DNA of 64,000 bases, from assembly GCF_005862235.1 (NCBI RefSeq), contig NZ_VCEK01000003.1, forward strand, positions 186,199 through 250,198, read 5' to 3'. The number at the start of each line of letters is the position of its first letter. The first letter of the stretch is position 1. Of the stretch, positions 1-64,000 are shown one piece after another. The position numbers were made by a program, and so were the translations under genes. The notes below the pieces were generated by a model. The model was not told where the DNA came from, searched no databases, and saw only the letters and a program-made list of their open reading frames with translations. The stretch is from Saccharomonospora piscinae. GTDB taxonomy: Bacteria; Actinomycetota; Actinomycetes; Mycobacteriales; Pseudonocardiaceae.

Positions 1-1
1 C

Positions 2-871
2 GCCATCGTGCCAGCCGCCGGGCTGGGCACGAGATTCCTGCCGACCACCAAGGCCGTGCCGAAGGAGTTGCTCCCGGTCGTCGACACACCGGGCATCGAG
101 CTGGTGGCGGCCGAGGCGGCCGAGGCGGGGGCACAACGCCTGGTCATCGTCACGTCGCCGGAGAAGAAGTCGGTGGTCGACTACTTCGACGGCAAGCCGG
201 AGCTGGAGGACACGCTCGAACGCAAGGGCAAGACCGCGCTGTTGGAGAAGGTCCGCAGGGCTCCCGGCCTGCTCGACGTGGAGGTGGCCATTCAGGAGCA
301 GGCCCTCGGACTCGGGCACGCCGTCGCGCAGGCCGCGCCCAACCTCACCGAGACCGACGACGCCGTCGCGGTACTCCTGCCCGACGACCTGGTGCTGCCG
401 ACCGGCGTGCTCACGAAGATGGCCGAGGTCCGCGCCCGCCACGGCGGCAGCGTGCTCTGCGCGTTCGACATCCCGAAGGACCAGATCTCGCCCTACGGCG
501 TCTTCGACGTGTCAGACACCGACGACGCCGATGTCAAGCGGGTACACGGCATGGTGGAGAAGCCCGCTCCCGAGGACGCTCCCTCGACCTACGCCGCAGC
601 GGGCCGTTACCTGCTCGACCGGGCGATCTTCGACGCGCTGGGGCGCATCGAGCCCGGCTCCGGCGGCGAACTCCAGCTGACCGACGCCGTGGCGTTGCTC
701 ATCGCCGAGGGCCACCCGGTACACGTCGTGGTTCATCGCGGTGGCCGGCACGACCTCGGCAACCCGGGTGGCTTCCTGCGCGCCGCCGTGGACTTCGCGC
801 TCGACGACCCCGAGTACGGCCCTTCGCTGCGGGAGTGGCTGACCGAACGGATCGGTACCTCCGGCTCATGA
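2..871 (+). CDS. galU: UTP-glucose-1-phosphate uridylyltransferase, 5'-truncated by window edge
   Basis: Makes UDP-glucose from glucose-1-phosphate and UTP for cell-envelope polysaccharides. The nucleotidyltransferase signature PAAGLGTRFLP followed by KAVPKELLP stands at the very start of the visible protein, and EKP and the late GGRHDLGNPGGF segment fit the family. The first in-frame GTG (position 8) falls inside the conserved core, so the true start is upstream of the window and only a few N-terminal residues are missing. The stop codon overlaps the ATG of the next gene (ATGA), so it is translationally coupled to moeA/glp. The galU - moeA - rimJ-like - sepX order is a conserved actinobacterial arrangement. 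The function is well supported. Confidence 0.93.
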   Translation, partial: AIVPAAGLGTRFLPTTKAVPKELLPVVDTPGIELVAAEAAEAGAQRLVIVTSPEKKSVVDYFDGKPELEDTLERKGKTALLEKVRRAPGLLDVEVAIQEQALGLGHAVAQAAPNLTETDDAVAVLLPDDLVLPTGVLTKMAEVRARHGGSVLCAFDIPKDQISPYGVFDVSDTDDADVKRVHGMVEKPAPEDAPSTYAAAGRYLLDRAIFDALGRIEPGSGGELQLTDAVALLIAEGHPVHVVVHRGGRHDLGNPGGFLRAAVDFALDDPEYGPSLREWLTERIGTSGS

Positions 872-2136
872 CGGACAGCGAGTCGACCGTCGTCACGCAC
901 CCGGCCGCGGAGCTGCGGCCGGTCGAGGACCACCTGTCGCTGCTGCTCAAGGCCGCGGTGCGGCCCAGGCCCGTGCGGGTGGCGATTTCGGAGGCGCAGG
1001 GGCTGCTCTGCGCCGAGGAGGTCGTCGCCGAACAGGCACTGCCCGGGTTCGACCAGGCGGCCGTCGACGGTTACGCCGTTCGCAGCGTCGATGTGCGCAC
1101 GGCCAACGACGAGCCCGTGGAGATGCCGGTGGTGGGCGAGATCCCGGCGGGCTCGCGGCAGCCGCGCAGGCTCCAGCCCGGACAGGCGGTGCGGGTGGCG
1201 ACGGCCTCACCGCTTCCGACGCTCGCCGACGCCGTCGTGCCCGCGTCCTACACCGACGGGGGTTCGGCGAAGGTGACGGTGCGGCGCGCGGTGCCCTCGC
1301 ACGGCTACGTCCGCCGGACCGGGGAGGACGTCCAGACCGGTGACGTCGCGGTGCGCAAGGGCGACACCATCGGCTCGGCCCAGGTGGGGCTGCTCGCTGC
1401 CGTCGGGCGTTCGAAGGTCCTCGTGCATCCCCGGCCCCGCGTGTCGATCATCTCGGTCGGGGACGAACTCGTGGACATCGACCGGTCGCCCGCCGTCGGC
1501 CAGGTGTACGACGTCAACTCCTACGCGCTCGCCGCGGCGGCACGCGACGCCGGCGCGGAGGTCAGCAGGGTGGGCATCGTGCCGCTCGACCCGAAACGGC
1601 TCCGCGAGACCGTCGAGGGCAGGTTGCTCATGTCCGAGGTCGTGGTGGTGGCCGGGGGAGCAGGCGGCGGCATCGGCGACGAGGTCCAGGCCGCGCTCGC
1701 CGACCTCGGTGATCTGGACACCACCAGGGTGGCCATGCACCCGGGGTCCACGCAGGCGTTCGGCAGGCTGGGCCCCGACGCGGTGCCCACCTTCCTCATT
1801 CCCGCTCACCCGCTGAGCGCGCTGGTGGTGTTCGAGGTGATGGTGCGGCCGCTGATCCGGGTGGCCCGGGGCACGCGGCACCCGCACCGCAGGACGGTCG
1901 AGGCGCGCCTGCTCTCCCCGGTCACGTCCACGAAGGGCAGGCGTGGGTACCTGCGCGGCCAGCTGTTGCGCGACGAGAGCAACGGGGAGTACCTGGTGCA
2001 ACCACTCGGTACCGGTGGCGCGCACCTGCTGACGTCTCTGGCGGAGGCCAACTGCCTCATCACGGTGGAGGACAACCTCACCGAGGTCGCCGCGGGCGAG
2101 CAGGTGAGGGTCGCCTTCCTGGCGCCGCGCGCGTAG
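868..2136 (+). CDS. moeA: MoeA/gephyrin-like protein (Glp type)
   Basis: Related to molybdopterin molybdotransferase. It has the MoeA N-terminal signature (LPGFDQAAVDGYAV), the central swivel domain, and the molybdopterin-binding domain from about residue 165 (VSIISVGDELVD, QVYDVNSYALAAAA). The loop that usually reads TTGGVSVGDYD is here AGGAGGGIGDEV, and the usual PGKP loop is PGSTQAF, so key catalytic motifs are altered. In Corynebacterium, a gephyrin-like protein encoded beside galU (Glp) has been described as a cell-division factor that binds FtsZ and a membrane receptor GlpR. The matching neighbours here suggest this is the Glp orthologue rather than the cofactor enzyme (inference). I chose the ATG at 868, which overlaps the galU stop. 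An upstream in-frame start at 835 would lie inside galU. Confidence 0.85.
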   Translation: MTDSESTVVTHPAAELRPVEDHLSLLLKAAVRPRPVRVAISEAQGLLCAEEVVAEQALPGFDQAAVDGYAVRSVDVRTANDEPVEMPVVGEIPAGSRQPRRLQPGQAVRVATASPLPTLADAVVPASYTDGGSAKVTVRRAVPSHGYVRRTGEDVQTGDVAVRKGDTIGSAQVGLLAAVGRSKVLVHPRPRVSIISVGDELVDIDRSPAVGQVYDVNSYALAAAARDAGAEVSRVGIVPLDPKRLRETVEGRLLMSEVVVVAGGAGGGIGDEVQAALADLGDLDTTRVAMHPGSTQAFGRLGPDAVPTFLIPAHPLSALVVFEVMVRPLIRVARGTRHPHRRTVEARLLSPVTSTKGRRGYLRGQLLRDESNGEYLVQPLGTGGAHLLTSLAEANCLITVEDNLTEVAAGEQVRVAFLAPRA

Positions 2137-2149
2137 CGGGACCGTCGTC

Positions 2150-2827
2150 ATGTCCACCGGCTACGGCGCTCCGTACGTCACGGAGCCGCACCGTCCCGGC
2201 TGGCCTGCCAGGCTCGGCCCGGTCGAGGTGTCCGCGGGCACGGTCCGGCTACGGCCGGTGCGGCTGCGGGACGCGACCGAGTGGAGCCGAATCCGGCTCC
2301 GGGACCGCGAGTACCTCGAACGGTGGGAACCCGCACAGGCTGGGACCTGGGCGGAGCGCAACGCCGCGTGGTCGTGGCCCTCCCAGTGGTCGACGCTCCG
2401 GCGGCTGGCGAAGCGCGGGCAGTGCCTGCCGTTCGCGATCACGGTGGACGACGACTTCGCGGGGCAGTTGACCGTCGGCAACATCATCAGGGCGGCGCTG
2501 CGGTCCGCCTGGATCGGTTACTGGGTGTCGTCCTCGCTGGCGGGTGGAGGCGTGGCGACGGCCGCGGTCGCCCTGGCCACCGACCACGCCTTCACCCAGG
2601 CGCGGCTGCACCGGCTGGAGGCCACCGTGCGGCCGGAGAATCTGGCCAGCCTGCGTGTGCTCGGCAAGGTGGGATACCGCAGGGAGGGCGTGTTCCGCCG
2701 GTACCTGGAGGTGCAGGGCCGGTGGCGGGACCACGACTGCTACGCGATCACCCGGGAGGAGACCGGGGCCGGGCTCGTCACCGGCCTCGTCAACGCGGGC
2801 AGAGCCACCCTGCCTGAGCAGGCGTGA
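2150..2827 (+). CDS. RimJ/RimL-type GNAT N-acetyltransferase
   Basis: A 225-aa GNAT acetyltransferase of the ribosomal-protein-alanine type (RimJ/RimL). Visible family features are the TVRLRPVRLRDA entry strand, the acetyl-CoA-binding segment LAGGGVATAAVALATDHAF (about residues 129-147), and RLEATVRPENLASLRVLGKVGYRREG near the C-terminus, typical of N-terminal acetyltransferases. It starts 13 bases after moeA/glp in the same direction, so it is probably co-transcribed. The substrate cannot be read from sequence; N-terminal acetylation of a ribosomal or other protein is the family expectation. Confidence 0.87.
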   Translation: MSTGYGAPYVTEPHRPGWPARLGPVEVSAGTVRLRPVRLRDATEWSRIRLRDREYLERWEPAQAGTWAERNAAWSWPSQWSTLRRLAKRGQCLPFAITVDDDFAGQLTVGNIIRAALRSAWIGYWVSSSLAGGGVATAAVALATDHAFTQARLHRLEATVRPENLASLRVLGKVGYRREGVFRRYLEVQGRWRDHDCYAITREETGAGLVTGLVNAGRATLPEQA

Positions 2828-3006
2828 CTTCGGCTGACACACCCGGCGCCCCGCCGGACGGGGGAAATCCGTACGGCGAGTCTCCGCACATTCTGTTACT
2901 CCTGTGACTAGCGTGACGAGTGTCGGAGTGAGGACGGGCGAGGGCCAGGAGCCGATCGTGCCGGTCGCGCGACGGCGGCAGTACTGGTCGGGGGAGGTGA
3001 CGGGAG

Positions 3007-3888
3007 ATGCCCAGTTCGTTGATCATTGTGGGCCTTGCTGCGGCATGGCTCGCTGTTCTCGTTCCCATGTTCGCGCGCAAACGGCAGGTCATCACACAGA
3101 CGAACGAGGCCGCGCTGGCCGCGCGGGTCGTGCGCAGCGGCAGTGCGCGCGGGGCGGCGCGGGACGGCGCCGACGACCGTGACCACGTCGACGACTTCGT
3201 TGACGGCGAACGCGACGAACCGCACGACGAGGACGCCGGGGACGAGTGGGGTGCCGACGAGCGCCCCGGAGTGTTCCGCGACGATGATGCGTATGGTGAT
3301 GAACTGGACGCCGAGAGTGACGATCCGGACGACGGCGAGGTCGGTGAGGACGCCGACGACGCCGAGTACGCCGGGGACGGTCCGATGAAGGACGGCTCAC
3401 CACTGCGTCGCTACCGGCCCGGTCGTGGCGGTTTCGATCCCGAGGCGGCGGCGCTGGCCGCCAGGGCCAAGTACGCCTTCAGGCAGCGCGTCGTCATCGT
3501 TCTACTCCTGCTGGTGACCGCGACCGCGGTGGCGGCCGGATTCGTGTCCCCGCTCGTCTGGTGGGCGCACGGCGCCGCTGACGCGGTGCTCGTCGGATAC
3601 CTCGTGTACCTGCGTAGGCAGGTGCGGATCGAGGAGGAGATCCGGCAGCGCCGCATGGCCAGGCTGCGCGCCGCGTCGCGGAAGGCGCCGCGCAGGCGCG
3701 ATCCGCTCGCGGACATCGAGGTGGTGAACACCGATCCCGGTGACGTGGTCGGCTCCGAGCGCAAACCGATGCCGACGTCACGGGTGCGCAGGCAGGCCGT
3801 GGTGGTCGACCTGGAGGACGAGGACCCCGCGTTCCACGACCTCGCCGACCCGGGACCGATGCCCTACCGCCGGGCGGTAGGGGAGTAG
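3007..3888 (+). CDS. sepX: SepX/GlpR-type divisome membrane protein
   Basis: A 293-aa membrane protein. It starts with a hydrophobic segment (residues 4-20) followed by the FARKRQVITQTNEAALAARVVR motif region typical of the actinobacterial SepX/GlpR family. A strongly acidic, low-complexity Asp/Glu linker (about 55-120) comes next, then a second hydrophobic block (about 160-200, VVIVLLLLVTATAVAAGFV) and a basic cytoplasmic tail. SepX in Streptomyces and GlpR in Corynebacterium act at division sites with FtsZ-associated proteins; the adjacent gephyrin-like gene supports that role. A strong RBS (GGGGGAGGTGACGGGAG) precedes the ATG. The 179-base gap before it has no gene and may hold its own promoter. 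Confidence 0.82.
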   Translation: MPSSLIIVGLAAAWLAVLVPMFARKRQVITQTNEAALAARVVRSGSARGAARDGADDRDHVDDFVDGERDEPHDEDAGDEWGADERPGVFRDDDAYGDELDAESDDPDDGEVGEDADDAEYAGDGPMKDGSPLRRYRPGRGGFDPEAAALAARAKYAFRQRVVIVLLLLVTATAVAAGFVSPLVWWAHGAADAVLVGYLVYLRRQVRIEEEIRQRRMARLRAASRKAPRRRDPLADIEVVNTDPGDVVGSERKPMPTSRVRRQAVVVDLEDEDPAFHDLADPGPMPYRRAVGE

Positions 3889-3900
3889 GACCCCCCAGTG

Positions 3901-3929
3901 CTCGACGGGTACCGCGGAGTTGCTATGCT
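3901..3929 (+). promoter_or_regulatory. Putative promoter of tRNA-Ala
   Basis: CTCGAC (3901-3906) and TATGCT (3924-3929) are separated by 17 bases and lie 18 bases before the tRNA, as expected for a sigma-70-type -35/-10 pair. The -35 is imperfect. This is an inference from spacing and sequence only. Confidence 0.45.
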
Positions 3930-3947
3930 CGTTGAGCACAACAGCAA

Positions 3948-4020
3948 GGGGCTGTAGCGCAGTTGGTAGCGCGTCTCGTTCGCATCGAGAAGGTCAGGGG
4001 TTCGATTCCCCTCAGCTCCA
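3948..4020 (+). tRNA. tRNA-Ala (anticodon CGC)
   Basis: A 73-nt cloverleaf: acceptor GGGGCTG pairs with CAGCTCC, the D-arm contains GCGCAGTTGGTAGCGC, the anticodon stem TCTCG/CGAGA encloses loop TTCGCAT with anticodon CGC, and the T-arm is AGGGGTTCGATTCCCCT. Discriminator A at 4020; no encoded CCA. It marks the left boundary of the foreign defence island. I found no second copy of its 3' end further right, so integrase-type insertion into this tRNA is not demonstrated. Confidence 0.96.
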
Positions 4021-4199
4021 CTCTAGGGTCGTTATTGGAAGCCTTGCCCGCGTGAACGAATTCAGGGGGAGGGCAACGGATGAATCGGCCCGAAGGGCGT
4101 GGGCGGTCGTGGTCAGGGATCTGGTCTTCCTTGACGTAGGAAATTTCAGCGCGGCCTGGATGAGGCGGGCGTTGTCCGTGAGGCCGGTGTCGGCAGTGT

Positions 4200-4749
4200 C
4201 TAGACGGCGGGCGCGCGGCGTCGCGCACCGCGGAGGGAAACGGATCCTGGGGATCGCGTTGACCAGGTGCGTGAGCGGGCAATCGTGGGTGCTGGGCGGC
4301 AGAGATGTCGACGGTTACAGGCAGTTGGGCTCGGTCGGACAGGGCGTAGATCATCGAACTGGTTTGTGCCGCGGTCGACGACATTCGGGCCGGTCAGTCC
4401 GACTCTTTCCTGTCCTGGACGGATGCTCCGTCCAGGACCGCGCGGGATCAGTCGATCATGCCTTTGCCGCTTAGTTCGTACAGCACTGCCCGACCGCACG
4501 TGGCGCCACAGGCCAGGCGGCCGTCCACTCGGTGAACCGGCGATGCGCTGTCGGTTCTGTGACTCCGAAGCTGGGCGACAGGCGTCGCCAGGCGCACCCG
4601 CTGGTCAGCACGAAACCGATCGGGGTGAACACCGCCCGATTGTCCACCCGTGACATCCCACCACCCCGTGGGCAGCTAATCACCGCGTGGTCTCGCAAAG
4701 CTGCGGTAGTTCGACCCAGAGTCGTCACGCTGCCGGTCGCGTCAGTCAC
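4200..4749 (-). pseudogene. Decayed IS5-family transposase
   Basis: Minus-strand remnant of an IS5-type DDE transposase. The N-terminal part is readable (ORF from 4749, likely original Met at 4656) with FTPIGFVLTSGCAWRRL, PSFGVTEPTAHRRFTEW and then a shift. Further along, ELSGKGMID, stop, RAVLDGASVQD, and VDRG / LSDRAQLPV appear in different frames, matching the first-Asp region and following segment of the family. Several frameshifts and stops make it non-functional. The rest of the 4021-4895 stretch between the tRNA and the methyltransferase holds no other gene that I can support. Confidence 0.7.
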
Positions 4750-4895
4750 AGGTCCGCTAGGGTGTGAACAGTTTGATCGCGGATGTACAGGGCTGAACTA
4801 GCAGGCTGGGCACCGAGTGTGTGTCGGTGACCGGAGCAGTGCTCGAGCTGAGTACGGTCACCGACCAGTTGAGGTGCGTGACAGAAGGGAAAAGC

Positions 4896-6131
4896 GTGAG
4901 CAAGGGGCACCCGCTGCGCGCCAAGCGGCGACCGAAGTTCGAGGAGGGTGCCGACGCCTTGCGGGTCGTTGACCTCTTTGCCGGATGTGGTGGCTTAACC
5001 CTTGGGGTTGCTCAAGCTGCAAACAAGCATGGCATCGCACTTGAGGTCGCTCTCGCTGTGGACTTTGGTGAAGCGCCGACTTGGGTGTTCAAGGCCAACT
5101 TCCCGACCGCGAATGTGCGGCACGGATCGGTTGAAGATTACTTCGACGGAGCGCTCGGTGCAAATATAACGCGTATTGAGCACAAGACAAATGTCGAGGT
5201 TGGTCGGGTCGACCTCCTTATCGGAGGTCCCCCATGTCAGGGTCACAGCAACCTAAACAATCACACCCGGCGAGACGACCCGAAAAACCATCTATATCTT
5301 AGGATGGCGCGGGCTGCCGAGGTTCTCCAGCCTCGGGCAATTCTAATTGAAAACGTGCCGGCAGTGGTGTATGATAAACAGGACGTGGTATCGAACGCTA
5401 TTGAGCACCTTAAGGGTGCTGGCTATGTGGTCGCCACTGATCAAATCGATCTTCTCAAGCTCGGCGTTGCGCAAACTCGCAAGCGTCACATACTTCTCGC
5501 TATCCGTGGTGACGTAGCCCCGCGTTGCGATTCCGTCGACGCGCTGCTCCAGCTGCAGAGCCACAACGGACGTCCGCGCGATCTCAGGTGGGCCATTGGC
5601 GACCTGGTATCAGTAGAGCCGAATACTACCTTTGATGCAGCCCCCAAATTCAGTGCTGAAAATATCAGGAGAATGAACTGGCTCATTGAGAACGACGAGT
5701 ACGATCTTCCCAATGAGCTGAGGCCTAAGTGTCATCAAGGTCAGCATACTTACCATTCAATGTACGGCCGCCTTCGTTGGGACCAACCATCGCAGACGAT
5801 TACCAGTGGATTCGTCACTATGGGTCGCGGACGATTTGTGCATCCAGAGTTACCGCGAACGCTCACGCAGCACGAAGCGGCTCGAATTCAAGGTTTCCCT
5901 GATTATTTTACTTTCGAGAAGAAGATGAAGCGCGAGCTTTTCCGAAATGAGGCGCAGCTCATCATCGGCAATGCCGTACCTCCGCAACTCACCTTTGCTC
6001 TCACGGCCAAGCTTTTCAACGTTGGCGTGCTGGATGCGACGAGGCAAGAGGACGCGGACGAAGTGTCGGAGATCCTGGTTCCCGAACCAGCAGCGGATGT
6101 CGCAGAGCCTTTGGCGGAGGCAGTCGCGTGA
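4896..6131 (+). CDS. DNA (cytosine-5-)-methyltransferase (Dcm/M.HpaII type)
   Basis: Methylates cytosine C5 in DNA and is probably the self-marking arm of the adjacent restriction module. All key m5C-MTase motifs are visible: motif I VVDLFAGCGGLTLG, motif IV GGPPCQGHSN (catalytic Cys114 from this start), motif VI IENVP, motif VIII GVAQTRKRHILLA, motif IX segment SQTITSGF, and motif X IGNAVPPQL. Target recognition lies between VIII and IX and cannot be decoded. The longest ORF begins at GTG 4821, but the GTG at 4896 has an AGAAGGGA ribosome site 5 bases upstream and keeps the whole domain (411 aa). A/T-ending codons are frequent (for example ATATAACG and TATATCTT), unlike flanking housekeeping genes, a sign of transfer. 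A gene-free 229-base gap separates it from the next gene. Confidence 0.92.
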   Translation: MSKGHPLRAKRRPKFEEGADALRVVDLFAGCGGLTLGVAQAANKHGIALEVALAVDFGEAPTWVFKANFPTANVRHGSVEDYFDGALGANITRIEHKTNVEVGRVDLLIGGPPCQGHSNLNNHTRRDDPKNHLYLRMARAAEVLQPRAILIENVPAVVYDKQDVVSNAIEHLKGAGYVVATDQIDLLKLGVAQTRKRHILLAIRGDVAPRCDSVDALLQLQSHNGRPRDLRWAIGDLVSVEPNTTFDAAPKFSAENIRRMNWLIENDEYDLPNELRPKCHQGQHTYHSMYGRLRWDQPSQTITSGFVTMGRGRFVHPELPRTLTQHEAARIQGFPDYFTFEKKMKRELFRNEAQLIIGNAVPPQLTFALTAKLFNVGVLDATRQEDADEVSEILVPEPAADVAEPLAEAVA

Positions 6132-6360
6132 GGCGGCCTGCTTGGCCAACACACGTACAGTGTTGCTTGCGCGCTGAACCGGTAGGTCTCGAGTCGATCG
6201 GCCTAGAGGGGCCAGGGGTGCAACGACAGGGCTAGCACTGGTGGGTCCGATCCGATCCGCCTGAGAACCTTGGGAAACCCCGCCCGCTAATTTGAGTCAC
6301 TTCTCCAGGACGAGCAGGTACGATCGGGTCCGCTAACGACCGGCCGGCGAGGGGTACTGC

Positions 6361-8175
6361 ATGGAGTTAGTGGTCAACAAACACGTTCGGCAGATGCGTC
6401 GTTATCGTCCATTCGACGCAGACTCCGGCAGCATGATCTACGAGCGTCAGACCGACCGGGTCAACAGGCTCTATCCCGTTGTGACACTGGAGTATCTGCT
6501 TGAGGTCATCGAGCGGAGCGAGACGAAGACAATCGTGCTGACAGGTGACGCGGGGCACGGAAAGACGAGCCTGTGCGCGAGCGTGCTTGGACGGCTCCGC
6601 ACGGACGAGCCCGGTGATGCCAGCCGCGCGGAGATCCAGCGTGCGGTCTTCGCTGACCTTGAAGCATATGGGGACGCCAGTCGGCCCGTAGGTAGCACAG
6701 GCAGCGGTCGACCGCTCTACGTGCTGAAGGATCTCAGCGAAATCAACATCGATGGCGGAGCACAGCGACTCCGTGCGCTTCTTTCGCCTCCTGGACACGG
6801 CGTCGCGATCATCTGCGCCAACGAAGGACAGTTACGCAAGTGCGTGGCGAGTGATACCACCGGCCAGGCTCATGTGATTGTCCAGACCCTTAGCGAAGGG
6901 ATCAAGCGAGGACGCGTGACGTCTCCGGACGGGTCAGTCATCGTCATCAACCTCAACTATCAGACGGTGGCGTCCGAGGTTGGAGGAAAAGGACTCGTGC
7001 CGTGGGCACTCGGCCGGTGGACGACTGCGCAGGGGAATCGCTGGAAGGTATGCGAGAACTGCCTGGCTCAACACGTATGCCCTATCCTCGCGAACCAGCG
7101 AGAGCTGAGCGACGTGAGCGCGGGTCCGTCGCGACGTGAGGCGGTCAAGGACCTATTCGCTGCGGCAGAGCGGACCGGTGCCGTTATTACGACACGGCAA
7201 GCGTTATCGGTTCTCAGTCAAATGATTACTGGTGGGCTTGACTGTGAGGATGTTCACCGTCGCTACAGTCGAGCTCACAACGACCAGTCTTGGCAATACG
7301 TTCACATGTATCACCAAGCCTTGTTCGGTGATCGGCTCAATCAGGAGCAGCGCAAACTTGTGCCAACGTTCAGGCCTTTGCGACGTCTTGACCCAGGGCG
7401 GGTCTCGCGTCGAGAAGTCGACGATCATGTCGACCCTGCTCTAATCTTGACGAAGTTCACTCCCGAAGATCCGAGTAGCGACGAGGAGCGGGTTCGCACC
7501 GCGAGAGACGCACAGAAGCAGGCAGAGAGGCTCCGGGATCTGTACGTCTTCTTGCGGCGCGCTGACTTCTTCAACTCCACAAGTACAGATCGCTTCGCGC
7601 GCATGGGGCTGCAGTCCGGTGACGACTTCGTTGCAGTCCCGATGGCGGCGAAGGATAACTCGGACACCAATGTGAGAGACCGCTTCCTCAAGGGGCTTGA
7701 GGCGGTGCAGGGTGTGCATCGCGCAGGAAGCAATCCGGACTTTGTTGTGCTCGATCCGGCGTTCTTCACGCACCGGATGCGGGCTGCGGTTATCTCGCGG
7801 CGCGTGTCTAGCAAAGGTGCCATCGTCATCGATCAGGTCGGTCAGTGGCGAGCTGAGAGCGATACGGAACCGGAGATGCAGCATGCTGTTGAGTGGTTGA
7901 ACCGAGAGATTTACATCCGGATCCCCGAGGTCGCCGGTGATGGTAGGACGGTCTCGGTTGAGGCTGACCTCATGAGGTTTGAGCTCCTGACTCGCTGGGC
8001 CGAGGGGCTTCGTAGCGAGGTCCAACACGAAGCCGAGATCCGGGGACTGACTGGCGCCTTAGCCGAGTTAGCACACGCGCCCGGTCAGGAGGACGAGATC
8101 CAGGTCCTTGTGGTTGATGTCCTACGCAAGCTGATGATCGACGTCGGTGACAAAATTCGACTGGTGCGTGGCTGA
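6361..8175 (+). CDS. P-loop ATPase, DptF-like component of a restriction module
   Basis: A 604-aa protein with a Walker A motif near the N-terminus (GDAGHGKTS, residues 62-70), a hydrophobic Walker-B-like strand (LYVLKDLSEINI, about 119-130), a following strand AIICANEGQLRK with a sensor-type Asn, and a Cys cluster C231-x2-C234-x5-C240 (VCENCLAQHVCP). This layout, the length and the order ATPase / about 480 aa / about 1670-aa FtsK-like recall DptF of Dnd phosphorothioate restriction systems (DptF-DptG-DptH). I cannot run a profile search, so the family name is inference. RBS GAGGGG precedes the ATG. The stop overlaps the next start (TGATG), showing tight coupling. Probably cytoplasmic; senses DNA status or powers the complex. 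Confidence 0.65.
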   Translation: MELVVNKHVRQMRRYRPFDADSGSMIYERQTDRVNRLYPVVTLEYLLEVIERSETKTIVLTGDAGHGKTSLCASVLGRLRTDEPGDASRAEIQRAVFADLEAYGDASRPVGSTGSGRPLYVLKDLSEINIDGGAQRLRALLSPPGHGVAIICANEGQLRKCVASDTTGQAHVIVQTLSEGIKRGRVTSPDGSVIVINLNYQTVASEVGGKGLVPWALGRWTTAQGNRWKVCENCLAQHVCPILANQRELSDVSAGPSRREAVKDLFAAAERTGAVITTRQALSVLSQMITGGLDCEDVHRRYSRAHNDQSWQYVHMYHQALFGDRLNQEQRKLVPTFRPLRRLDPGRVSRREVDDHVDPALILTKFTPEDPSSDEERVRTARDAQKQAERLRDLYVFLRRADFFNSTSTDRFARMGLQSGDDFVAVPMAAKDNSDTNVRDRFLKGLEAVQGVHRAGSNPDFVVLDPAFFTHRMRAAVISRRVSSKGAIVIDQVGQWRAESDTEPEMQHAVEWLNREIYIRIPEVAGDGRTVSVEADLMRFELLTRWAEGLRSEVQHEAEIRGLTGALAELAHAPGQEDEIQVLVVDVLRKLMIDVGDKIRLVRG

Positions 8176-9626
8176 TGGCAGAAAGGTCAAGAGCGAAAGC
8201 CGAAGTTGTTCTGCAGCTCTTCGGTGTGAACCTTGAGCATCAAGGGCGGGGGTTCTATGTGTCACTGGAAATGCTGGCTATCGCCAGAGGCGCCTACGTT
8301 ATCGACGAAGACCTTCTGTTGGCGAACGACAGCAGCACCATCAGGTACAAGCGGATTTCACACGACCTTGCGCGGCGGATCGCGACGCGGGCGACGATCG
8401 TCGAGGGTCGGGATGAGCTCGCAAAGGCGGTCGAACTCGAGACGCCTGAAGCCTTCGACACGCTGCGCGCGCTGTTCTCGTCGCTAGTCGTGGAGGTCCC
8501 TGGCCGGAAAAAGGCGCCAAGCTGGTTTGGTGCACACCTCTACCCGTTTGTCGGCGAACTGATCCACTACGACGCGACCGAACGTGTGGTACCGAAATCA
8601 CATGCACGGTCAAAGGACGGCAGTAAGCGTTCCAGGCAAGCCAAGACCGTTGACTCCGGCGCCAAGGCACCGCAGATTGAGCGTTACCTCTTTCGCGACG
8701 GGGGCGGCTGGGCGTACAAGGTACTACGGACTGATTCTAACGATGACCGGCGCATCGGCACGCGCCAGGGGCTGGCTGAGCTCGTGCGCGATAGCGGTAC
8801 GCCCTTGGGGAACCTGGCCAAGTCGTTGAGCGCCCATGACTTCGACTACGACGAGGAGCCATACGAGGACATCTTCGAAGGCAAGATCGAGATTTTCGAC
8901 GAATCGGACCCATCCTGCTCGAACGGCAGTACATGGCCCGAACTGATGCGCGACGGGGTCCACAACATTGTCACTCGGAGCGCCGCTCCGCGGGCCAAGC
9001 GGATCGAGAGCTTGATGCACTGGGTTCCCTACTGCCTGGCACGTCATCAACTGTGCCTTGCACGGCGTAAACTCAACGTCGACACCGAAGCGGTCTTGCT
9101 TGATTTTGGCAACGAAACGAGCCCTCTGCGTACCGCGTCCCGAAAGCATCTCGACGAGTTCCGCGCGGACATCGTCGGGGCACTCAATGTACAGGCTAAG
9201 GAGATGGTGTCGGCGGCTGGATCCGATACTGAGATCCAGCGGTACGAGAAGTTCGCTAGAGAGACCGGGGCTGCGGTGACTTCACCGCGTGCATTCTTCA
9301 CCGAGACTCTGGCTGCTGTTGGAGCTCTCAACTCAACCACTGGTCGTCGTCACTTCACGCTGAAGCCGCCGATGCTCGAAGCGATCGTCTCGGCGACGAT
9401 CGCGGGTGACCGTGAAATGGAGTTCGGCGAGTTCTGCAAGGCGATCTACCAAAAGTACGGCCTGGTCGTTCACAGCGGTACTATGGGGCGCGACGCTCTA
9501 GCATACGACGTTCCCCCTTCTGTCCTTGACCGGAACCTGAACCATTTCCGTGATCGGCTGGCCGCGGTCGGCCTGCTCACCCAGTATTCGGATGCGACAA
9601 GCATGGTGCGAGGAGAGCCTCGGTGA
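8175..9626 (+). CDS. Unrecognised 483-aa protein, positional DptG-like subunit
   Basis: I recognise no domain or catalytic motif. It is a mixed, mostly soluble protein with no signal peptide or membrane segment. A central charged, Lys/Arg/Ser-rich stretch (about 140-165, VPKSHARSKDGSKRSRQ) may be a flexible or DNA-contacting segment, followed by an acidic patch (about 218-245, DFDYDEEPYEDIFEG). It overlaps the upstream ATPase by TGATG and the downstream FtsK-like gene by GTGA, so the three products are almost certainly made in fixed ratio and may form one complex. Position and size match DptG in dptFGH operons; this is inference only. Confidence 0.55.
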   Translation: MAERSRAKAEVVLQLFGVNLEHQGRGFYVSLEMLAIARGAYVIDEDLLLANDSSTIRYKRISHDLARRIATRATIVEGRDELAKAVELETPEAFDTLRALFSSLVVEVPGRKKAPSWFGAHLYPFVGELIHYDATERVVPKSHARSKDGSKRSRQAKTVDSGAKAPQIERYLFRDGGGWAYKVLRTDSNDDRRIGTRQGLAELVRDSGTPLGNLAKSLSAHDFDYDEEPYEDIFEGKIEIFDESDPSCSNGSTWPELMRDGVHNIVTRSAAPRAKRIESLMHWVPYCLARHQLCLARRKLNVDTEAVLLDFGNETSPLRTASRKHLDEFRADIVGALNVQAKEMVSAAGSDTEIQRYEKFARETGAAVTSPRAFFTETLAAVGALNSTTGRRHFTLKPPMLEAIVSATIAGDREMEFGEFCKAIYQKYGLVVHSGTMGRDALAYDVPPSVLDRNLNHFRDRLAAVGLLTQYSDATSMVRGEPR

Positions 9627-12600
9627 CAGACAACGGGATAAGGGCGCTGGGACGGTTTGTGGCGGATGAAGCGATCCGCACGATCACCAAACCCGGAGAT
9701 GGCCATCCGGCCTTACTCGTAGCGGGATTCGACGTGAAAACGATCGGGCACGCGCTCCGCCGCATTGCGGACCGAAACACGGAACCCGACTTTGCCGAGA
9801 TCATCGTAAAGGTCGGTACGTCGAAGCCGATCGACGGTGTTCCGGCTAAGTATCTGCTGAAGCCTGACGAGCAGTTGACTAAATGGCGTAACCGGCAAGG
9901 CGCGGCCCTGCTCCTCTTCGCCTACGGTGATTCGCCTGACGCGCAGGGTCTCAGCGCGATGAAGGCCCTCAACGACGCGACGCTCTTGAGCGGCACTAAC
10001 GACGCCGACTGTGACGGGTTCGAGCGGTTCCTGGACGAGGCCTGGCGTACGCTCGTAGCTGACCGGGACGTGCCTGCCCTCATCGTCCGTCAACTCCCTC
10101 GGATCTGGCAAGCGATCACGGCGGAAGCACCTAAGACCTTGAGGAGGTGGGCCGACTTCCTGGTGAACATCGTAGAAGCTGTCGCATCAGAGCCGGTTTA
10201 CACCGAGGACGTAATCTACCCAGCGATCTGCAAAGCACTTCCGGTCCTTGACCTGTTCCCAGACAACGCCCTATTCAGTCGTGAAGCCGCACTAGAGAAC
10301 AGGGTCAGGATTAATGCCCGCGTAAGCACGCTGCGTCAGCAGCCTCGGGGGGCTGAAATTTCTGAGGACGACCTGATTGATCGGATCGGCGCAGCAGAGT
10401 TCAGCGATGACGCTCTGGCGCAGATCAGCGCATCAGTTCAGGAAGCCAAGACTCGCATGCGCGAGTTAGTCTTGAACCGAGATGCGCGGACGCCCGAAGC
10501 CCGCTCCCAGAAACTCTGCGAGCACGACCTGGCGCTCTGGCTTGAGGTTTTTGAGCACAGGTCGAAGGCCTGCGGCCTCGGGCAACAGGTTCGTGAGGAT
10601 CTTGACCGGAACCATCCCAGCCGTGTTGATGAGTTCAACGCGATGCTCATTGAGGACGCCTTGGATCAGGGCGACCAGGATGCTGCCCAAAGGCTCCTTG
10701 ACGAGGCTCCGCCGCTCGCCGGGGACGACCCTCTGGCAGATCTCCTGCAGAAGAAGTTGCGCCGTAAGCTTGAGAAACTCGCTTATCCCGACTCTCGTTT
10801 CGTCCAAGACCCACTCCGGGCACTCTTGCGCGAGCTGACGTATTTCCATGACGAGAATGATGGCGTCATTTCGATGCGTATTGAGGGTGCAACAGAGGCT
10901 GGTTCATGGAGCCGGTGGCTGTTCGCCTTCCTATACGCACGCACGCTTCGTGACATCCAGGACTCAACTGGATTGCGGCTCTCCCTTAATGTCCATGATA
11001 ACTTGTTGAATTGTCAGACTCCTAGCGCCCCGGAGGAGTCTGACCACGAGTTCGACCCGGCGATCGAATGGGCACCGCTGAGGTTCCTCATCGAGATGGA
11101 CGGCGTGCTCCAGCGGAGGTTCCGTTGGGACCCACTCGCGATCCCGGGACAGATTGCGCTGGCGGCCATTGTACAGGGCAAACGCACAGCTCCTGGTTAT
11201 CAAAGCGGTGTCACTCTCGACAGGTTCGTTGATGAGTTCATCGACCCGCAGCAATGGTACGACAATACAGGCGTACCCACGACAGAGTTCGCACGCCGTC
11301 TGCACAATCTGAGGGAAGGCCACTTCGGCGTCCTTGCTGCAGGCTTGGATGCAGTCCAGATTGATGAGTACGTTGAGGAATGGAATGAGGTGATCCGAGA
11401 AGCTCGCGTCGAGCTGGTCCCCGAGAACGCCCCTAATGCAGACCTGGAGGCCGTCGTACTCACCGACATGGTCCTGCTCGCAAACAGCCGAATCCTTATG
11501 CTCGCAACGCACCCACTGAAGTTGCGTTGGCTGGCGCAGAACCTAGCAGGTGTCGCGCAGCTGATCCGGACCGCGCTCAACGAGGACGGTGGCCTGCGCT
11601 TAAACGGCGAAAACGAGGACCTGTTTTTCGACGCGGTCGACCGTGTCTCGCCTCACGGGAATCCAGCCGTGGTCGTCGGGCCAAAGAACACAGTTGCGAT
11701 ACCGATGCGTGAATCAGCCGGGCACGAGGAATACGCTCCGGTCCTGCACGGTGGAAACGAGTCTAAGGAGTGGCTCTCCAGCGTTGATGAGACCGCCATC
11801 GACGAGATGGTCCGAGTTATCACGGACTATTTGACGACCTACCCGCAGAAACTGGATGGCCTCCGGGTTTTGCTCTTGGACCGCAATGGTGACCCCGTGC
11901 TACCCGTTCGGGTCGCAAAGCAGCTTCGGACGAGAAAACCTCGCGTCAAGGTGGACCTGGTCGTCCTCGCGCCGCAAGCAACCCACCATGAGATCATCCA
12001 AGGATTCGATCTGCAGTTTACCGACCCTGAGCTGTCGGATGACAGATTTCTACCAGATGTACAGCTCATGCTGCAGAATTGGGATCCGGACCAGCCGGCG
12101 CAGCTTGACCATCTAATCGATACCATCGACATCGCCTTGGCGCCTGCGCTCTTCGGCACCCACGCTCGCATCACACCTAGTACTAAGAAAGAGTCCTTAT
12201 CGGGTGCTTTCGACCCGTGGAAGCATTCCGCATCTCACAACCTGACTCAATCGAATGAAAACGTCGCCCGTGAGCTTCTCCCGCACACTGCCGACGAGAT
12301 GCTTGAGTCTTGGTCCACCTTGTGCGTCCGGTACGAGCGCAGGTCGCCAGTGTCATCGGAAAGCGTTGACGGAATCGACTTCTTCGTCATGCGCGTGGAG
12401 TTTGATCAGCATCAGGAACTTTTCGCCACCTTGCATTGTGTCGCGCATTGGGTCGTCACTCTTGACAGCTTCGTCGGACGTGAGCAAATCGATGCTTTAC
12501 CTAACAGGCCGGACGTAATCCTGGTTAAGCCCAGTGTCGGTAAGAATGAGTCCTATACTCTCGTAGTCAGTTCCCAGACTGGCAGGAAATTCGTCGTCCA

Positions 12601-14632
12601 GGCGTTACGCAGGCGTTTGATGCGGGTTGGCATCGTCAATGATCAAGATTCAGAACCCACCGCCGCCCGGATTTATGAAGTCGGCAGGAACGTCGTGCCT
12701 GGAGCTGTGTTGCGTTCTCTGGGCATCGGCACCACAGTCAACGAGATCGTCGGGCTCGTTGCCACCCGGTTCGTGCTTGAGCAATACTTCCCCATCTCTT
12801 CCGCTGAGACGAGCCTGGATACCTGGATAAGCTTCGACGAACACCATCGTTGGTTCGGACGCGGGCGTAAGACACGAGCCGACCTCGGACGGTTCGTGCT
12901 GACGGTACAGGCCGACGAGAGCGTCCGCCTCGACGTTTTCGTTGCAGAGTCAAAGTTCCGTCAGACGCTTGACGTGGGCTCTGCCGAAGAACAACTAGAC
13001 CGGACCACTGATTTGTGCGCGGACGCATTCAGGTCGGGCGAAGAGGCATTTCACGACCGCCCGTTCTGGCTTGACGAGCTGGCCGCGGCGATCGCCCAAA
13101 CTGGAGGAGACGGTCTCAAATCGGCAGATCTCCCTCCGCGAATAATTCACGGTGATGGCGACGCTGCCAGAGTCAAGGAGAAGATTCTTGAGGCGTTGCG
13201 ATCAGGCAGGGTTGAGCTCGGCTCGGTGATCGGGGTTGCTGTCGCGATCGCTGCTACCGACCACGAACCCTCGCCCGCACCAACCCGCCTTGGCAGGCAC
13301 ACTCTGCTCGTGCTCAAGAAGGATAGGCTCCAGTCACTTATTGGGGCATTGCGAGCGGAGCATGCTCCGGCGACCGCCGCTCTCATCGTTGAGGACAGTG
13401 GATTTGACCGATCGGGGGCTGAGAGCCAGGGTGTGAGTGCGCCAGCCTGCGCCGCATTCTCGCAGTCGGCTCCTATTGCGGAATTGGTTGGGGAGTGCAA
13501 CGAAGCTGGTACGAAGGCTGCCGTTGATACTCCAGTCCCTGAGAGCCCGCAACAAGGCGTGGGCGGTGGGTCGGCCCGCGCTGTTGGACTCGGAGACGAC
13601 GAGCTCGTCCGCCGCTACAACCGGGTCGCTGACGTCTTCGCCCGCCACAAGGTCGGCGTGACCGCTCCTCAGAACGGCAGGTGGCAGGAGGGGCCTGGCT
13701 TTTACATACTTCGGTTTGTCCCGTCTCCGGGGGTGTCTGTCGACAAGTTAATCAGCCGCCGCGACGAGATCAAACTCGCACTGGAACTTGAGGCAAAATT
13801 CAGCATCCGGGCTCAGGTCGACCGCGGTGCAGTGTTGTTCGAGGTGCCAAAGCCTGCTGCGGAGAAGTACGGTGTAATCGCGTCAGACTTGTGGCAGCAG
13901 TGTCCAGTTGAGGGCGATCGGCTAATTGCACCAATCGGCGAAGATATCCGAGGGAACGCGGTCGTCGTTGACCTCTCGTCGGCAGATTCACCCCACCTGC
14001 TAGTGGCGGGCACGACGGGCTCCGGAAAGTCCGTCGCCTTGGAGACAATTCTAAAGGGGCTAAGCCGCTACCACTCGTCCGAACTTCGGCTACGGCTTGT
14101 CGACCCAAAGGGGACCGAGCTCGTCGATTTCGAAGGGGATCCGCACCTTGAGGGAGAGATCGGAATGGACGCGGCTGACGCTATCGAAATCCTGGACAAT
14201 GCGGTCGAGGAGATGACAGAGCGTTATAAGGCGATGAAAGAGTTACGCGTGCGTAAGCTAGTCGACTATAACACCAAGGTTGACTCATGCGACCGCAAGC
14301 CGTGGGTAGTGATCGTCCTTGATGAGTACGCGGACCTGACGAGCGATCCGGACGAGAAGAAGCGCATCGAAGTGTTACTCAGGCGGCTTACCCAGAAGGC
14401 CAGGGCCGCTGGAATCCACGTGATTACCGCAACGCAGCGTCCGAGCGCCGACGTCATCTCTCCTACAATTCGGTCAAATTTCCCTGCCCAGCTGGCGTTG
14501 CGTGTCAAAACGTCCACCGACAGTCGTATCGTCCTTGACGAGACAGGAGCGGAGGCGCTGGCTGGACAAGGCGACGCCCTGCTCCATACCGCGCGAGGTT
14601 CCGTCAGAGTGCAGGTCGCCTATGACGGCTGA
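9623..14632 (+). CDS. Giant FtsK/HerA-type DNA translocase, DptH-like
   Basis: A 1669-aa protein. Only the C-terminal ~210 residues are recognisable: an FtsK/SpoIIIE motor with Walker A GTTGSGKS (1463-1470), Walker B VVIVLDEYADL (Asp1567/Glu1568), ITATQRPSADVISPTIRSN, and the ALAGQGDALL closing motif. The preceding ~1400 residues are unrecognised and soluble, with a presumed linker around 1275-1330. DptH of Dnd restriction systems is likewise a very large protein with a HerA/FtsK-like ATPase, hence the name. The expected role is DNA translocation or unwinding on unmodified DNA coupled to cleavage; no nuclease motif was seen by eye. GTG start with RBS GAGGAGAG, 4-base overlap with the preceding gene. 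No transmembrane segments, unlike cell-division FtsK. Confidence 0.72.
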   Translation: MTDNGIRALGRFVADEAIRTITKPGDGHPALLVAGFDVKTIGHALRRIADRNTEPDFAEIIVKVGTSKPIDGVPAKYLLKPDEQLTKWRNRQGAALLLFAYGDSPDAQGLSAMKALNDATLLSGTNDADCDGFERFLDEAWRTLVADRDVPALIVRQLPRIWQAITAEAPKTLRRWADFLVNIVEAVASEPVYTEDVIYPAICKALPVLDLFPDNALFSREAALENRVRINARVSTLRQQPRGAEISEDDLIDRIGAAEFSDDALAQISASVQEAKTRMRELVLNRDARTPEARSQKLCEHDLALWLEVFEHRSKACGLGQQVREDLDRNHPSRVDEFNAMLIEDALDQGDQDAAQRLLDEAPPLAGDDPLADLLQKKLRRKLEKLAYPDSRFVQDPLRALLRELTYFHDENDGVISMRIEGATEAGSWSRWLFAFLYARTLRDIQDSTGLRLSLNVHDNLLNCQTPSAPEESDHEFDPAIEWAPLRFLIEMDGVLQRRFRWDPLAIPGQIALAAIVQGKRTAPGYQSGVTLDRFVDEFIDPQQWYDNTGVPTTEFARRLHNLREGHFGVLAAGLDAVQIDEYVEEWNEVIREARVELVPENAPNADLEAVVLTDMVLLANSRILMLATHPLKLRWLAQNLAGVAQLIRTALNEDGGLRLNGENEDLFFDAVDRVSPHGNPAVVVGPKNTVAIPMRESAGHEEYAPVLHGGNESKEWLSSVDETAIDEMVRVITDYLTTYPQKLDGLRVLLLDRNGDPVLPVRVAKQLRTRKPRVKVDLVVLAPQATHHEIIQGFDLQFTDPELSDDRFLPDVQLMLQNWDPDQPAQLDHLIDTIDIALAPALFGTHARITPSTKKESLSGAFDPWKHSASHNLTQSNENVARELLPHTADEMLESWSTLCVRYERRSPVSSESVDGIDFFVMRVEFDQHQELFATLHCVAHWVVTLDSFVGREQIDALPNRPDVILVKPSVGKNESYTLVVSSQTGRKFVVQALRRRLMRVGIVNDQDSEPTAARIYEVGRNVVPGAVLRSLGIGTTVNEIVGLVATRFVLEQYFPISSAETSLDTWISFDEHHRWFGRGRKTRADLGRFVLTVQADESVRLDVFVAESKFRQTLDVGSAEEQLDRTTDLCADAFRSGEEAFHDRPFWLDELAAAIAQTGGDGLKSADLPPRIIHGDGDAARVKEKILEALRSGRVELGSVIGVAVAIAATDHEPSPAPTRLGRHTLLVLKKDRLQSLIGALRAEHAPATAALIVEDSGFDRSGAESQGVSAPACAAFSQSAPIAELVGECNEAGTKAAVDTPVPESPQQGVGGGSARAVGLGDDELVRRYNRVADVFARHKVGVTAPQNGRWQEGPGFYILRFVPSPGVSVDKLISRRDEIKLALELEAKFSIRAQVDRGAVLFEVPKPAAEKYGVIASDLWQQCPVEGDRLIAPIGEDIRGNAVVVDLSSADSPHLLVAGTTGSGKSVALETILKGLSRYHSSELRLRLVDPKGTELVDFEGDPHLEGEIGMDAADAIEILDNAVEEMTERYKAMKELRVRKLVDYNTKVDSCDRKPWVVIVLDEYADLTSDPDEKKRIEVLLRRLTQKARAAGIHVITATQRPSADVISPTIRSNFPAQLALRVKTSTDSRIVLDETGAEALAGQGDALLHTARGSVRVQVAYDG

Positions 14633-14752
14633 AACGTTTTTCTCCTCCTGTTCTTTCCACTTTCGTAGACGCGAGCACCGATGCCAGCTGAGGTGCCGGG
14701 GTGCAGCCGTGCAGCGCTTGCCTGCAGCTCGGCGAACCGTCCTGCTGCATCT

Positions 14753-15223
14753 TCAACCGTTTCCCGAGCCGGGGTGTGATGTTCGGTCCCGGTGGCTACC
14801 TGCGGATCGGCTCTTGACGCGGTGCCGCCACGCGGCCTCGACGCGGTCGGCTGCTGCGCCGGTCGCCTCGTGTTCCCACACGTGCAGCACGCGCCAGCCG
14901 AGCGCGGCGAGCTCGGCGTCCTTGGCGCGGTCACGGGCGGTGTTGCGATCAAATTTGGCTTGCCACCAGTCCCGGTTGTTGCGCGGCACTGTGCTGTGTT
15001 CGGGGCAGCGGTGCCAGAAGCAGCCGTCCACGAACACCGCGACCTTCGCCCTGGTGAACACGATGTCCGGACGGCCGGGCAGCCCGGGATGGTTCAGCCG
15101 GAACCGCAGACCTCGGCGGTGGAGTTCGCGCCGCAACGCGGCCTCAGGCTTGGTGTCCGAGCGCGGCTGGCGACGCAACCGTGCAGACGTCGCGGCATCC
15201 AGCGGCGTCGGCGAGCGGTCCAT
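14753..15223 (-). CDS. vsr: Very-short-patch mismatch repair endonuclease
   Basis: A 156-aa Vsr-family endonuclease that nicks 5' of T in T:G mismatches left by deamination of 5-methylcytosine. Visible family motifs are SDTKPEAALRRELHRRG, GLPGRPDIVF (Asp53) and the signature FVDGCFWHRCPEH (residues 64-76), then LGWRVLHVWEHE. I chose ATG 15223; the ORF is open further upstream (to 15478), but that part looks non-coding and overlaps the mobile-element remnant. It converges on the FtsK-like gene with 120 bases between. Vsr genes classically accompany m5C methyltransferases, so it is the repair partner of the methyltransferase at the other end of the island. Confidence 0.88.
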   Translation of the reverse strand: MDRSPTPLDAATSARLRRQPRSDTKPEAALRRELHRRGLRFRLNHPGLPGRPDIVFTRAKVAVFVDGCFWHRCPEHSTVPRNNRDWWQAKFDRNTARDRAKDAELAALGWRVLHVWEHEATGAAADRVEAAWRHRVKSRSAGSHRDRTSHPGSGNG

Positions 15224-15356
15224 TACCGCAGAGCCTAACTCTTCAGTCGGTAACGAACCCGCCGCGATGTCTCCCATCACCGAAAGTGTCATCGTCGACG
15301 ATCGAGAGGAAGCTGTTACGGCAACGAAGCCCGAAGCCGACGGCGCAGGAGCAGTG

Positions 15357-15373
15357 AACCTTTTCCACTTGGT
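15357..15373 (+). repeat. Extra copy of an IS-end-like sequence
   Basis: AACCTTTTCCACTTGGT repeats the core (CTTTTCCACTTGG) of the inverted end found 79 bases further right at 15436-15452. It may be the end of a second, related element now lost. The surrounding 15224-15435 stretch contains no supported gene. Confidence 0.4.
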
Positions 15374-15435
15374 TCGCGGGGTGTCGATGCTGGTGAGGCC
15401 GGGTGCGGGCAGTGAAGAAGCTCCTGGTAGATGAG

Positions 15436-15773
15436 TGAGTCTTTTCCACTTGGCGCAGCGCGATGCCCTGACCGCCACCGAGGTCCGTGTCGTCGCCGAC
15501 AGCGCTTACCACGGCGCGGGCGGGAACGTCGACCTCCCGCACCGCCGCCGAGCACGCGAGGACCATCGCGGCAACCGGTTTCGCCTGTCGACGAACCAGA
15601 AAGGTTGTCAACGCCGCCCACGCCCGACTACGCGGCCCGGCGAACGCGCCAAACGCCCAGCCCAAAAGCTGAAGATTCCTCCGCAAGATTCGCACCCCAC
15701 ACCACGCGCCCCTGCTGATCAACGCAGTACAGACCCTCATCCACGCAGGCTGAACACAAGTGGAAAAGACTCA
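15436..15773 (+). mobile_element. 338-bp internally deleted insertion sequence with intact ends
   Basis: The outer 17 bases are a perfect inverted pair: TGAGTCTTTTCCACTTG at 15436-15452 and its complement at 15757-15773. They are flanked by a 5-bp direct repeat ATGAG (15431-15435 and 15774-15778), which reads as a target-site duplication. The inside is a remnant of transposase coding sequence, so the element cannot move by itself. The family is probably IS5-like, judged from the transposase fragment. Confidence 0.75.
15451..15753 (+). pseudogene. C-terminal transposase fragment (IS5-like DDE)
   Basis: Conceptual translation across frames gives LTATEVRVVADSAYHGAGG (DDE-domain strand with Asp and Tyr-His), then in the next frame RKVVNAAHARLRGPANAPN, an in-frame TGA where Trp is expected, and FLRKIRTPHHAPLLINAVQT with a terminal stop. 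The order fits the last third of an IS5-group DDE transposase with at least one frameshift and one nonsense change. The N-terminal two thirds are missing. Confidence 0.65.
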
Positions 15774-15792
15774 ATGAGAATTCTGGTTTCCG

Positions 15793-16133
15793 TCAGGTCG
15801 CGAGGAGCTTGGCGATCGTGTGGGCCGAGCGATAGCCTGCGGGGACTCCGGGGACCAGTGCGACCCGGGAGTCCATGTGGCCGGTGCGCAGGCTGAGAAT
15901 GGCCTGGTAGGCCGGGCTGGAATACCAGTCGCGGGCGGCGGACAGCGTGGGAACTCGATGATCACGATGTCACCGGGCCAGTCGCCCTCGACGATCTCCG
16001 AGGCCGCGCCGTGGATCAACCAGGTGCCCCCGAAGGGTTCGAAGGTGGCCTCGATCTGTTCCATGTAGCGCTGGACGTCCGGACCGAACTTCACGTTCCT
16101 GAGATGCGCGATGACGTAGCCGCGCGCGGTCAT
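15793..16133 (-). pseudogene. DUF1330-family gene with frameshift
   Basis: Starts MTARGYVIAHLRNVKFGPD and continues through FEPFGGTWLIHGA and DIVIIEFP, typical of DUF1330 (a small dimeric alpha-beta barrel family). At about 15948-15952 one base is missing: the frame shifts, and the expected continuation LSAARDWYSSPAYQAIL resumes in another frame to a stop at 15793. With the shift repaired the protein would be about 113 aa and complete. It may be a real lesion or a sequencing error. The start overlaps the stop of the upstream NTF2-like gene (ATGA), so the two were one operon. Confidence 0.7.
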
Positions 16134-16480
16134 GCCGGGACCTTGTCGAGGAAGCCGCGGACGTCGTGGATCCGGCCGTCCTCGTCGAGGACCACCACGT
16201 CGAAACCGATCACCACCGGTTCGTCGCCCTCGGGTCCGAGCCCCCACCGGAACCGGAGCTGTTGGTGGTGGGCGTCCACTTCGCCGAGCTGGGTGAACAC
16301 GAAACCGGGAAACTGCGCGTGGACCTCGTCGATCATCGCGCCCACGCCGGAGTGGCCGCGTACCGCCGCCAGCGGGTCGACGTAGGTGACGGAGGCGGAC
16401 CAGTGGGACGCCAGGAGGTGCGCCCGGTCCGCGCCGACGGCGTTCCATGTCGCGAGGTAGCGCTCGACGATGTCGTTCAT
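16130..16480 (-). CDS. SnoaL/NTF2-like small protein
   Basis: A 116-aa protein of the NTF2-like cone fold: an N-terminal helix (MNDIVERYLATWNA), HWSASVTYVDPLAAVRGHSGVGAMIDEVHAQFPG, and strands ending in GFDVVVLDEDGRIHDVRGFLD. Members bind small hydrophobic ligands or act as isomerases; the substrate is unknown. Divergent from the XRE regulator at 16597, with a 21-bp palindrome between them, so likely controlled by it. Confidence 0.78.
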   Translation of the reverse strand: MNDIVERYLATWNAVGADRAHLLASHWSASVTYVDPLAAVRGHSGVGAMIDEVHAQFPGFVFTQLGEVDAHHQQLRFRWGLGPEGDEPVVIGFDVVVLDEDGRIHDVRGFLDKVPA

Positions 16481-16543
16481 CGTTGTTCCTTCTCGGTCGA
16501 GAGTGTTGACGTCGACGAGTCTGGTGTCGGCGGGCGCCGGGTT

Positions 16544-16564
16544 CCATGACCTCGGAGGTCATGG
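16544..16564. promoter_or_regulatory. Perfect 21-bp palindrome, candidate operator
   Basis: CCATGACCTC-G-GAGGTCATGG is a perfect inverted repeat in the divergent intergenic region between the NTF2-like gene and the XRE/MmyB regulator. Position and symmetry fit an operator for a dimeric regulator, presumably the adjacent one. It contains the ATG (16546) that would give the longest regulator ORF, arguing that the real start is downstream. Confidence 0.6.
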
Positions 16565-16596
16565 ATTCCGGACGGTGCTTCGCTAGGGTTCGGGCC

Positions 16597-17373
16597 GTGG
16601 TGTCTTCCCTCGATGGCGTTGTCGACGCGGGTGCGCTGCTGCGTGCGTGGAGGCAGCGCCGCAGGTTCAGCCAGCAGGAGCTGTCGAACCGGTCGCGGGT
16701 CAGTACTCGCCACCTGAGCCGGGTCGAGACCGGCAGGGCACACCCGAGCGCCGAGATGCTGCTGCACCTGGCCGAGCATCTGGACCTGCCGCTCCGGGAT
16801 CGCGACCGGATGCTCCTCGCGGGCGGATACGCGCCGCGGTACGGAGCCCGGAGTCGCGATGACGCCTCGACGGCGGTGGTGCTGGAGGGCCTGCGCGGTC
16901 TGCTGGACGCGCACCTGCCGTATCCGGCGCTGATCCTGGACACCTACTGGGATCTCGTCGACGCCAACGAGGCCGCCGGGACGCTGCTGGCGGGGTGCGC
17001 ACCCGAGCTACTCGAGCCGCCGGTGAACGTCGTGCGGGTGTGCCTTCACCCGGGCGGCATTTCGAGCCGAATCCGCAACCTCGATACCTGGGCCGCCCAC
17101 CTGCACCGGCAGGTCAACCGCCGAGCGGAGCGGACGCACGACCCCCGGCACCGGGAACTGGCCGAGGAGATCGCCTCGTACCGGCCCTGCGGTACCTCCG
17201 TGCCGCACACCTCGGGGCCGGTGCTGACCCTCGAACTCGACGCCGGTGACGGAGTTCTCCGGTTCTTCAGCGCGTCGGCCCAGTTGGACACCGCCACCGA
17301 TGTCGCGCTCGAAGGGCTGCACGTGGAGACGTTCCTCCCCGCGGACGCCGAGACCCGACGGCGGCTCGGCTGA
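16597..17373 (+). CDS. XRE-family regulator with MmyB-like ligand domain
   Basis: N-terminal helix-turn-helix (about residues 10-65: LLRAWRQRRRFSQQELSNRS, VSTRHLSRVETGRAHPSAEM) joined to an MmyB-type PAS-like domain (LPYPALILDTYWDLVDANEAA, VNVVRVCLHPGGISSRI, LELDAGDGVLRFFS). Such actinobacterial repressors commonly control an adjacent divergent oxidoreductase or small-protein gene. The longest ORF starts at ATG 16546, inside the palindrome; I prefer GTG 16597 (258 aa), which follows a TAGGGT -10-like element at 16584-16589 and may be leaderless. Confidence 0.8.
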   Translation: MVSSLDGVVDAGALLRAWRQRRRFSQQELSNRSRVSTRHLSRVETGRAHPSAEMLLHLAEHLDLPLRDRDRMLLAGGYAPRYGARSRDDASTAVVLEGLRGLLDAHLPYPALILDTYWDLVDANEAAGTLLAGCAPELLEPPVNVVRVCLHPGGISSRIRNLDTWAAHLHRQVNRRAERTHDPRHRELAEEIASYRPCGTSVPHTSGPVLTLELDAGDGVLRFFSASAQLDTATDVALEGLHVETFLPADAETRRRLG

Positions 17374-17385
17374 TCGATCTTCGGG

Positions 17386-17844
17386 TTACTCGGCACCCGG
17401 GCCGGGCAGCACGTCGACATCGGTGGCGTGCATGGGCTCACCGCAGGCGGAGCAGCGCGGGTCGACGTGCGCGATCTCGCCGCAGGTGTGGTGCCGGTAC
17501 AGCGTCGGCGGTCCCGATTCGCCTGCCGCCCACCGGTCGCCCCATCGCGCCATCGTCAGGAGCAGGTCGCACAGTTCCTGCCCCTTGCCGGTGAGGATGT
17601 ACTCGTCGCGCGGTGGCCTGCTGGTGTACTGCCGCCGTTCCAGCACGCCGTTGTCGACCAGCCGGGTGAGCCGCTCCGCGAGCACCTTGCGGGAGATGCC
17701 CAGGCTCTGCTGGAGCTGCTCGAAGCGGGTGGTGCCGATGTAGACGTCGCGCAGGATCAGCGGAGTCCACGACTCGCCGATGACATCCACCGTGCGGGCG
17801 ATCGAGCAGGCCATGTCGCCGAAGCGGGTGCGGTGCATGGCCAC
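17386..17844 (-). CDS. HxlR-family transcriptional regulator
   Basis: A 152-aa winged-helix protein with the HxlR pattern: CSIARTVDVIGESWTPLILRD, FEQLQQSLGISRKVLAERL, LVDNGVLERRQY, RDEYILTGKGQELCDLL. The C-terminus carries a CGEIAHVDPRCSACGE segment, a possible zinc ribbon (Cys-x-n-Cys-x2-Cys). Divergent from the DUF899 gene, which it probably controls, as is frequent for HxlR regulators. Confidence 0.87.
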   Translation of the reverse strand: MAMHRTRFGDMACSIARTVDVIGESWTPLILRDVYIGTTRFEQLQQSLGISRKVLAERLTRLVDNGVLERRQYTSRPPRDEYILTGKGQELCDLLLTMARWGDRWAAGESGPPTLYRHHTCGEIAHVDPRCSACGEPMHATDVDVLPGPGAE

Positions 17845-17869
17845 CAGTTTAGGCGGGTGGGTTCCCTCA

Positions 17870-17894
17870 GGAAACTATGGTGACTACAGTGACA
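17870..17894. promoter_or_regulatory. Candidate HxlR site between divergent genes
   Basis: In the 90-base divergent region, GTGACTACAGTGAC contains a GTGAC-N4-GTGAC direct repeat just outside the HxlR coding start. Position fits an operator for the regulator, but symmetry is weak. Low confidence. Confidence 0.25.
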
Positions 17895-17934
17895 CCCATC
17901 CGTTTCTTCAAGGAACTTTGCAGGAGGGTGGCCC

Positions 17935-18615
17935 ATGAACCGGCCCAAGGTCGTCACGGCGCAGGAGTGGCAGGCGGCGCTCGACGCGCTGACGGTGAAG
18001 GAGAAAGCACAGACCAGGGCCCAGGACGCGCTGGCCGCCGAGCGGCGCCGGATGCCGATGGTCGAGGTCGACAAGCGGTACACGTTCACCGGGCCGGACG
18101 GGCCGGTGAGCCTGCTGGATCTGTTCGAAGGACGGCGTCAGCTCATCACGTACTGCTTCATGTGGCACGGCGCGGACGACGTCTGCTCGGGGTGTTCGAT
18201 GTTCGCCGACAGCATCGCGCACCTGGCGCCACTGCATGCCCGCGACACCTCCCTGGCCATGGTGTCCCGGGGTCCGATCGGCGAACTCATGGCGTTGCGG
18301 CAGCGCATGGGCTGGACCGTCCCGTGGGTGTCGTCGCTGGACAACGACTTCAACGACGACATGGGTGCCGGTGACGGATTCGCGCTCAACGTCTTTCTCC
18401 GTGACGGCAGCACCGTGTACCGCACCTACTTCACGACGGCGCGCGGGGTCGAGCGGCTCGGCAGCGCGTTCACCTTCCTCGATCTGACTCCGTTCGGCAG
18501 GCAGGAGACCTGGGAGGACTCACCGGAGGGCTGGCCCCAGACCGAGCCCTACCAGTGGTGGCGCCTGCACGACGAGTACGAGGACCAGGGTCGGCACGGA
18601 GGGGCGGGATCGTGA
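17935..18615 (+). CDS. DUF899 (thioredoxin-like) family protein
   Basis: A 226-aa protein of the DUF899 family: VVTAQEWQAAL, RRRMPMVEVDKRYTF, LLDLFEGRRQLITYCFMWH, CSGCSMFADSIAHLAPLHAR and YRTYFTTARGVERLGSAF. The fold is thioredoxin-like with a C-x2-C pair (VCSGCSMF), so a redox or detoxification role is plausible but unproven. The RBS (GCAGGAGGGTGG) lies close before the ATG. Paired with the divergent HxlR regulator. Confidence 0.83.
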   Translation: MNRPKVVTAQEWQAALDALTVKEKAQTRAQDALAAERRRMPMVEVDKRYTFTGPDGPVSLLDLFEGRRQLITYCFMWHGADDVCSGCSMFADSIAHLAPLHARDTSLAMVSRGPIGELMALRQRMGWTVPWVSSLDNDFNDDMGAGDGFALNVFLRDGSTVYRTYFTTARGVERLGSAFTFLDLTPFGRQETWEDSPEGWPQTEPYQWWRLHDEYEDQGRHGGAGS

Positions 18616-18670
18616 TCGTGCGATCCCGGTGGCCGACCTCCTGCGGCGACGGGGATGCCTCACCGACTCA

Positions 18671-19360
18671 TCACACCTGGTCGGTGCCGCCGTTGAAGGC
18701 AGTGCCTGCCAGGCCGGTCTGGTAGGCGATGACGACGAGTTGCGCGCGGTCCCGAGCTCTCAGTTTGGTCATGGCGCGTTGTACGTGGGCGCGGACGGTG
18801 AAGGGGCTGAGGTACATCCGATCAGCAATTTCCAGGTTGGACAGACCGGTCGCGACCAGGGCGACCATCTCGCGTTCGCGCGGGGTGAGCGCGGCGAGTT
18901 GTTCGGGGTCGCGTGCTGGTGTGGCGACCGGTGTGGCGAGAAAACGAGCCACCAGGGAGCGGGTCGCGGTGGGCGACAGGAGGGTGTCGCCGTCGGCAAT
19001 CGTGCGCACGGCGTCCATCAGGTCATGAGCCTCGATCCCCTTGCCGACGAAGCCGCTGGCCCCGGCGCGCAGTGCTTGGGCGATGTGCTCGTCGGTCTCG
19101 TACGTGGTGAGGATCAGTACGCGGGTGGCCCGGAGTTCCGGATCGGCGCAGATATCCACGGTGGCGGTGATGCCGTCCATGTTGGGCATCCGGATGTCCA
19201 TGATCACCACGTCTGGGCGCACTTCGCGGGTCAGGGCCACGGCCTCACGACCGTCGCTTGCCTCGCCGACGACGGCGATGTCGTCAGCGCTGTCGAGGAC
19301 CGTGCGCAGAGCGTCGCGGAGCAGCGCCTGATCGTCGACGAGGATCACTCGGAGCGTCAC
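18671..19360 (-). CDS. NarL/LuxR-family response regulator
   Basis: A 229-aa regulator. Receiver domain residues 1-120 with acidic pocket VDDQ, phosphoacceptor Asp55 in VVIMDIRMPN, Thr in LILTTYE and Lys in GFVGKGI. C-terminal LuxR-type HTH (about 160-215): LTPREREMVALVATGLSNLEIADRM and TVRAHVQRAMTKL. GTG start. Lies 55 bases after the histidine kinase on the same strand, forming a two-component pair; the divergent ABC exporter is the likely target. Confidence 0.93.
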   Translation of the reverse strand: MTLRVILVDDQALLRDALRTVLDSADDIAVVGEASDGREAVALTREVRPDVVIMDIRMPNMDGITATVDICADPELRATRVLILTTYETDEHIAQALRAGASGFVGKGIEAHDLMDAVRTIADGDTLLSPTATRSLVARFLATPVATPARDPEQLAALTPREREMVALVATGLSNLEIADRMYLSPFTVRAHVQRAMTKLRARDRAQLVVIAYQTGLAGTAFNGGTDQV

Positions 19361-19415
19361 AGCGTGTCCGTGGCCTTTCAGTCGGTGTTCTGTTCGTTGC
19401 TCGGTGCGTCGTGGA

Positions 19416-20663
19416 TCAGCGGTCTCGCTGTCGGCCCCGTGCTGTGGTCTCGACCCCTGGAACAGGCAGGTGGGCGGAAACGACGAAACCTCCCTGGGGA
19501 CGCGCGCCCGAAGTGAGGGTGCCGCCGACCGCGGTAGCCCGTTCCCGCATTCCGATGAGACCGTAGCCGGGCGGACGTTGCGGCGACGTACCGGAGCCCC
19601 CGCCGTCGTCGGTGACGGTGACGGCTACGTTGTCGCGCTCCCAGGCGAGGCGCACCTCGGCGCTGCGGGTGGCAGCGTGCTTGGTCACGTTGGTCAGGGC
19701 CTCCTGAATGATGCGGTAGGCGGTGAGGTCCACTGCCGGCGGTAGGGGTCTGGCTGTGCCGTCCTCGTGCAACGACACCTCCATGCCCGCACGGCGAAAG
19801 GTGCTCAGCAGTGTGGGGACCCGCGACAGCCCGGGTGCCGGATCGCTGGGTGTCGAGGTGTCGCCGTTCTGGCGCAGCAGACCGACCGTGGCCCGCAGCT
19901 CGTCGAGGGCTTCTCGTGTGGTCTGAACCAGTTCGGCCAAGCTCGTGCGAGCCTGCTCCGGCTGGGTGTCGACGACGTGAGCGGCGACGGTGGCCTGCGC
20001 GTTGGCCAGGGTGATCTGGTGGGCTACCAGGTCGTGCAGCTCACGGGCGATCCGGACCCGTTCCTCGGTCGCTTTCCGGCGCGCCTCGCTGTCCCGCTGT
20101 TCCTCGGCCCGACGCGCACGCTCGTCCATGACCGCCAAGAAGGCCCGCCGGTGCTGCGCCGAGCGACCTGATACGGCGGCCACGAGCGGCGAAGCGGCCA
20201 CGGTCACAAGCCGACTCGTGTCCTCCCACGAGAAGTCGGTCTCGAAGAAGGCGGTGAAGGCGACCAGCAGCGCGGCCGTCGGGAGCAGGACCGCGATCGT
20301 CACCCGCTGTTCGCTGCGTCGGGCGAGCGAGTAGGCGCTGATGACGGCGGGTGCCACGATGAGTGGGGTCGGTAGCAGCCCCAGTGGTGCCGCCAGCATT
20401 CCGCATACCCCCGTGGCCACGGTGGTGACCGCGGGCGCGCGATGCCGTGCCAGCAGTGTCGCGGACGACACCGCGGCGATGGCGTAGAGCGGTGCCGACG
20501 GCGGCGCCAACGTGTCGTCGACGTGCAGCACCCCTCCGAGCAGGCAGAGCACGAACGCTGTCGCGACGATCGCTCCCTCACGCCACCACGACCCGGCCGG
20601 TGGCACGGAACGGGAAACAGGCCTGCCCACCGGCCCTTCGTCGATGTCCACCCTCGGCAACAC
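19416..20663 (-). CDS. Sensor histidine kinase (HisKA_3 / NarL-type partner)
   Basis: A 415-aa membrane sensor. About four to five hydrophobic segments lie between residues 30 and 165, followed by a dimerisation/phosphoacceptor helix RIARELHDLVAHQI (His210) and an HATPase_c domain (IIQEALTNVTKHA N-box, VTVTDDGGGSG, GYGLIGMRERA). GTG start. Cognate to the response regulator immediately downstream. Its divergence from an ABC-transporter operon at 20859 suggests it senses envelope stress or an exported compound. The 195-base intergenic region has no gene and should hold both promoters. Confidence 0.92.
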   Translation of the reverse strand: MLPRVDIDEGPVGRPVSRSVPPAGSWWREGAIVATAFVLCLLGGVLHVDDTLAPPSAPLYAIAAVSSATLLARHRAPAVTTVATGVCGMLAAPLGLLPTPLIVAPAVISAYSLARRSEQRVTIAVLLPTAALLVAFTAFFETDFSWEDTSRLVTVAASPLVAAVSGRSAQHRRAFLAVMDERARRAEEQRDSEARRKATEERVRIARELHDLVAHQITLANAQATVAAHVVDTQPEQARTSLAELVQTTREALDELRATVGLLRQNGDTSTPSDPAPGLSRVPTLLSTFRRAGMEVSLHEDGTARPLPPAVDLTAYRIIQEALTNVTKHAATRSAEVRLAWERDNVAVTVTDDGGGSGTSPQRPPGYGLIGMRERATAVGGTLTSGARPQGGFVVSAHLPVPGVETTARGRQRDR

Positions 20664-20858
20664 ACGGTCAGGATACGAGACGGCCGTCGCGAACGTGGGT
20701 CACGCAGTGTAGTGCGTCTGCACCAGAAGATGTAGCGGGTTGGTCCGTGTGCATCAGACGAAGGTCGGTCTCGGCGAACGATGTGTGCGACCGCCGTAGA
20801 CGCCAGGGTTGATGACTGAACCGTCCGGCATCGGGTCGGACAGTGGCGGCAGGAAGAA

Positions 20859-21659
20859 ATGTTGAAACTTACGGGAGACACCACCGATGCGGTTCGGCTG
20901 ACAGCCGTCGGCAAACGATACGGACGGCGTGACAACCCGGTGGTGGCGCTCAGGGACGTGACGACGCAGTTCGGTCGAGGAACGTTCACGGCGATCATGG
21001 GGCCGTCGGGTTCCGGCAAGAGCACTCTGATGCAGTGCGCGGCCGGGCTCGATCACCCGACGTCGGGTTCGGTGGTGCTTGAGGAGCATGAGCTTGGTGA
21101 GATGAACGAGACCGAGTTGACGAGGCTGCGGCGCGACCGGATCGGCTTCGTCTTCCAGTCCTTCAACCTGTTGCCGGTTCTCACCGTGCGGCAGAACGTG
21201 ACGTTGCCGCTACAGCTCGCCGGTCGCAAACCCGCCCCTGGCCTGGTAGCGAGCGTTCTCGACCAGGTCGGCCTGGCCCAGCGGAGCAACCACCGGCCGG
21301 CGGAGCTGTCCGGCGGGCAGCAGCAGCGCGTCGCCATCGCCAGGGCGTTGGTCAACGACCCCGCCGTCATCTTCGCCGACGAACCGACCGGAGCGCTGGA
21401 CACCAGGACGGCGCGTGACATTCTCAGGCTGTTGCGGTACTCGTCGCAGGCAGCCGGTCAGACGATCGTGATGGTGACCCACGACCCGGTCGCGGCGTCG
21501 TACGCCGACCGCGTCCTGTTCCTCGCCGACGGGCGTCTTGTCGATGAGCTGCGTTCGCCGAACCCTGACTCCGTGGCCAACCGCATGACCCGCCTTGGCG
21601 CTTTCGCCGACGAAGATCCTGCCCCTCGGTCGGCGACGAACCGGGGAGGGCAGCGCTGA
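20859..21659 (+). CDS. ABC transporter ATPase (MacB/LolD type)
   Basis: A 266-aa ATPase with Walker A GPSGSGKS (48-55), Q-loop Gln100 in FVFQSFNLLP, signature LSGGQ (150-154), Walker B VIFADEP and D-loop GALD. The DRIGFVFQSFNLLPVLT pattern is typical of LolD/MacB-type ATPases that pair with FtsX-domain permeases. RBS AGGAAG. Its stop overlaps the permease start (TGATG). Confidence 0.94.
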   Translation: MLKLTGDTTDAVRLTAVGKRYGRRDNPVVALRDVTTQFGRGTFTAIMGPSGSGKSTLMQCAAGLDHPTSGSVVLEEHELGEMNETELTRLRRDRIGFVFQSFNLLPVLTVRQNVTLPLQLAGRKPAPGLVASVLDQVGLAQRSNHRPAELSGGQQQRVAIARALVNDPAVIFADEPTGALDTRTARDILRLLRYSSQAAGQTIVMVTHDPVAASYADRVLFLADGRLVDELRSPNPDSVANRMTRLGAFADEDPAPRSATNRGGQR

Positions 21660-23911
21660 TGCTGCGGTTCGCACTGCGCACCCTGCGGTTCCGCGCGGGT
21701 ATGTTCGCGGCGGCCTTTATCGCCATGTTCTTCGCTGCGGCCATCATGATGGCCTGTGGCGGCCTGATCGAGACCGGCATCCGCACGGCCGTCCCTCCGC
21801 GGCAGCTGGACTCGGCCGACATCGTCGTCGCAGGCGACCAGGAATATCACGACTCCGGCGCCGACCCGGACGAACCTCCGATCCTGCCCGAACGGGTCCG
21901 TATCGACGAAGCGCTGACGGACACGATCGCGGCCCTGCCCGGTGTCCGGGCAGTCGAGGAGTTCGTCTTCGAGGGCGCCCCGCCGCCGGGCACGGTCGAT
22001 GCGATCGGAGTGGTCGCCGAGCCCGGAGTGGACGTCAGCGAGCTCCGGGAGCGAGTCGACGCCGAGTTGGACAGCGCGACCATCAGCCTGGTCGGTGACC
22101 AACGGGGGCAGGCCGAACTGCGCGAGGCCAAGGCGAGCGGTGTGACGGTGATGGCTCTGGCCGGAGTCTTCACTGCGTTCGCCACCCTGGTTTCGATTTT
22201 CGGGGTGGCTTCCATGCTCGCCTTTTCGATCGCCTCGCGCCAGCAGGATCTGGCGTTGCTGCGAGCTGTGGGAGCGACACCCCGCCAGCTGCGTCTGCTG
22301 ATCCGGTACGAGACGCTGCTGTTGTCCCTGCTCGCCACGGCACTCGCCTACTTCCCGGGCCGGGCCCTGGGCGAGTTCGTGTTCGACCGGCTGGCCGAGC
22401 GCGGCATCGCCGCGGACGGCGTGGTCTTTCAGCAGGGCTGGATCCCGACCCTCGCAGCCACGGTGGTGGCGATCCTCGCGGCGCTGGCCGGTGCCCTGGG
22501 CGCGGGCAGAAGAGCGTCCCAAGTCAGGCCGACCCAGGCGCTCGCGGAGGTCTCTGTCGAAGGCAGACTGATCGGCGGCGTACGCATCCTCCTGGCGACG
22601 GTCTGCCTCGCTGGTGGGATCGCTCTGAGCATCGTGACCATCGCCGTGATCAGTGGACCACTCACACCGGCCACCGCCGCACCTGCCGTCATCCTCCTCG
22701 CCATCGGATTCGCCTTGCTCGCACCCGTGCTGACGAAGGTCATGACCTTCGCCGTGCAGTGGCCCGTGCGGGTATGGGGTGGTGTGACCGGCCAGCTCGC
22801 CGTGCTCAACGCACGTGGCCGCACCGGTCGGATGGCGGCCGTCGTGGGACCGGTCATCCTGCTGACCGCGGTGTCGACCGGCATGCTCTATCTACAGACG
22901 ACGAACGACGAGGCTGATCGGCTGGCCTTCGCCGAGAACCTGGTCGCGGATGCTGTGGTGACCAGTCAGGGTGGCTTCGACGCGGACTTGGTGAACCAGA
23001 TCAGCGACCTGTCCGGCGTCGTCGGCGCCTCTGAACATGTCACCAGTGTCGGGTTCATCGAGAAGCCGGATGACAGTTCGCCGATGAACGAGGGTTGGAC
23101 CCTCCGGGGCGTTACCGCCGAGGGCGCGGTCGCCACCACGCCGGTCAGGGTCACCGATGGCGACATCGCCGACCTGCACGCTGACACGGTCGCGATCAAG
23201 GATCGGCACGCCGAGAAGCTGGGAGTCGGCGTCGGCGACACGATCACGCTGCGGATGGGAGACAACACCTCCCTCGACGTGCGGGTGGCCGCGCTGTTCG
23301 CCGCCCCGGACGACTACGACCCCCTGTTGCTCCCGGCAGGCACTCTGGCCGCCCACACCACCGAGGGACACGCGACACGCATCCTGGTCAAATCGGACGA
23401 GCACACCGACCCCGAGCGGTTGGTGGCGGACCTGATCCAGTGGGCCTCCGCCGAGGATGGTCTGGCGATAGCCGGCCGCGACGTCCTGCTCAACGAGTAT
23501 GAGGGCCAGAAGGAGACGGCCAACTTCGCGATCTACATCATGGTGATCGTGATCGCCGGGTACGCGGCGATCACGATGATCAACACTCTGGTGTCGAGTG
23601 TGACGGCGAGGCGGCGGGAATTCGGGCTGCAGCGGCTCGCGGGCTCGACTCGAGGTCAGGTACTGCGGATGGTCTGCCTGGAAGGCGCGATCCTCGCCGT
23701 CAGCGGCATCGGACTGGGCAGCGTTGCCGCGATCGGAATTCTGGTGCCCGTCAGCCTCAAGCGCCTCGACTCGGTACTGCCCGCCGGGACCCCGTTGATG
23801 TACGTGTCGACGGTCGCGCTCACCATTCTGCTGATCCTCGGCGCCATGCTCCTTCCCGCGTGGCGCGCGACGCGGAGCCGACCGGCTGAGGCGGCGCGCG
23901 CCATCGAATAG
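21659..23911 (+). CDS. ABC transporter permease with FtsX domains (MacB-like)
   Basis: A 750-aa permease with an N-terminal membrane segment (residues 10-40), a large extracytoplasmic region, and two FtsX-type four-helix modules: LAGVFTAFATLVSIFGVASMLAFSIA... near 160-310, and the C-terminal module after VIVIAGYAAITMINTLVSSVTARRREFGLQRLAGS. Such permeases export peptides, lipids or antibiotics or act mechanically, rather than importing. It is coupled to the preceding ATPase and lies beside a two-component system, as in bacitracin-type detoxification modules (analogy only). Confidence 0.9.
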   Translation: MLRFALRTLRFRAGMFAAAFIAMFFAAAIMMACGGLIETGIRTAVPPRQLDSADIVVAGDQEYHDSGADPDEPPILPERVRIDEALTDTIAALPGVRAVEEFVFEGAPPPGTVDAIGVVAEPGVDVSELRERVDAELDSATISLVGDQRGQAELREAKASGVTVMALAGVFTAFATLVSIFGVASMLAFSIASRQQDLALLRAVGATPRQLRLLIRYETLLLSLLATALAYFPGRALGEFVFDRLAERGIAADGVVFQQGWIPTLAATVVAILAALAGALGAGRRASQVRPTQALAEVSVEGRLIGGVRILLATVCLAGGIALSIVTIAVISGPLTPATAAPAVILLAIGFALLAPVLTKVMTFAVQWPVRVWGGVTGQLAVLNARGRTGRMAAVVGPVILLTAVSTGMLYLQTTNDEADRLAFAENLVADAVVTSQGGFDADLVNQISDLSGVVGASEHVTSVGFIEKPDDSSPMNEGWTLRGVTAEGAVATTPVRVTDGDIADLHADTVAIKDRHAEKLGVGVGDTITLRMGDNTSLDVRVAALFAAPDDYDPLLLPAGTLAAHTTEGHATRILVKSDEHTDPERLVADLIQWASAEDGLAIAGRDVLLNEYEGQKETANFAIYIMVIVIAGYAAITMINTLVSSVTARRREFGLQRLAGSTRGQVLRMVCLEGAILAVSGIGLGSVAAIGILVPVSLKRLDSVLPAGTPLMYVSTVALTILLILGAMLLPAWRATRSRPAEAARAIE

Positions 23912-24025
23912 CCGCAGCGCCCTGTGACTGATCGCACCCGATCGGCGGGCCGACTGGTGCGTCGACGGTCCGCCTGGCCGCACCAGCTCCATGTCGTTCT
24001 GCGCGACGAAACGAAAGGGACATTC

Positions 24026-25423
24026 ATGACCACGACCCCGGCTGTCCCGGTCGGTATCGGGAAGGCAGCCGTCGGGGCCCTCGGCATGCTGGCGCTGGCA
24101 ACCGGTGCCTTGGAGTCGGTGGTGACACCGACGCTTCCGCTCCTGCAACGCGAGTTGGGCATGACTCCGGCCGAAGGGGCGCTGCTCAGCATCGTGCTCC
24201 TCATCACCGGTGCGCTCGTCACACCGATCGCCGGCAAGCTCGGCGATCGCTACGGCGGAAAACGAGTCCTGATCCGGTTGATGGCGGTGGTATCGGTCGG
24301 TGGTGTGGTGTCCGCGATGGCGCCGAATCTGCCGGTGCTGCTGGCGGGCCAAGTGCTGCAGGGCGCGATGGTGGGGGCGCTGCCGCTGTCGTTCATCGTG
24401 GCGCGCAAACACCTTCCCGTTGGCGCATCGAAGGTGGCAATCGGGGTGGTCAGCGGACTATTTGTGGGAGGGGGGATGGCGGGAACGCTCGCGGCAGGGC
24501 CCGTCGCCGAAGGACTGTCCCGGCAATGGATGTTCGCGCTGCCGACGCTCGCGGTCATCGTGGCCACCATGTCGGTGAACCGGTTGGTGCCGCATGATCA
24601 ACCGGACCGGTCGGACGAAGCCGGGGTCGACTGGCCGGGGTTGGTTCTCCTGAGCGGCGTGCTGGTCACGCTCATGCTGGTGCTCGCGCTGGCGCCCGAC
24701 ATCGCCTCGCGGCCGCTCCTGCTCGGCGCCCTTCTCGCGCTCCTGGGCGCGCTCGTGGCCGGATGGGTCGCGGTCGAGCGTCGTGCGGCCTCGCCGATGA
24801 TCGACTTGCGCATGCTGGCACGGCCTGCGGTGTGGAAGTCGTGTGTGCTGACGTTCGTGGTCTGTGTCGGTACCTCGGTCGCGGTCTTTCTCGTTCCGCA
24901 GCTGTTCGCGGTGCCCAGGGGCGCCCACGGATTCGGGGCCACCGCGACCGAGATCGGCTTCTTCCTGCTCCCGGGTGCGGTGGCCGCGTCGCTGGCCGGG
25001 CCGCTCGCCGGGATCGGGGTGCGGCGTCTCGGGGCGCGTGCCGTGGTCACGACCGGGGCCGTCATCCTGGTCGTCGCTCTGATCGCCGTGGCGGCCGAGC
25101 ACTCCGAGATCTGGCACCTCGTCGTCGGCAAGGCACTGATCGCGCTGGCCAACGGCCTGTGCGTCACGGCGATGATGACCAGCATCGCCACCTCCGTCGC
25201 TTCGAACGAGACCGGCATCGCCAGCAGCCTGGTCCTGGTCACTCGCGTGGTCGGCTACGCCGTCGGTTCGCAGCTCAGCGGTGCTCTGCTCGCCGCTGGT
25301 ACCCCTCCGGGCTCGCATGTCCCCGCCGAATCTGCCTTTGTCATCGGATTTTCCGTCGCAGCCGCCGTCACGGCGCTGTCCCTGCTTGTCACCCGCACCA
25401 TGCGCAAAGGAGTCAACGAATGA
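24026..25423 (+). CDS. MFS drug/metabolite exporter
   Basis: A 465-aa major facilitator with about 12-14 hydrophobic helices. The loop 2-3 motif GKLGDRYGGKRVLI and the PLLQRELGM helix-1 region fit DHA-type exporters. I chose ATG 24026 because AAAGGGA precedes it; the longer ORF from 23924 is implausible. Its stop overlaps the start of the monooxygenase gene (ATGA), so the two are coupled: the exporter may remove, and the enzyme modify, the same aromatic compound (inference). Confidence 0.88.
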   Translation: MTTTPAVPVGIGKAAVGALGMLALATGALESVVTPTLPLLQRELGMTPAEGALLSIVLLITGALVTPIAGKLGDRYGGKRVLIRLMAVVSVGGVVSAMAPNLPVLLAGQVLQGAMVGALPLSFIVARKHLPVGASKVAIGVVSGLFVGGGMAGTLAAGPVAEGLSRQWMFALPTLAVIVATMSVNRLVPHDQPDRSDEAGVDWPGLVLLSGVLVTLMLVLALAPDIASRPLLLGALLALLGALVAGWVAVERRAASPMIDLRMLARPAVWKSCVLTFVVCVGTSVAVFLVPQLFAVPRGAHGFGATATEIGFFLLPGAVAASLAGPLAGIGVRRLGARAVVTTGAVILVVALIAVAAEHSEIWHLVVGKALIALANGLCVTAMMTSIATSVASNETGIASSLVLVTRVVGYAVGSQLSGALLAAGTPPGSHVPAESAFVIGFSVAAAVTALSLLVTRTMRKGVNE

Positions 25424-26655
25424 CCCGCACTGATCAGCTGACGGATTTGCGGAACACCTCGGGCCGCAGGGTTCTCATCTCCGGGGCCAGCATCGCGGGC
25501 ACCGCGCTGGCGTTCTGGCTGAACCGCTACGGATACGCGGTCACGGTGGTGGAGCGGGCGGGCACGGTTCGCAGCGGTGGTTACCCCATCGATGTGCGTG
25601 GAACCGCGCTGGAGGTCGTCAGGAGGATGGGGCTCCTGCCGCGCCTGCGGGAAGCGCACATCGACCTGCGCAGGCTGACCTTCCTCGACGGGGACGGCAG
25701 TGAAGTGGCCTCGGTCCACCCGCACGCCGTCACCGGCGGTGCCGAGGGGAAGGATCTGGAGGTGCGGCGCGGGGATCTGACCGACGCACTCTACGGGGCC
25801 GTTCGTGATGACGTGGAGTTCGTGTTCGGCGACTCCATCGACACCCTTGAGCAGTCCGGCAGTGGTGTCGACGTCACCTTCAGCGGGGGTCGCGAACGCA
25901 CGTTCGACATGGTCTTTGGTGCGGACGGTGCGCACTCACGGACGCGGAAGGAGGTATTCGGTCCGGAGAGCCGGTTTCACCGGTACCTCGGCTACTGCGT
26001 TGCCGTGTTCACCATGCGCAACACCGTCGGGCTCTCCCACGAGACCGTGCTGTGGAACACGCCAGGCAGGGCCGCGGCGCTCTACGCTGTGGGCGACGAC
26101 GAAGTGCATGCCTTCCTGAACTTCGCGGCGCCGGAACCGCCATTCGACGCGTTCGCAGATCCTGACCGCCAGCGCGATCTGATCATCGCGACCTTCGCCG
26201 ATGCCGGTTGGGAAGTCCCGAACATGCTGGCCGCGATGTGCGAGGCGGACGACGTGTTCTTCGACGGGGTCAGTCAGATCCGCATGCCGCGCTGGTCGAG
26301 CGGCAGGGTCGCGCTGGTGGGCGACGCCGCATATGCGCCCTCGTTCCTGACCGGGCAGGGCTCCAGTCTCGCGCTCGTCGGCGCCTACATGCTCGCCGGT
26401 TCGCTGGCCGTCCGGGACCACACCACGGGCTTCGCTGCCTACGAGAACGCCACTCGTGAGTTCGTAGCCGTGAACCAGGGGCTCGTCGACAACGGCGGTG
26501 CCACACTTTTCCCGACCACAGTCGAGGCACTGGAGCGGCGCAATGCCGGACTGCGCGAGCTCAGCGCCATGCCGCCCGCGCAGCCACGCCCGGCCCATTC
26601 GGCCCTCACTTTGCCCGTGTTCACGCCGATACGCGGCGGGATCGATCGAGGGTAG
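25420..26655 (+). CDS. FAD-dependent aromatic monooxygenase
   Basis: A 411-aa class A flavoprotein of the PHBH/TetX type: FAD-binding GASIAGTALAFWL near residues 21-33 with the ribose Glu in VVERAG, a DG motif MVFGADGAHSRTR, and a GD motif ALVGDAAYAPSFLTGQGSSLAL. Family members hydroxylate phenols or polyketides and inactivate antibiotics. Coupled with the upstream MFS gene. It converges on the GMC oxidoreductase gene at 26668 with 12 bases between. Confidence 0.88.
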   Translation: MTRTDQLTDLRNTSGRRVLISGASIAGTALAFWLNRYGYAVTVVERAGTVRSGGYPIDVRGTALEVVRRMGLLPRLREAHIDLRRLTFLDGDGSEVASVHPHAVTGGAEGKDLEVRRGDLTDALYGAVRDDVEFVFGDSIDTLEQSGSGVDVTFSGGRERTFDMVFGADGAHSRTRKEVFGPESRFHRYLGYCVAVFTMRNTVGLSHETVLWNTPGRAAALYAVGDDEVHAFLNFAAPEPPFDAFADPDRQRDLIIATFADAGWEVPNMLAAMCEADDVFFDGVSQIRMPRWSSGRVALVGDAAYAPSFLTGQGSSLALVGAYMLAGSLAVRDHTTGFAAYENATREFVAVNQGLVDNGGATLFPTTVEALERRNAGLRELSAMPPAQPRPAHSALTLPVFTPIRGGIDRG

Positions 26656-26667
26656 TCGCGTGGACTC

Positions 26668-28320
26668 TCACGCCGTGCTCCACTGTTGCCCTGTACCGGC
26701 CGCGCGGGGAGTCGGCGCGGTGTCGCCGGAGGGCACGGCGTCGTGATAGCGCACCGGAACCCCGCGTGCCTGGGCCGCCCGCACGATTCCGGGGATGGCG
26801 CGTTCGGCCAGCGCGCCGATGGTGAGCGCGGGGTTGACGGTGAGCGCACCGGGAACGGCCGATCCGTCGGTGACGAAGATGCCCGGATGACCGCGCAGTT
26901 CGTGCCGGTCGTCGAGCGCCGAGGTCGCGGGGTCGTCGCCGATCCGGCAGGACGCCAGGGGATGCACGGTGTAGGCGCCGACCACGTCGTTGGTCCACGG
27001 CGTGACCTCGGCGAGCCCGTCCCGTTCGAGGATGTCCTTGACCTCGGCGTCCGCCTCGGCCCAGCCCCGCAACGTGTTCGGTGTCGGGTCGTAGTGCAGC
27101 ACACCGCGGCCGAGCATCTGCTGTGAGATGCGGTAGGCGTTGCCGGTGGGCGGTGGAGGTCCGAACACGCCCTCGTTGTCGTCCTCGGTCATCTGGAAGA
27201 TGATCAGCCACGACTTCCAGCGGTCGAGCATCTCCTTCTTCGCGGGCCCGAACCACGCCGGGTCCTCCGCGCCCGGTGCCTGCGCCAGGATCGTGCCGAG
27301 GCCGGGTGGGAAGTACAGCTGTTCGAGCGAGAACCGGGAGTACTCCGGCAGCGAGGCCGACAACCGGTCCCAGCTGGCGACGACGGGGCCCTTGCCGATC
27401 TGGTTGGCCTGGTAGGCCAGCCCGTTGCCTCGGTCGAGGCCCAGTACGTCCCGCACCCGCTCTTCGTTGATCACCGCGGTGTTCAGCCGCTCGCCGTTGC
27501 CGGAGAAGTACCGGCCGACCGCGTGCGGCATGGTTCCGAGCGAATCCTCCGAGCGTTTCAGGATCAGCGGTGTGGCGCCCGCGCCCGCGGCCACGACGAC
27601 GATCTTCGCGTCGATCGTGCCCTCACCGGTGTGGACCCGGTAGTCCTCGTCGTCGACGTGCGAGTAATGCACGCGGTAGCCGTGGTCGTCGGTGCGGGTG
27701 ATGCGCTGCACCTCGTGCAGCGGGCGCACGTCGGCACCGTGCGCGACCGCGGCCGGAATGTAGTTGAACAGCAGTGAGCGCTTGGCGTCGAACCGGCATC
27801 CGGACATCATCCAGTTGCAGTTCGTACACTTCGCACGATCGACTCCGACCGGTACTGGATTGGCCGTGCGGCCCGCGTGGTCGCACGCGGCGGCCCAGAG
27901 ACCACCGGCGTAGGTGACGTCGTCCCACGTCTGCTGCTCGACGATCATCGCCTCGGTGATCCGGTCGTACCAGGGATCGAGGCTGTCCCGGGTGATCGCG
28001 GCGGGCCACATCCGGCGGCCGATGCTGCCGTGCCGCTCGAACGCGAACCGTGGTGCGCGTGGCAGGGCGGCGAAGTACACGACGCTGCCGCCGCCGACGC
28101 AGTTACCCGACAGTACGCTCATGCCGTCGCCCGCGACGAAGTCGAACACCCTCGTGTTCGAGGAACCCAGCAGGAAGTCGTGCTCGAAGTCCTGGCCCTC
28201 CAGCCAGGGACCGCGTTCGAGCACGACGACACGGGCTCCGCCCGCGGCCAGGTAGTAGGCGGCGATCGCGCCGCCGAAGCCGCTGCCGATGATCAGTACG
28301 TCCGTGGACTCGACGGTCAT
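26668..28320 (-). CDS. GMC-family oxidoreductase (SgcE9-like)
   Basis: A 550-aa flavoprotein: Rossmann motif IIGSGFGGAIAAYYLAAGG with LERGP, NCVGGGSVVYFAALPRAP, the Cys-rich CTNCNWMMSGCRFDAKRS segment typical of cholesterol-oxidase-like GMC enzymes, and the C-terminal VTDGSAVPGALTVNPALTI with the active-site Asn region. Enediyne clusters such as C-1027 carry a GMC-type oxidoreductase (SgcE9) among their conserved genes. Start ATG 28320 overlaps the stop of the upstream small gene, which is its probable partner subunit. Confidence 0.86.
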   Translation of the reverse strand: MTVESTDVLIIGSGFGGAIAAYYLAAGGARVVVLERGPWLEGQDFEHDFLLGSSNTRVFDFVAGDGMSVLSGNCVGGGSVVYFAALPRAPRFAFERHGSIGRRMWPAAITRDSLDPWYDRITEAMIVEQQTWDDVTYAGGLWAAACDHAGRTANPVPVGVDRAKCTNCNWMMSGCRFDAKRSLLFNYIPAAVAHGADVRPLHEVQRITRTDDHGYRVHYSHVDDEDYRVHTGEGTIDAKIVVVAAGAGATPLILKRSEDSLGTMPHAVGRYFSGNGERLNTAVINEERVRDVLGLDRGNGLAYQANQIGKGPVVASWDRLSASLPEYSRFSLEQLYFPPGLGTILAQAPGAEDPAWFGPAKKEMLDRWKSWLIIFQMTEDDNEGVFGPPPPTGNAYRISQQMLGRGVLHYDPTPNTLRGWAEADAEVKDILERDGLAEVTPWTNDVVGAYTVHPLASCRIGDDPATSALDDRHELRGHPGIFVTDGSAVPGALTVNPALTIGALAERAIPGIVRAAQARGVPVRYHDAVPSGDTAPTPRAAGTGQQWSTA

Positions 28321-28871
28321 GCCGGGCTCCCGGAGGGTGTGGTGTCCGGATGCGGCCGTGCCAGCGCCCGGCCGTAGGAGAAGTCGCGGAAGCGCCACAG
28401 GCCGTCCTCGTCCGGCTTGCCGAAACCGAGCGCGAGCAGGCCGGGATGGTCCGCCGCCATCGCGTCGGCGGTGTGGAGGTGCGGCGCGCTGTCGTAGGCC
28501 ATGTAGCTGAACATCGTGAGCAGGATCCAGCCGTCCTTCTCCGGATGCCCCGGCGCGACGAGCCGAGCGACCAGCGCGCTGCGGTGCTCGTAGGTGAGGC
28601 CGACGAAGGCGGGAACGTCGCCGTCCAGTTCCAGGCCGAGCTCGGCGGCGTACGCGGTGGCATGCGCGTTGAGCGCGTCCGTCATGGGGCCGAGTCCGGC
28701 CGTGACACCGGTTGCCGGGGTTCGCAGCAGGTCGAGTGCGCCGGCCTGGACCGCGCCCGGTCCGGTGGCGGCGCCCGCGATGGCTCTGTCCTGGGACGAC
28801 CGCCGCTCACCAGGAACAATGGTGTCGGCGAATGCCTCCAGTGTCAGTGTCTGGACATCCTCGGCATCCAT
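28317..28871 (-). CDS. Small DUF5987-like partner of the GMC oxidoreductase
   Basis: A 184-aa protein, starting MDAEDVQTLTLEAFADTIVPGE, which resembles the gluconate-2-dehydrogenase subunit-3 / DUF5987 type: short helical proteins encoded directly upstream of GMC oxidoreductases that may assist cofactor loading or export. RBS GGAGGAAT precedes ATG 28871 (a longer ORF to 29015 has no RBS). No twin-arginine signal seen. It overlaps the GMC start by four bases. Confidence 0.72.
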   Translation of the reverse strand: MDAEDVQTLTLEAFADTIVPGERRSSQDRAIAGAATGPGAVQAGALDLLRTPATGVTAGLGPMTDALNAHATAYAAELGLELDGDVPAFVGLTYEHRSALVARLVAPGHPEKDGWILLTMFSYMAYDSAPHLHTADAMAADHPGLLALGFGKPDEDGLWRFRDFSYGRALARPHPDTTPSGSPA

Positions 28872-29322
28872 CGAATTCCTCCCGTCCGCACTGGCGTGAC
28901 GATTAATCGAAACCGCATCGCGGTGAGCCCGCCTGTGTCGAGTGCCGTGGGATCCATCCTCTGTGTCACGGTCGTTCGGGGGCACCTCCGAGCGTGCGGG
29001 CTTGTTGTGGCCCATCCGGAGTATTCATTTACGGAATGTGCGTGCGGCCTCGGAAGACTGACGGAATAATCGTATTTGATCACGCTCTGTAAAATTCATG
29101 TTGATGCGCAACTCGTTCGTGAGTTCCCTTCGTTCGTAGGGTGGCGAAAGGGTCACTGTGCGCTTGCATGCACTGGAAGTGGCTGCTAGCGTAAGTCGTT
29201 GGCAGCCAACTGAAACACCGTAAGACTGTGAACACAATTTTCCGGTCAGTGATTATGGTCGCGGATCGCGCGATTCCGGTAATCGATTGATTTGCCGTTC
29301 GGAGAATACCCGGGAGGGTACG
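28872..29322. other. Divergent intergenic region of 451 bases
   Basis: No gene. Clearly more A/T-rich than its neighbours and sits between the leftward GMC operon and the rightward AraC gene, so it should hold both promoters. A 13-bp palindrome lies at 29198-29210. I could not assign reliable -35/-10 boxes. Confidence 0.6.
29198..29210. promoter_or_regulatory. 13-bp palindrome, possible operator
   Basis: GTTGGC-A-GCCAAC is a perfect inverted repeat about 110 bases before the AraC start. Position is compatible with autoregulation or control of the GMC operon; no direct evidence. Confidence 0.3.
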
Positions 29323-30096
29323 GTGGACAAATTGATTGAGAACGCGATTGGCTGCGCGATCGATGTCATGTATCGCAATATGTCCGAGCAGGTCACGCTG
29401 GAGGATATGGCTCGGGCCGCGATGTTCAGCAAGTTCCATTTCTCCCGGGTTTTCCAGAAAGCCACCGGAGTGTCACCAGGACGTTTCCTGGCGGCCATGC
29501 GACTGCAGGAGGCCAAGCGCCTGTTGCTGTCCACCTCGCTGAGTGTCACCGAGGTCAGCCAGCGGGTCGGTTACCAGAGCGTCGGCACCTTCAGCGCCCG
29601 GTTTCGCAGCAGCGTCGGGATGTCGCCGAGTGCGTACCGCCGCATGGGCGGCGCGCCGCTCGACACCTGCGGCACCCTGTCGAGCGGGCACCGGAGCACC
29701 ACCCGGTCCGCGACCGTGCGTGGCCAGGTCGCCGCTCCGTCCGTTCCCTCCGGACTCGGCCAGATCTTCGTCGGCCTGTTTCCCGACCGGTTGCCCCAGG
29801 GGCGCCCGGTGCGGTGTACAGCGCTGCGCAAACCCGGCTCCTACGAGTTGAACGACGTGCCCCTGGGCACGTGGTACGTGTTGAGCTACTCCGTCGCCAC
29901 CGACCGGGCACCGGTCGCCCCGACCCCGCAGGAATCCGGACACGGCTTCTACATCGGAAACAACGGCCCGATCACGATTCGGCCCGAGACCCACGTGCGG
30001 GCGGCCGACGTGCGGTTGCGACCGATGACCCGGCTGGACCCACCGGTGCTGTTGGCCCTGCTGGACGAGCGCGCCAGGGAATCGGCCACCACCTGA
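29323..30096 (+). CDS. AraC-family regulator with unusual C-terminal domain
   Basis: A 257-aa protein with the DNA-binding domain at the N-terminus (residues 1-105): VTLEDMARAAMFSKFHFSRVF and LSVTEVSQRVGYQSVGTFSARFR, the two HTHs of AraC. The C-terminal ~120 residues (GQIFVGLFPD, GSYELNDVPLGTWYVLSYSVA, RLDPPVLLALL) form a predicted beta-rich domain that is also seen in the truncated AraC gene at the right edge. GTG 29323 is chosen because GGGAGGGT precedes it. Probably the pathway regulator of the adjacent metabolite cluster (inference). Confidence 0.85.
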   Translation: MDKLIENAIGCAIDVMYRNMSEQVTLEDMARAAMFSKFHFSRVFQKATGVSPGRFLAAMRLQEAKRLLLSTSLSVTEVSQRVGYQSVGTFSARFRSSVGMSPSAYRRMGGAPLDTCGTLSSGHRSTTRSATVRGQVAAPSVPSGLGQIFVGLFPDRLPQGRPVRCTALRKPGSYELNDVPLGTWYVLSYSVATDRAPVAPTPQESGHGFYIGNNGPITIRPETHVRAADVRLRPMTRLDPPVLLALLDERARESATT

Positions 30097-30163
30097 CGGT
30101 CCGCCGACGCGGCGAGCCGCCGGGCGAGGCCCGCGAGCAGCACAGCCACTGTGCGGAGGCTTG

Positions 30164-31147
30164 TCAGCCGGGCAGGGAAGCGAAATGCGCCCTGATCTTC
30201 CGCCGCCACAACTCGTAGGTCGGATCGGTACCGGTGGCGTCGGTGACAACCGTGTCGTCGGCGAGCGCCACCGCCGCGTCGACGTCGATGTCGCCGAGCG
30301 CCCGTGCCGCCCACTCGGTGTGTTCCGGCACGTACCGGGCATGGCTTCGGGCCTTGGCGGCGAACACCATGCCGAGCGCCACCTCGTCGCGATAGCCGTC
30401 CGCGTGGCGGCGCAACGTCCGCAGCGCTTCCGGTGCCGCGCCGCCCGCGAACGTCGAGGCCAGGCCCACCCCACTCCACAGGTCGGCGTGCCGGCCGGGG
30501 GCGAACCGGGCGAGTGCCTGCGCGACGTCGTCCGGCCGGGCGCCGTGGATGAACCACAGCGCGCGGCCGATTCCCTGGTCGAGAGCCCGGTGGAAGTACT
30601 CCGGCCTGCCCTGCCAGGGATAGGGCGCGGGAACGTGCTGGCGCTCGACCCATTTGCGGGTGTCGAAGTAGGCGCGGTCGAAGCCGTAGCCGTCGACGGC
30701 GAGCCAGCTCATCGCGGGATGGTAGGGCGAGGATTCGGTCAGCTCCGGAACCACGCCGCGCCACAGCGGCCGGGGCAGGCGGGCCATCGCGAACCCGATC
30801 CCGATGTAGGCCAGGAACAGGTGCGGACGCCCCGGGCCGTCGAGCAGCTCGCGGGTGCGCCTGCCGCGCCCACCGCGCATCGCGTCGAGGATCGTGCAGG
30901 CCATTGTGGCGCCCTCGTAGGCGAATCCGAGTTGTTCCTCGCGCACCAGCGAGAGCCGGCGTTCGAGCTCCCACTGTGAGCGGGTGTCGATGCCCCACTC
31001 GAAGCCGCAGAGCACTGCCTGCGGGATGGCTTCCAGGTGCCGGGCGACGTCGGCTGGTCCCGGCGGGAAGCGACGCCGTTCGAACGTGACCGCGGTCAGT
31101 GAGGGCGTCATCGTCAGCCTGCGCACCGAGCCCAGGACGGTCGGCAT
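30164..31147 (-). CDS. DUF1702 protein, enediyne UNBL/SgcE3 homologue
   Basis: A 327-aa DUF1702 protein, recognised by the start MPTVLGSVRRLTMTPSL followed by VTFERRRF, the EEQLGFAYEGATMACTILDAM segment, YGFDRAYFDTRKWV, and the repeated CGFEWGI / LWFIHGARP pattern. DUF1702 is the UNBL member of the conserved enediyne warhead cassette (UNBL, UNBV, UNBU, PKSE, TEBC). Its biochemical function is unknown. It is the last gene of the long leftward run that begins at 50878, about 28 kb from the UNBV/UNBU/TEBC genes, whereas these genes are commonly adjacent. Confidence 0.82.
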   Translation of the reverse strand: MPTVLGSVRRLTMTPSLTAVTFERRRFPPGPADVARHLEAIPQAVLCGFEWGIDTRSQWELERRLSLVREEQLGFAYEGATMACTILDAMRGGRGRRTRELLDGPGRPHLFLAYIGIGFAMARLPRPLWRGVVPELTESSPYHPAMSWLAVDGYGFDRAYFDTRKWVERQHVPAPYPWQGRPEYFHRALDQGIGRALWFIHGARPDDVAQALARFAPGRHADLWSGVGLASTFAGGAAPEALRTLRRHADGYRDEVALGMVFAAKARSHARYVPEHTEWAARALGDIDVDAAVALADDTVVTDATGTDPTYELWRRKIRAHFASLPG

Positions 31148-31254
31148 GGTCCCCTCCTCCGGTATGTCAGGCCCAAGCTAGCGCGCTTCCACGGTGCCCG
31201 GTGGGGTTCGCGGGCAGGTCGGCACAGACGGAGAAATGGCCGGACGACCGGCTG

Positions 31255-31944
31255 TCAACCGCGTGCGGCCGAGGGCGACGGCGCCGGAGCCCGGTGCCGT
31301 ACCGGGCAGAACAGACTGGGCAGTTCGGCCACGGCCGCCATGCTCCCGCGCACGTGGAAATCCCCCTGGCGGAGGGTTTCCCGCAGCGAGCGGGTGCGGC
31401 AGAGGTAGGCGTGCAGCGTGCGGATGTCGGTGTCGATGAGGGCGTCCGGCTGGTCGAGACCACCGCGGGCCAGGTCGAGTTCACCGTCCACGATGCACAC
31501 CCGGTACCGCCGCGGGCCGATGGACAGGACGAACCGGACCGTCCGGCCCGCGGCGGCGACCGGGTCGAACATGACGCGAAGTGACAACACGTTGGCGTCG
31601 ACGCTCTGCGGAGGCCGGCGAGGCGGGTCGGGCGACTGTAGTGCCCACCCGCCGAGCGTGTGGATCACCGGCTCCAGTTTGTACCCCCACTCGGTCAGCT
31701 CGTAGACGTGCGAGGACACCGGTGGGGGCAGGCGGCGCCGGTCCGTGACCCCAGCCCGCACGAACTCACGCAGGCGCTGGGAGAGCACGGTCGGGCTCAC
31801 GCCGGGCAGATCGGCCCGCAGATCCGTGAAGCGTTTCGGGCCGAGCAACAGCTCCCGCACGATCAGCAGGCCCCAACGCTCGCCCACGATGTCCAGGGCG
31901 TACGCCGTCGCACACCCGTCGTCATAGGAACGTGAGGGTGCCAT
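31255..31944 (-). CDS. HxlR-type regulator with C-terminal SCP2-like domain
   Basis: A 229-aa protein: winged-helix part (DGCATAYALDIVGERWGLLI, RFTDLRADLPGVSPTVLSQRL) followed by a ~110-aa extension ending in the pattern of sterol-carrier-like domains (RYRVCIVDGELDLARG, DALIDTDIRTLHAYL). Regulators of this two-domain type often bind a small ligand in the C-terminal part. It sits between the solute-binding protein and DUF1702 genes with gaps near 100 bases each, so it could be part of the operon or have its own promoter. ATG 31944 chosen; the longer ORF to 32004 is less likely. Confidence 0.8.
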   Translation of the reverse strand: MAPSRSYDDGCATAYALDIVGERWGLLIVRELLLGPKRFTDLRADLPGVSPTVLSQRLREFVRAGVTDRRRLPPPVSSHVYELTEWGYKLEPVIHTLGGWALQSPDPPRRPPQSVDANVLSLRVMFDPVAAAGRTVRFVLSIGPRRYRVCIVDGELDLARGGLDQPDALIDTDIRTLHAYLCRTRSLRETLRQGDFHVRGSMAAVAELPSLFCPVRHRAPAPSPSAARG

Positions 31945-32037
31945 GATCTCCAGGTTAGCCGGTTTTCGCCGCCATACCGCCGACCCACGGTGAGGTTGCG
32001 ACATTGTCGCGATGTTGCTCTCCGCCGCCCGGCGGGA

Positions 32038-33345
32038 CTACCGCCAGGGGGAGTCGGGTCGCTGCTCCAGGTACTCGTCGAGCAGGACCTGGGCATCGGC
32101 TGACGCGCGGGCCAGCCGCTCCATCGGGTCCACGTCGCGGACCAGCACATCGTGCATGGCGGCGGCGAGCAGGTCCTGGATGCGGAAGTAGTCGCCGACG
32201 AGCGCACCCGCGCCGGGCCTGCCGGTGGCCGTCGTCGACTCCAGCTGCTCGTGGGGCGCGAGGTGGTGCGGGTGCTCGTCGAACCAACCCTGCTGTCGCA
32301 GCAGGGAGTATCCCGCGCCCGTGACGGGGATGAAGCTGTGTTCCTTGTGGTACTCGGCGACGTGCTGCGGGTTCGCGAGGAACTGCATGAACGCCAGGGC
32401 GCCGTCCCGGGTGCGCTCGTCCAGTCCGTCGGCGAGCCACAGCGAGGTACCGGCGACCACGTTGCCGTGGTAGGGCGTGTCGGCGTTGTACGGGAACCGG
32501 GACACGGCCAGCTCGAACCCGGCCTCCTCGGCGGCCTCGGCGGTCGTGCCGATGTCGTTGGACGAGCTCATGCGGAAGGCGAGCCGCTGCTGGGCGAACA
32601 GCTCGAACGTGCCGAACCAGTCGCCCAGCTCGCCCGAGTACTCGTAGAGGCCGTCCTTGTGCAGCGCGCGCCACCACGACACCCACGCCAGCATCTCCGG
32701 GCTGGTGAAGTCGATGGTGCGGGCGCGGCCGTTCCGGCCGTTGCCGTTGTCGGCGATCTTTCCGCCCTGCACGGCCATGGCGTGCTGGAACGGGATGCCG
32801 TGGTTCGCCCAGCCGATCGCGTGCGACGGCCCGGACGGCGACGCCACCACCCGCTCGCAGGCGGCACGCAGTTCCTGCCAGGTACGCGGCACCTCGGACA
32901 CGCCGGCGGCCTTGAGCATGGTGACGTTGGTGAACAGGTTGTAGGTGGTCGCCACCGTCGGCAGCGACCTCAGCTCGCCGTAGCAGGTGTACTGGGCCCG
33001 CAACGCGGGCAGCAGGTCGTCGAGGACGACCCGCTCGCCGAGGATCTCGGCTCGGCCGCCGACCGCCTCCGAGACCGAGGTGAACACCGGCCGCCCGGTG
33101 CTGTCGACCTCGTCGAGCGCGTGCGGTGTCTCCGTGTAGTAGTACTCCGCGATCGCCGGTGTCGTGCCCTCACGCACCCCTCGGGCCACCGCGCCGGGCA
33201 TGTCCTCGAAGTAGACGCCGCGGACGCGGATCTCGTACTCGGGATGTGCCCGCTCGAACTCGCGGGCCCTCGCGTGCAGGGTGTCCATGTAGTAGGGGAA
33301 GGTCAGGTCCGCCAACCAGGCTTCCACGACTGTCCGGTCGCTCAT
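32038..33345 (-). CDS. Extracellular-solute-binding-protein fold without signal peptide
   Basis: A 435-aa protein of the ABC sugar-binding (cluster B) type: EFERAHPEYEIRVRGV, AIAEYYYTETPHALDEV, RSLPTVATTYNLFTNVTMLKAAGV, PRTWQELRAACE, AFMQFLANPQHVAEYHKEHSFIPVTG. The N-terminus (MSDRTVVEAWLADLTFP) begins directly with the first beta strand: no signal peptide or lipobox is present and no ABC permease or ATPase lies nearby. It therefore looks like a cytoplasmic binding protein recruited to the biosynthetic cluster, possibly a carrier or sequestration protein for an intermediate (inference). Confidence 0.78.
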   Translation of the reverse strand: MSDRTVVEAWLADLTFPYYMDTLHARAREFERAHPEYEIRVRGVYFEDMPGAVARGVREGTTPAIAEYYYTETPHALDEVDSTGRPVFTSVSEAVGGRAEILGERVVLDDLLPALRAQYTCYGELRSLPTVATTYNLFTNVTMLKAAGVSEVPRTWQELRAACERVVASPSGPSHAIGWANHGIPFQHAMAVQGGKIADNGNGRNGRARTIDFTSPEMLAWVSWWRALHKDGLYEYSGELGDWFGTFELFAQQRLAFRMSSSNDIGTTAEAAEEAGFELAVSRFPYNADTPYHGNVVAGTSLWLADGLDERTRDGALAFMQFLANPQHVAEYHKEHSFIPVTGAGYSLLRQQGWFDEHPHHLAPHEQLESTTATGRPGAGALVGDYFRIQDLLAAAMHDVLVRDVDPMERLARASADAQVLLDEYLEQRPDSPWR

Positions 33346-33378
33346 GTCTCTCCTGTTCCTGTTCCTGTCTCCGGGCGT

Positions 33379-35031
33379 TCAGGGGGCCGGTCGTGCGGCG
33401 GTACCCGGCTCGACCATGTAGTCGCCGACGACGTCGCGGACGACCTTGCAGTCGAGCAGCAACGTGCCCGCGCAGCCGCGGGCACGCCAGGCACGGACGG
33501 CGTCGAGATCGGCCAGCGTCCGCACCACCGCGGCCTCGGCCCCCAGCGAGGTGGCGAGGCCGCGGAAGTCGGTGTCGGTGAAGACCGTGCCCTCGGCGAT
33601 CCCCAGCCGGCCGTGCATGTGTACTTCGGCGCCGTAGGCGGCGTCGTCGTACACCACGACGAGCGCCGAGTCGGCGGTGCGGATGAGCGTGTCCAGTTCG
33701 GCCAGGCCCATGAGGGCGCCGCCGTCCCCGGTGGCCAGGACGACGGCCCGGTCCGTTCGGCCGACGGCCGCTCCGACGGCTCCCGCGAACCCGAGGCCGA
33801 TGCTCTGCAGCGACACGCCGGTGAACAGGAACCCGGAGGGGTCGTGGACCGGCCAGTACCGGGCGGGCCAGCCGATGAAGTGGCCACCGTCGGTGACCAG
33901 CGTGCGATCCTTCGGCAGCAACTCGGCCAGCGCCGACGACAGGGTGCGCGGGTCGAGCCGGTCCGCCGTACTGCGGTCGGCGTAGCGCACCTGCTCCCAG
34001 CGCACGCCGTCGAGCAGTCCGGCGACCCGGAGCCGCCAGCCGGACACGGGGGTCGTGGTGGCGGGTAACCCGTCGCGCACCCCGGCCGCGACATCGGCCG
34101 CGTCGCCGATGACGCCGAGGTCCGTCCGCGGGGACAGCTGTTCCGCTCGCAGATCGATCTGGACCAGGGTGGCGGCCGGGTCGAGCAACCGGCCGCCGTG
34201 CAGGGTCCACTCGGTCAGGCTCGTGCCGAACGCGACCACGACGTCGGCCTCACCCAGCAGTTCGGTGGCCACCGGGGACGCCAGGCTGCCCACGACGCCG
34301 ATCGACCACGGATTGTCGCCGAAGATCCCCTTGGCGAGCAGGGTGGTGGCGAGCAGGCCGCCGCACCGGTCGGCCACCGCCGCGATGAGCTGCTGTGCGT
34401 TCGCCCGCCACGCCCCGAGCCCGGCCAGCAGCAGCGGCCGGTCGGCGGAACGCAACAGCTCCACCAGGGCGTCCACCTCCGCTTCGGCGGGCAGAGCCAC
34501 CGGCACCGCGACCGCATCGGGCCGCGTGGGTGGACCGCTCACCGCGGGCATCGCCTGGATGTCGACCGGCAGGAACACCACTACCGGACGGGCGTCGGCA
34601 CTGGCGGAGCGGAGCGCGCCGATCACCGTGGCCACGGCGTCGTGCGCGTCGGTGACCCGGACCGTGGCCGCGCCGAGCGCGGCGACGACCGCCTCGTCGT
34701 CGACGTCGATGGGCCGGGTCAGCCCGGCGGGGGGAGCCCCGCACAGCACGACCACCGCGCTGCGATTCTTCACCGCGTCGGCCAGGCTGGTCGCGGTGTT
34801 GGTGAGGCCGGGACCGTAGGTCACGGTGCAGACCCCGACCTCGCCGCACACCCGGTGGTATGCGTCGGCCATCGCCACGGCCCCTGCCTCGTGCCTGGCC
34901 GGAACGTACGGCACGCCCGCGCTGGTCAGCGCGGCGAGGACACGGACGTTGCCCACACCGGCAAGGCCGAAGGTGTTCCGGACACCGGCGTGGGCCAGCG
35001 CGCTGCCGATCGCCTCAGCGACAGTGGACAT
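33379..35031 (-). CDS. Thiamine-diphosphate enzyme (acetolactate synthase/benzoylformate decarboxylase type)
   Basis: A 550-aa ThDP enzyme with three domains: N-terminal Pyr domain (LAGVGNVRVLAALTSAGVPYVPARHEAGAVAMADAYHR, catalytic Glu in RHE), a central domain, and a C-terminal PP domain with GDGG followed by VVYDDAAYG. The usual GDG...NN metal/ThDP motif has Asp in place of Asn (DDAAYG), a conservative variant. Enzymes of this family decarboxylate or ligate 2-keto acids. It is not among the conserved enediyne warhead genes as I know them, so it likely builds a side group from a keto acid. Coupled to neighbours by short gaps (33 and 15 bases). Confidence 0.85.
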   Translation of the reverse strand: MSTVAEAIGSALAHAGVRNTFGLAGVGNVRVLAALTSAGVPYVPARHEAGAVAMADAYHRVCGEVGVCTVTYGPGLTNTATSLADAVKNRSAVVVLCGAPPAGLTRPIDVDDEAVVAALGAATVRVTDAHDAVATVIGALRSASADARPVVVFLPVDIQAMPAVSGPPTRPDAVAVPVALPAEAEVDALVELLRSADRPLLLAGLGAWRANAQQLIAAVADRCGGLLATTLLAKGIFGDNPWSIGVVGSLASPVATELLGEADVVVAFGTSLTEWTLHGGRLLDPAATLVQIDLRAEQLSPRTDLGVIGDAADVAAGVRDGLPATTTPVSGWRLRVAGLLDGVRWEQVRYADRSTADRLDPRTLSSALAELLPKDRTLVTDGGHFIGWPARYWPVHDPSGFLFTGVSLQSIGLGFAGAVGAAVGRTDRAVVLATGDGGALMGLAELDTLIRTADSALVVVYDDAAYGAEVHMHGRLGIAEGTVFTDTDFRGLATSLGAEAAVVRTLADLDAVRAWRARGCAGTLLLDCKVVRDVVGDYMVEPGTAARPAP

Positions 35032-35046
35032 CGCCTGCTCCCGTCC

Positions 35047-36345
35047 CTATCCGGCCAGCTGGAGCACGCGGTCGCGCAGGTCCGGTTCCATCAGGGTCGA
35101 CGGCGGGTCGACCAGACCCGCCACCCGCATGAAGGCGGTCAGCACGTCCGGGTCCTGACAGGCGGCGGCCATCACCTTCGCCATGTAGTCGTTCATCCGC
35201 AGGACCTCCTCGGGCCGGTTCCCCACCACCTCGGGATAGGCCAGATCGCCCGCCGCGGCGGTGCCCCAGGGAGCGTCGATCACCTCCGCGATGGCGCGCT
35301 GGAACGCGAGCGGCTCCAGCGGGCCGCGCCGCACGTGCTCCCGCAGTACGAGGGCCTCCATCGCGGCCACGGTCATGCCCTGCCCGTAGACGGGGTTGAA
35401 GCTGCAGGCCGCGTCGCCGAGCACGATGAAGCCGTCCGGGAAGCTGGTCAGCGTGTCGTACCGGGGGCGGACACTCGCCGGGAACCGGAACGAGACCGGT
35501 TCGGTGAGCGGTTCCGCCTCGGCGATCACGCGGTGCAGGTCGGGCACCGGCAGCGTCTTCACGTATTCGAGGAAGCCGTCGGGGTCGGTGGGCGCCCGGT
35601 CACCGAGCACCCCGCCCACCGAGAGCACCCACTTGCCGTGCTCCATCGCCGAGAAGAAGGCGCTGCGCGGGGTCGCCGGTGACGGGAGCGGGTTGACCGA
35701 CTTGACCCCGTCCATCACCGATTCGTCGGGCAGCCGGTAGAGCCGGGTGGTGTAGCTGAAATCGATCTTGATGCGTTCCTCGGCCGGCCTGGTGTAGCCG
35801 AGTTCGGCGAGCCAGACCGGGGTGCGGGAGCCGCGGCCGGTGGCGTCCACCACGAGGTCGCCGTCCAGCGTCGTCTCCGTGTCGGCGTGGACCCTGGCAC
35901 CCGTGATCCGGGTCCGGTCGGCGGTGGAGGTGAGCCCGACGACGTCGTGGCGTTCCACGAAGGTCACGTTGCCCAGCGCGGCGACGCGGCTGCGGACGAA
36001 GCTCTCCAGCACCGGCCGCGTGGCGGAGAGATAGCGCATCCCGGTGACGGCCTTGCGCGCCTCGTGCCCGGCGAAGAACCACCGGTGCTCGCCCAGGTCT
36101 CCGGTCAGGGCACCGGCCGCCACCGCGTCGTCGGTGAAACCGTCGAACAGCTCGTCCAGGATCTGGTGGCCGCGCGCGAGCAACCCGTGGACGTGCGCGC
36201 CCTGGGGAACACCGCGTCGCGGCGCGACCGCACCGACCAGCTTGTCGCGGTCGACCACCAGCACTTCGGTGAAGGTCTCCGCCAGTACCCGCGCCGCGAG
36301 CAGCCCGGCCATGCTCCCGCCCAGAATGATCGCTCTGGTGCCCAT
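35047..36345 (-). CDS. FAD-dependent oxidoreductase/hydroxylase
   Basis: A 432-aa flavoprotein of the geranylgeranyl-reductase / halogenase-like class: IILGGSMAGLLAARVLAETF (FAD Rossmann, residues 5-24), a RGVPQGAHVHGLLARG motif typical of actinobacterial squalene/halogenase-like monooxygenases, GDLVVDATGRGSRTP, and GFIVLGDAACSFNPVYGQGM (GD motif). The tryptophan-halogenase WxWxIP motif is not present, so hydroxylation or epoxidation is more likely than halogenation. ATG 36345 has a GAGGAGGC ribosome site. A 172-base gap separates it from the SgcJ-like gene. Confidence 0.85.
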   Translation of the reverse strand: MGTRAIILGGSMAGLLAARVLAETFTEVLVVDRDKLVGAVAPRRGVPQGAHVHGLLARGHQILDELFDGFTDDAVAAGALTGDLGEHRWFFAGHEARKAVTGMRYLSATRPVLESFVRSRVAALGNVTFVERHDVVGLTSTADRTRITGARVHADTETTLDGDLVVDATGRGSRTPVWLAELGYTRPAEERIKIDFSYTTRLYRLPDESVMDGVKSVNPLPSPATPRSAFFSAMEHGKWVLSVGGVLGDRAPTDPDGFLEYVKTLPVPDLHRVIAEAEPLTEPVSFRFPASVRPRYDTLTSFPDGFIVLGDAACSFNPVYGQGMTVAAMEALVLREHVRRGPLEPLAFQRAIAEVIDAPWGTAAAGDLAYPEVVGNRPEEVLRMNDYMAKVMAAACQDPDVLTAFMRVAGLVDPPSTLMEPDLRDRVLQLAG

Positions 36346-36517
36346 CGTGCCTCCTCGTTCTGAGCTCGTTTCGGGAAAGGTGCGTGCGTGCGGGCGAGGC
36401 GTGGCGAACCCCGGCCGCACGCGAGGCAGGCCGGGGGCACGCCCTGCGGAGCGCGGTGCCCCCGGCGAGGAGGTCACGGAAGGCTCGGCGGTGCGTCGAC
36501 CACGCGCGGGGTTCGGA

Positions 36518-36961
36518 TCAGTCGTCCGTGGTCGGCCAGGGGTTGTGGACCGGGGTGTTCTGGTAGGCGGCGATCCGCCACTGGGTGCCCTCGCGCACGA
36601 CGACCCAGCAGGCGTGGACGGCTCGGTGGTGCTGGGGCTCGGTGTCGCCGGGTTCCAGCACACCACCGCGCGTCAGCAGGATCGCCACGTCGTCGCCGAG
36701 CATGCGCATGTTGATCGGCTTGCCGATGACCCGCGTGTCCTTGAACCGGCCGCGATACGCCCCGGCCATGTACTCGCGGATCTCGTCGCGGTTGTCGCAG
36801 TAGGCGCCCGCGATGACCATCGTCGCCTGCTCGACGAACTGTTCGGCGAACGTGTCCGCGTCGTGTTTGGCCCACGCGGCGCCCAGTTTCTGGGTCACCG
36901 CGGCGATGGCGGCCTTGTCCGCGTCGGCGGGCTCGGTGACGAGTCCGGCGCTCACACTCAT
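36518..36961 (-). CDS. SgcJ/EcaC-family NTF2-like protein
   Basis: A 147-aa protein with the SgcJ/EcaC pattern: DKAAIAAVTQKLGAAWAKHDADTFAEQFVEQATMVIAG, DEIREYMAGAYRGRFKDTRVIG, ILLTRGGVLEPG, and WRIAAYQNTPVHNPWP. SgcJ is encoded in the C-1027 enediyne cluster and homologues occur in other enediyne clusters; the fold is a ligand-binding cone and its precise role is not settled. Its presence strengthens the enediyne assignment of this locus. Confidence 0.83.
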   Translation of the reverse strand: MSVSAGLVTEPADADKAAIAAVTQKLGAAWAKHDADTFAEQFVEQATMVIAGAYCDNRDEIREYMAGAYRGRFKDTRVIGKPINMRMLGDDVAILLTRGGVLEPGDTEPQHHRAVHACWVVVREGTQWRIAAYQNTPVHNPWPTTDD

Positions 36962-36983
36962 CGTGATGTCCCTTCTGGATTCT

Positions 36984-38165
36984 TTAGACGTACTGGGAGT
37001 TGGGCGGGAGTCCGCACAGCACCCGGCCGTACAGCTCCGCGTTGGTGTTCGGGTGCATCAGGGCGTGCTGGTGGACGGCGTGGATGTCGCGGGCGATGCG
37101 CTGGATCGGGACGTCGCTGTAGATCGACGTGCCGCCGCTGGCCGTGGCGAGGATGTCGACCGACTCCCGCACCAGCCGTACGGCCTGGCCGAGGTCGGCG
37201 CGGGCCAGCACGCGCTCCTCGATCGTCCAGTCCGACCCTTCGGCGCCCTTGGTGTCCACAGTGGTAGCCAGGCGTCGCACGTGGAACTCGGCCTCGTCGA
37301 GCTTCATCGTGGATTCGGCGACCTGGAGATGGGTCAGGGGAGCGTCTCGCTGACTGTCGTAGTCGGTGTAGGTGATCTTTCGGCCGGGCAGCCGCTCGGC
37401 GAACGCCTGCTTCGCCGCCTTGCCGAGCCCCACGATGCAGCCGCTCGACGAGGACGCCGCCACCGGCAGCAGCGGGGTGCGGTAGACCCGCGACTCGGCG
37501 GTGTGCCGCGACACCGGCTCGCCGTCCACCGCCGCCATGAGCGGCAGCACCCGCTCCTCCGGGACGAACACCTTGTTGGCGACGGTGCTGACACTGCCGG
37601 TGCCCCGCAGCCCCGAGGTGTGCCAGTCGTCGACGATCTGCAACTCCGACATCGGCACGAGCGCCATCACCGGATGCGGTTCGCCGTCCGGTGGAACGAG
37701 GATGGCGATGATCTGCTGCCACTGACTGTGGTGCGCACCGCTGATGAACTGCCACCTGCCGTTCACCACGACGCCGCCCTTCACCGGGGTCGCCGTGGCG
37801 CTGGGGCTGAGGGTGCCGCAGATCCGGGTGTCCGGGTCGGCGAACACCTCGTCCTGCACCTCGTCGGGGAACATGCACGCCATCCAGCCGGGGATGGTGT
37901 AGACCGTGGCGACCCACGCCGCCGAGGCGTCGCCCCTTCCGAGTTCCGACAGCACGTCGACCAGCGTCTCGCTGTTCACTTCGTATCCGTCGTAGCGCTT
38001 CGGCTTGCGCAGCCGGAAGACGCCCGCGTCGGCCATCGCCTCGACGACCTCGTCGTGCAACCGCCGGTTCTCCTCCGCCCACGGCGCGTGCTTCTGCAGA
38101 ATCGGAACGATGTCGGATGCCTTGCTGGTCAGTTGCCGCCGTGATGGGAAACCGATCTTCGTCAC
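36984..38165 (-). CDS. Flavin-dependent monooxygenase of acyl-CoA dehydrogenase fold (HsaA-like), copy 1
   Basis: A 393-aa protein with the acyl-CoA-dehydrogenase fold: MADAGVFRLRKPKRYDGYEV, ELGRGDASAAWVATVYTIP, GTLSPSATATPVKGG, GRWQFISGAHHSQW, WHTSGLRGTGSVSTV, and the C-terminal IQRIARDIHAVHQHALMHPNT. Such group D enzymes use reduced flavin supplied by a separate reductase to hydroxylate aromatic substrates; the SgcE6-type reductase at 62892 is the obvious partner. A PCP-bound aromatic acid is a plausible substrate (inference). It is about the same length as, and a distant paralogue of, the gene at 40376. Confidence 0.83.
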   Translation of the reverse strand: MTKIGFPSRRQLTSKASDIVPILQKHAPWAEENRRLHDEVVEAMADAGVFRLRKPKRYDGYEVNSETLVDVLSELGRGDASAAWVATVYTIPGWMACMFPDEVQDEVFADPDTRICGTLSPSATATPVKGGVVVNGRWQFISGAHHSQWQQIIAILVPPDGEPHPVMALVPMSELQIVDDWHTSGLRGTGSVSTVANKVFVPEERVLPLMAAVDGEPVSRHTAESRVYRTPLLPVAASSSSGCIVGLGKAAKQAFAERLPGRKITYTDYDSQRDAPLTHLQVAESTMKLDEAEFHVRRLATTVDTKGAEGSDWTIEERVLARADLGQAVRLVRESVDILATASGGTSIYSDVPIQRIARDIHAVHQHALMHPNTNAELYGRVLCGLPPNSQYV

Positions 38166-38201
38166 GAGGACCTCCGGATTGTCTGGGCCGATGGGTGGGC
38201 G

Positions 38202-39086
38202 TTACTCGCCGGCGAGTTCGGGCAGGACCTTCGACCCGATGAGCTCGACCTGCCGGAGCGGATCGGCCGTGGCCACGATGCCGATCACGGTCTCGATGCC
38301 CTGCCCGGACAGCTGGCCCAGGGTGTCGAGCAACTGTCGCGTGTCGTCGCCGTCCCCGCCGCCGGTCACGTCGAAGGGCAGGCAGCAGGTCTTCTCGATC
38401 TCGTCGTAGTCCCTGCCGACCTCGGCACAGATCTCGCGCAGCCGCTCCAGCCGGTCGGGCATGTCCGGGGTCGGGTAGAGATTGCACGCGTCGCCGTAGC
38501 GGGCGACCAGCCGCAACGTCTTGTCACCCGCGCCGCCGAGCATGATCGGCGGGTGCGGTCGCGTGATGCTCTGCGGTACGCCGAGCACGCGTTCGAGGCG
38601 ATAGTGCCTGCCCTCGTAGGCCTGGCCGTCACCTTCCTCGCCGTGCCAGTAGCCGTGCAGGATGGCGAGCGTCTCCTCCAGCATCTCGAACCGCTCGGCC
38701 ACCGGAGGGAAGGCAATGCCGGAACCGACGGCCTCCTCGGCGTTCCAGCCGACGCCGAGTCCGACCGACGCGCGGCCACCCGACAGGACGTCGAGTGTGG
38801 TGACCGTCTTGGCCAGCAGCGACGGGTGCCGGAAGTGAACCCCGGCCACGACCGGCGAGATGCGGCAGTGCCTGCTGTGGGCCGCCATCACCGCGAGCGT
38901 GGTGAAGCACTCCAGATAGGGTGCGCGTTCGCCGCCCGCGTTGAAACCCTGCCACAGATGGTCGCCGGTGCTCAGCGAGCTGAACCCGGCCTCGTCGGCG
39001 AGCTGGGCGAACCGCGCGACCGTGTCCCCGATCGCGGCGGTCCCACCCGGCCACTCGAATGCTCCCAGTTCCAGACCTACCCGCAC
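38202..39086 (-). CDS. LLM-class F420-dependent oxidoreductase
   Basis: A 294-aa luciferase-like barrel: ARFAQLADEAGFSSLSTGDHLWQG, TTLAVMAAHSRHCRISPVVAGVHFRHPSLLAKTVTTLDVLSGGRASVGLGVGWN, and PPIMLGGAGDKTLRLVARYGDACNLY. These segments are diagnostic of actinobacterial F420- (or FMN-) dependent oxidoreductases. Start GTG 39086 (VRVGLELG) follows GGGAGGA; the longer ORF to 39137 is unlikely. The substrate is unknown; probably a tailoring reduction or oxidation in the pathway. Confidence 0.86.
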   Translation of the reverse strand: MRVGLELGAFEWPGGTAAIGDTVARFAQLADEAGFSSLSTGDHLWQGFNAGGERAPYLECFTTLAVMAAHSRHCRISPVVAGVHFRHPSLLAKTVTTLDVLSGGRASVGLGVGWNAEEAVGSGIAFPPVAERFEMLEETLAILHGYWHGEEGDGQAYEGRHYRLERVLGVPQSITRPHPPIMLGGAGDKTLRLVARYGDACNLYPTPDMPDRLERLREICAEVGRDYDEIEKTCCLPFDVTGGGDGDDTRQLLDTLGQLSGQGIETVIGIVATADPLRQVELIGSKVLPELAGE

Positions 39087-39129
39087 GCTCGTCCTCCCTG
39101 TCTCGATTGGCGCATGGTGTGAGGGGCTC

Positions 39130-40371
39130 TCAGGCACCCGCGGGCACCGGCGCGTTCAGCCGGACCGGCAGGGCGGTGTGGGCGTTCATGATGAACGTCG
39201 GAAGCGGCTGCAACTCGCTCGGTTCGACCGCGAGCCGCATGTCCGGGAACCGCTCGAACAGCGCGGAAAGTCCGATCGAGGCCACCATCCTCGCGATACC
39301 GGAGCCGAGGCAGTAGTGCGGTCCGTGCCCGAACGAGATGTGCTCCTTTTCCGGGCGCGTGATGTCGAAGTCCGCGGCGCTCGCACCGTGCAGCTCCGGG
39401 TCGCGCCCCAGCGCCGCGTAGTTGATCAGAATCGGCTCGCCCTGCTTGATGGTCAGGCCGTCCAGCGCGACGTCCTCGACGGCGAACCGCAACGGCAGGC
39501 TGGCCAGCGGGCACTCGACGCGCAGGGTCTCCTCGATGACGTCGGACCAGTTCGCCTTGCCCGACCGCACCAGTTCCAGCTGGTCCGGGCGGCTCAGCAG
39601 GGCGGTGATCGCGTTGTCGAGGAAGTTGATGGTGGTGTCCGAGCCCGCGCCGAGGATCGCGAAGATCGTGTCGGTCAGCTCCTGGTCGGACAGCTTCGCG
39701 CCGTCCTCGTCGTCGCGGGCGGCGATCAGATCGCTCGCGACGTCCTCGGCGGGATTGGCGCGCTTGTCGGCGATCAGCTCCTCGACCGCGGCACGCCAGC
39801 CCGCGAGGATGCCGGCCGCCTGCTCGGGAGTGACGTCGACGTCGGCCATCCGGTTCATGGCGATCGCCGTCTGCCTGCGCTGCTCCTCGGTCATGCCCAC
39901 GACTCCGGCCATCAGCCGCGCGGGCAGCGGGTAACAGAACAGCGCCCGCAGGTCGACGACCTCGCCCTGCTGCGCGGCGATGTCGTCGAGCAGGTCGTCG
40001 ACGAGCTTCGCCACCCGTGGCCGCAACTGCTCCACGCGCCGGGCGGTGAACGCCTTGCCGATCAACCTGCGCAGCCTGTGGTGGTCGGCACCGTAGGAGG
40101 TCGACACGTTGTCCATCGCCACCCAGCTGATCAGCTGCCAGCCGGGCGGGATCTCGCCGTTGCGGAAGGCGGGCCAGTGTGCGTGCGCGCTCTTGGTGAC
40201 GTTGCGATCACCGAGCAGTTGCTTGGCGACGTCGTAGCGGGTGACCCACCACGCGTGGACACCGCCGGGAAGCTCCACCTTGACCGCGGGGCCCTGGTCA
40301 CGCAGTTCGGTGGCGAGCTCGTGGATTCCGCTTCCACTGCTGTCGAGCACGGGGCATCGGCTCGTCGACAT
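39130..40371 (-). CDS. Cytochrome P450
   Basis: A 413-aa P450: I-helix GAGSDTT (241-247), ExxR as ETLR (281-284), and the heme loop ISFGHGPHYCLG with Cys354. Typical soluble actinobacterial CYP size. Needs a ferredoxin and reductase, which are not in the window. Four bases separate it from the upstream monooxygenase gene. A P450 (SgcE7 type) belongs to nine-membered enediyne clusters, but equivalence is not established from sequence alone. Confidence 0.92.
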   Translation of the reverse strand: MSTSRCPVLDSSGSGIHELATELRDQGPAVKVELPGGVHAWWVTRYDVAKQLLGDRNVTKSAHAHWPAFRNGEIPPGWQLISWVAMDNVSTSYGADHHRLRRLIGKAFTARRVEQLRPRVAKLVDDLLDDIAAQQGEVVDLRALFCYPLPARLMAGVVGMTEEQRRQTAIAMNRMADVDVTPEQAAGILAGWRAAVEELIADKRANPAEDVASDLIAARDDEDGAKLSDQELTDTIFAILGAGSDTTINFLDNAITALLSRPDQLELVRSGKANWSDVIEETLRVECPLASLPLRFAVEDVALDGLTIKQGEPILINYAALGRDPELHGASAADFDITRPEKEHISFGHGPHYCLGSGIARMVASIGLSALFERFPDMRLAVEPSELQPLPTFIMNAHTALPVRLNAPVPAGA

Positions 40372-40375
40372 GGCG

Positions 40376-41617
40376 CTACTCCTTCGGGTCGGATCGGGAG
40401 AAATGGGCTTGGGCAAGCTCGCGGTTGGCCATGCCGGCCAGGAAGGTGCCGAGACCGGCGTGGCTGTGCAGCATCGACATGTCGCGCCAGACGCGCTCGA
40501 TCCGTTCGCCGCTGCGGACCGAACTGGATCCGGCCGTGGGGAACAACTGACCCTCGACCGCCCTCCAGCAGAGCCGCACCGCCTCGCGGCCGATGAGGGC
40601 GAGCCGCAGTTCCCGCTCGCGGGTGATGGCGGCGGGGCCCCGCGCGCTCAGCTCGTGCCACTGCCGGACCGCGTCGAGCACCGCCGCCTCACCCGCCGCG
40701 ATCATTCCCGCGGCCTCGCCGTAGCGGAACTGGTAGTCGGGGTCCTCGGTCCGGGGCACGATCGGCCAGAAACTGGTCGTCCTGGCTCGCATCAGCTCCT
40801 CGTAGGCGTCCAGCGCTCCCCGCGCCATTCCCACCGCGAGGATGCCGAGTTCGAGCAGCATGAAGCTGAGCGGGCCACCGCCGTACTCGGGGCCGGCGTG
40901 CAGTGCCCGTCCCGGCAAGTCACCGGTCGGATCGACCTGGGCCAGCAGCCCGTCGTAGGTCAGGTGATCGGGCACGTGGGCGTCGACGACGGTGATGCCG
41001 TGCGACCCGCTCCCGCGGAGCCCGAGCTGGGCGCCCCAGTCGTCCTCCAGCCGCCACGACTCGCGCGGCAGCACGAACATCATGGGCGTCGGCTCGGCCG
41101 CGCCGTCCCGCTGGACCATGGTGTGACCGAGGAAGTGCGTCGCGTACGGCGAGCCCGAGCAGTAGCGCCAGGTGCCGTTCAGCCGCCAGCCGCCGTCGAC
41201 ACGGGTCGCCGAGCCCGACGGCGCGACCGTCGCGGGACAGACGAAGTCACCGCCCGCGAACAGTTCCCGCTGAGCCCGCTCGTCGAACAGCGTCGCGACC
41301 ACCAGTGCGTGAGCCGCGCCGAACAGGTACATCCAGCCGCTGGAGGGGCAGCCGCGGGCGATGGCCATGCAGACCCGGGCGAAGGTGTCGGCGCCGAGCT
41401 CGTGGCCGCCGTAGCGGCGCGGGACGAGAAGCCGGTAGAGGCCGGCGTCGACGAACCGGTCGTGGATGTCCGGGGCGTAGTAGGTGCGCTGTTCGGTCTC
41501 GGCCTGCCTGCCGACGAGTTCGGCGGCGATCGCCTCGGCCCGCTCGACCGCCTGCGCCGGGGTGAGTTCTCCCGCCGGGGTGCGCACGGGCCCCGGCTCG
41601 CTTCTCGTGCTCGTCAT
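40376..41617 (-). CDS. Flavin-dependent monooxygenase of acyl-CoA dehydrogenase fold (HsaA-like), copy 2
   Basis: A 413-aa protein: HDRFVDAGLYRLLVPRRYGGHEL, ARGCPSSGWMYLFGAAHAL, TVAPSGSATRVDGGWRLNGTWRYCSG, LGLRGSGSHGITVVDAHV, and the late RVWRDMSMLHSHAGLG segment with His residues typical of the hydroxylase subgroup (IRDxHV-like) rather than true acyl-CoA dehydrogenases. It presumably draws reduced flavin from the reductase at 62892. Located in the operon between the condensation enzyme and the P450. Confidence 0.83.
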   Translation of the reverse strand: MTSTRSEPGPVRTPAGELTPAQAVERAEAIAAELVGRQAETEQRTYYAPDIHDRFVDAGLYRLLVPRRYGGHELGADTFARVCMAIARGCPSSGWMYLFGAAHALVVATLFDERAQRELFAGGDFVCPATVAPSGSATRVDGGWRLNGTWRYCSGSPYATHFLGHTMVQRDGAAEPTPMMFVLPRESWRLEDDWGAQLGLRGSGSHGITVVDAHVPDHLTYDGLLAQVDPTGDLPGRALHAGPEYGGGPLSFMLLELGILAVGMARGALDAYEELMRARTTSFWPIVPRTEDPDYQFRYGEAAGMIAAGEAAVLDAVRQWHELSARGPAAITRERELRLALIGREAVRLCWRAVEGQLFPTAGSSSVRSGERIERVWRDMSMLHSHAGLGTFLAGMANRELAQAHFSRSDPKE

Positions 41618-41657
41618 GGACGCTGGCTCCCTTTCGCGTCGTGGCGCGGACCGGTGA

Positions 41658-42956
41658 TCACGTCAGCGCGACCGCGAGCCGGTTCCTGAAGTCGTCGGCG
41701 ATTCCGGTGATCGTGGACTCGTCGAACGTGTTGGCGTTGTACTTGAGACTTCCTCCGATCAGCCCGGACGGCAGGAGCTCCAGTGCCCACGAACCACCGT
41801 TCGGAATGCTCGAACTCCGTCGCTGCGACAGCCGCCGGTCCCGGATCGCGGTGGCCTTCGCCTCGCCGAGAACGAGGTTGTCGGCGAAGGACGGTGGCTG
41901 GAGCACCTGGAACGCGACGACGGCGCCCCAGGGGTCGGCGAACGCCTCCGCGATGCCGGGTGCCTCCGCGACGATGTCGCCGAACGGGATGTCGTGCGAG
42001 TAGGCCGAAAAGCACGTCGTGCGCACCCGGCCGACGACGTCGCGCAGGTGCCGGACGCCGTTCAGCTCGGTCAGCAGCGGCACCAGGTTGAAGAACGGGC
42101 CGACCGTGTCGTTGAAGCGTTCCAGGTAGCGGCCCGCGGTGAAGGTCGGTGTCATGACGTCGGACCTGCCGGTCAGGTCGCGCAACTGCATCTGGTGCGC
42201 GGCGAGCAGGACCATGAACGGGGTGCAGCGCATCGCCCTGGCGAACTCGCGGACCCTCGCCGAGAGGTCGGCGTCGAGGACGAAGCGGTGCGCGGCGTAG
42301 CTGTCGGGCCGGTCGGGGGGCAGGGGACGGTCGGTGGGAACGGCGGTCATGCCGTGGCCGGTCAGCGTGCGCCGCCAGTAGTCGCGGGCCTGCTCGGTGG
42401 CGACACCGCTGCGCCGCTGCCACTCGGCGAAGTCCGCGTACTGCTGTGCCGGAGGCAGGGCCGCGGGGGTGCCCGTCAACCGCGCGGTGTAGTACGCGGC
42501 GAGGTCGCGCACCAGCAGCCCCATCGACCAGTCGTCGCTCGCGACGTGGTGGGTGGCGAGCACCAGCACCGCGTCGTTGTCGTCGAACCGCCCCAGCACC
42601 GCCCGCAGGTGCGGGATCTCGCGGACCGTGATCGGCTCGTCGTCGATATCGTTGAGCAGGGTCTCGGCGGCCACGTCCCGGTCGTGGCCGGCCAGTGGCC
42701 GCACCGAGAGCCGGGCGGCACACGGCGGATGGACGACCTGGTGGCCGCCGTCGTCGTCGGCCACCACATCGGTGCGCAACACGTCGTGCCGCGCCACGAC
42801 GTCGTCCAGCGCCTGCTGGAGCACGGTGGCGTCCACCGGGCCGGTGAGCCGCCAGGCATCGACGAGGATGTGCCGCTCGCCGAGCGCCCCCTCGGCGTCG
42901 CCCTTGTCGAACGTGAGCAGGAACTCTTGGTTGAAGGAAAGCGGGGCGCCAGTCAT
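41658..42956 (-). CDS. Free-standing NRPS condensation enzyme (SgcC5-like)
   Basis: A 432-aa single condensation domain. Core motif HHVASDD (His136-His137...Asp141) retains the catalytic second His; the usual Gly after Asp is Asp142. Other C-domain segments: RHDVLRTDVV, DDWSMGLLVRDLAAYYTARL, DYWRRTL, TPFMVLLAAHQMQL, GPFFNLVPL and PFGDIV. In C-1027-type pathways a discrete condensation enzyme (SgcC5) joins a PCP-tethered acyl group to the enediyne core by ester or amide formation. The adjacent A-PCP gene is the probable donor. ATG 42956 chosen, 14 bases after the A-PCP stop. Confidence 0.88.
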   Translation of the reverse strand: MTGAPLSFNQEFLLTFDKGDAEGALGERHILVDAWRLTGPVDATVLQQALDDVVARHDVLRTDVVADDDGGHQVVHPPCAARLSVRPLAGHDRDVAAETLLNDIDDEPITVREIPHLRAVLGRFDDNDAVLVLATHHVASDDWSMGLLVRDLAAYYTARLTGTPAALPPAQQYADFAEWQRRSGVATEQARDYWRRTLTGHGMTAVPTDRPLPPDRPDSYAAHRFVLDADLSARVREFARAMRCTPFMVLLAAHQMQLRDLTGRSDVMTPTFTAGRYLERFNDTVGPFFNLVPLLTELNGVRHLRDVVGRVRTTCFSAYSHDIPFGDIVAEAPGIAEAFADPWGAVVAFQVLQPPSFADNLVLGEAKATAIRDRRLSQRRSSSIPNGGSWALELLPSGLIGGSLKYNANTFDESTITGIADDFRNRLAVALT

Positions 42957-42970
42957 CCGGCCGAAACTCC

Positions 42971-44728
42971 TCACGTGGTCGTCGCGGGCAGGCGGCCGTC
43001 CAGCCACATGTCCAGCTCGCGGACGGTCGTCGCGTTGAACACGTCACTCACGCTCACCGCGACCCCGACCGCCTTGCCGATCCGGGCGGCCAGCTTCACC
43101 GCCAGCATCGACTGGCCGCCCAGGTCCAGGAAGCTGTCGTCGATGCCGACCCGGTCGACCGCGAGCACCTCGGCGAACAGGTCGCAGAGCAACCGCTGGC
43201 GTTCGGTCGCCGGCGGCTGGTACTCCGAGACCTCGTCGAAGGTGGGCTCCGGCAGCGCCGCGCGGTCGAGCTTGCCGTTGGCGGTCAACGGCAGCGCGGC
43301 CACCTCGACGAACGCGGCCGGTACCAGGTAGTCGGGCAGCGCGGCCCTGGCGTGGGCGCGCAGGGCGGCGAGATCGAGCGAGGCGCCGTCCGGCACGACA
43401 TAGGCGACGAGCCGCTTCTCGCCGGACGGCGCCTCGCGGGCCACCACCGCGGTGTTCGCGACACCGGGTTGCCCCCCGAGCACGTTCTCGACCTCCAGCG
43501 GTTCCACCCGGAACCCCCGGATCTTGACCAGCTCGCCCGCGCGGGACACGAACTCGACCAGTCCGTCGTCGCTCATGCGGACGAGGTCGCCGGTGCGGTA
43601 CATCCGGGCACCACCGCCCGCGAACGGGTCGTCGACGAAGCGCTCGGCGGTCAGTTCGGGACGGTTGTAGTAGCCGAGCGCGAGCCGGGTGCCACCGACG
43701 TACAGTTCGCCGACGGCCCCGGTGGCGACGGGCTCGCGGTCCTCGTCGAGGACGTAGAGCCGGACCCCGGCCAGCGCTTTGCCGAGCGGGATGCTCTCAC
43801 CCGGCTCCGGCCGGGCGATCGGCGTCGACGTGGCGAACAGCGACAGCTCCGTCGCCCCGTACATGGACCGGACCACGATGCCGGGGCAGGCCGCCAGCAC
43901 CCGCCGGACGGCCACCGCGCTGATCACGTCGCCACCGGTGAGCACCTCTCGCACGCCGGCGAGGCACTCCGGGTCCTCCTCGGCCAGCACCCGGAACAGC
44001 CCGGCGGTCAGGTGCAGGCCCGTGATGCCGTGCTCGGCGATCCTGCGCCGCAGCGACTGCGCGTCGACCTCGCCGTGCGGGGCCAGCACCACCTGCCCGC
44101 CGCGGAGCAGCGGCACCCACAGCTCGTACGTGGACACGCTGTAGGCGTACGGCGCGACAGCGAGCACCCGCTGGTGCCTGCCGCCGTCCCAGCACGGGTC
44201 GGCGACGAGCTCGAGCACGGCCCGGTGCGGCACGGCGACCCCGACGGGCTCACCGGTGGAGCCGGAGGTGTGCATGACGTAGGCGGGCTCGGCCGGTGTC
44301 GTCGGGCTCGCCGGGGCCGTCCTCGGCATGCCACCCGTCGCCTGGTCGGTGTCGACGGCGATGGTGATACGGGTGGCCGGGATGTCGTCCCGTTGGGTGG
44401 CGCTGTCCACGAGCAGGACGGGCCCACCCGCCCGGTCCATGATGCGTTGCATCCGGTCGACGGGATACGCCCGGTGCAGCGGAAGGTAGAAGGCACCGGC
44501 CTTGAGCACGGCCAGCAGAGCCACGACCAACTCGGCCGAATGCTCCATCAGCACCGCCACCGGGGCGGCGGGCCTGACCCCGAGCGTGCGCAACCGGTTG
44601 GCGAGCTGGCCCGCGCGCTCGTCGAGCTCGCGATAGGACAGTCGAACGTCGTCACAGACCACCGCGATCTCGTCCGGAGTCCGGGCGGCCTGTGCCGCGA
44701 ACCGGCTCTGTATGGAAGGAAATCTCAT
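42971..44728 (-). CDS. NRPS adenylation-PCP didomain
   Basis: A 585-aa protein: adenylation domain (1-500) with TSGSTGEPVGV (A3), YGATE (A5), YRTGD (A7), VKIRGFRVEP (A8) and NGKLDR (A10, Lys487), then a peptidyl-carrier domain with LGGQS (phosphopantetheine Ser540). The residue that normally anchors the alpha-amino group (Asp235 in GrsA numbering, usual FDxS) is Ser197 here (YSVSTYELW), so the substrate may be an aryl, keto or hydroxy acid rather than an alpha-amino acid (inference). In C-1027 the equivalent A and PCP are separate proteins (SgcC1, SgcC2); here they are fused. Start ATG 44728. A 100-base gap precedes it. Confidence 0.9.
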   Translation of the reverse strand: MRFPSIQSRFAAQAARTPDEIAVVCDDVRLSYRELDERAGQLANRLRTLGVRPAAPVAVLMEHSAELVVALLAVLKAGAFYLPLHRAYPVDRMQRIMDRAGGPVLLVDSATQRDDIPATRITIAVDTDQATGGMPRTAPASPTTPAEPAYVMHTSGSTGEPVGVAVPHRAVLELVADPCWDGGRHQRVLAVAPYAYSVSTYELWVPLLRGGQVVLAPHGEVDAQSLRRRIAEHGITGLHLTAGLFRVLAEEDPECLAGVREVLTGGDVISAVAVRRVLAACPGIVVRSMYGATELSLFATSTPIARPEPGESIPLGKALAGVRLYVLDEDREPVATGAVGELYVGGTRLALGYYNRPELTAERFVDDPFAGGGARMYRTGDLVRMSDDGLVEFVSRAGELVKIRGFRVEPLEVENVLGGQPGVANTAVVAREAPSGEKRLVAYVVPDGASLDLAALRAHARAALPDYLVPAAFVEVAALPLTANGKLDRAALPEPTFDEVSEYQPPATERQRLLCDLFAEVLAVDRVGIDDSFLDLGGQSMLAVKLAARIGKAVGVAVSVSDVFNATTVRELDMWLDGRLPATTT

Positions 44729-44828
44729 TCCTGGCCCCCATACCCCGAGGTGATCGAATCTGTCTTCATCCTTCGGGCTCGCGCACCGGTGAGCCAACTC
44801 CTGGATTGCGAACGGCAGGCGGCCCCGG

Positions 44829-46364
44829 TCACGACCCGTCTCCGGGAAGCGTGATCGACAGCGAGTGCCGGAACTCGTCGCGCGGGTCGTACCGCGCCTT
44901 GACGCGCTGCAGGCGTGGGTAGTTGTCCTTGTAGTAGAGCGTCGACCACGGGACTCCGGATGTGTTCCACTGTGGATCGGCCAGGTCGCGGTCCGGGTAG
45001 TTGATGTAGGCCCCGTCGTTGCGGTCGTCCGGCACCGGAACACCGCCCGTGCCGGCGTACACGTCGCGGTAGAGCGCACGCAGGTTTCCGATGTGGTAGT
45101 CGTCCTCCTTCGGGTCCCACCAGGCCGACAGGAACGCACCCTTGAGGACCGAGCTGCGCTGAGCGACCGCCGTCGCGTCCGGCGACACCGCGTTGACCTG
45201 GCCGCCGTACCCGATGAACATGAAATAGATCGACTTCGGGTTCTCGGTGTCCAGATGGCGGTAGGCCGCCGCGATCTGCTCGTCAGTGTAGGACCGGCGC
45301 AGGTACGCCGACTTGAGTTTGAACCGGGAACCGCCGAGGCCGTTGTGGTCACCCCGGTTGGAATGGGTGAAGAAGTACAGCCAGGATTCGACCCCGTCGT
45401 CGGCCCGCACCGACGGCGCGACGTGCACGCCGTCGGTGACGGCGTCGAAGAACTCGTTGGTGAGTTCCCGCGCGCCCGGGATGTCGTCGTCGATGAGCGA
45501 GCCGACCGCGATCACCCCGCTGGACCGGTGGGTCGCGCTGAAGAAGGCGGTGAGGTCGGCCTCCCGGCTGCCGGGGGGGCTGTTGCGCTCGAACCAGGCC
45601 GAGTAGTTGCGCATGATCCGGACGAAGTCGCGCTCGGTCATGGTGTCCCACGACCACATCAGGTGGCCGTTGCGCCAGCGAACGGGCGCGGGCGGCAGGA
45701 GTTCGCGGGGATCGTGCGACGTCGAACCCGGCCGCCGCAGCCAGTAGTTGGTGACGACGCCGAAGTTTCCACCACCACCGCCGGTGTGCGCCCACCACAG
45801 ATCGTGGTGGGGATCGGCGGGATCGTCGGTGGCCACGATCGCCTCGGCACGCCCCTCCGCGTCGACGACGACGACCTCGACCGCGCACAGGTAGTCGACG
45901 ATGGCTCCGTACCGCCGGGACAGCGGCCCGAAGCCACCGCCGACGAGATGCCCGCCGAGGCAGACCTCGATGCCCTCGCCCGCGGGAACCGTGACGCCCC
46001 AGCGCTTGTACAGCTCGCGGTAGATGTCACCGATCTTGGCGCCCGGCCGCATCGAGAACGCGCGCCGAGCCGGGTCGAAGTCGATGTCGGTCATCATCGA
46101 CAGGTCCAGCAGGACTCCGCCGTCGCCGTCCTCGGAGCCGGTGCCCTCGTAGCCGTGGCCACCGCTGCGGACGGTGACGCGCCTGCCCGCCGCGACGGCG
46201 TCACCGACCGCCGTGACGACCTCGGCGGTGCCGGTGGGAAAGCAGATCGATCCCGCGCGGGAGACGAAACGCTGGTTGAATCCGCAGCGGACGGCGGCTT
46301 CGTAGCGGGGGTCGTCCTCGGTGATCACGGCCGGTGCGGGGCGCGGATCGGTGGACCGGGTCAC
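44829..46364 (-). CDS. Bicovalent BBE-type FAD oxidase
   Basis: A 511-aa berberine-bridge-like flavoprotein: RVTVRSGGHGYEGTG (His70) and EVCLGGHLVGGGFGPLSRRYG (Cys135) are the two residues that bind FAD covalently, followed by the substrate-binding and BBE C-terminal parts ending RYDPRDEFRHSLSI (YDP-x-x-x-F motif). Such enzymes perform dehydrogenations or ring closures in natural-product pathways. Its ATG overlaps the stop region of the DUF2306 gene by four bases. Confidence 0.88.
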   Translation of the reverse strand: MTRSTDPRPAPAVITEDDPRYEAAVRCGFNQRFVSRAGSICFPTGTAEVVTAVGDAVAAGRRVTVRSGGHGYEGTGSEDGDGGVLLDLSMMTDIDFDPARRAFSMRPGAKIGDIYRELYKRWGVTVPAGEGIEVCLGGHLVGGGFGPLSRRYGAIVDYLCAVEVVVVDAEGRAEAIVATDDPADPHHDLWWAHTGGGGGNFGVVTNYWLRRPGSTSHDPRELLPPAPVRWRNGHLMWSWDTMTERDFVRIMRNYSAWFERNSPPGSREADLTAFFSATHRSSGVIAVGSLIDDDIPGARELTNEFFDAVTDGVHVAPSVRADDGVESWLYFFTHSNRGDHNGLGGSRFKLKSAYLRRSYTDEQIAAAYRHLDTENPKSIYFMFIGYGGQVNAVSPDATAVAQRSSVLKGAFLSAWWDPKEDDYHIGNLRALYRDVYAGTGGVPVPDDRNDGAYINYPDRDLADPQWNTSGVPWSTLYYKDNYPRLQRVKARYDPRDEFRHSLSITLPGDGS

Positions 46365-47077
46365 GCGACCACCTCCGGATTACGAACCGTGCGCGCTCGC
46401 TGCCGGTCCTCCGTGCGGTAGATCCACCACTGGACGAGCATCAGGTTGCCGACCCAGCCGAGCCACCGCACGCCCTCCTGGATGTACAGGAGGTCGATCA
46501 CGTCGAGCATGGTGAAGCCGATCCGGCCGAGCAGCAGGCCCCACACGTTGTTCATCACGATGGCGAAGCTGTAGAGCATCAGGCGCCGGTGCTTGACGAA
46601 CTGGCCCTGCCGTGCCCGGACGAACGCCATGGTGGTGACGGCCATCCAGGTGATGGTGGCCATCGACACGCCGATCTGACCGACTATCGGTGCGAACGGC
46701 ACGATGATGAGCCCGAGGCAGCCGGAGATCAGCGTGGACACGACGTAGAAGCGTCCGCTGACCCGGTGGACCTTCGGGTGGTTGCGGCGCAGCCACGGCC
46801 ACAGTTGCAGCACCACGGTGATCATGGCGATGGTGCCGAAGAACATGTGTGTGAGCAGGATCGGGAAGTAGGCCGGGAAGCCGTCGTGCGGCGGGATCGG
46901 CGCCGTGGCCTCGTTCAGCTCGCGGAACGGGCTGAGCTGGAAGAACAGAAAGCCGAGCACGACCAGTGCCAGCGGGATGATCCAGGGGCGGCGCCACCAG
47001 ACGGGGGAGGTGCCGGAGCTCGCGGGATCGACGGCCGATTCGCCGGTGTCCACGACCGTGTCCGTGTGCTGGGTCAT
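46361..47077 (-). CDS. DUF2306 integral membrane protein
   Basis: A 238-aa membrane protein with about six hydrophobic helices (around 32-47, 75-95, 109-132, 136-150, 170-188, 205-220), including HPKVHRVSGRFYVVSTLISG and FVKHRRLMLYSFAIVMNNVW, characteristic of DUF2306. Function unknown; its His residues could bind heme or metal. Overlaps genes on both sides by 4 bases, so its product is probably needed together with the DUF2855 and BBE proteins. Confidence 0.8.
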   Translation of the reverse strand: MTQHTDTVVDTGESAVDPASSGTSPVWWRRPWIIPLALVVLGFLFFQLSPFRELNEATAPIPPHDGFPAYFPILLTHMFFGTIAMITVVLQLWPWLRRNHPKVHRVSGRFYVVSTLISGCLGLIIVPFAPIVGQIGVSMATITWMAVTTMAFVRARQGQFVKHRRLMLYSFAIVMNNVWGLLLGRIGFTMLDVIDLLYIQEGVRWLGWVGNLMLVQWWIYRTEDRQRARTVRNPEVVA

Positions 47078-48138
47078 GGTGTCAACACCGCCCCCGTCGC
47101 CGGCGGCAGCGCACCGGCGAGCACGGTGCGGAACGCCTCGGCGATCGCGTCGGGTCCGCTTCCGCGCTGGATGTCGAGCCAGGACTTCGTCCCGATGAGG
47201 AACTCGTCCTCCGCCTGCCGGTAGCGCCGGTTGTAGACGTCGGCGCCCAGCTCGGCCCTGAGCTGGTCCTCCACCGCCGGGGTGAAGAAGGGCTGCGGTG
47301 CCGGGTCGCCGACCTCCGGCGGGGCGAACGACGTGCTGGGGTGGGTGAATCCGGCCAGGTGGGTCGCGAGCAACTGGGTGCCAGCGTGCCGGTAGACTGC
47401 GCGGATCCGCTGCGCCGAGTTCGTGAAGTCGACGAACACGGTGCGAGCCTGCACTGCGTCGGTGCCCAGCTCGTCGTAGGTGAGCACCGAGTCGTAGAGG
47501 TTGAGCGCGGCGGTGAACTCCTTGTTCTGCGGGGAGGTCACCCCGGTGACCGAGAGCCCGTCCCGGCGCGCCAGCAGGTCCGCCAGGCCCACGGCCGTCT
47601 TGCAGGACGCGCTGGTGATCACCACCGACTTCACACCCTGTGCCGCGTAGGTGCCGATGGTCTCGGCCAGGGTGAACGAACACGGGTACAGCGGGTGCAG
47701 CAGTGCCCGCCGGTCGTCCAGCTCGTCGGCGGGGGCCGACTCGTAGGTCCGGTACCAGTCGTGCGGGACGGCCTCCTGCGCGGTGTCGATGAAGCCACCC
47801 GCGACCGGCTCGGCGGTCACCGTGTGATGGCTGGACATCGGGAGGTAGCCGAAGAACCGGTCGCCCTCGGCGATCCCGTCGGCACGCGAGTCGACCACGC
47901 GGGCGAACCCCCACACCGGGACCCGGCCGAACTCCATCGGCGCCGGGAACGCGTCGAAGAACCGCAGTGGTGAGTCGCCGAACAGCGCATAGGTCGCGGT
48001 CACCGTCGTGATACCGAACCGCTCGACGGCCAGGCGGACCTGGCCCTGTCGTAGCGACACCGGCCTGGCCTGGCGAACCTCGTGTCGGGTGAGATCGTTC
48101 CGGTGGAACATCAGATCCCACGCGTCCATAGGGGACAC
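47074..48138 (-). CDS. DUF2855 family protein (MDR-like)
   Basis: A 354-aa protein of the DUF2855 family, related to medium-chain reductases: ERFGITTVTATYALFGDSPLRFFDAFPAP, RVPVWGFARVVDSRADGIAEGDRFFGYLPMS, and a nucleotide-binding region SVVITSASCKTAVGLADLLA. Function unsettled; likely an NAD(P)-dependent modification. I prefer GTG 48138 (VSPMDAWDLM), with RBS GGAGGAGG 4 bases upstream; ATG 48129 is the alternative. Confidence 0.8.
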   Translation of the reverse strand: MSPMDAWDLMFHRNDLTRHEVRQARPVSLRQGQVRLAVERFGITTVTATYALFGDSPLRFFDAFPAPMEFGRVPVWGFARVVDSRADGIAEGDRFFGYLPMSSHHTVTAEPVAGGFIDTAQEAVPHDWYRTYESAPADELDDRRALLHPLYPCSFTLAETIGTYAAQGVKSVVITSASCKTAVGLADLLARRDGLSVTGVTSPQNKEFTAALNLYDSVLTYDELGTDAVQARTVFVDFTNSAQRIRAVYRHAGTQLLATHLAGFTHPSTSFAPPEVGDPAPQPFFTPAVEDQLRAELGADVYNRRYRQAEDEFLIGTKSWLDIQRGSGPDAIAEAFRTVLAGALPPATGAVLTP

Positions 48139-48173
48139 AGTGCCTCCTCCGCTTGTCGTGCCCGGATGTGCGA

Positions 48174-49484
48174 TCAGCCGACGACCTCGTCGACGGCGGC
48201 ACCGACCACAGCGCAGATCTCGTCGAGTTCCGTGGTGGTGGTGATGAACGGCGGGGCGAGCATGATCCCGTAGGGCATGCCCCGGACGATGACGCCGTGG
48301 TCCCAGCACTTTGCCTCGATCAGGTCCCCGATGCCGCGCCCGTCCGGGTCGGGGACGCTGACACCGCACAGCAGACCGGAGAGGTTGACCGTGCCCCGGT
48401 CGCCGACCGCCGCTGTCAGCGTGCGCCGCAGGTGATCCGACAGTTGCCTGATGCGGGGCAGGAATCCGCCTTCGGTGAAGTGCGTGACCGCCGCGAGTCC
48501 CGCGGCGGCGGCCAGCGGATTGCCCGAGAAGGTGTGCGTCGTCCCGAAAGCCATGTGCCCGTCGTCGTCCCGGAACGGCGAGGCGACCCGTTCGTGGATC
48601 AGCAGGGCCGACAGCGGGGCGTAGCCGCCGGAGATCCCCTTGCCCGCGCAGATCAGGTCGGGGGTGACCCCGACGGTCTGGGAACCGAAGTTCTCGCCCG
48701 TGCGGCCGAACCCGGTGACGATCTCGTCGAAGACCAGCAGCACGTCGTAGCGGTCGCAGATCTCGCGCACCCGGGTGAAGTAGCCCCGGTCCGGTGCGAC
48801 CAGCTCCCGCAGCTGGCTGAAGGTCTCCACGACGAGCGCCGCGACGTTCTCCGGGCCCTCGGCCACGATCGTCTGCTCGATCATGGCCGCCGCCTGTTCC
48901 CCCGCCTGCTCGGCGGTGAGCCCCCACTGCTTCGCCAGCGCCTCGGGCGGCATCGTGTGGACCACGTCCGGCATCGGCGAGCCGAACACCTTCACTCCGG
49001 GGTGACCGGTCAGCGCCAGCGAACCGTAGGTGGCGCCGTGGTAGCTCTCGTAGTGACTGATGATCTTCTGCTTGGCCGGGTTGCCGCTGACGGTGTGGTA
49101 GAGCCTGGCCAGCCGGATCGCCGCCTCGACCGCCTCCGAGCCGCCGCTGAGGAGCTTGACCGCCGAGATCCCGTCCGGTGCGATGCCGGTGAGGGCGTCG
49201 GCCAGCCGCAGCGCGTTGTGGTTCGTCCCGTGCAGCGGGGGCTGGAAGGTGAGCCCCCGGCGCAACTGTTCGGTCATCGCCTCGGTGATCGGGGCACAGT
49301 CGTACCCGAAGCACGTGACGAACACGCCGGACAGCGCGTCGAGGAAGTCGCGGCCCCTCGCGTCGTAGAGGTGGATGCCCCTGCCGTACTCGAAGATCGT
49401 GGTCCTCGGCGTGAACGGCAGTTCGGCACAGAAGGACCGGGTCTCGGCCGGCCAGTGGAACGTGTCGACGGTCTCGGCTGCCAT
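48174..49484 (-). CDS. Class-III PLP aminotransferase
   Basis: A 436-aa fold-type-I aminotransferase: LLSGGSEAVEAAIRLAR, HYESYHGATYGSLALTG, VFDEIVTGFGRTG (Asp253) and ICAGKGISGGYAPLSA (PLP Lys282), THTFSGNPLAAAAGLA. Family members transaminate omega-amino or keto acids. In this operon it could install an amine on a side-chain or on a keto acid made by the ThDP enzyme (inference). Five bases from the upstream FAD gene. Confidence 0.91.
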   Translation of the reverse strand: MAAETVDTFHWPAETRSFCAELPFTPRTTIFEYGRGIHLYDARGRDFLDALSGVFVTCFGYDCAPITEAMTEQLRRGLTFQPPLHGTNHNALRLADALTGIAPDGISAVKLLSGGSEAVEAAIRLARLYHTVSGNPAKQKIISHYESYHGATYGSLALTGHPGVKVFGSPMPDVVHTMPPEALAKQWGLTAEQAGEQAAAMIEQTIVAEGPENVAALVVETFSQLRELVAPDRGYFTRVREICDRYDVLLVFDEIVTGFGRTGENFGSQTVGVTPDLICAGKGISGGYAPLSALLIHERVASPFRDDDGHMAFGTTHTFSGNPLAAAAGLAAVTHFTEGGFLPRIRQLSDHLRRTLTAAVGDRGTVNLSGLLCGVSVPDPDGRGIGDLIEAKCWDHGVIVRGMPYGIMLAPPFITTTTELDEICAVVGAAVDEVVG

Positions 49485-49489
49485 GTCAC

Positions 49490-50878
49490 CTATTCCTGTC
49501 GCAAGTCGGTGGGCGAGATGTCGTCGCGGAACAACCCCTCCGGGTCGACTGCCGCGCGGACCCGGGCGACCGCCACGGCCTGCCGGGTGTCGAGGTGGCC
49601 CTGCCTTCGGGTGCCGTCCTCCACGAAGCTGGGGACGACCCGGCCGGTGTTCCACGGGGCGAGGGCGTGGCGGACCTTCGTGCAGTGGGAACGCAGCGAC
49701 TCGGCGGCCTCCGGATCGGCCGCCAACCCCGACCCGGCGTACGAGTACCTCGCGTCGAGCCGGTCGAGCACGCCACCCGGCGACGGCGGAGCGGCGTAGG
49801 CGCCGCCCAGCTGCCGCAGTCCGGCCCCGACCAGCGGTGAGCCGGACCCCTCCCCGAGAACGTCGAGAAAGGACGCGCTCGCCCGTGCGTCGAACTCGTC
49901 GAGCAGCAGGTGGTCGCCGACGATGGGCAGCGGGCCCTCCGGGTCCATGTGCGCCCGGAGTACCGCGGCGGGCGCGTCCTCCTGCCAGGTGTCCAGCAGT
50001 GGCGTGCCGAGCGCCCGCAGCGGGCCGAGCAGGTCGTCGGCGCAGAGCCGCGCGGCGCCGATGTCGTCGGCGTGGACCACCCCGTCCACCGTGAACGTGG
50101 TGCGTCCGGCCAGTGCCTCCGGTACGTCGGGGACGTCGGGGAAGTTCATCACCCGCACCGAGGTGGTGGCGATCGCGGGCGCGTCCCTGGCCCAGTCCAG
50201 CCACGTGGACAGCAGCCGGTCGGCCAGCGCCCCCGGCCAGTACGCCGCGCCCGTGATGACCCGGGATACGGGAAAGAGGTCGATCTCGACGGCGGTCACG
50301 ACGCCGAACCCGCCGCCGCCTCCTCGCAGCGCCCAGAACAGGTCGGGATCGGACTCGGTGTCGACCCTGCGGTGCCGCCCGTCGGCGGTCACCAGTTCGA
50401 CGGCGCGGACCGTGTTGGAGGCCAGCCCGGTCAGCCTGCCGTACGGGCTCAGCCCGCCGCCCAGCGTGTACCCGACGACGCCGACGGAGCCCGACGAGCC
50501 GTGCGCGGCGGTCAGTCCGTGTGGCTCGGCTGCCTTGACCACGGTTTCCCACCGGGTCCCCGCCGGGATCCGGGCGGTCCGGGTCGTCGGGTCGACCGTC
50601 ACCGCGCCGTCGAGTGCCGTTCGGATGAGCAGTGCGTCCCGCACCGGGCGGACCGCGCCCGCGCCGTGGCCGGTGGAGTGCATCCGCACCCGGAGCCCGT
50701 GTTCGGTCGCGTAGCGGAGTGCGCTTCGGACCTGCTCGACGGTACGAGCGGTCGTGGCGGCGGCAGGTTCGGGGATCGCGACGGAATTGAACACACGGGT
50801 GGCGGTGTCGAAACCCGTTTCTCCCGGCTTCGCGATCACCGGGGCACTGTCCGCGACGGTCAACGCATGCCCTTTCAT
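49490..50878 (-). CDS. FAD-linked oxidase of the VAO/BBE type (monocovalent)
   Basis: A 462-aa FAD-binding-4 protein: VRMHSTGHGAGAV (covalent His71) and SVGVVGYTLGGGLSPYGR, where the second flavin-linking Cys of bicovalent enzymes is absent. The BBE C-terminal piece (VRAAVDPEGLFRD) is present. It is the first gene of the long leftward operon. ATG 50878 chosen; the extra N-terminal ORF part to 50956 looks non-coding. Probably a dehydrogenation step distinct from that of the bicovalent oxidase at 44829. Confidence 0.86.
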   Translation of the reverse strand: MKGHALTVADSAPVIAKPGETGFDTATRVFNSVAIPEPAAATTARTVEQVRSALRYATEHGLRVRMHSTGHGAGAVRPVRDALLIRTALDGAVTVDPTTRTARIPAGTRWETVVKAAEPHGLTAAHGSSGSVGVVGYTLGGGLSPYGRLTGLASNTVRAVELVTADGRHRRVDTESDPDLFWALRGGGGGFGVVTAVEIDLFPVSRVITGAAYWPGALADRLLSTWLDWARDAPAIATTSVRVMNFPDVPDVPEALAGRTTFTVDGVVHADDIGAARLCADDLLGPLRALGTPLLDTWQEDAPAAVLRAHMDPEGPLPIVGDHLLLDEFDARASASFLDVLGEGSGSPLVGAGLRQLGGAYAAPPSPGGVLDRLDARYSYAGSGLAADPEAAESLRSHCTKVRHALAPWNTGRVVPSFVEDGTRRQGHLDTRQAVAVARVRAAVDPEGLFRDDISPTDLRQE

Positions 50879-51203
50879 CCGGTCGGTACTCGGAAATGGT
50901 GAGTCAGCTCTCCGCCCGAGAAGCGAATTCGGTCCGGCGGAGAGCGACGCAGCCAACTATGGCAGCGGTTGTCCCGACCTACTTCTTCGATTCTGCGCGA
51001 TCGGCTCGACCCGATCGAGGATCCGGGTGTCGGTGTGTAGATTCCGGGGGACTGATCGATCTCGCATCGAGAACTCGCGAATGTGGCCACGGGCGCCGCC
51101 CTTTGTCAGCCGCACGAGCGCTGCCAGATTTTTCGAGTACGTCGACCCGTTCGCCGATCGCGCGTTTCACATTGGACACACGGCATATCGAGGTGATTGC
51201 TCG
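50879..51203. other. Divergent intergenic region of 325 bases
   Basis: No gene. It separates the leftward biosynthetic operon from the rightward MFS and epoxide hydrolase genes and should carry both promoters. A short inverted repeat TCTCG-CAT-CGAGA lies at 51060-51072. No convincing promoter boxes were identified. Confidence 0.5.
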
Positions 51204-52790
51204 GTGACGACACAATCCGCACAACCCGTGACCCGTGTACAGGAGTGGGCGGGGCTCGGCGTCATGTGCCTCGCGACCCTGTTCGTGGCGGCCGACGCGT
51301 TCGTCCTGATGCTGGCACTGCCCCACGTCGCCGTGGGGGTCGGTGCCGACGGCATCGAACAGCTCTGGATCGCCGACATCTACGCCATCATGCTGGGCAG
51401 TCTGCTGATCACCATGGGAGGGCTCGGCGACCGGATCGGCAGGCGCCGGTTGTTCCTCATCGGCGTCGCCGGCTTCGGCGTGGCGTCGGTGCTGGCCGCG
51501 TACGCGGTCGAGCCCACCATGTTGATCGCGGCACGAGCCCTGCTCGGTATGGCCAGTGCCGCCGCGATCCCGTCGACCCTCGGTCTCATCCGCACCATGT
51601 TCCGCGATCCCAAGCGGATGGGCCTGGCCTTCGGGATCTGGGCGTCGTTCTACACGGTCGGCGCCGTGCTCGGTCTGGTGATCGGGGGCGTCCTGCTGGC
51701 CAATTTCTGGTGGGGCTCGGTGTTCCTGGTGAACGTCCCCGCCGTCGCGCTGGTGCTGATCGTGGGGCCGCTGGTCCTGCCGAAGCACCGTGAGGTCGAA
51801 GCCGGGCGGCCGGACTGGTCCAGCTCCCTGCTCTCCCTCGGGGCGATCCTGCCCACGGTCTGGGGCGTCAAGGAGGTGTCCCGCGACGGGTGGGAACTCC
51901 TGCCGATCGCCGCTCTCGCGGTCGGCGTGGCGTTCGGTACGGCCTTCGTCCGCAGGCAGCGCAAGCTCACTCGCCCGTTGCTCGACCTCAGTCTCTTCCG
52001 CAACCGCAGCTTCTCCATCCCGCTGCTCGCGATGTTCATCCAGGCTGTGCTGACCGGGACCGTGATGCTGCTGCTGATGCTCGACTTCCAGCTCGTGCAG
52101 GGGCTCACGCCGTTGCAGGCCGGGCTGAGCCTGGCACCGGGACTCATCCTGAGTTCGCTGTGCGCGCCCGTGGTCGGCGTGCTCGCCAGGCGCTTCCGAC
52201 CCGCCTACCTGATGGCCTGTGGTGAGGCACTGGTCATCGTGGGCATGGTGCTGGTCTTCCTCGGTGGCAACACCAACGGGACCGCGCTGTTCATCCTCGG
52301 GTTCGCGCTGTGGTCGGCCGGTGGTTCCCCGCTGCTGGCCGTCGGTATGACGCTCATGGTGGGCTCGGCCCCGCCCGAGCGGGCCGGAGCCGCGTCCTCC
52401 ATGCCGCAGGTCAGTGCCGAGCTCGGCAACGGCATCGGGGTGGCGGTCGTGGGCAGTGTCGCGGTGGCGCTCTACCACGCGAGCATGACCGACAGCCTGC
52501 CGCCGGAGGTCCCGGCCGATGCCGCCGCCACCGCGGGCCAGAGCATCGCCAACGCGGCCGAAACCGCCGCGACGCTCCCGCCGGATCTGGCCGCGGTGGT
52601 GTTCGAGCACGCCAGGGAGGCGTTCACCGGCTCGTTGCAGGCGGTGACCGCCTTCACCGCGGTCGCGCTGGCCGGGGTGATCCTGCTGATCGTCGCCCGG
52701 TTGCGCCACGTCAAGCCGTTCGGGCAGGAGGACTCCGCCGGGCCGGAGGAGAACGCGCAGGCGACCGATGCGGCCGGAGACCCGCGCTGA
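51204..52790 (+). CDS. DHA2-type MFS exporter, copy A
   Basis: A 528-aa transporter with about 14 helices: VAADAFVLMLALPHVA (helix 1), IEQLWIADIYAIMLGSLLITMGGLGDRIGRRRL (motif A), GPLV and the long loop near residues 440-480. Typical of DHA2 drug exporters and of enediyne-cluster efflux pumps. GTG 51204 follows CGAGGTGA at 7-base spacing; upstream ORF parts are ignored. A paralogue lies at 56459. Likely self-resistance or product export. Confidence 0.87.
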   Translation: MTTQSAQPVTRVQEWAGLGVMCLATLFVAADAFVLMLALPHVAVGVGADGIEQLWIADIYAIMLGSLLITMGGLGDRIGRRRLFLIGVAGFGVASVLAAYAVEPTMLIAARALLGMASAAAIPSTLGLIRTMFRDPKRMGLAFGIWASFYTVGAVLGLVIGGVLLANFWWGSVFLVNVPAVALVLIVGPLVLPKHREVEAGRPDWSSSLLSLGAILPTVWGVKEVSRDGWELLPIAALAVGVAFGTAFVRRQRKLTRPLLDLSLFRNRSFSIPLLAMFIQAVLTGTVMLLLMLDFQLVQGLTPLQAGLSLAPGLILSSLCAPVVGVLARRFRPAYLMACGEALVIVGMVLVFLGGNTNGTALFILGFALWSAGGSPLLAVGMTLMVGSAPPERAGAASSMPQVSAELGNGIGVAVVGSVAVALYHASMTDSLPPEVPADAAATAGQSIANAAETAATLPPDLAAVVFEHAREAFTGSLQAVTAFTAVALAGVILLIVARLRHVKPFGQEDSAGPEENAQATDAAGDPR

Positions 52791-52848
52791 ACACGGGATC
52801 CGGCGCAGCCGGGAAAAATCATCGCCACAGATCGATGAGGTGAGAAGA

Positions 52849-54024
52849 ATGAGCCGAATCAGTCCTTTCCGTGTCGACATTCCGCAGTCGGATATCGACG
52901 AACTGAACCGCAGGCTCGATGCGACCCGATGGGCGGACGAGATTCCCGGAACCGGGTGGGAGCGAGGTGTTCCGCTCGGATACCTCAAGGAGCTGGCACA
53001 GTACTGGAGAAACGAATTCGACTGGCGGGCCGCGGAGCAGTGGCTCAATCAGTACCCCCAGTTCACGACCGAGATCGACGGCGCGAACGTGCATTTCCTG
53101 CACGTCCGTTCGGCCGAACCGGATGCCACGCCGTTGATCCTCACCCACGGCTGGCCCAGCTCGTCGGCGCAGTACATCGACATGATCGGCCCGCTGACCG
53201 ACCCGGCGGCGCACGGGGGAGACCCGGCGGACGCCTTCCACGTGGTGGTGCCCACCATCCCGGGCTACGGGTTCTCCGGCCCCACCGGGCAGCGGGGTTG
53301 GAGTATGAGCCGCGTGGCGCGCGCGTGGGCGGAGCTGATGAGCCGGCTCGGCTACGACCGCTATGTCACCCAGGGCGGTGACTGGGGCAAGGTGATCTCG
53401 CTCGAACTCGGCCGGATCGACGCCGAGCACATCGACGCGGTCCACATCAACATGCTGGTCACGATGTTCGAGGACGACCCCGAGGTGCTGGCCGGCCTGT
53501 CCGACGAGGACATGGTGAAGGTCGAGCACACCCGCTGGTTCGCCGACGTGTGTACGGCGTGGAGCAGGCAGCAGGCGACCCGGCCGCAGACCCTCGCCTA
53601 CGCGCTGACCGACTCCCCGATCGGCCAGCTCGCCTGGATGACCGAGAAGTACAAGGAATGGGCCGACACGGTCGACCGGGTCGAGGACGCGATCGATCGG
53701 GACACGCTGCTCACGATGGTGTCGACGTACTGGTTCACGGCCACCGCCGGTTCCAGCGCCCACATGTACTTCGAGACCATGCACACCATGGCCGACCACA
53801 TCCGGACCTGGGGCGGCCCGTGGCCACTGTCCGTTCCGGTCGGTGTCGCGGTCTTCCCCGCGGACGCCACCCGGCCGATCCGCCGCTTCGCCGAGCAGGT
53901 GCTGCCGTCGATGACCCGCTGGACCGAGTTCGACCGGGGCGGGCACTTCGCGCCACTGGAGCAGCCCGAGTCGCTGGTCGGCGACATCCGGGAGTTCGTC
54001 AGGTCGGTGCGGGAGCAACGCTGA
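52849..54024 (+). CDS. Epoxide hydrolase (SgcF/NcsF2-like)
   Basis: A 391-aa alpha/beta-hydrolase with the microsomal-type N-terminal EHN segment (FRVDIPQSDIDELNRRLDAT, WERGVPLGYLKELAQYW), oxyanion HGWP (100-103), nucleophile Asp178 in QGGDWG, and catalytic His366 in RGGHFAPLEQP. Epoxide hydrolases of this subfamily open the warhead epoxide in nine-membered enediyne pathways (SgcF, NcsF2). ATG 52849 with RBS GAGGTGAGAAG. It follows the MFS gene by 58 bases and ends at a strong bidirectional terminator. Confidence 0.88.
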   Translation: MSRISPFRVDIPQSDIDELNRRLDATRWADEIPGTGWERGVPLGYLKELAQYWRNEFDWRAAEQWLNQYPQFTTEIDGANVHFLHVRSAEPDATPLILTHGWPSSSAQYIDMIGPLTDPAAHGGDPADAFHVVVPTIPGYGFSGPTGQRGWSMSRVARAWAELMSRLGYDRYVTQGGDWGKVISLELGRIDAEHIDAVHINMLVTMFEDDPEVLAGLSDEDMVKVEHTRWFADVCTAWSRQQATRPQTLAYALTDSPIGQLAWMTEKYKEWADTVDRVEDAIDRDTLLTMVSTYWFTATAGSSAHMYFETMHTMADHIRTWGGPWPLSVPVGVAVFPADATRPIRRFAEQVLPSMTRWTEFDRGGHFAPLEQPESLVGDIREFVRSVREQR

Positions 54025-54035
54025 CCCGGTGGTGA

Positions 54036-54080
54036 CATGACTGACCCCGGCGACCGGTGAGGGCGCCGGGGTCAGTCATG
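54036..54080. terminator. Bidirectional terminator hairpin
   Basis: A perfect 17-bp stem (CATGACTGACCCCGGCG, 54036-54052; complement 54064-54080) with an 11-base loop, between the converging epoxide hydrolase and methyltransferase genes. No U-run, as is common in actinobacteria. Confidence 0.85.
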
Positions 54081-54104
54081 TGCGATGCGGCTGGCCGCGA
54101 GCGA

Positions 54105-55646
54105 TCACATCGGCTTCTGCGCCGTGATGACGTAGTGCAGGCCGGGACCGGAACGGTCGATCACCGTCAGCCCGGCGTCGGCGAGCCAGCGGTCCAGGTC
54201 GGCGCGGTCGAAGAGGATGAGCCCGTCCTGGTGACTCTTCGGGAAGCGGTGCGAGCGCACGAAGTGGTGATAGATCTCGTCCTCGGAGTTGACGAAGGTG
54301 AACAGCGTGAACGTCCCCCCGGGGCGGAGGCAGCGGCCGACCTCGGCGAGCGCGTACGGAGCCTCCTCGGGAAACGCCTGGAGCGCGTCCCAGCAGGTCA
54401 CCGCGCCGAGTGAGTTGTCGTCGAACGGCAGGTAGCGGGCGTTGCCCACGACAGCGGGAACGTCCGGCCTGCGGTCCCGCAACGTGGCGAGGCTGGCGGG
54501 CAGCAGGTCCAGCGCCAGCACCCGTTCCGCACCGACGGCGTTGGCGAGTGTGTCGGTCCACAGCCCGCCGCCCGCCGCGAGGTCGAGGACGGTGCCCTCC
54601 ACCGGCCGGAGGTGCTGCCTGATGTAGTCACCCTCCCACTGCGGGCTCACCTCGTTGTCCCAGTTCATCCCGCAGATCCGTTTGAACGCGGGACGCGCGT
54701 AGACATCGATGAAGTAGGCCATCGTGCCGATGTTGGACAGCGCGAAGAGGAAGTCGTCGCTGTGGTCCTTGCCGTCGTGGACGCTGGTGAGGACGTTGAG
54801 CATCCCCTTGGAGATGGGAAAGCCCGCGTCACAGCCGGAGCACTCGGCCAGGCCCTGCCGGATCGTCAGCTTGCTCCGGCAGCGCGAGCACCGCAGCGCG
54901 GCGGTGTGCGGGGCGTAGATCGCGACGTCGTCGGCGTCGGTGGGCCGCGCCTCGCGCACCGGGGTGTCGTCGGGATACACCGGCTGGGGCATGCCGTGGC
55001 GGATGGCGTAGTACGACTTCGCGCCCGCGTGCGCGCGCACGGCCGCGATGTCGTTGTGCCACTGTTGGGCGACCTGCTCAGGGGTGAGGGTGCGGATCCA
55101 CGCCCGGTCGACCTCCCGCTCGGACTCGAACATGGAGTCGTAGGCCGCCGGGTAGGGAAAGACCCGGCCGATGCTCGGGTCGTCCGGATCGAGCTCGTCG
55201 AGTGCGCGGTCCAATCGGGACATGTCGTCCTCGTCGAGCCGCAGGGTCGTCGCGACCGCGAGAATCCGGGACCTCTCCTCGGGAAAATGCGACAGCAGGT
55301 ACAGCAGGGCCCAGTGCAGCGGTTGCTGCCGGGTGCTGCTCTGCCAGAGCCGCAGGTACTGGCCCAGTTCGGCACGCACGGCCGAGGTCACCGCACCGCT
55401 TTCGGGATACTCCGCCTGCACGAGCAGCCCGAACAGCTCCGCCAGGTATGCCTTCCGCAGTTCGTCGACCTGTGTCATCCGGGGCACCAGCGCGGTCACC
55501 GCGGGCAGGGCCAGCGTGGTCAGGTCACCGTTTCGCCAGACGGCCTGAAGCAGTCGACGGTAGCTCGCCTCGAGTTCGTCCGGTGGCGCGGAGAGAAACG
55601 AATCCACCAGCGGTGAGATCGTGTTCGAATTGCTCGCGACAGTCAT
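54105..55646 (-). CDS. SAM methyltransferase with N-terminal extension and zinc ribbon
   Basis: A 513-aa protein. The C-terminal half is a class I methyltransferase: VLDLAAGGGLWTDTLA (about 345-360), ALDLLP, RYLPFDDNSLGAVTCWDALQ and LRPGGTFTLFTFV. Before it is a Cys-ribbon RCSRCRSKLTIRQGLAECSGC (about residues 247-268), as in RlmA/UbiE-like enzymes. The first ~220 residues (helical; SFLSAPPDELEASYRRLLQAVW) are unrecognised by me. Substrate unknown; O- or N-methylation of the pathway product is likely. Confidence 0.8.
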   Translation of the reverse strand: MTVASNSNTISPLVDSFLSAPPDELEASYRRLLQAVWRNGDLTTLALPAVTALVPRMTQVDELRKAYLAELFGLLVQAEYPESGAVTSAVRAELGQYLRLWQSSTRQQPLHWALLYLLSHFPEERSRILAVATTLRLDEDDMSRLDRALDELDPDDPSIGRVFPYPAAYDSMFESEREVDRAWIRTLTPEQVAQQWHNDIAAVRAHAGAKSYYAIRHGMPQPVYPDDTPVREARPTDADDVAIYAPHTAALRCSRCRSKLTIRQGLAECSGCDAGFPISKGMLNVLTSVHDGKDHSDDFLFALSNIGTMAYFIDVYARPAFKRICGMNWDNEVSPQWEGDYIRQHLRPVEGTVLDLAAGGGLWTDTLANAVGAERVLALDLLPASLATLRDRRPDVPAVVGNARYLPFDDNSLGAVTCWDALQAFPEEAPYALAEVGRCLRPGGTFTLFTFVNSEDEIYHHFVRSHRFPKSHQDGLILFDRADLDRWLADAGLTVIDRSGPGLHYVITAQKPM

Positions 55647-55781
55647 TCTCGTATGTCCTCCTGGACGTCACGCCGTGATGTCAGCTCAGCGCGGGCAAGA
55701 ATTGATTCACTGCCAACTGTGCGGCACGGTGTGCGGAAGCCGCGCCTTCTGGCGTGCGGAGAACGGCTGTGACAACGGAAA

Positions 55782-55813
55782 ACGCCCGGCCTCGCGCGGG
55801 CGAGACCGGGCGT
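55782..55813 (-). terminator. Rho-independent terminator after the DHFR-like gene
   Basis: On the minus strand a GC-rich stem (ACGCCCGG...CCGGGCGT, 14 bp with one mismatch, loop CCGC) is followed by TTTT. It lies just downstream of the stop at 55833. Confidence 0.8.
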
Positions 55814-55832
55814 CCTTCAAGAGCTCAAGAGC

Positions 55833-56387
55833 TCATGCGGGGGTGTAGTGCAGAGCCACCACACCGGTGTCGTGCTGCTTCGCCTCCACCAGCTTCAGGT
55901 CGAGCCGCGAGTCCAGCAGCAGGGTCCCGTCGGGGATGGTGGCCGGGTTCAGGTGGATGTAGTAGTCGTCGATGAGGCCCGCGTTGGCGAGGGCCTTCGT
56001 GATCCCGATTCCACCGGCGATCAGGATGTCCTTGCCCGGCTGCTCCTTGAGCGCCCTGACCGCGTCGAGGTCGCCCAGGATGCGCGTGTTGGGCCACGCG
56101 GGGTCGGCCTCGGTCAACGTCGTCGAGACGACGAACTTGCTCAGGTCGTACTGCCAGCGGGCGTGCCGGGCCACGTCCGAGTCGGACTCGTCCTTGGCGG
56201 CCTCCGGCCAGAAACCGAGGAAGTCCTGGTACATCTTCCGGCCCATGAGAATGGCGTCACACCGCTCGTGCAGCGAGTTCGTGAACTCCCAGGTCTGCTC
56301 GGAGATGGAGGCCCAGAACATCTCGTCGCCCGGGTCGGCACCGTAGCCGTTGAGCGTCGACTGCATGTACATGATGACCTTGCGCAT
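55833..56387 (-). CDS. Dihydrofolate-reductase-like (RibD C-terminal) protein
   Basis: A 184-aa protein of the RibD_C/DHFR-like fold found widely in actinobacteria: MRKVIMYMQSTLNGYGA, RCDAILMGRKMYQDF, FVVSTTLTEADPAWPNTRIL, DILIAGGIGITKALANAGLIDDYYIHLNP and the late TGVVALHYTP. It binds NADPH, but substrates of this subgroup are not defined. RBS GGAGAGAAG before ATG 56387. Lies between the methyltransferase and the second exporter; its own terminator follows. Confidence 0.87.
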   Translation of the reverse strand: MRKVIMYMQSTLNGYGADPGDEMFWASISEQTWEFTNSLHERCDAILMGRKMYQDFLGFWPEAAKDESDSDVARHARWQYDLSKFVVSTTLTEADPAWPNTRILGDLDAVRALKEQPGKDILIAGGIGITKALANAGLIDDYYIHLNPATIPDGTLLLDSRLDLKLVEAKQHDTGVVALHYTPA

Positions 56388-56458
56388 ACTTCTTCTCTCC
56401 TTTTCTTCGGGGTCCGGCGGTTCTTCCGGCACCGGACCGACAAATCGGCCGGCCGTTC

Positions 56459-58120
56459 TCAGCTCGCCGGCCGTGGGTCGGGCTGCTCCGCGGCATGCGC
56501 GTGCGGCTCTTCCGCAGGAGCCTCGCCGGGCTCGGTGGCCGCGGCCGCGTCCGGGTCGGTCCCCTCGGGGCCGGTCCCTTCCGGCGCGGCTTCCTCGGAG
56601 CCCGTCGGTGGGACGTGCCTGAGCAGCGCGGCGATCGTGACGGCCGCGACGATCAGGATCACGATGCACACCACGGCGAAGACGTTCATGCCGCTGGCGA
56701 AGGCCGACTTCGCCGCGCTCGACAACTGCTCACCCAGCTGTCCGGGCAGGTCGGCCGCGATGGTCAACGCGCTGGCGACGTTGTCCTGCGCGGTGGTGAG
56801 CAGATCGCCACTCAGACCGGAGGGGGCGGTGTCGTCGAGTTGAGCCACGTAGACCGCGGCGCCCACGCTGCCCATGACCGCCACGCCGAGCGAACCGCCC
56901 GCCTCGTTGGCGACCTGGGCCATGGAGGACGACGACCCGGCCTTCTCCGGCGGTGCGGAGCTGACCACCAGGTTGGTGCCCAGCGACAGCAGCGGGCCCT
57001 CACACAGTCCCATGATCGCGAACCCGACGATCAGCACCACGGGACTCGAATTCGCGTCGAGCTGCGAGAACATCGCGAACGGGATGACGATCCCCGCGAT
57101 GCCGCCCGAGATCAGGTACGCGGGCCGCATCCGCTGGCCGAGCATGGGGGAGACGGTGGCACTGATCGTGGCCACCACCATGCCCGGAAGCAGGCAGAAC
57201 GCGGCCGTCAGCGGCGTCATCCCCGACACGGACTGGAGGAACTGGGTGATGTAGTACATGCTCGACCCGCCGATGAGGGCGTAGAGCAGCAGGCCGACCA
57301 GCATGGTGCTGAACGAGCGGTTTCCGAACAGGCGCAGGTCCATGAACGGTTCGGTCAGGCGGAGCTGGCGCCGGACGAAGACCAGGGCCAGCACGATGCC
57401 GGCGAGGCCGGCGAGGATCGGCCCCGCCTGCCAGCCGTACCGGGCCACCTCCTTGAGGCCGAAGATGAACGCGATGACCGCGAGCACCGACAGCAGCGCG
57501 CTGACGAGGTCGAGCTTGCCCGCCTCGGTGTTCTTGAACTCGGGAACCAGCAGCGGGCAGGCCAGCAGCAGCACCACCATCACCGGCACCGCGAGCAGGA
57601 AGACCGCACCCCACCAGAACTGGGCCAGCATGACCCCGCCGACCACCGGGCCGAGAATCGAACCGAGCGTGAAGCCGCCGGCCCAGATGCCGATCGCGAC
57701 ACCCATCTGCTTGGGGTCCCGGAACATGTTGGTGATCAGGGCGAGCGTGGACGGCGCGAGCGTCGACCCGGCGATGCCCAGCAGCGCCCTGCCGACGATG
57801 AGCAACTCGGTCGTGGGGGCGAACGCGCACAGCAGCGAGGCGACCGCGAAGCTCGCCGCGCCGATCATCAGCAGTCTCCGCCTGCCGATCCGGTCTCCCA
57901 ACGTGCCCATCGTGATCAGGAAACCGCCGACGAGGAAGCCGTAGATGTCGAGAATCCACAGTTGCTCGACAGTGCTGGGCTGCAGGTCAGCCGTGATATC
58001 CGGCAGTGCCAGCAGCAGCACGAACATGTCGAACGTGATCATCATCGTGGCCACGGCCAGGACCGCGAGACCGGCCCACTCCCGGCCTCCGGCCCTGGGC
58101 GGGGGTTCTGCGTTAGTCAC
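56459..58120 (-). CDS. DHA2-type MFS exporter, copy B
   Basis: A 553-aa transporter, closely similar in motifs to the exporter at 51204: REWAGLAVLAVATMMITFDMF, VEQLWILDIYGFLVGGFLITMGTLGDRIGRRRL, and an Ala/Glu/Pro-rich cytoplasmic C-terminal tail (GPEGTDPDAAAATEPGEAP). GTG 58120 with upstream GGAGGA. Paralogous pumps bracketing an epoxide hydrolase and methyltransferase suggest two export routes or a duplication. Confidence 0.87.
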   Translation of the reverse strand: MTNAEPPPRAGGREWAGLAVLAVATMMITFDMFVLLLALPDITADLQPSTVEQLWILDIYGFLVGGFLITMGTLGDRIGRRRLLMIGAASFAVASLLCAFAPTTELLIVGRALLGIAGSTLAPSTLALITNMFRDPKQMGVAIGIWAGGFTLGSILGPVVGGVMLAQFWWGAVFLLAVPVMVVLLLACPLLVPEFKNTEAGKLDLVSALLSVLAVIAFIFGLKEVARYGWQAGPILAGLAGIVLALVFVRRQLRLTEPFMDLRLFGNRSFSTMLVGLLLYALIGGSSMYYITQFLQSVSGMTPLTAAFCLLPGMVVATISATVSPMLGQRMRPAYLISGGIAGIVIPFAMFSQLDANSSPVVLIVGFAIMGLCEGPLLSLGTNLVVSSAPPEKAGSSSSMAQVANEAGGSLGVAVMGSVGAAVYVAQLDDTAPSGLSGDLLTTAQDNVASALTIAADLPGQLGEQLSSAAKSAFASGMNVFAVVCIVILIVAAVTIAALLRHVPPTGSEEAAPEGTGPEGTDPDAAAATEPGEAPAEEPHAHAAEQPDPRPAS

Positions 58121-58347
58121 CCTGGAGTCCTCCCGTTTCGGCGTGTGAAGCGTGGATCTACCTACACGACGAACGAGCGATCGGCGATTCAACAGCAGCC
58201 GCGAACGGGTTCGCGAGTTCCTCCGAACGGGTGAATAGCGGGTATGGGGGCGGGACCGTTCGGGCCAGCATCCTCGAAGGTGATCCACCGTGTCCACCCT
58301 GCGACGATGAGTGTTCGACAGCCTCACGACGAACGCTGGAGGGGAAG

Positions 58348-59199
58348 ATGACCACCGACCGAGCTCCGGCGGAGTCCGACCCGGCCGAGTCCGACGTCGC
58401 GATCCTGCAGGAGGTGGCGGGCCGGATTCTCTCGAGGACCTGGGGCGACAACTTTCACTCCGGTTACTGGGAGTCCGACGACGACATCTCGCCCAACGAG
58501 ATCGCACAGTGGCGGATGAACGACGTCATGATCAAGAAGCTGGGCGTGTCCCGCGGGCAGCGGGTGCTCGACGTCGGCGCCGGTGTCGGTGCTCCGGCGT
58601 TCCAGCTGGCCGAGCAGACCGGCGCCACCGTGGTGGGAGTGGCGATCACCAGATCGCACGTCGAGGAGATGCGGCGGCGTGCCCGGCAGCGGGGCCTCGA
58701 CCACCTGGTCTCCGCCGAACTGGTCGACGCGCTGGCGATGCCCTACCCGGACGACTCCTTCGACGCCGCGTGGGTGGTCGAATCGTTCATCAACATCGAT
58801 CGGGCACCCGGCCTGCGGGCGATCGCGCGTGTGCTCAAACCGGGTGGCAGGCTGCTGTTCACCGACGTCCTGCAGCCCACCCGGCCGGTCGCCGACACCG
58901 ACGAGGCGCGCGCCGAGATGCTCGACACCATGGAGATGGGGCAACTGCCCACTCGCGAGCAGTACCTGCGGTGGGTGCGCGACGCCGGATTCGTCGACGT
59001 CGAAATGATCGACATCACCGCGCACACTCGCTCGACCGGCGAACGGATCGCGGCGGGAATCCGGGAGCACTACGACACGCTCGTGGCGGAGCTGGGTCCG
59101 GAAGGCGCGGAGATTCTCGAACAGATGATGACCTCGATCGAGGTCGAGTACGTGCTGACCACGGCACGGCTTCCGGAGGCGGGAGCGGCGTCCTCCTGA
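58348..59199 (+). CDS. SAM-dependent methyltransferase (UbiE/sarcosine-type)
   Basis: A 283-aa class I methyltransferase: FHSGYWESDDD, SAM-binding VLDVGAGVGAPAFQLA (about 73-88), VGVAITRSHVEEMRRRA, DALAMPYPDDSFDAAWVVES, and ARVLKPGGRLLFTDVLQP. Related actinobacterial enzymes methylate polyketide or terpenoid hydroxyls. ATG 58348 with RBS GGAGGGGAAG. Divergent from exporter B with a 227-base gene-free gap; followed by a hairpin terminator. Confidence 0.88.
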   Translation: MTTDRAPAESDPAESDVAILQEVAGRILSRTWGDNFHSGYWESDDDISPNEIAQWRMNDVMIKKLGVSRGQRVLDVGAGVGAPAFQLAEQTGATVVGVAITRSHVEEMRRRARQRGLDHLVSAELVDALAMPYPDDSFDAAWVVESFINIDRAPGLRAIARVLKPGGRLLFTDVLQPTRPVADTDEARAEMLDTMEMGQLPTREQYLRWVRDAGFVDVEMIDITAHTRSTGERIAAGIREHYDTLVAELGPEGAEILEQMMTSIEVEYVLTTARLPEAGAASS

Positions 59200-59225
59200 C
59201 GCCTGCCCGCCGCGCCCTGTGAGGG

Positions 59226-59264
59226 CGACGGCCCGGTCGTCGCAACGAGCGGGCCGGGCCGTCG
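59226..59264 (+). terminator. Hairpin terminator
   Basis: CGACGGCCCGG (59226-59236) pairs with CCGGGCCGTCG (59254-59264), loop 17 bases, directly after the methyltransferase stop and before the UNBV operon. Confidence 0.7.
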
Positions 59265-59423
59265 GAAGCACCGGGCTTTTCGAACAAAAACATTTGCCGC
59301 GTCAATCATTCGTCGCGCGGCCCCCTTGTGCGGTCGGCCGTGTCGGCGAATCCGGGCGGAACCGCTTTCAGGCTTCTGCTGCCGACTGCCGGTATCGTCG
59401 TAATTCGCGAGGAGACTGCGATA

Positions 59424-61421
59424 ATGTCAGCTGACCGTGGCCGAAAATCGGTTCCGATTTTCGCTGTCGTCATCACGCTTGTGACGCTCTACCTGGCCGG
59501 GCAGAGCGCGGTGGCGGTGAACGGCGCGGACCAGGTCGCCGAGCCGTACCAGTTCCGGGAAATGCCGATCCCGATGCCCGAGGGGTACGAGGACCAGCCG
59601 ATGAAGGACATCCGGCAGGTCAACCCCGACTACGAGCACATCCAGGCCTGGATCTCGGCGATCGGCGCGTCCGTGGCGATCAACGACCTGACCGGCAACG
59701 GCCGGGCGAGTTCGCTGTGCCTCGTGGACCCCCGGACCGACGACGTCGTCGTGACGCACACACCGACGGCGCCGCAGCAGGACCGGTTCGAGCCCTTCGT
59801 GCTCGATCCGGCCCCGCTGCCCTACGACGACACGATGGCGCCGACCGGCTGCACGCCCGGCGACTTCAACATGGACGGCCGGATGGACCTGCTGGTCAGC
59901 TACTGGGGCCGCACGCCGATCCTCTACCTGGCGAAGTCGGACGCGACCACGGTGAGCGACGACGCATACCAGCGGCAGGAGCTGGTGCCCTCGAACTCGG
60001 CCGACGGCCGCTACCACGGTCCGAAGTGGAACACCGACGCCGTCCACGTGAGCGACTTCGACGGTGACGGGCGCCCGGACATCTTCATCGGCAACTACTT
60101 TCCCGACTCGGACGTGCTCGACCCGGACGGAATGAAGAACGTCGAGATGATGCTGTCGATGTCCAGCGGCACCAACGCGGGCGGTGGGCATGTGCTGCGC
60201 TGGCATTCGGCAACCTCCGGTGAGCAGCCCTCCGCCTCGTACGTGCCGGAACCGAAGGCCATTCCGTACGAGGCGGCCACCGGCTGGACCCTCGCCGCGT
60301 CCGGTGCGGATCTGGACGGCGACGGGTTGCCGGAGCTCTACATCGCCAACGACTTCGGCCACGACCACCTGCTGCACAACCGGTCGACGCCGGGAAGCAT
60401 CCGGTTCGGACTCGCCGAGGGGTCGGGATCACCGCTGACCCCGAAATCGTTCGTGCTGGGCGACGACTCCTTCAAGGGCATGGGTGTCGACTTCGGCGAC
60501 CCGACCAGCAAGGGCAGTTTCGACATCATGGTCAGCAACATCACGGTCGCGTGGGGCCTCCAGGAGAGCAACTACCTGTGGGAGAACCAGACCGGCAGCA
60601 CGGCGGAGATGCGCGAACGGTTGGCCGCGGGCGAGGCACCCTTCACCCAGCGTGCGGAGGAGTACGGGCTGGCGTGGACGGGATGGTGCTGGGACGTCAA
60701 GTTCGGCGACTTCCTCAACGACGGGGACCTGGCCATCGTGCAGGCCGACGGCTTCATCAAGGGCGAGCGAAACCGGTGGAACTGGCTGCAGGAGCTGGCG
60801 ACCGTGAACGACGTCCTCATGAGCAACCCGGCCATGTGGCCGAACATGCAGGAGGGCGACGATCTCGCCGGGGACGACGTCCTGGCCTTCTACGCCCAGA
60901 AGCCGGACGGCAGGTACGTCAACATCTCGGAACAACTCGGCCTCGACGTGCCGGTCCCATCGCGGGCCATCGCGACCGGTGACACGACCGGTACCGGCGC
61001 GCTCGACTTCGCCGTCGCCCGCCAGTGGGCCCCGCCCTCCTTCTACAAGAACGAGTCCGAGGATCTCGGGTCGGCACTGACCCTGCGGTTGTACCGGCCG
61101 ACCGAGGACGACGCGGCCTCCGGTGAGGCCGGTGAGCTGACGGGCCTTTCGGGCCTCGGATCGCCGGCCTACGGTGCCACCGTCACCGTGACGACCGCGG
61201 ACGGCCGCGAGCAGGTGTCGCGTCTGGACGGTGGTGGCGGGCACAGCGGGTTCCGCAGCTTCGAGGTCCGGTTCGGCCTCGGTGAGGAGACCGGACCGGT
61301 GCGGGCGCGGCTGAACTGGCGGGACACCGACGGCCAGCTGCGTGAGCAGACCGTGGAACTCGATCCGGGCACGCACTCGCTCGTGCTCTCCGACAGCGCG
61401 CGGAAGGTGTCCGACCGATGA
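59424..61421 (+). CDS. UNBV/SgcE4-type FG-GAP (ASPIC_UnbV) protein
   Basis: A 665-aa exported or membrane-anchored protein: N-terminal hydrophobic segment (VPIFAVVITLVTLYLAGQ, residues 11-28), then FG-GAP/VCBS-like repeats with Ca-binding loops (DFNMDGRMDLL, DFDGDGRPDIFIG, DLDGDGLPELYI), and a C-terminal ASPIC_UnbV-like domain (GATVTVTTADGREQVSRLDGG...LDPGTHSLVL). This is the UNBV member of the enediyne warhead cassette (function unknown). ATG 59424 after GCGAGGAG. Its stop overlaps the UNBU start (ATGA). Confidence 0.86.
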   Translation: MSADRGRKSVPIFAVVITLVTLYLAGQSAVAVNGADQVAEPYQFREMPIPMPEGYEDQPMKDIRQVNPDYEHIQAWISAIGASVAINDLTGNGRASSLCLVDPRTDDVVVTHTPTAPQQDRFEPFVLDPAPLPYDDTMAPTGCTPGDFNMDGRMDLLVSYWGRTPILYLAKSDATTVSDDAYQRQELVPSNSADGRYHGPKWNTDAVHVSDFDGDGRPDIFIGNYFPDSDVLDPDGMKNVEMMLSMSSGTNAGGGHVLRWHSATSGEQPSASYVPEPKAIPYEAATGWTLAASGADLDGDGLPELYIANDFGHDHLLHNRSTPGSIRFGLAEGSGSPLTPKSFVLGDDSFKGMGVDFGDPTSKGSFDIMVSNITVAWGLQESNYLWENQTGSTAEMRERLAAGEAPFTQRAEEYGLAWTGWCWDVKFGDFLNDGDLAIVQADGFIKGERNRWNWLQELATVNDVLMSNPAMWPNMQEGDDLAGDDVLAFYAQKPDGRYVNISEQLGLDVPVPSRAIATGDTTGTGALDFAVARQWAPPSFYKNESEDLGSALTLRLYRPTEDDAASGEAGELTGLSGLGSPAYGATVTVTTADGREQVSRLDGGGGHSGFRSFEVRFGLGEETGPVRARLNWRDTDGQLREQTVELDPGTHSLVLSDSARKVSDR

Positions 61422-62422
61422 CCACGACCGCCTCACAGCCACCGGCCTCTCCCGTCGCGCCGTCCCCGGCCACGCCGCCGTCGCCCGCGAAGCCCAAGCC
61501 CGACCCCCGCTACCTGGCCCTGCGCAACTTCGCGCTGTCCATCTCGGTGTTCAACATCTTCGGCTACGCCCTGCTCGGGTTCGAGCAGCCGTGGCTGTGG
61601 CCGATCTTCAGCGTGCTGACCGGTTATGCCGCTGAGCTGGCCTTCGAGACACTGGCCGCGTGGGCCTACCGCCGCAAGCCCCGGTACGCGGGCCGCGGTA
61701 AGCGCGGGCTGTACGAGTTCCTGCTCCCCGCGCACATCACCTCGATCGCCGTGAACATGCTCCTGTACGCCAACAACCAGTTCTGGCCGATCGCCTTCGG
61801 CGTCGTCGTGGGTGTGGGGGCCAAGTACGTGCTGTTCGCGCCGATCGCGGGCCGGACACGCCACTACATGAACCCGTCCAACTTCGGCATCGCCGCGACA
61901 CTCGTGGCCTTCAGCAGCTGGGTCAGTCTCGCCCCGCCGTACCAGTTCAGCGAGAACGCGAACACCTTCTGGCGGGTCATGATTCCGATCATCATCATCA
62001 CCGCAGGCACGACCATCAACGGCCTGCTGACGAAACGGATCCCGCTGATCGTCGGGTGGCTCGGCGGGTTCGCCATCCAGGCGTTCGTCCGGCACTGGAT
62101 CTGGGACGTGTCGCTGTACGGCGCGCTGAGCGTGATGACCGGCATCGCCTTCGTGCTGTTCACGAACTACATGATCACTGATCCGGGCACGACCCCCATG
62201 AAGCCACGCAACCAGTTCGTGTTCGGCGCCTCCGTGGCCACCGTCTACGGCGTACTGATGGTGTTCGATGTGGTCTACACCATGTTCTTCGCGACGGCGC
62301 TCGTCTGCCTCGGGCGTGGCCTCGGCTGGTGGGGCGCGCGGCTGCGGCAGCGCATCCGGCAGCGGCGGGCCGAGACGATCCGAGCGAACATCCTGAGCAG
62401 TGGGGAGACATCGCCATCATGA
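61418..62422 (+). CDS. UNBU/SgcE5-type membrane protein
   Basis: A 334-aa integral membrane protein with about eight hydrophobic helices after a Pro/Ala-rich N-terminus: NFALSISVFNIFGYALLGFEQPW, FLLPAHITSIAVNMLLYANNQFW, RHYMNPSNFGIAATL, MTGIAFVLFTNYMITDPGTTPMKP. It resembles the UNBU family conserved in enediyne clusters and the RnfD/NqrB-like transporter fold (DPGTTP motif). Its stop overlaps the thioesterase start by 4 bases, so no polyketide synthase gene lies between UNBU and TEBC. Confidence 0.87.
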   Translation: MTTTASQPPASPVAPSPATPPSPAKPKPDPRYLALRNFALSISVFNIFGYALLGFEQPWLWPIFSVLTGYAAELAFETLAAWAYRRKPRYAGRGKRGLYEFLLPAHITSIAVNMLLYANNQFWPIAFGVVVGVGAKYVLFAPIAGRTRHYMNPSNFGIAATLVAFSSWVSLAPPYQFSENANTFWRVMIPIIIITAGTTINGLLTKRIPLIVGWLGGFAIQAFVRHWIWDVSLYGALSVMTGIAFVLFTNYMITDPGTTPMKPRNQFVFGASVATVYGVLMVFDVVYTMFFATALVCLGRGLGWWGARLRQRIRQRRAETIRANILSSGETSPS

Positions 62423-62889
62423 CGCCGTACTACGAGCTGCGGCACCTGGTGGGCTTCGAGGAGACCACCGTCGTCGGCAACGTCTACTTCTCCAACTACC
62501 TGCGGTGGCAGGGCAAGTGCCGGGAGATGTTCCTGCGGGAGCACGCGCCCGAGGTACTGGCGGACTTCGGCACGGACGTCATCCTGTTCACCGTCAAGGT
62601 CGAGTGCGAGTTCGTCGCCGAACTCGCACTGTTCGACGAACTGTCCATCCGGATGCGGCTGGTCGAGCTGACCCAGACGCAGATCGAGTTCGGGTTCGAC
62701 TACGTCAGGTTGCACGAGGACGGCGGTGAGGAACTGGTGGCCCGGGGCGGGCAGCGCGTGGCCTGCGTCAGCGGCCAGGGCGCCGCGCGGCCGATCAAGG
62801 TGCCGTCCGCACTGCGTGACGCGCTGGCTCCCTACGCGGCCGACCCGGCTTCGCGAGCGCGGAACTCCGCCGCGGTGAGGAACGGTTGA
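62419..62889 (+). CDS. Enediyne hot-dog thioesterase (TEBC/SgcE10)
   Basis: A 156-aa single hot-dog-fold acyl-thioesterase: YYELRHLVGFEETTVVGNVYFSNYLRWQG, CREMFLREHAPEVL, ILFTVKVECEFVAELALFDELSIRMRL, matching the TEBC/SgcE10/DynE7 family that releases the linear polyene from the enediyne polyketide synthase. The synthase itself is missing from the window. ATG 62419 overlaps the UNBU stop. The reductase gene follows at 62892. Confidence 0.9.
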   Translation: MTPYYELRHLVGFEETTVVGNVYFSNYLRWQGKCREMFLREHAPEVLADFGTDVILFTVKVECEFVAELALFDELSIRMRLVELTQTQIEFGFDYVRLHEDGGEELVARGGQRVACVSGQGAARPIKVPSALRDALAPYAADPASRARNSAAVRNG

Positions 62890-62891
62890 GC

Positions 62892-63413
62892 ATGGACCAG
62901 GCTGATCAGCGCGCTCCCGGTGAGCCCGCGCCCCTTCTCGATCCGCTGCGGTTTCGCGGTGTGCTGGGCAAGTTCGCCACCGGTGTCACGGTCGTGACCG
63001 CGGGCCCCGAGATGCCGAGGGGAATGACCGTCAACGCCTTCAGCTCGGTGTCGCTCCAGCCACCGACCATCCTGGTGTGTGTGCAGCGCAGTAGCTCAAT
63101 GCACCAGGCGATCCTGGCGAACGACGCCTTCGCCATCTCGGTGCTGTCGGCCGAGCAGGAGTGGATCGCCAGGCACTTCGCCAACCGGGCCCGGCCTCGC
63201 GGCGAGGCCGAGTTCGCGGCGATCGACTGGGTGACCGGAAGGCACACCGGTGTGCGGCTCATCGCCGATGCCGTCGCCTGGATCGAGTGCAGGCTCGCCG
63301 AGGTGTACGACGGCGGTGACCATTCCATCTTCCTCGGCTCCGTGCTGGCGATCGAGTGTGGGACGGTGTCGGACCCGCTGCTGTTTTTCAGCGGCGACTA
63401 CCGCCTTCGGTGA
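62892..63413 (+). CDS. Flavin reductase (SgcE6-like)
   Basis: A 173-aa flavin reductase of the HpaC/SgcE6 class: FRGVLGKFATGVTVVTAGPEMPRGMTVNAFSSVSLQPPTILVCV, FAISVLSAEQEWIARHFAN, and the late GGDHSIFLGSVLAIE. It supplies reduced flavin to two-component monooxygenases, here most likely those at 36984 and 40376. A TTG at 62886 is possible, but ATG 62892 is preferred. It ends before a bidirectional terminator. Confidence 0.92.
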   Translation: MDQADQRAPGEPAPLLDPLRFRGVLGKFATGVTVVTAGPEMPRGMTVNAFSSVSLQPPTILVCVQRSSSMHQAILANDAFAISVLSAEQEWIARHFANRARPRGEAEFAAIDWVTGRHTGVRLIADAVAWIECRLAEVYDGGDHSIFLGSVLAIECGTVSDPLLFFSGDYRLR

Positions 63414-63433
63414 TCCCACCTTCCGACCCGGCG

Positions 63434-63475
63434 GCGAATGGCCCTCCTGCGGATAATCCGCGGAGGGCCATTCGC
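63434..63475. terminator. Bidirectional terminator
   Basis: A near-perfect 42-base palindrome: outer stem GCGAATGGCCCTCC (63434-63447) with its complement at 63462-63475 and an inner stem GCGGAT/ATCCGC, between the converging flavin reductase and AraC genes. Confidence 0.88.
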
Positions 63476-63479
63476 ACTC

Positions 63480-64000
63480 TCAGGAACTCCGGGCCTGCTC
63501 CATCGCGGCGATCTCCGCCGGAGGTTTGCAGCTGTCCAGTTCCGGAATCACCATGAGGATGGGCGGGTCGAGCGCGCGGGTGGGGTGCAGCGCGATGTCC
63601 ACCCTGCTCGTCGAGGCGGCACGCACCGAGACCGGTACCCCCGAGCCGAAGAACATCGGCTTACGCTCCCAGGGCGCGACGTCGAAGTTGTCCGCCTCCA
63701 CGGCCGCGGCGCACACGTACCACTCACCGGGCGGGACCGCGCTCAGCAGGTAGTGACCGGAGTACTCGACGATGTCGCACGACACGGGTGTGCCCTGCAG
63801 GATCGGGCTCTCGAAGACCCCGACGTAGACCCGGATGCGCCGGTCGCTCGGCGGGACGGCCAGCCTGCCGAAGACGGTGCCGCACTGCGCCGGGTCGTCG
63901 GCTCGTCCGGGCGGCGCGACCATGCCGGTTCCGGTCCTGGCCAGCTGCCGGTACTGTCCGGGCGCCACACCGACGCACTTGGCGAAGCGGGTGGTGAAGG
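63480..64000 (-). CDS. AraC-type regulator, N-terminus cut by window edge
   Basis: The leftward frame is open to the right edge and ends at 63480. The visible part begins FTTRFAKCVGVAPGQYRQL, which is the end of an AraC DNA-binding domain (second HTH of the family reads FxxxFxxxxGxxPxxYR). It is followed by the same ~120-aa C-terminal domain as the regulator at 29323: IRVYVGVFESPILQGTPVSC, GHYLLSAVPPGEWYVCAAAVE, ALDPPILMVIPEL. The two proteins are paralogues and likely bracket the pathway. The start lies beyond the window. Confidence 0.8.
   Translation of the reverse strand, partial: FTTRFAKCVGVAPGQYRQLARTGTGMVAPPGRADDPAQCGTVFGRLAVPPSDRRIRVYVGVFESPILQGTPVSCDIVEYSGHYLLSAVPPGEWYVCAAAVEADNFDVAPWERKPMFFGSGVPVSVRAASTSRVDIALHPTRALDPPILMVIPELDSCKPPAEIAAMEQARSS

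Follow-up and report, generated by a model that had tools for sequence, protein, structure and literature searches.

Which self mark, if any, is read by a DNA-cutting machine known with a sulfur mark when it adjoins an ordinary cytosine methyltransferase? The question is raised by an island of Saccharomonospora piscinae, analysed here within a window of 64,000 nt (GCF_005862235.1, NZ_VCEK01000003.1, positions 186,199-250,198, forward strand), whose arrangement, shared within a family of soil bacteria, suggests that such a machine can be paired with different self marks. Self/non-self discrimination by the DndFGH and SspFGH complexes is debated, and Rakesh et al. 2024 argue that DndFGH is a standalone machine (PMC10853773). 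A natural FGH module tied to an ordinary m5C methyltransferase makes the question approachable by simple genetics and methylome sequencing, with no sulfur chemistry.

We infer that m5C is the self mark and that FGH cuts DNA lacking it, and we consider it moderately probable that the island encodes a complete system of this kind. In it, the C5-cytosine methyltransferase would mark the cell's own DNA and an SspFGH-type complex would attack incoming DNA without the mark. F, a P-loop protein, would sense or regulate, G would probably bind DNA, and H would combine an FtsK translocase with a PD-(D/E)XK-like nuclease and a dead methyltransferase-like domain. Vsr would repair the T:G mismatches left by m5C deamination. 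Such a system would be an SspFGH restriction chassis in which the phosphorothioation arm has been swapped for an m5C arm.

Contents and borders of the island

An intact C5-cytosine methyltransferase gene, three overlapping genes coding for proteins of 604, 483 and 1669 aa (F, G and H), and a Vsr endonuclease gene convergent to these lie in the island; an earlier note on this DNA had claimed these five genes, and open reading frames, overlaps and profiles agree with it. The left border is the 3' end of a tRNA-Ala (CGC) gene (3948-4021, + strand, ARAGORN). When 11 relatives were searched and five same-genus regions fetched, DNA homology stopped at 4021/4022, the 3' end of this tRNA, in all five. 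The GC content, about 0.70, drops to 0.54-0.62 across 5-15 kb of the window. The same gene set was found again in other genera and is, therefore, no chance match.

The methyltransferase (411 aa, 4896-6131, + strand), assigned to a lineage called here type A, matches PF00145 (E 2.8e-46) and carries the motifs FAGCGG, PPCQ, ENV and QTRKR. A start at 4821 is possible, and the GTG at 4896, as chosen earlier, has the better ribosome site (AGAAGGGA). After a gap of 229 bp follow F, G and H, all on the + strand, with an overlap of one base between F and G and of four bases between G and H.

The F, G and H proteins

F (6361-8175) matches the PADLOC SspF model (E 8.5e-34) and aligns with plasmid SspF (hhalign 99.8%, E 1e-28). 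The P-loop and Cys cluster described earlier are both present: the Walker A sequence GDAGHGKT lies at residues 62-69 (6544-6567, + strand) and CENCLAQHVCP at residues 231-241 (7051-7083, + strand). In alignment A1, of three sequences, G62, A64, G65, G67, K68 and T69 of the former and C231, C234 and C240 of the latter are invariant, and the Cys cluster is probably a zinc site. F is unfused and gave no kinase match at E<=1 in a Pfam-type profile search.

G (8175-9626, + strand) matches the SspG model of PADLOC through its C-terminal 97 aa (E 7.2e-11) and plasmid SspG by alignment (hhalign 97.9%, E 6.4e-13). Its predicted model (pLDDT 68) had no Foldseek match at E<=0.001; the fold of DndG is described in PMC10853773 as three winged helices. 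Sequence searches against solved structures produced no convincing match to F, to G or to the central part of H, and with H as query returned only motors of the FtsK/EssC/EccC type and similar ATPases.

H (9623-14632, + strand) is an SspH-like giant (PADLOC SspH E 4e-93), and its residues 480-1320, taken without the FtsK domain, align with plasmid SspH (hhalign 99.5%). Fold comparison of the predicted model places a Rossmann methyltransferase-like domain, predicted to be inactive, at residues 697-985 (11711-12577, + strand). It is followed at residues 1039-1249 (12737-13369, + strand) by a PD-(D/E)XK-like nuclease region, recognised by a conserved motif (D1087, E1109-x-K1111) and predicted secondary structure, with pLDDT block means of 59-92. 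These three residues are invariant across 27 H proteins; in alignment A3, of 20, D1087 is invariant and E1109 and K1111 reach at least 90%. The C-terminal FtsK motor claimed by the earlier note was recovered, together with an FtsK alpha-like region, at residues 1329-1669 (13607-14629, + strand; PF01580 E 4.8e-36; PF17854 E 0.019, below cut-off), and this region is 40% identical to the genome's own FtsK. The order of methyltransferase-like fold, nuclease motif and FtsK corresponds to the series dead methyltransferase, REase and HerA/FtsK. The model of H is weak overall (pLDDT 56.6, pTM 0.50); methyltransferases lead its Foldseek matches, mixed with other folds, and fold comparison barely probed the nuclease part.

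Relationship to known defence systems

One of the closest known systems is SspABCD-SspFGH (Vibrio anguillarum FF-93; Wang et al. 2021, PMC8092258), as F, G and H are homologous by profile to plasmid SspFGH and share its gene order, the Walker A in F and the FtsK-like end of H. The self mark differs, being phosphorothioation by SspBCD in that system, whereas the island has a C5-methyltransferase instead, plus Vsr. The earlier note had likened the three proteins to DptFGH. The island does hold a restriction module of the same kind as DptFGH and SspFGH, but at E<=1 PADLOC matched none of the three proteins to a Dpt/Dnd model and listed Ssp, mad and HerA models only. Because the SspF, SspG and SspH models match and the SspFGH authors report, in PMC8092258, no sequence homology between SspFGH and DndFGH, SspFGH is the nearer name. 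DndABCDE-DndFGH (Dpt) resembles the island in gene order and in the H domain series, as the latter is described in PMC10853773, but differs from it in those unmatched models and in that DndC was not above cut-off in 25 of 26 genomes carrying FGH.

In agreement with the earlier statement that dnd modification genes are missing, profile searches found neither DndC nor SspD in the genome of the window, and phosphorothioate defence of the Dnd or Ssp type was rejected for it. Among the 26 carriers searched, DndC exceeded its cut-off in one and gave a weak match below it in another, G822 (L057), while SspD was found in none with a model that recognises three SspD proteins of plasmids at 4e-84 to 9e-132. 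The genome of L048 has dndBCDE and PbeA, both on a contig other than that of FGH, so phosphorothioate gating may operate in that genome. Among plasmids, seven of 16 matching loci were opened; FGH, in the same order, adjoins a PAPS-reductase gene and SspBC-like genes in six of these and lies in a MADS (methylation-associated defence system) locus in the other. According to published work, SspFGH damages DNA without phosphorothioate and is toxic in its absence (PMC8092258), dptFGH without dptBCDE induces SOS (PMC12707154), and only 10-15% of phosphorothioate sites are modified (PMC10853773, PMC8092258).

Base methylation has also been joined to FGH relatives in MADS, whose mad7 and mad8 models match the island weakly. 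As its FGH relatives occur with an N6-methyltransferase, the pairing of FGH with a base methyltransferase has precedent. In MADS-like loci the methyltransferase is an N6-adenine enzyme and F is part of a NERD-kinase fusion about 1370 aa long; in the island the methyltransferase is a C5 enzyme and F, with 604 aa, is unfused. Membership in MADS was rejected after comparison with L040 and L080, the methyltransferase being a PF00145 C5 enzyme and not an N6-adenine one (mad2), and the kinase fused to F being absent. In the CxC ABC-ATPase-DndE systems, as described in PMC10853773, a cytosine methylase likewise replaces phosphorothioation, but its partner is the DndDE modification core, and in the island the partner is the FGH restriction module. 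Type II restriction-modification systems with Vsr share the C5-methyltransferase and Vsr with the island, but their nuclease is a single REase, whereas the proposed nuclease of the island is a three-protein translocating complex. Druantia and DISARM were rejected, as their methyltransferase models match but F, G, H and Vsr yielded no match to the partner proteins DruE or DrmA/B. In the literature, judged by titles and the beginnings of abstracts, no pairing of FGH with m5C was recognisable, and MADS-like variants might include one.

If the proposal is true, one nuclease-translocase complex is naturally coupled to three kinds of DNA mark. It is conceivable, though rather unlikely, that FGH is a universal chassis serving backbone sulfur (Ssp), N6-methyladenine (MADS) and C5-methylcytosine (the island) and, in the m5C branch, reading the mark without the exact methyltransferase site, so that methyltransferases would be freely swappable there with FGH unchanged.

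Linkage to, and exchange of, the methyltransferase

As H used as a query matches 99 of 100 related genomes, nearly all through its C-terminal FtsK part, F was chosen for the survey. It covered 28 genomes in which FGH is complete; 24 have the window's type and four a distant one. Fusions of F of 1356-1411 aa (L040-L043, L116 and L117) were set aside, L040 having been checked with Pfam as MADS-like and the others judged by frame length and match; L068 (partial F, contig end) and L058 (second copy in one genome) were dropped, and L038 and L061 are one genome. Searches for DndC, SspD and PF00145 covered 26 of the 28, namely all except the genomes of L114 and L115.

The order F-G-H is kept across the surveyed loci. 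In 26 of the 28 genomes, which are related by descent and thus not 26 independent events, F has a C5-methyltransferase no more than about 1.5 kb away, located upstream in 22 of the 24 genomes of the window's type and in all four of the distant type. By chance, 0.06 of 24 genomes would be expected to have one within 3 kb of either end. This consistent linkage bears out the earlier suggestion that a C5-methyltransferase has taken the place of the modification arm. Neither of the two refuting outcomes named in the earlier note, unrelated F, G and H or inconsistent linkage, came about. The exceptions are two Nocardia loci (L046 and L048) with neither methyltransferase nor Vsr nearby and one C5-methyltransferase on another contig. 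A hidden methyltransferase beside F was rejected in both, with a helicase-nuclease found there in L046 and an HTH protein and a phosphotransferase-family protein in L048. Apart from F, G, H, the methyltransferase and Vsr, the clusters present in at least three loci (ORFs of at least 100 aa) are, by their coordinates, either shadow ORFs or neighbours that Streptomyces chromosomes have in common.

Four methyltransferase lineages occupy the position upstream of F, and L045 has types A and B together. On the FGH tree several exchanges among lineages are needed (at least two changes for type B and one for type D), the newcomer always lying upstream of F. If the proposal is true, these exchanges in the m5C branch are an experiment, run by nature, on what is read by FGH. 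Recognition domains are 15-28% identical between methyltransferases of different types. F, G and H, for their part, are 65-92% identical between loci of unlike type (A, B, D and none; eight locus pairs), and their only low-identity stretches are differences in gene starts and a linker of H at about 1231-1320, which varies in all eight pairs and also within type A. Given such low identity of the recognition domains, the high identity of FGH gives no sign of its re-matching to a new site, and its constancy speaks against strict gating matched to sequence.

The same constancy is compatible with FGH working alone against invaders, independently of any self mark, with methyltransferase and Vsr as a separate cassette in the same island. 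This is also what has been argued for DndFGH, and it would accommodate the two unlinked Nocardia loci and the occurrence of a type A-like methyltransferase and Vsr without FGH (three of four matching genomes, among 394). We regard it as unlikely, since it must contend with a linkage that spans no more than about 1.5 kb in 26 of the 28 genomes and survives the exchanges, with another C5-methyltransferase arriving in the same place. Alternatively, FGH could ignore the methyltransferase's site and sense methylation at large, or some state of the DNA altered by m5C, so that any C5-methyltransferase, linked or not, would serve and the mark would be a license and no site-matched code. Constancy against several lineages and unlinked enzymes would fit, as would the presence of at least one C5-methyltransferase in all 26 carriers searched; however, such enzymes are common in control genomes too (10 of 14), which makes this ubiquity weak evidence. 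Moreover, types A and B resemble each other in a CH...YGR(L/M) stretch of the recognition domain and may share one target, and we find this site-independent reading improbable. Marking by the linked methyltransferase is still preferred.

Vsr and the probable presence of m5C

Vsr (156 aa, 14753-15223, - strand, which the earlier note leaves unstated), convergent with H, matches TIGR00632 above cut-off (E 3.3e-38). Its role here as a repair enzyme is inferred. A protein like it in Caulobacter triggers SOS upon loss of a solitary cytosine methyltransferase, according to PMC12907096, and Vsr could be an additional restriction nuclease or could enforce addiction by punishing loss of the methyltransferase. 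We think this improbable, as the sequence fits the repair family above a curated cut-off and no Vsr was found in eight of the 28 FGH genomes, one of which, L050, ends at a contig border. In the other 20 Vsr is present, which suggests real m5C in the carrier cells.

The island and its genes

The island lies directly behind a tRNA-Ala(CGC) gene (3948-4021), the 3′ end of which is the limit of the DNA match to the window in all five same-genus regions (11 relatives were searched), and the ~20 kb past the tRNA in each of these five regions showed nothing else that matches the window. Between 5 and 15 kb, the GC content is 0.54-0.62, compared with about 0.70. The plus strand encodes an m5C DNA methyltransferase (C5-MTase; 4896-6131) and the SspF/SspG/SspH-like proteins F (6361-8175), G (8175-9626) and H (9623-14632), which constitute a putative restriction module (FGH), while Vsr is encoded on the minus strand (14753-15223). 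Just outside Vsr, at 15436-15773, lies a short element whose inverted ends match perfectly over 17 bp; it is probably an insertion-sequence remnant, and the 95-aa ORF within it has no Pfam match. The same genome also carries a second, unlinked C5-MTase (L074:1222-2745), whose best match is the DISARM DrmMII model.

Distribution and linkage

When an alignment of F was scanned against a single genome for each of 84,980 species, 109 stretches matched, and 26 of them encode an F relative. Once a partial locus (L068) and a second copy from one genome (L058) were left out, 24 genomes were obtained: in 23 the locus is close to the window's (the window's type), while L069 is of a distant type. The window's genome brings the former to 24 and, with three distant-type loci from searches of the order (L039, L114 and L115), the total is 28. 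L058 and its counterpart L057, each an FGH-MTase locus, encode identical proteins but lie on separate contigs of a single Streptomyces carminius assembly, which reflects either recent duplication or an artefact of the assembly. The system is rare, as F was matched in 6 of 397 sampled genomes of the order and 2 of 396 of the phylum, even counting the window genome and fusions like those of the methylation-associated defence system (MADS).

The F-G-H order is kept in all 28 genomes, and upstream of F, at a distance of no more than ~1.5 kb, a C5-MTase is present in 22 of the 24 genomes of the window's type and in all four of the distant type. By chance, a C5-MTase within 3 kb of either end would be expected in 0.06 of the 24. 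This figure is generous, since domain pieces and even the linked MTase itself were counted, but the loci are related by descent. The exceptions are two Nocardia loci, L046 and L048, the only C5-MTase of each being on another contig. In L046 (5499-9572; Nocardia araoensis), the MTase place beside FGH is taken by a helicase of 1357 aa that bears a REase_MTES_1575 domain.

Vsr, sought by blastp of ORFs of at least 100 aa within 10 kb (and by tblastn for part of the loci), was found in 16/24 genomes of the window's type and in 4/4 of the distant type; the contig of L050 ends 0.2 kb after H and cuts the locus off. Besides these five genes, the clusters present in at least three loci were, by their coordinates, shadow ORFs or streptomycete-shared neighbours. 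Of 394 genomes searched, four have a strong match to the window's type of MTase (lineage A below). In three of them, MTase and Vsr occur together with no FGH in the 11.6-19 kb around each, a result that speaks against the coupling proposed below; the remaining one is an already known FGH carrier. A similar MTase accompanies Vsr and a DndB-family protein (PF14072, E 7.9e-10) at L087:776-4020, on an 11.6-kb contig with no FGH.

Exchange of the methyltransferase

The modification arm beside FGH is exchanged. The linked MTases form four lineages: A (17 genomes, counting the window's), B (4 genomes, to which the second MTase of L045 is added), C (the 4 distant-type genomes, two assigned by identity only) and D (L062). 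On the FGH tree of the window's type, built by a quick method, with some weak forks and a long window branch, type B takes a minimum of two changes, either both gains or one gain followed by a loss, and type D takes one. Upstream of F, L045 carries two adjacent C5-MTases (6786-9620), one from lineage A and one from lineage B, as if one had been caught in the middle of its replacement by the other.

F, G and H were compared in eight locus pairs. Their identity is 65-92% where the MTase types differ, 79-96% where both loci are of type A and 64-81% in the single B/B pair, whereas from one MTase type to another the recognition domains share only 15-28%. The only low stretches in FGH are differences in gene starts and a linker (H ~1231-1320) that is low in all eight pairs. 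If FGH had to recognise its MTase's own site, a changed patch would be expected, and this constancy speaks against such matching. There are three ways to read it: the MTase types may have a common target (a CH...YGR(L/M) stretch is found in both A and B), FGH may respond to a more general feature, or its self mark may not come from the MTase.

Proposed mechanism and precedents

Beyond the parts, their homology and motifs, their linkage and the MTase exchange, which are established here, we propose that m5C would protect self DNA, while H would translocate unprotected DNA and nick or cut it, with F as a putative NTP-dependent switch and G as the likely DNA-binding part. As precedents, SspFGH is reported to damage DNA lacking phosphorothioation (PT) and to be toxic without PT (PMC8092258), and dptFGH to induce SOS when its own modification genes are absent (PMC12707154). 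Vsr would repair m5C deamination; a rival role is to punish MTase loss, as a Vsr-like protein is reported to be able to do when a solitary MTase is lost (PMC12907096).

FGH is already known, as are C5-MTases accompanied by Vsr and, in MADS, FGH relatives that partner a base MTase. According to Rakesh et al. (PMC10853773), DndFGH has no modification module of its own. A conserved C5-MTase/FGH/Vsr locus was not found in the portions of the literature searched, which did not cover the original MADS description.

Sulfur marks and other partners

Among the 26 carriers tested (of 28), SspD was found in none, and DndC exceeded the cut-off in one, the genome of L048, with a weak match in one more. As another contig of the L048 genome holds dndBCDE and PbeA (L072:523-12833), this FGH carrier has PT genes too. 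In six of the seven plasmid loci examined (of 16 matches), FGH adjoins a gene of the phosphoadenosine-phosphosulfate-reductase type that is itself flanked by SspBC-like genes, and the three such reductase-type genes tested match SspD (E 4e-84 to 9e-132). The seventh is a MADS locus (mad2, mad3, mad7 and mad8 models). A MADS-like locus, with an N6-MTase and a 1369-aa NERD-kinase-F fusion, is also present in an actinobacterium (L040:1290-9023).
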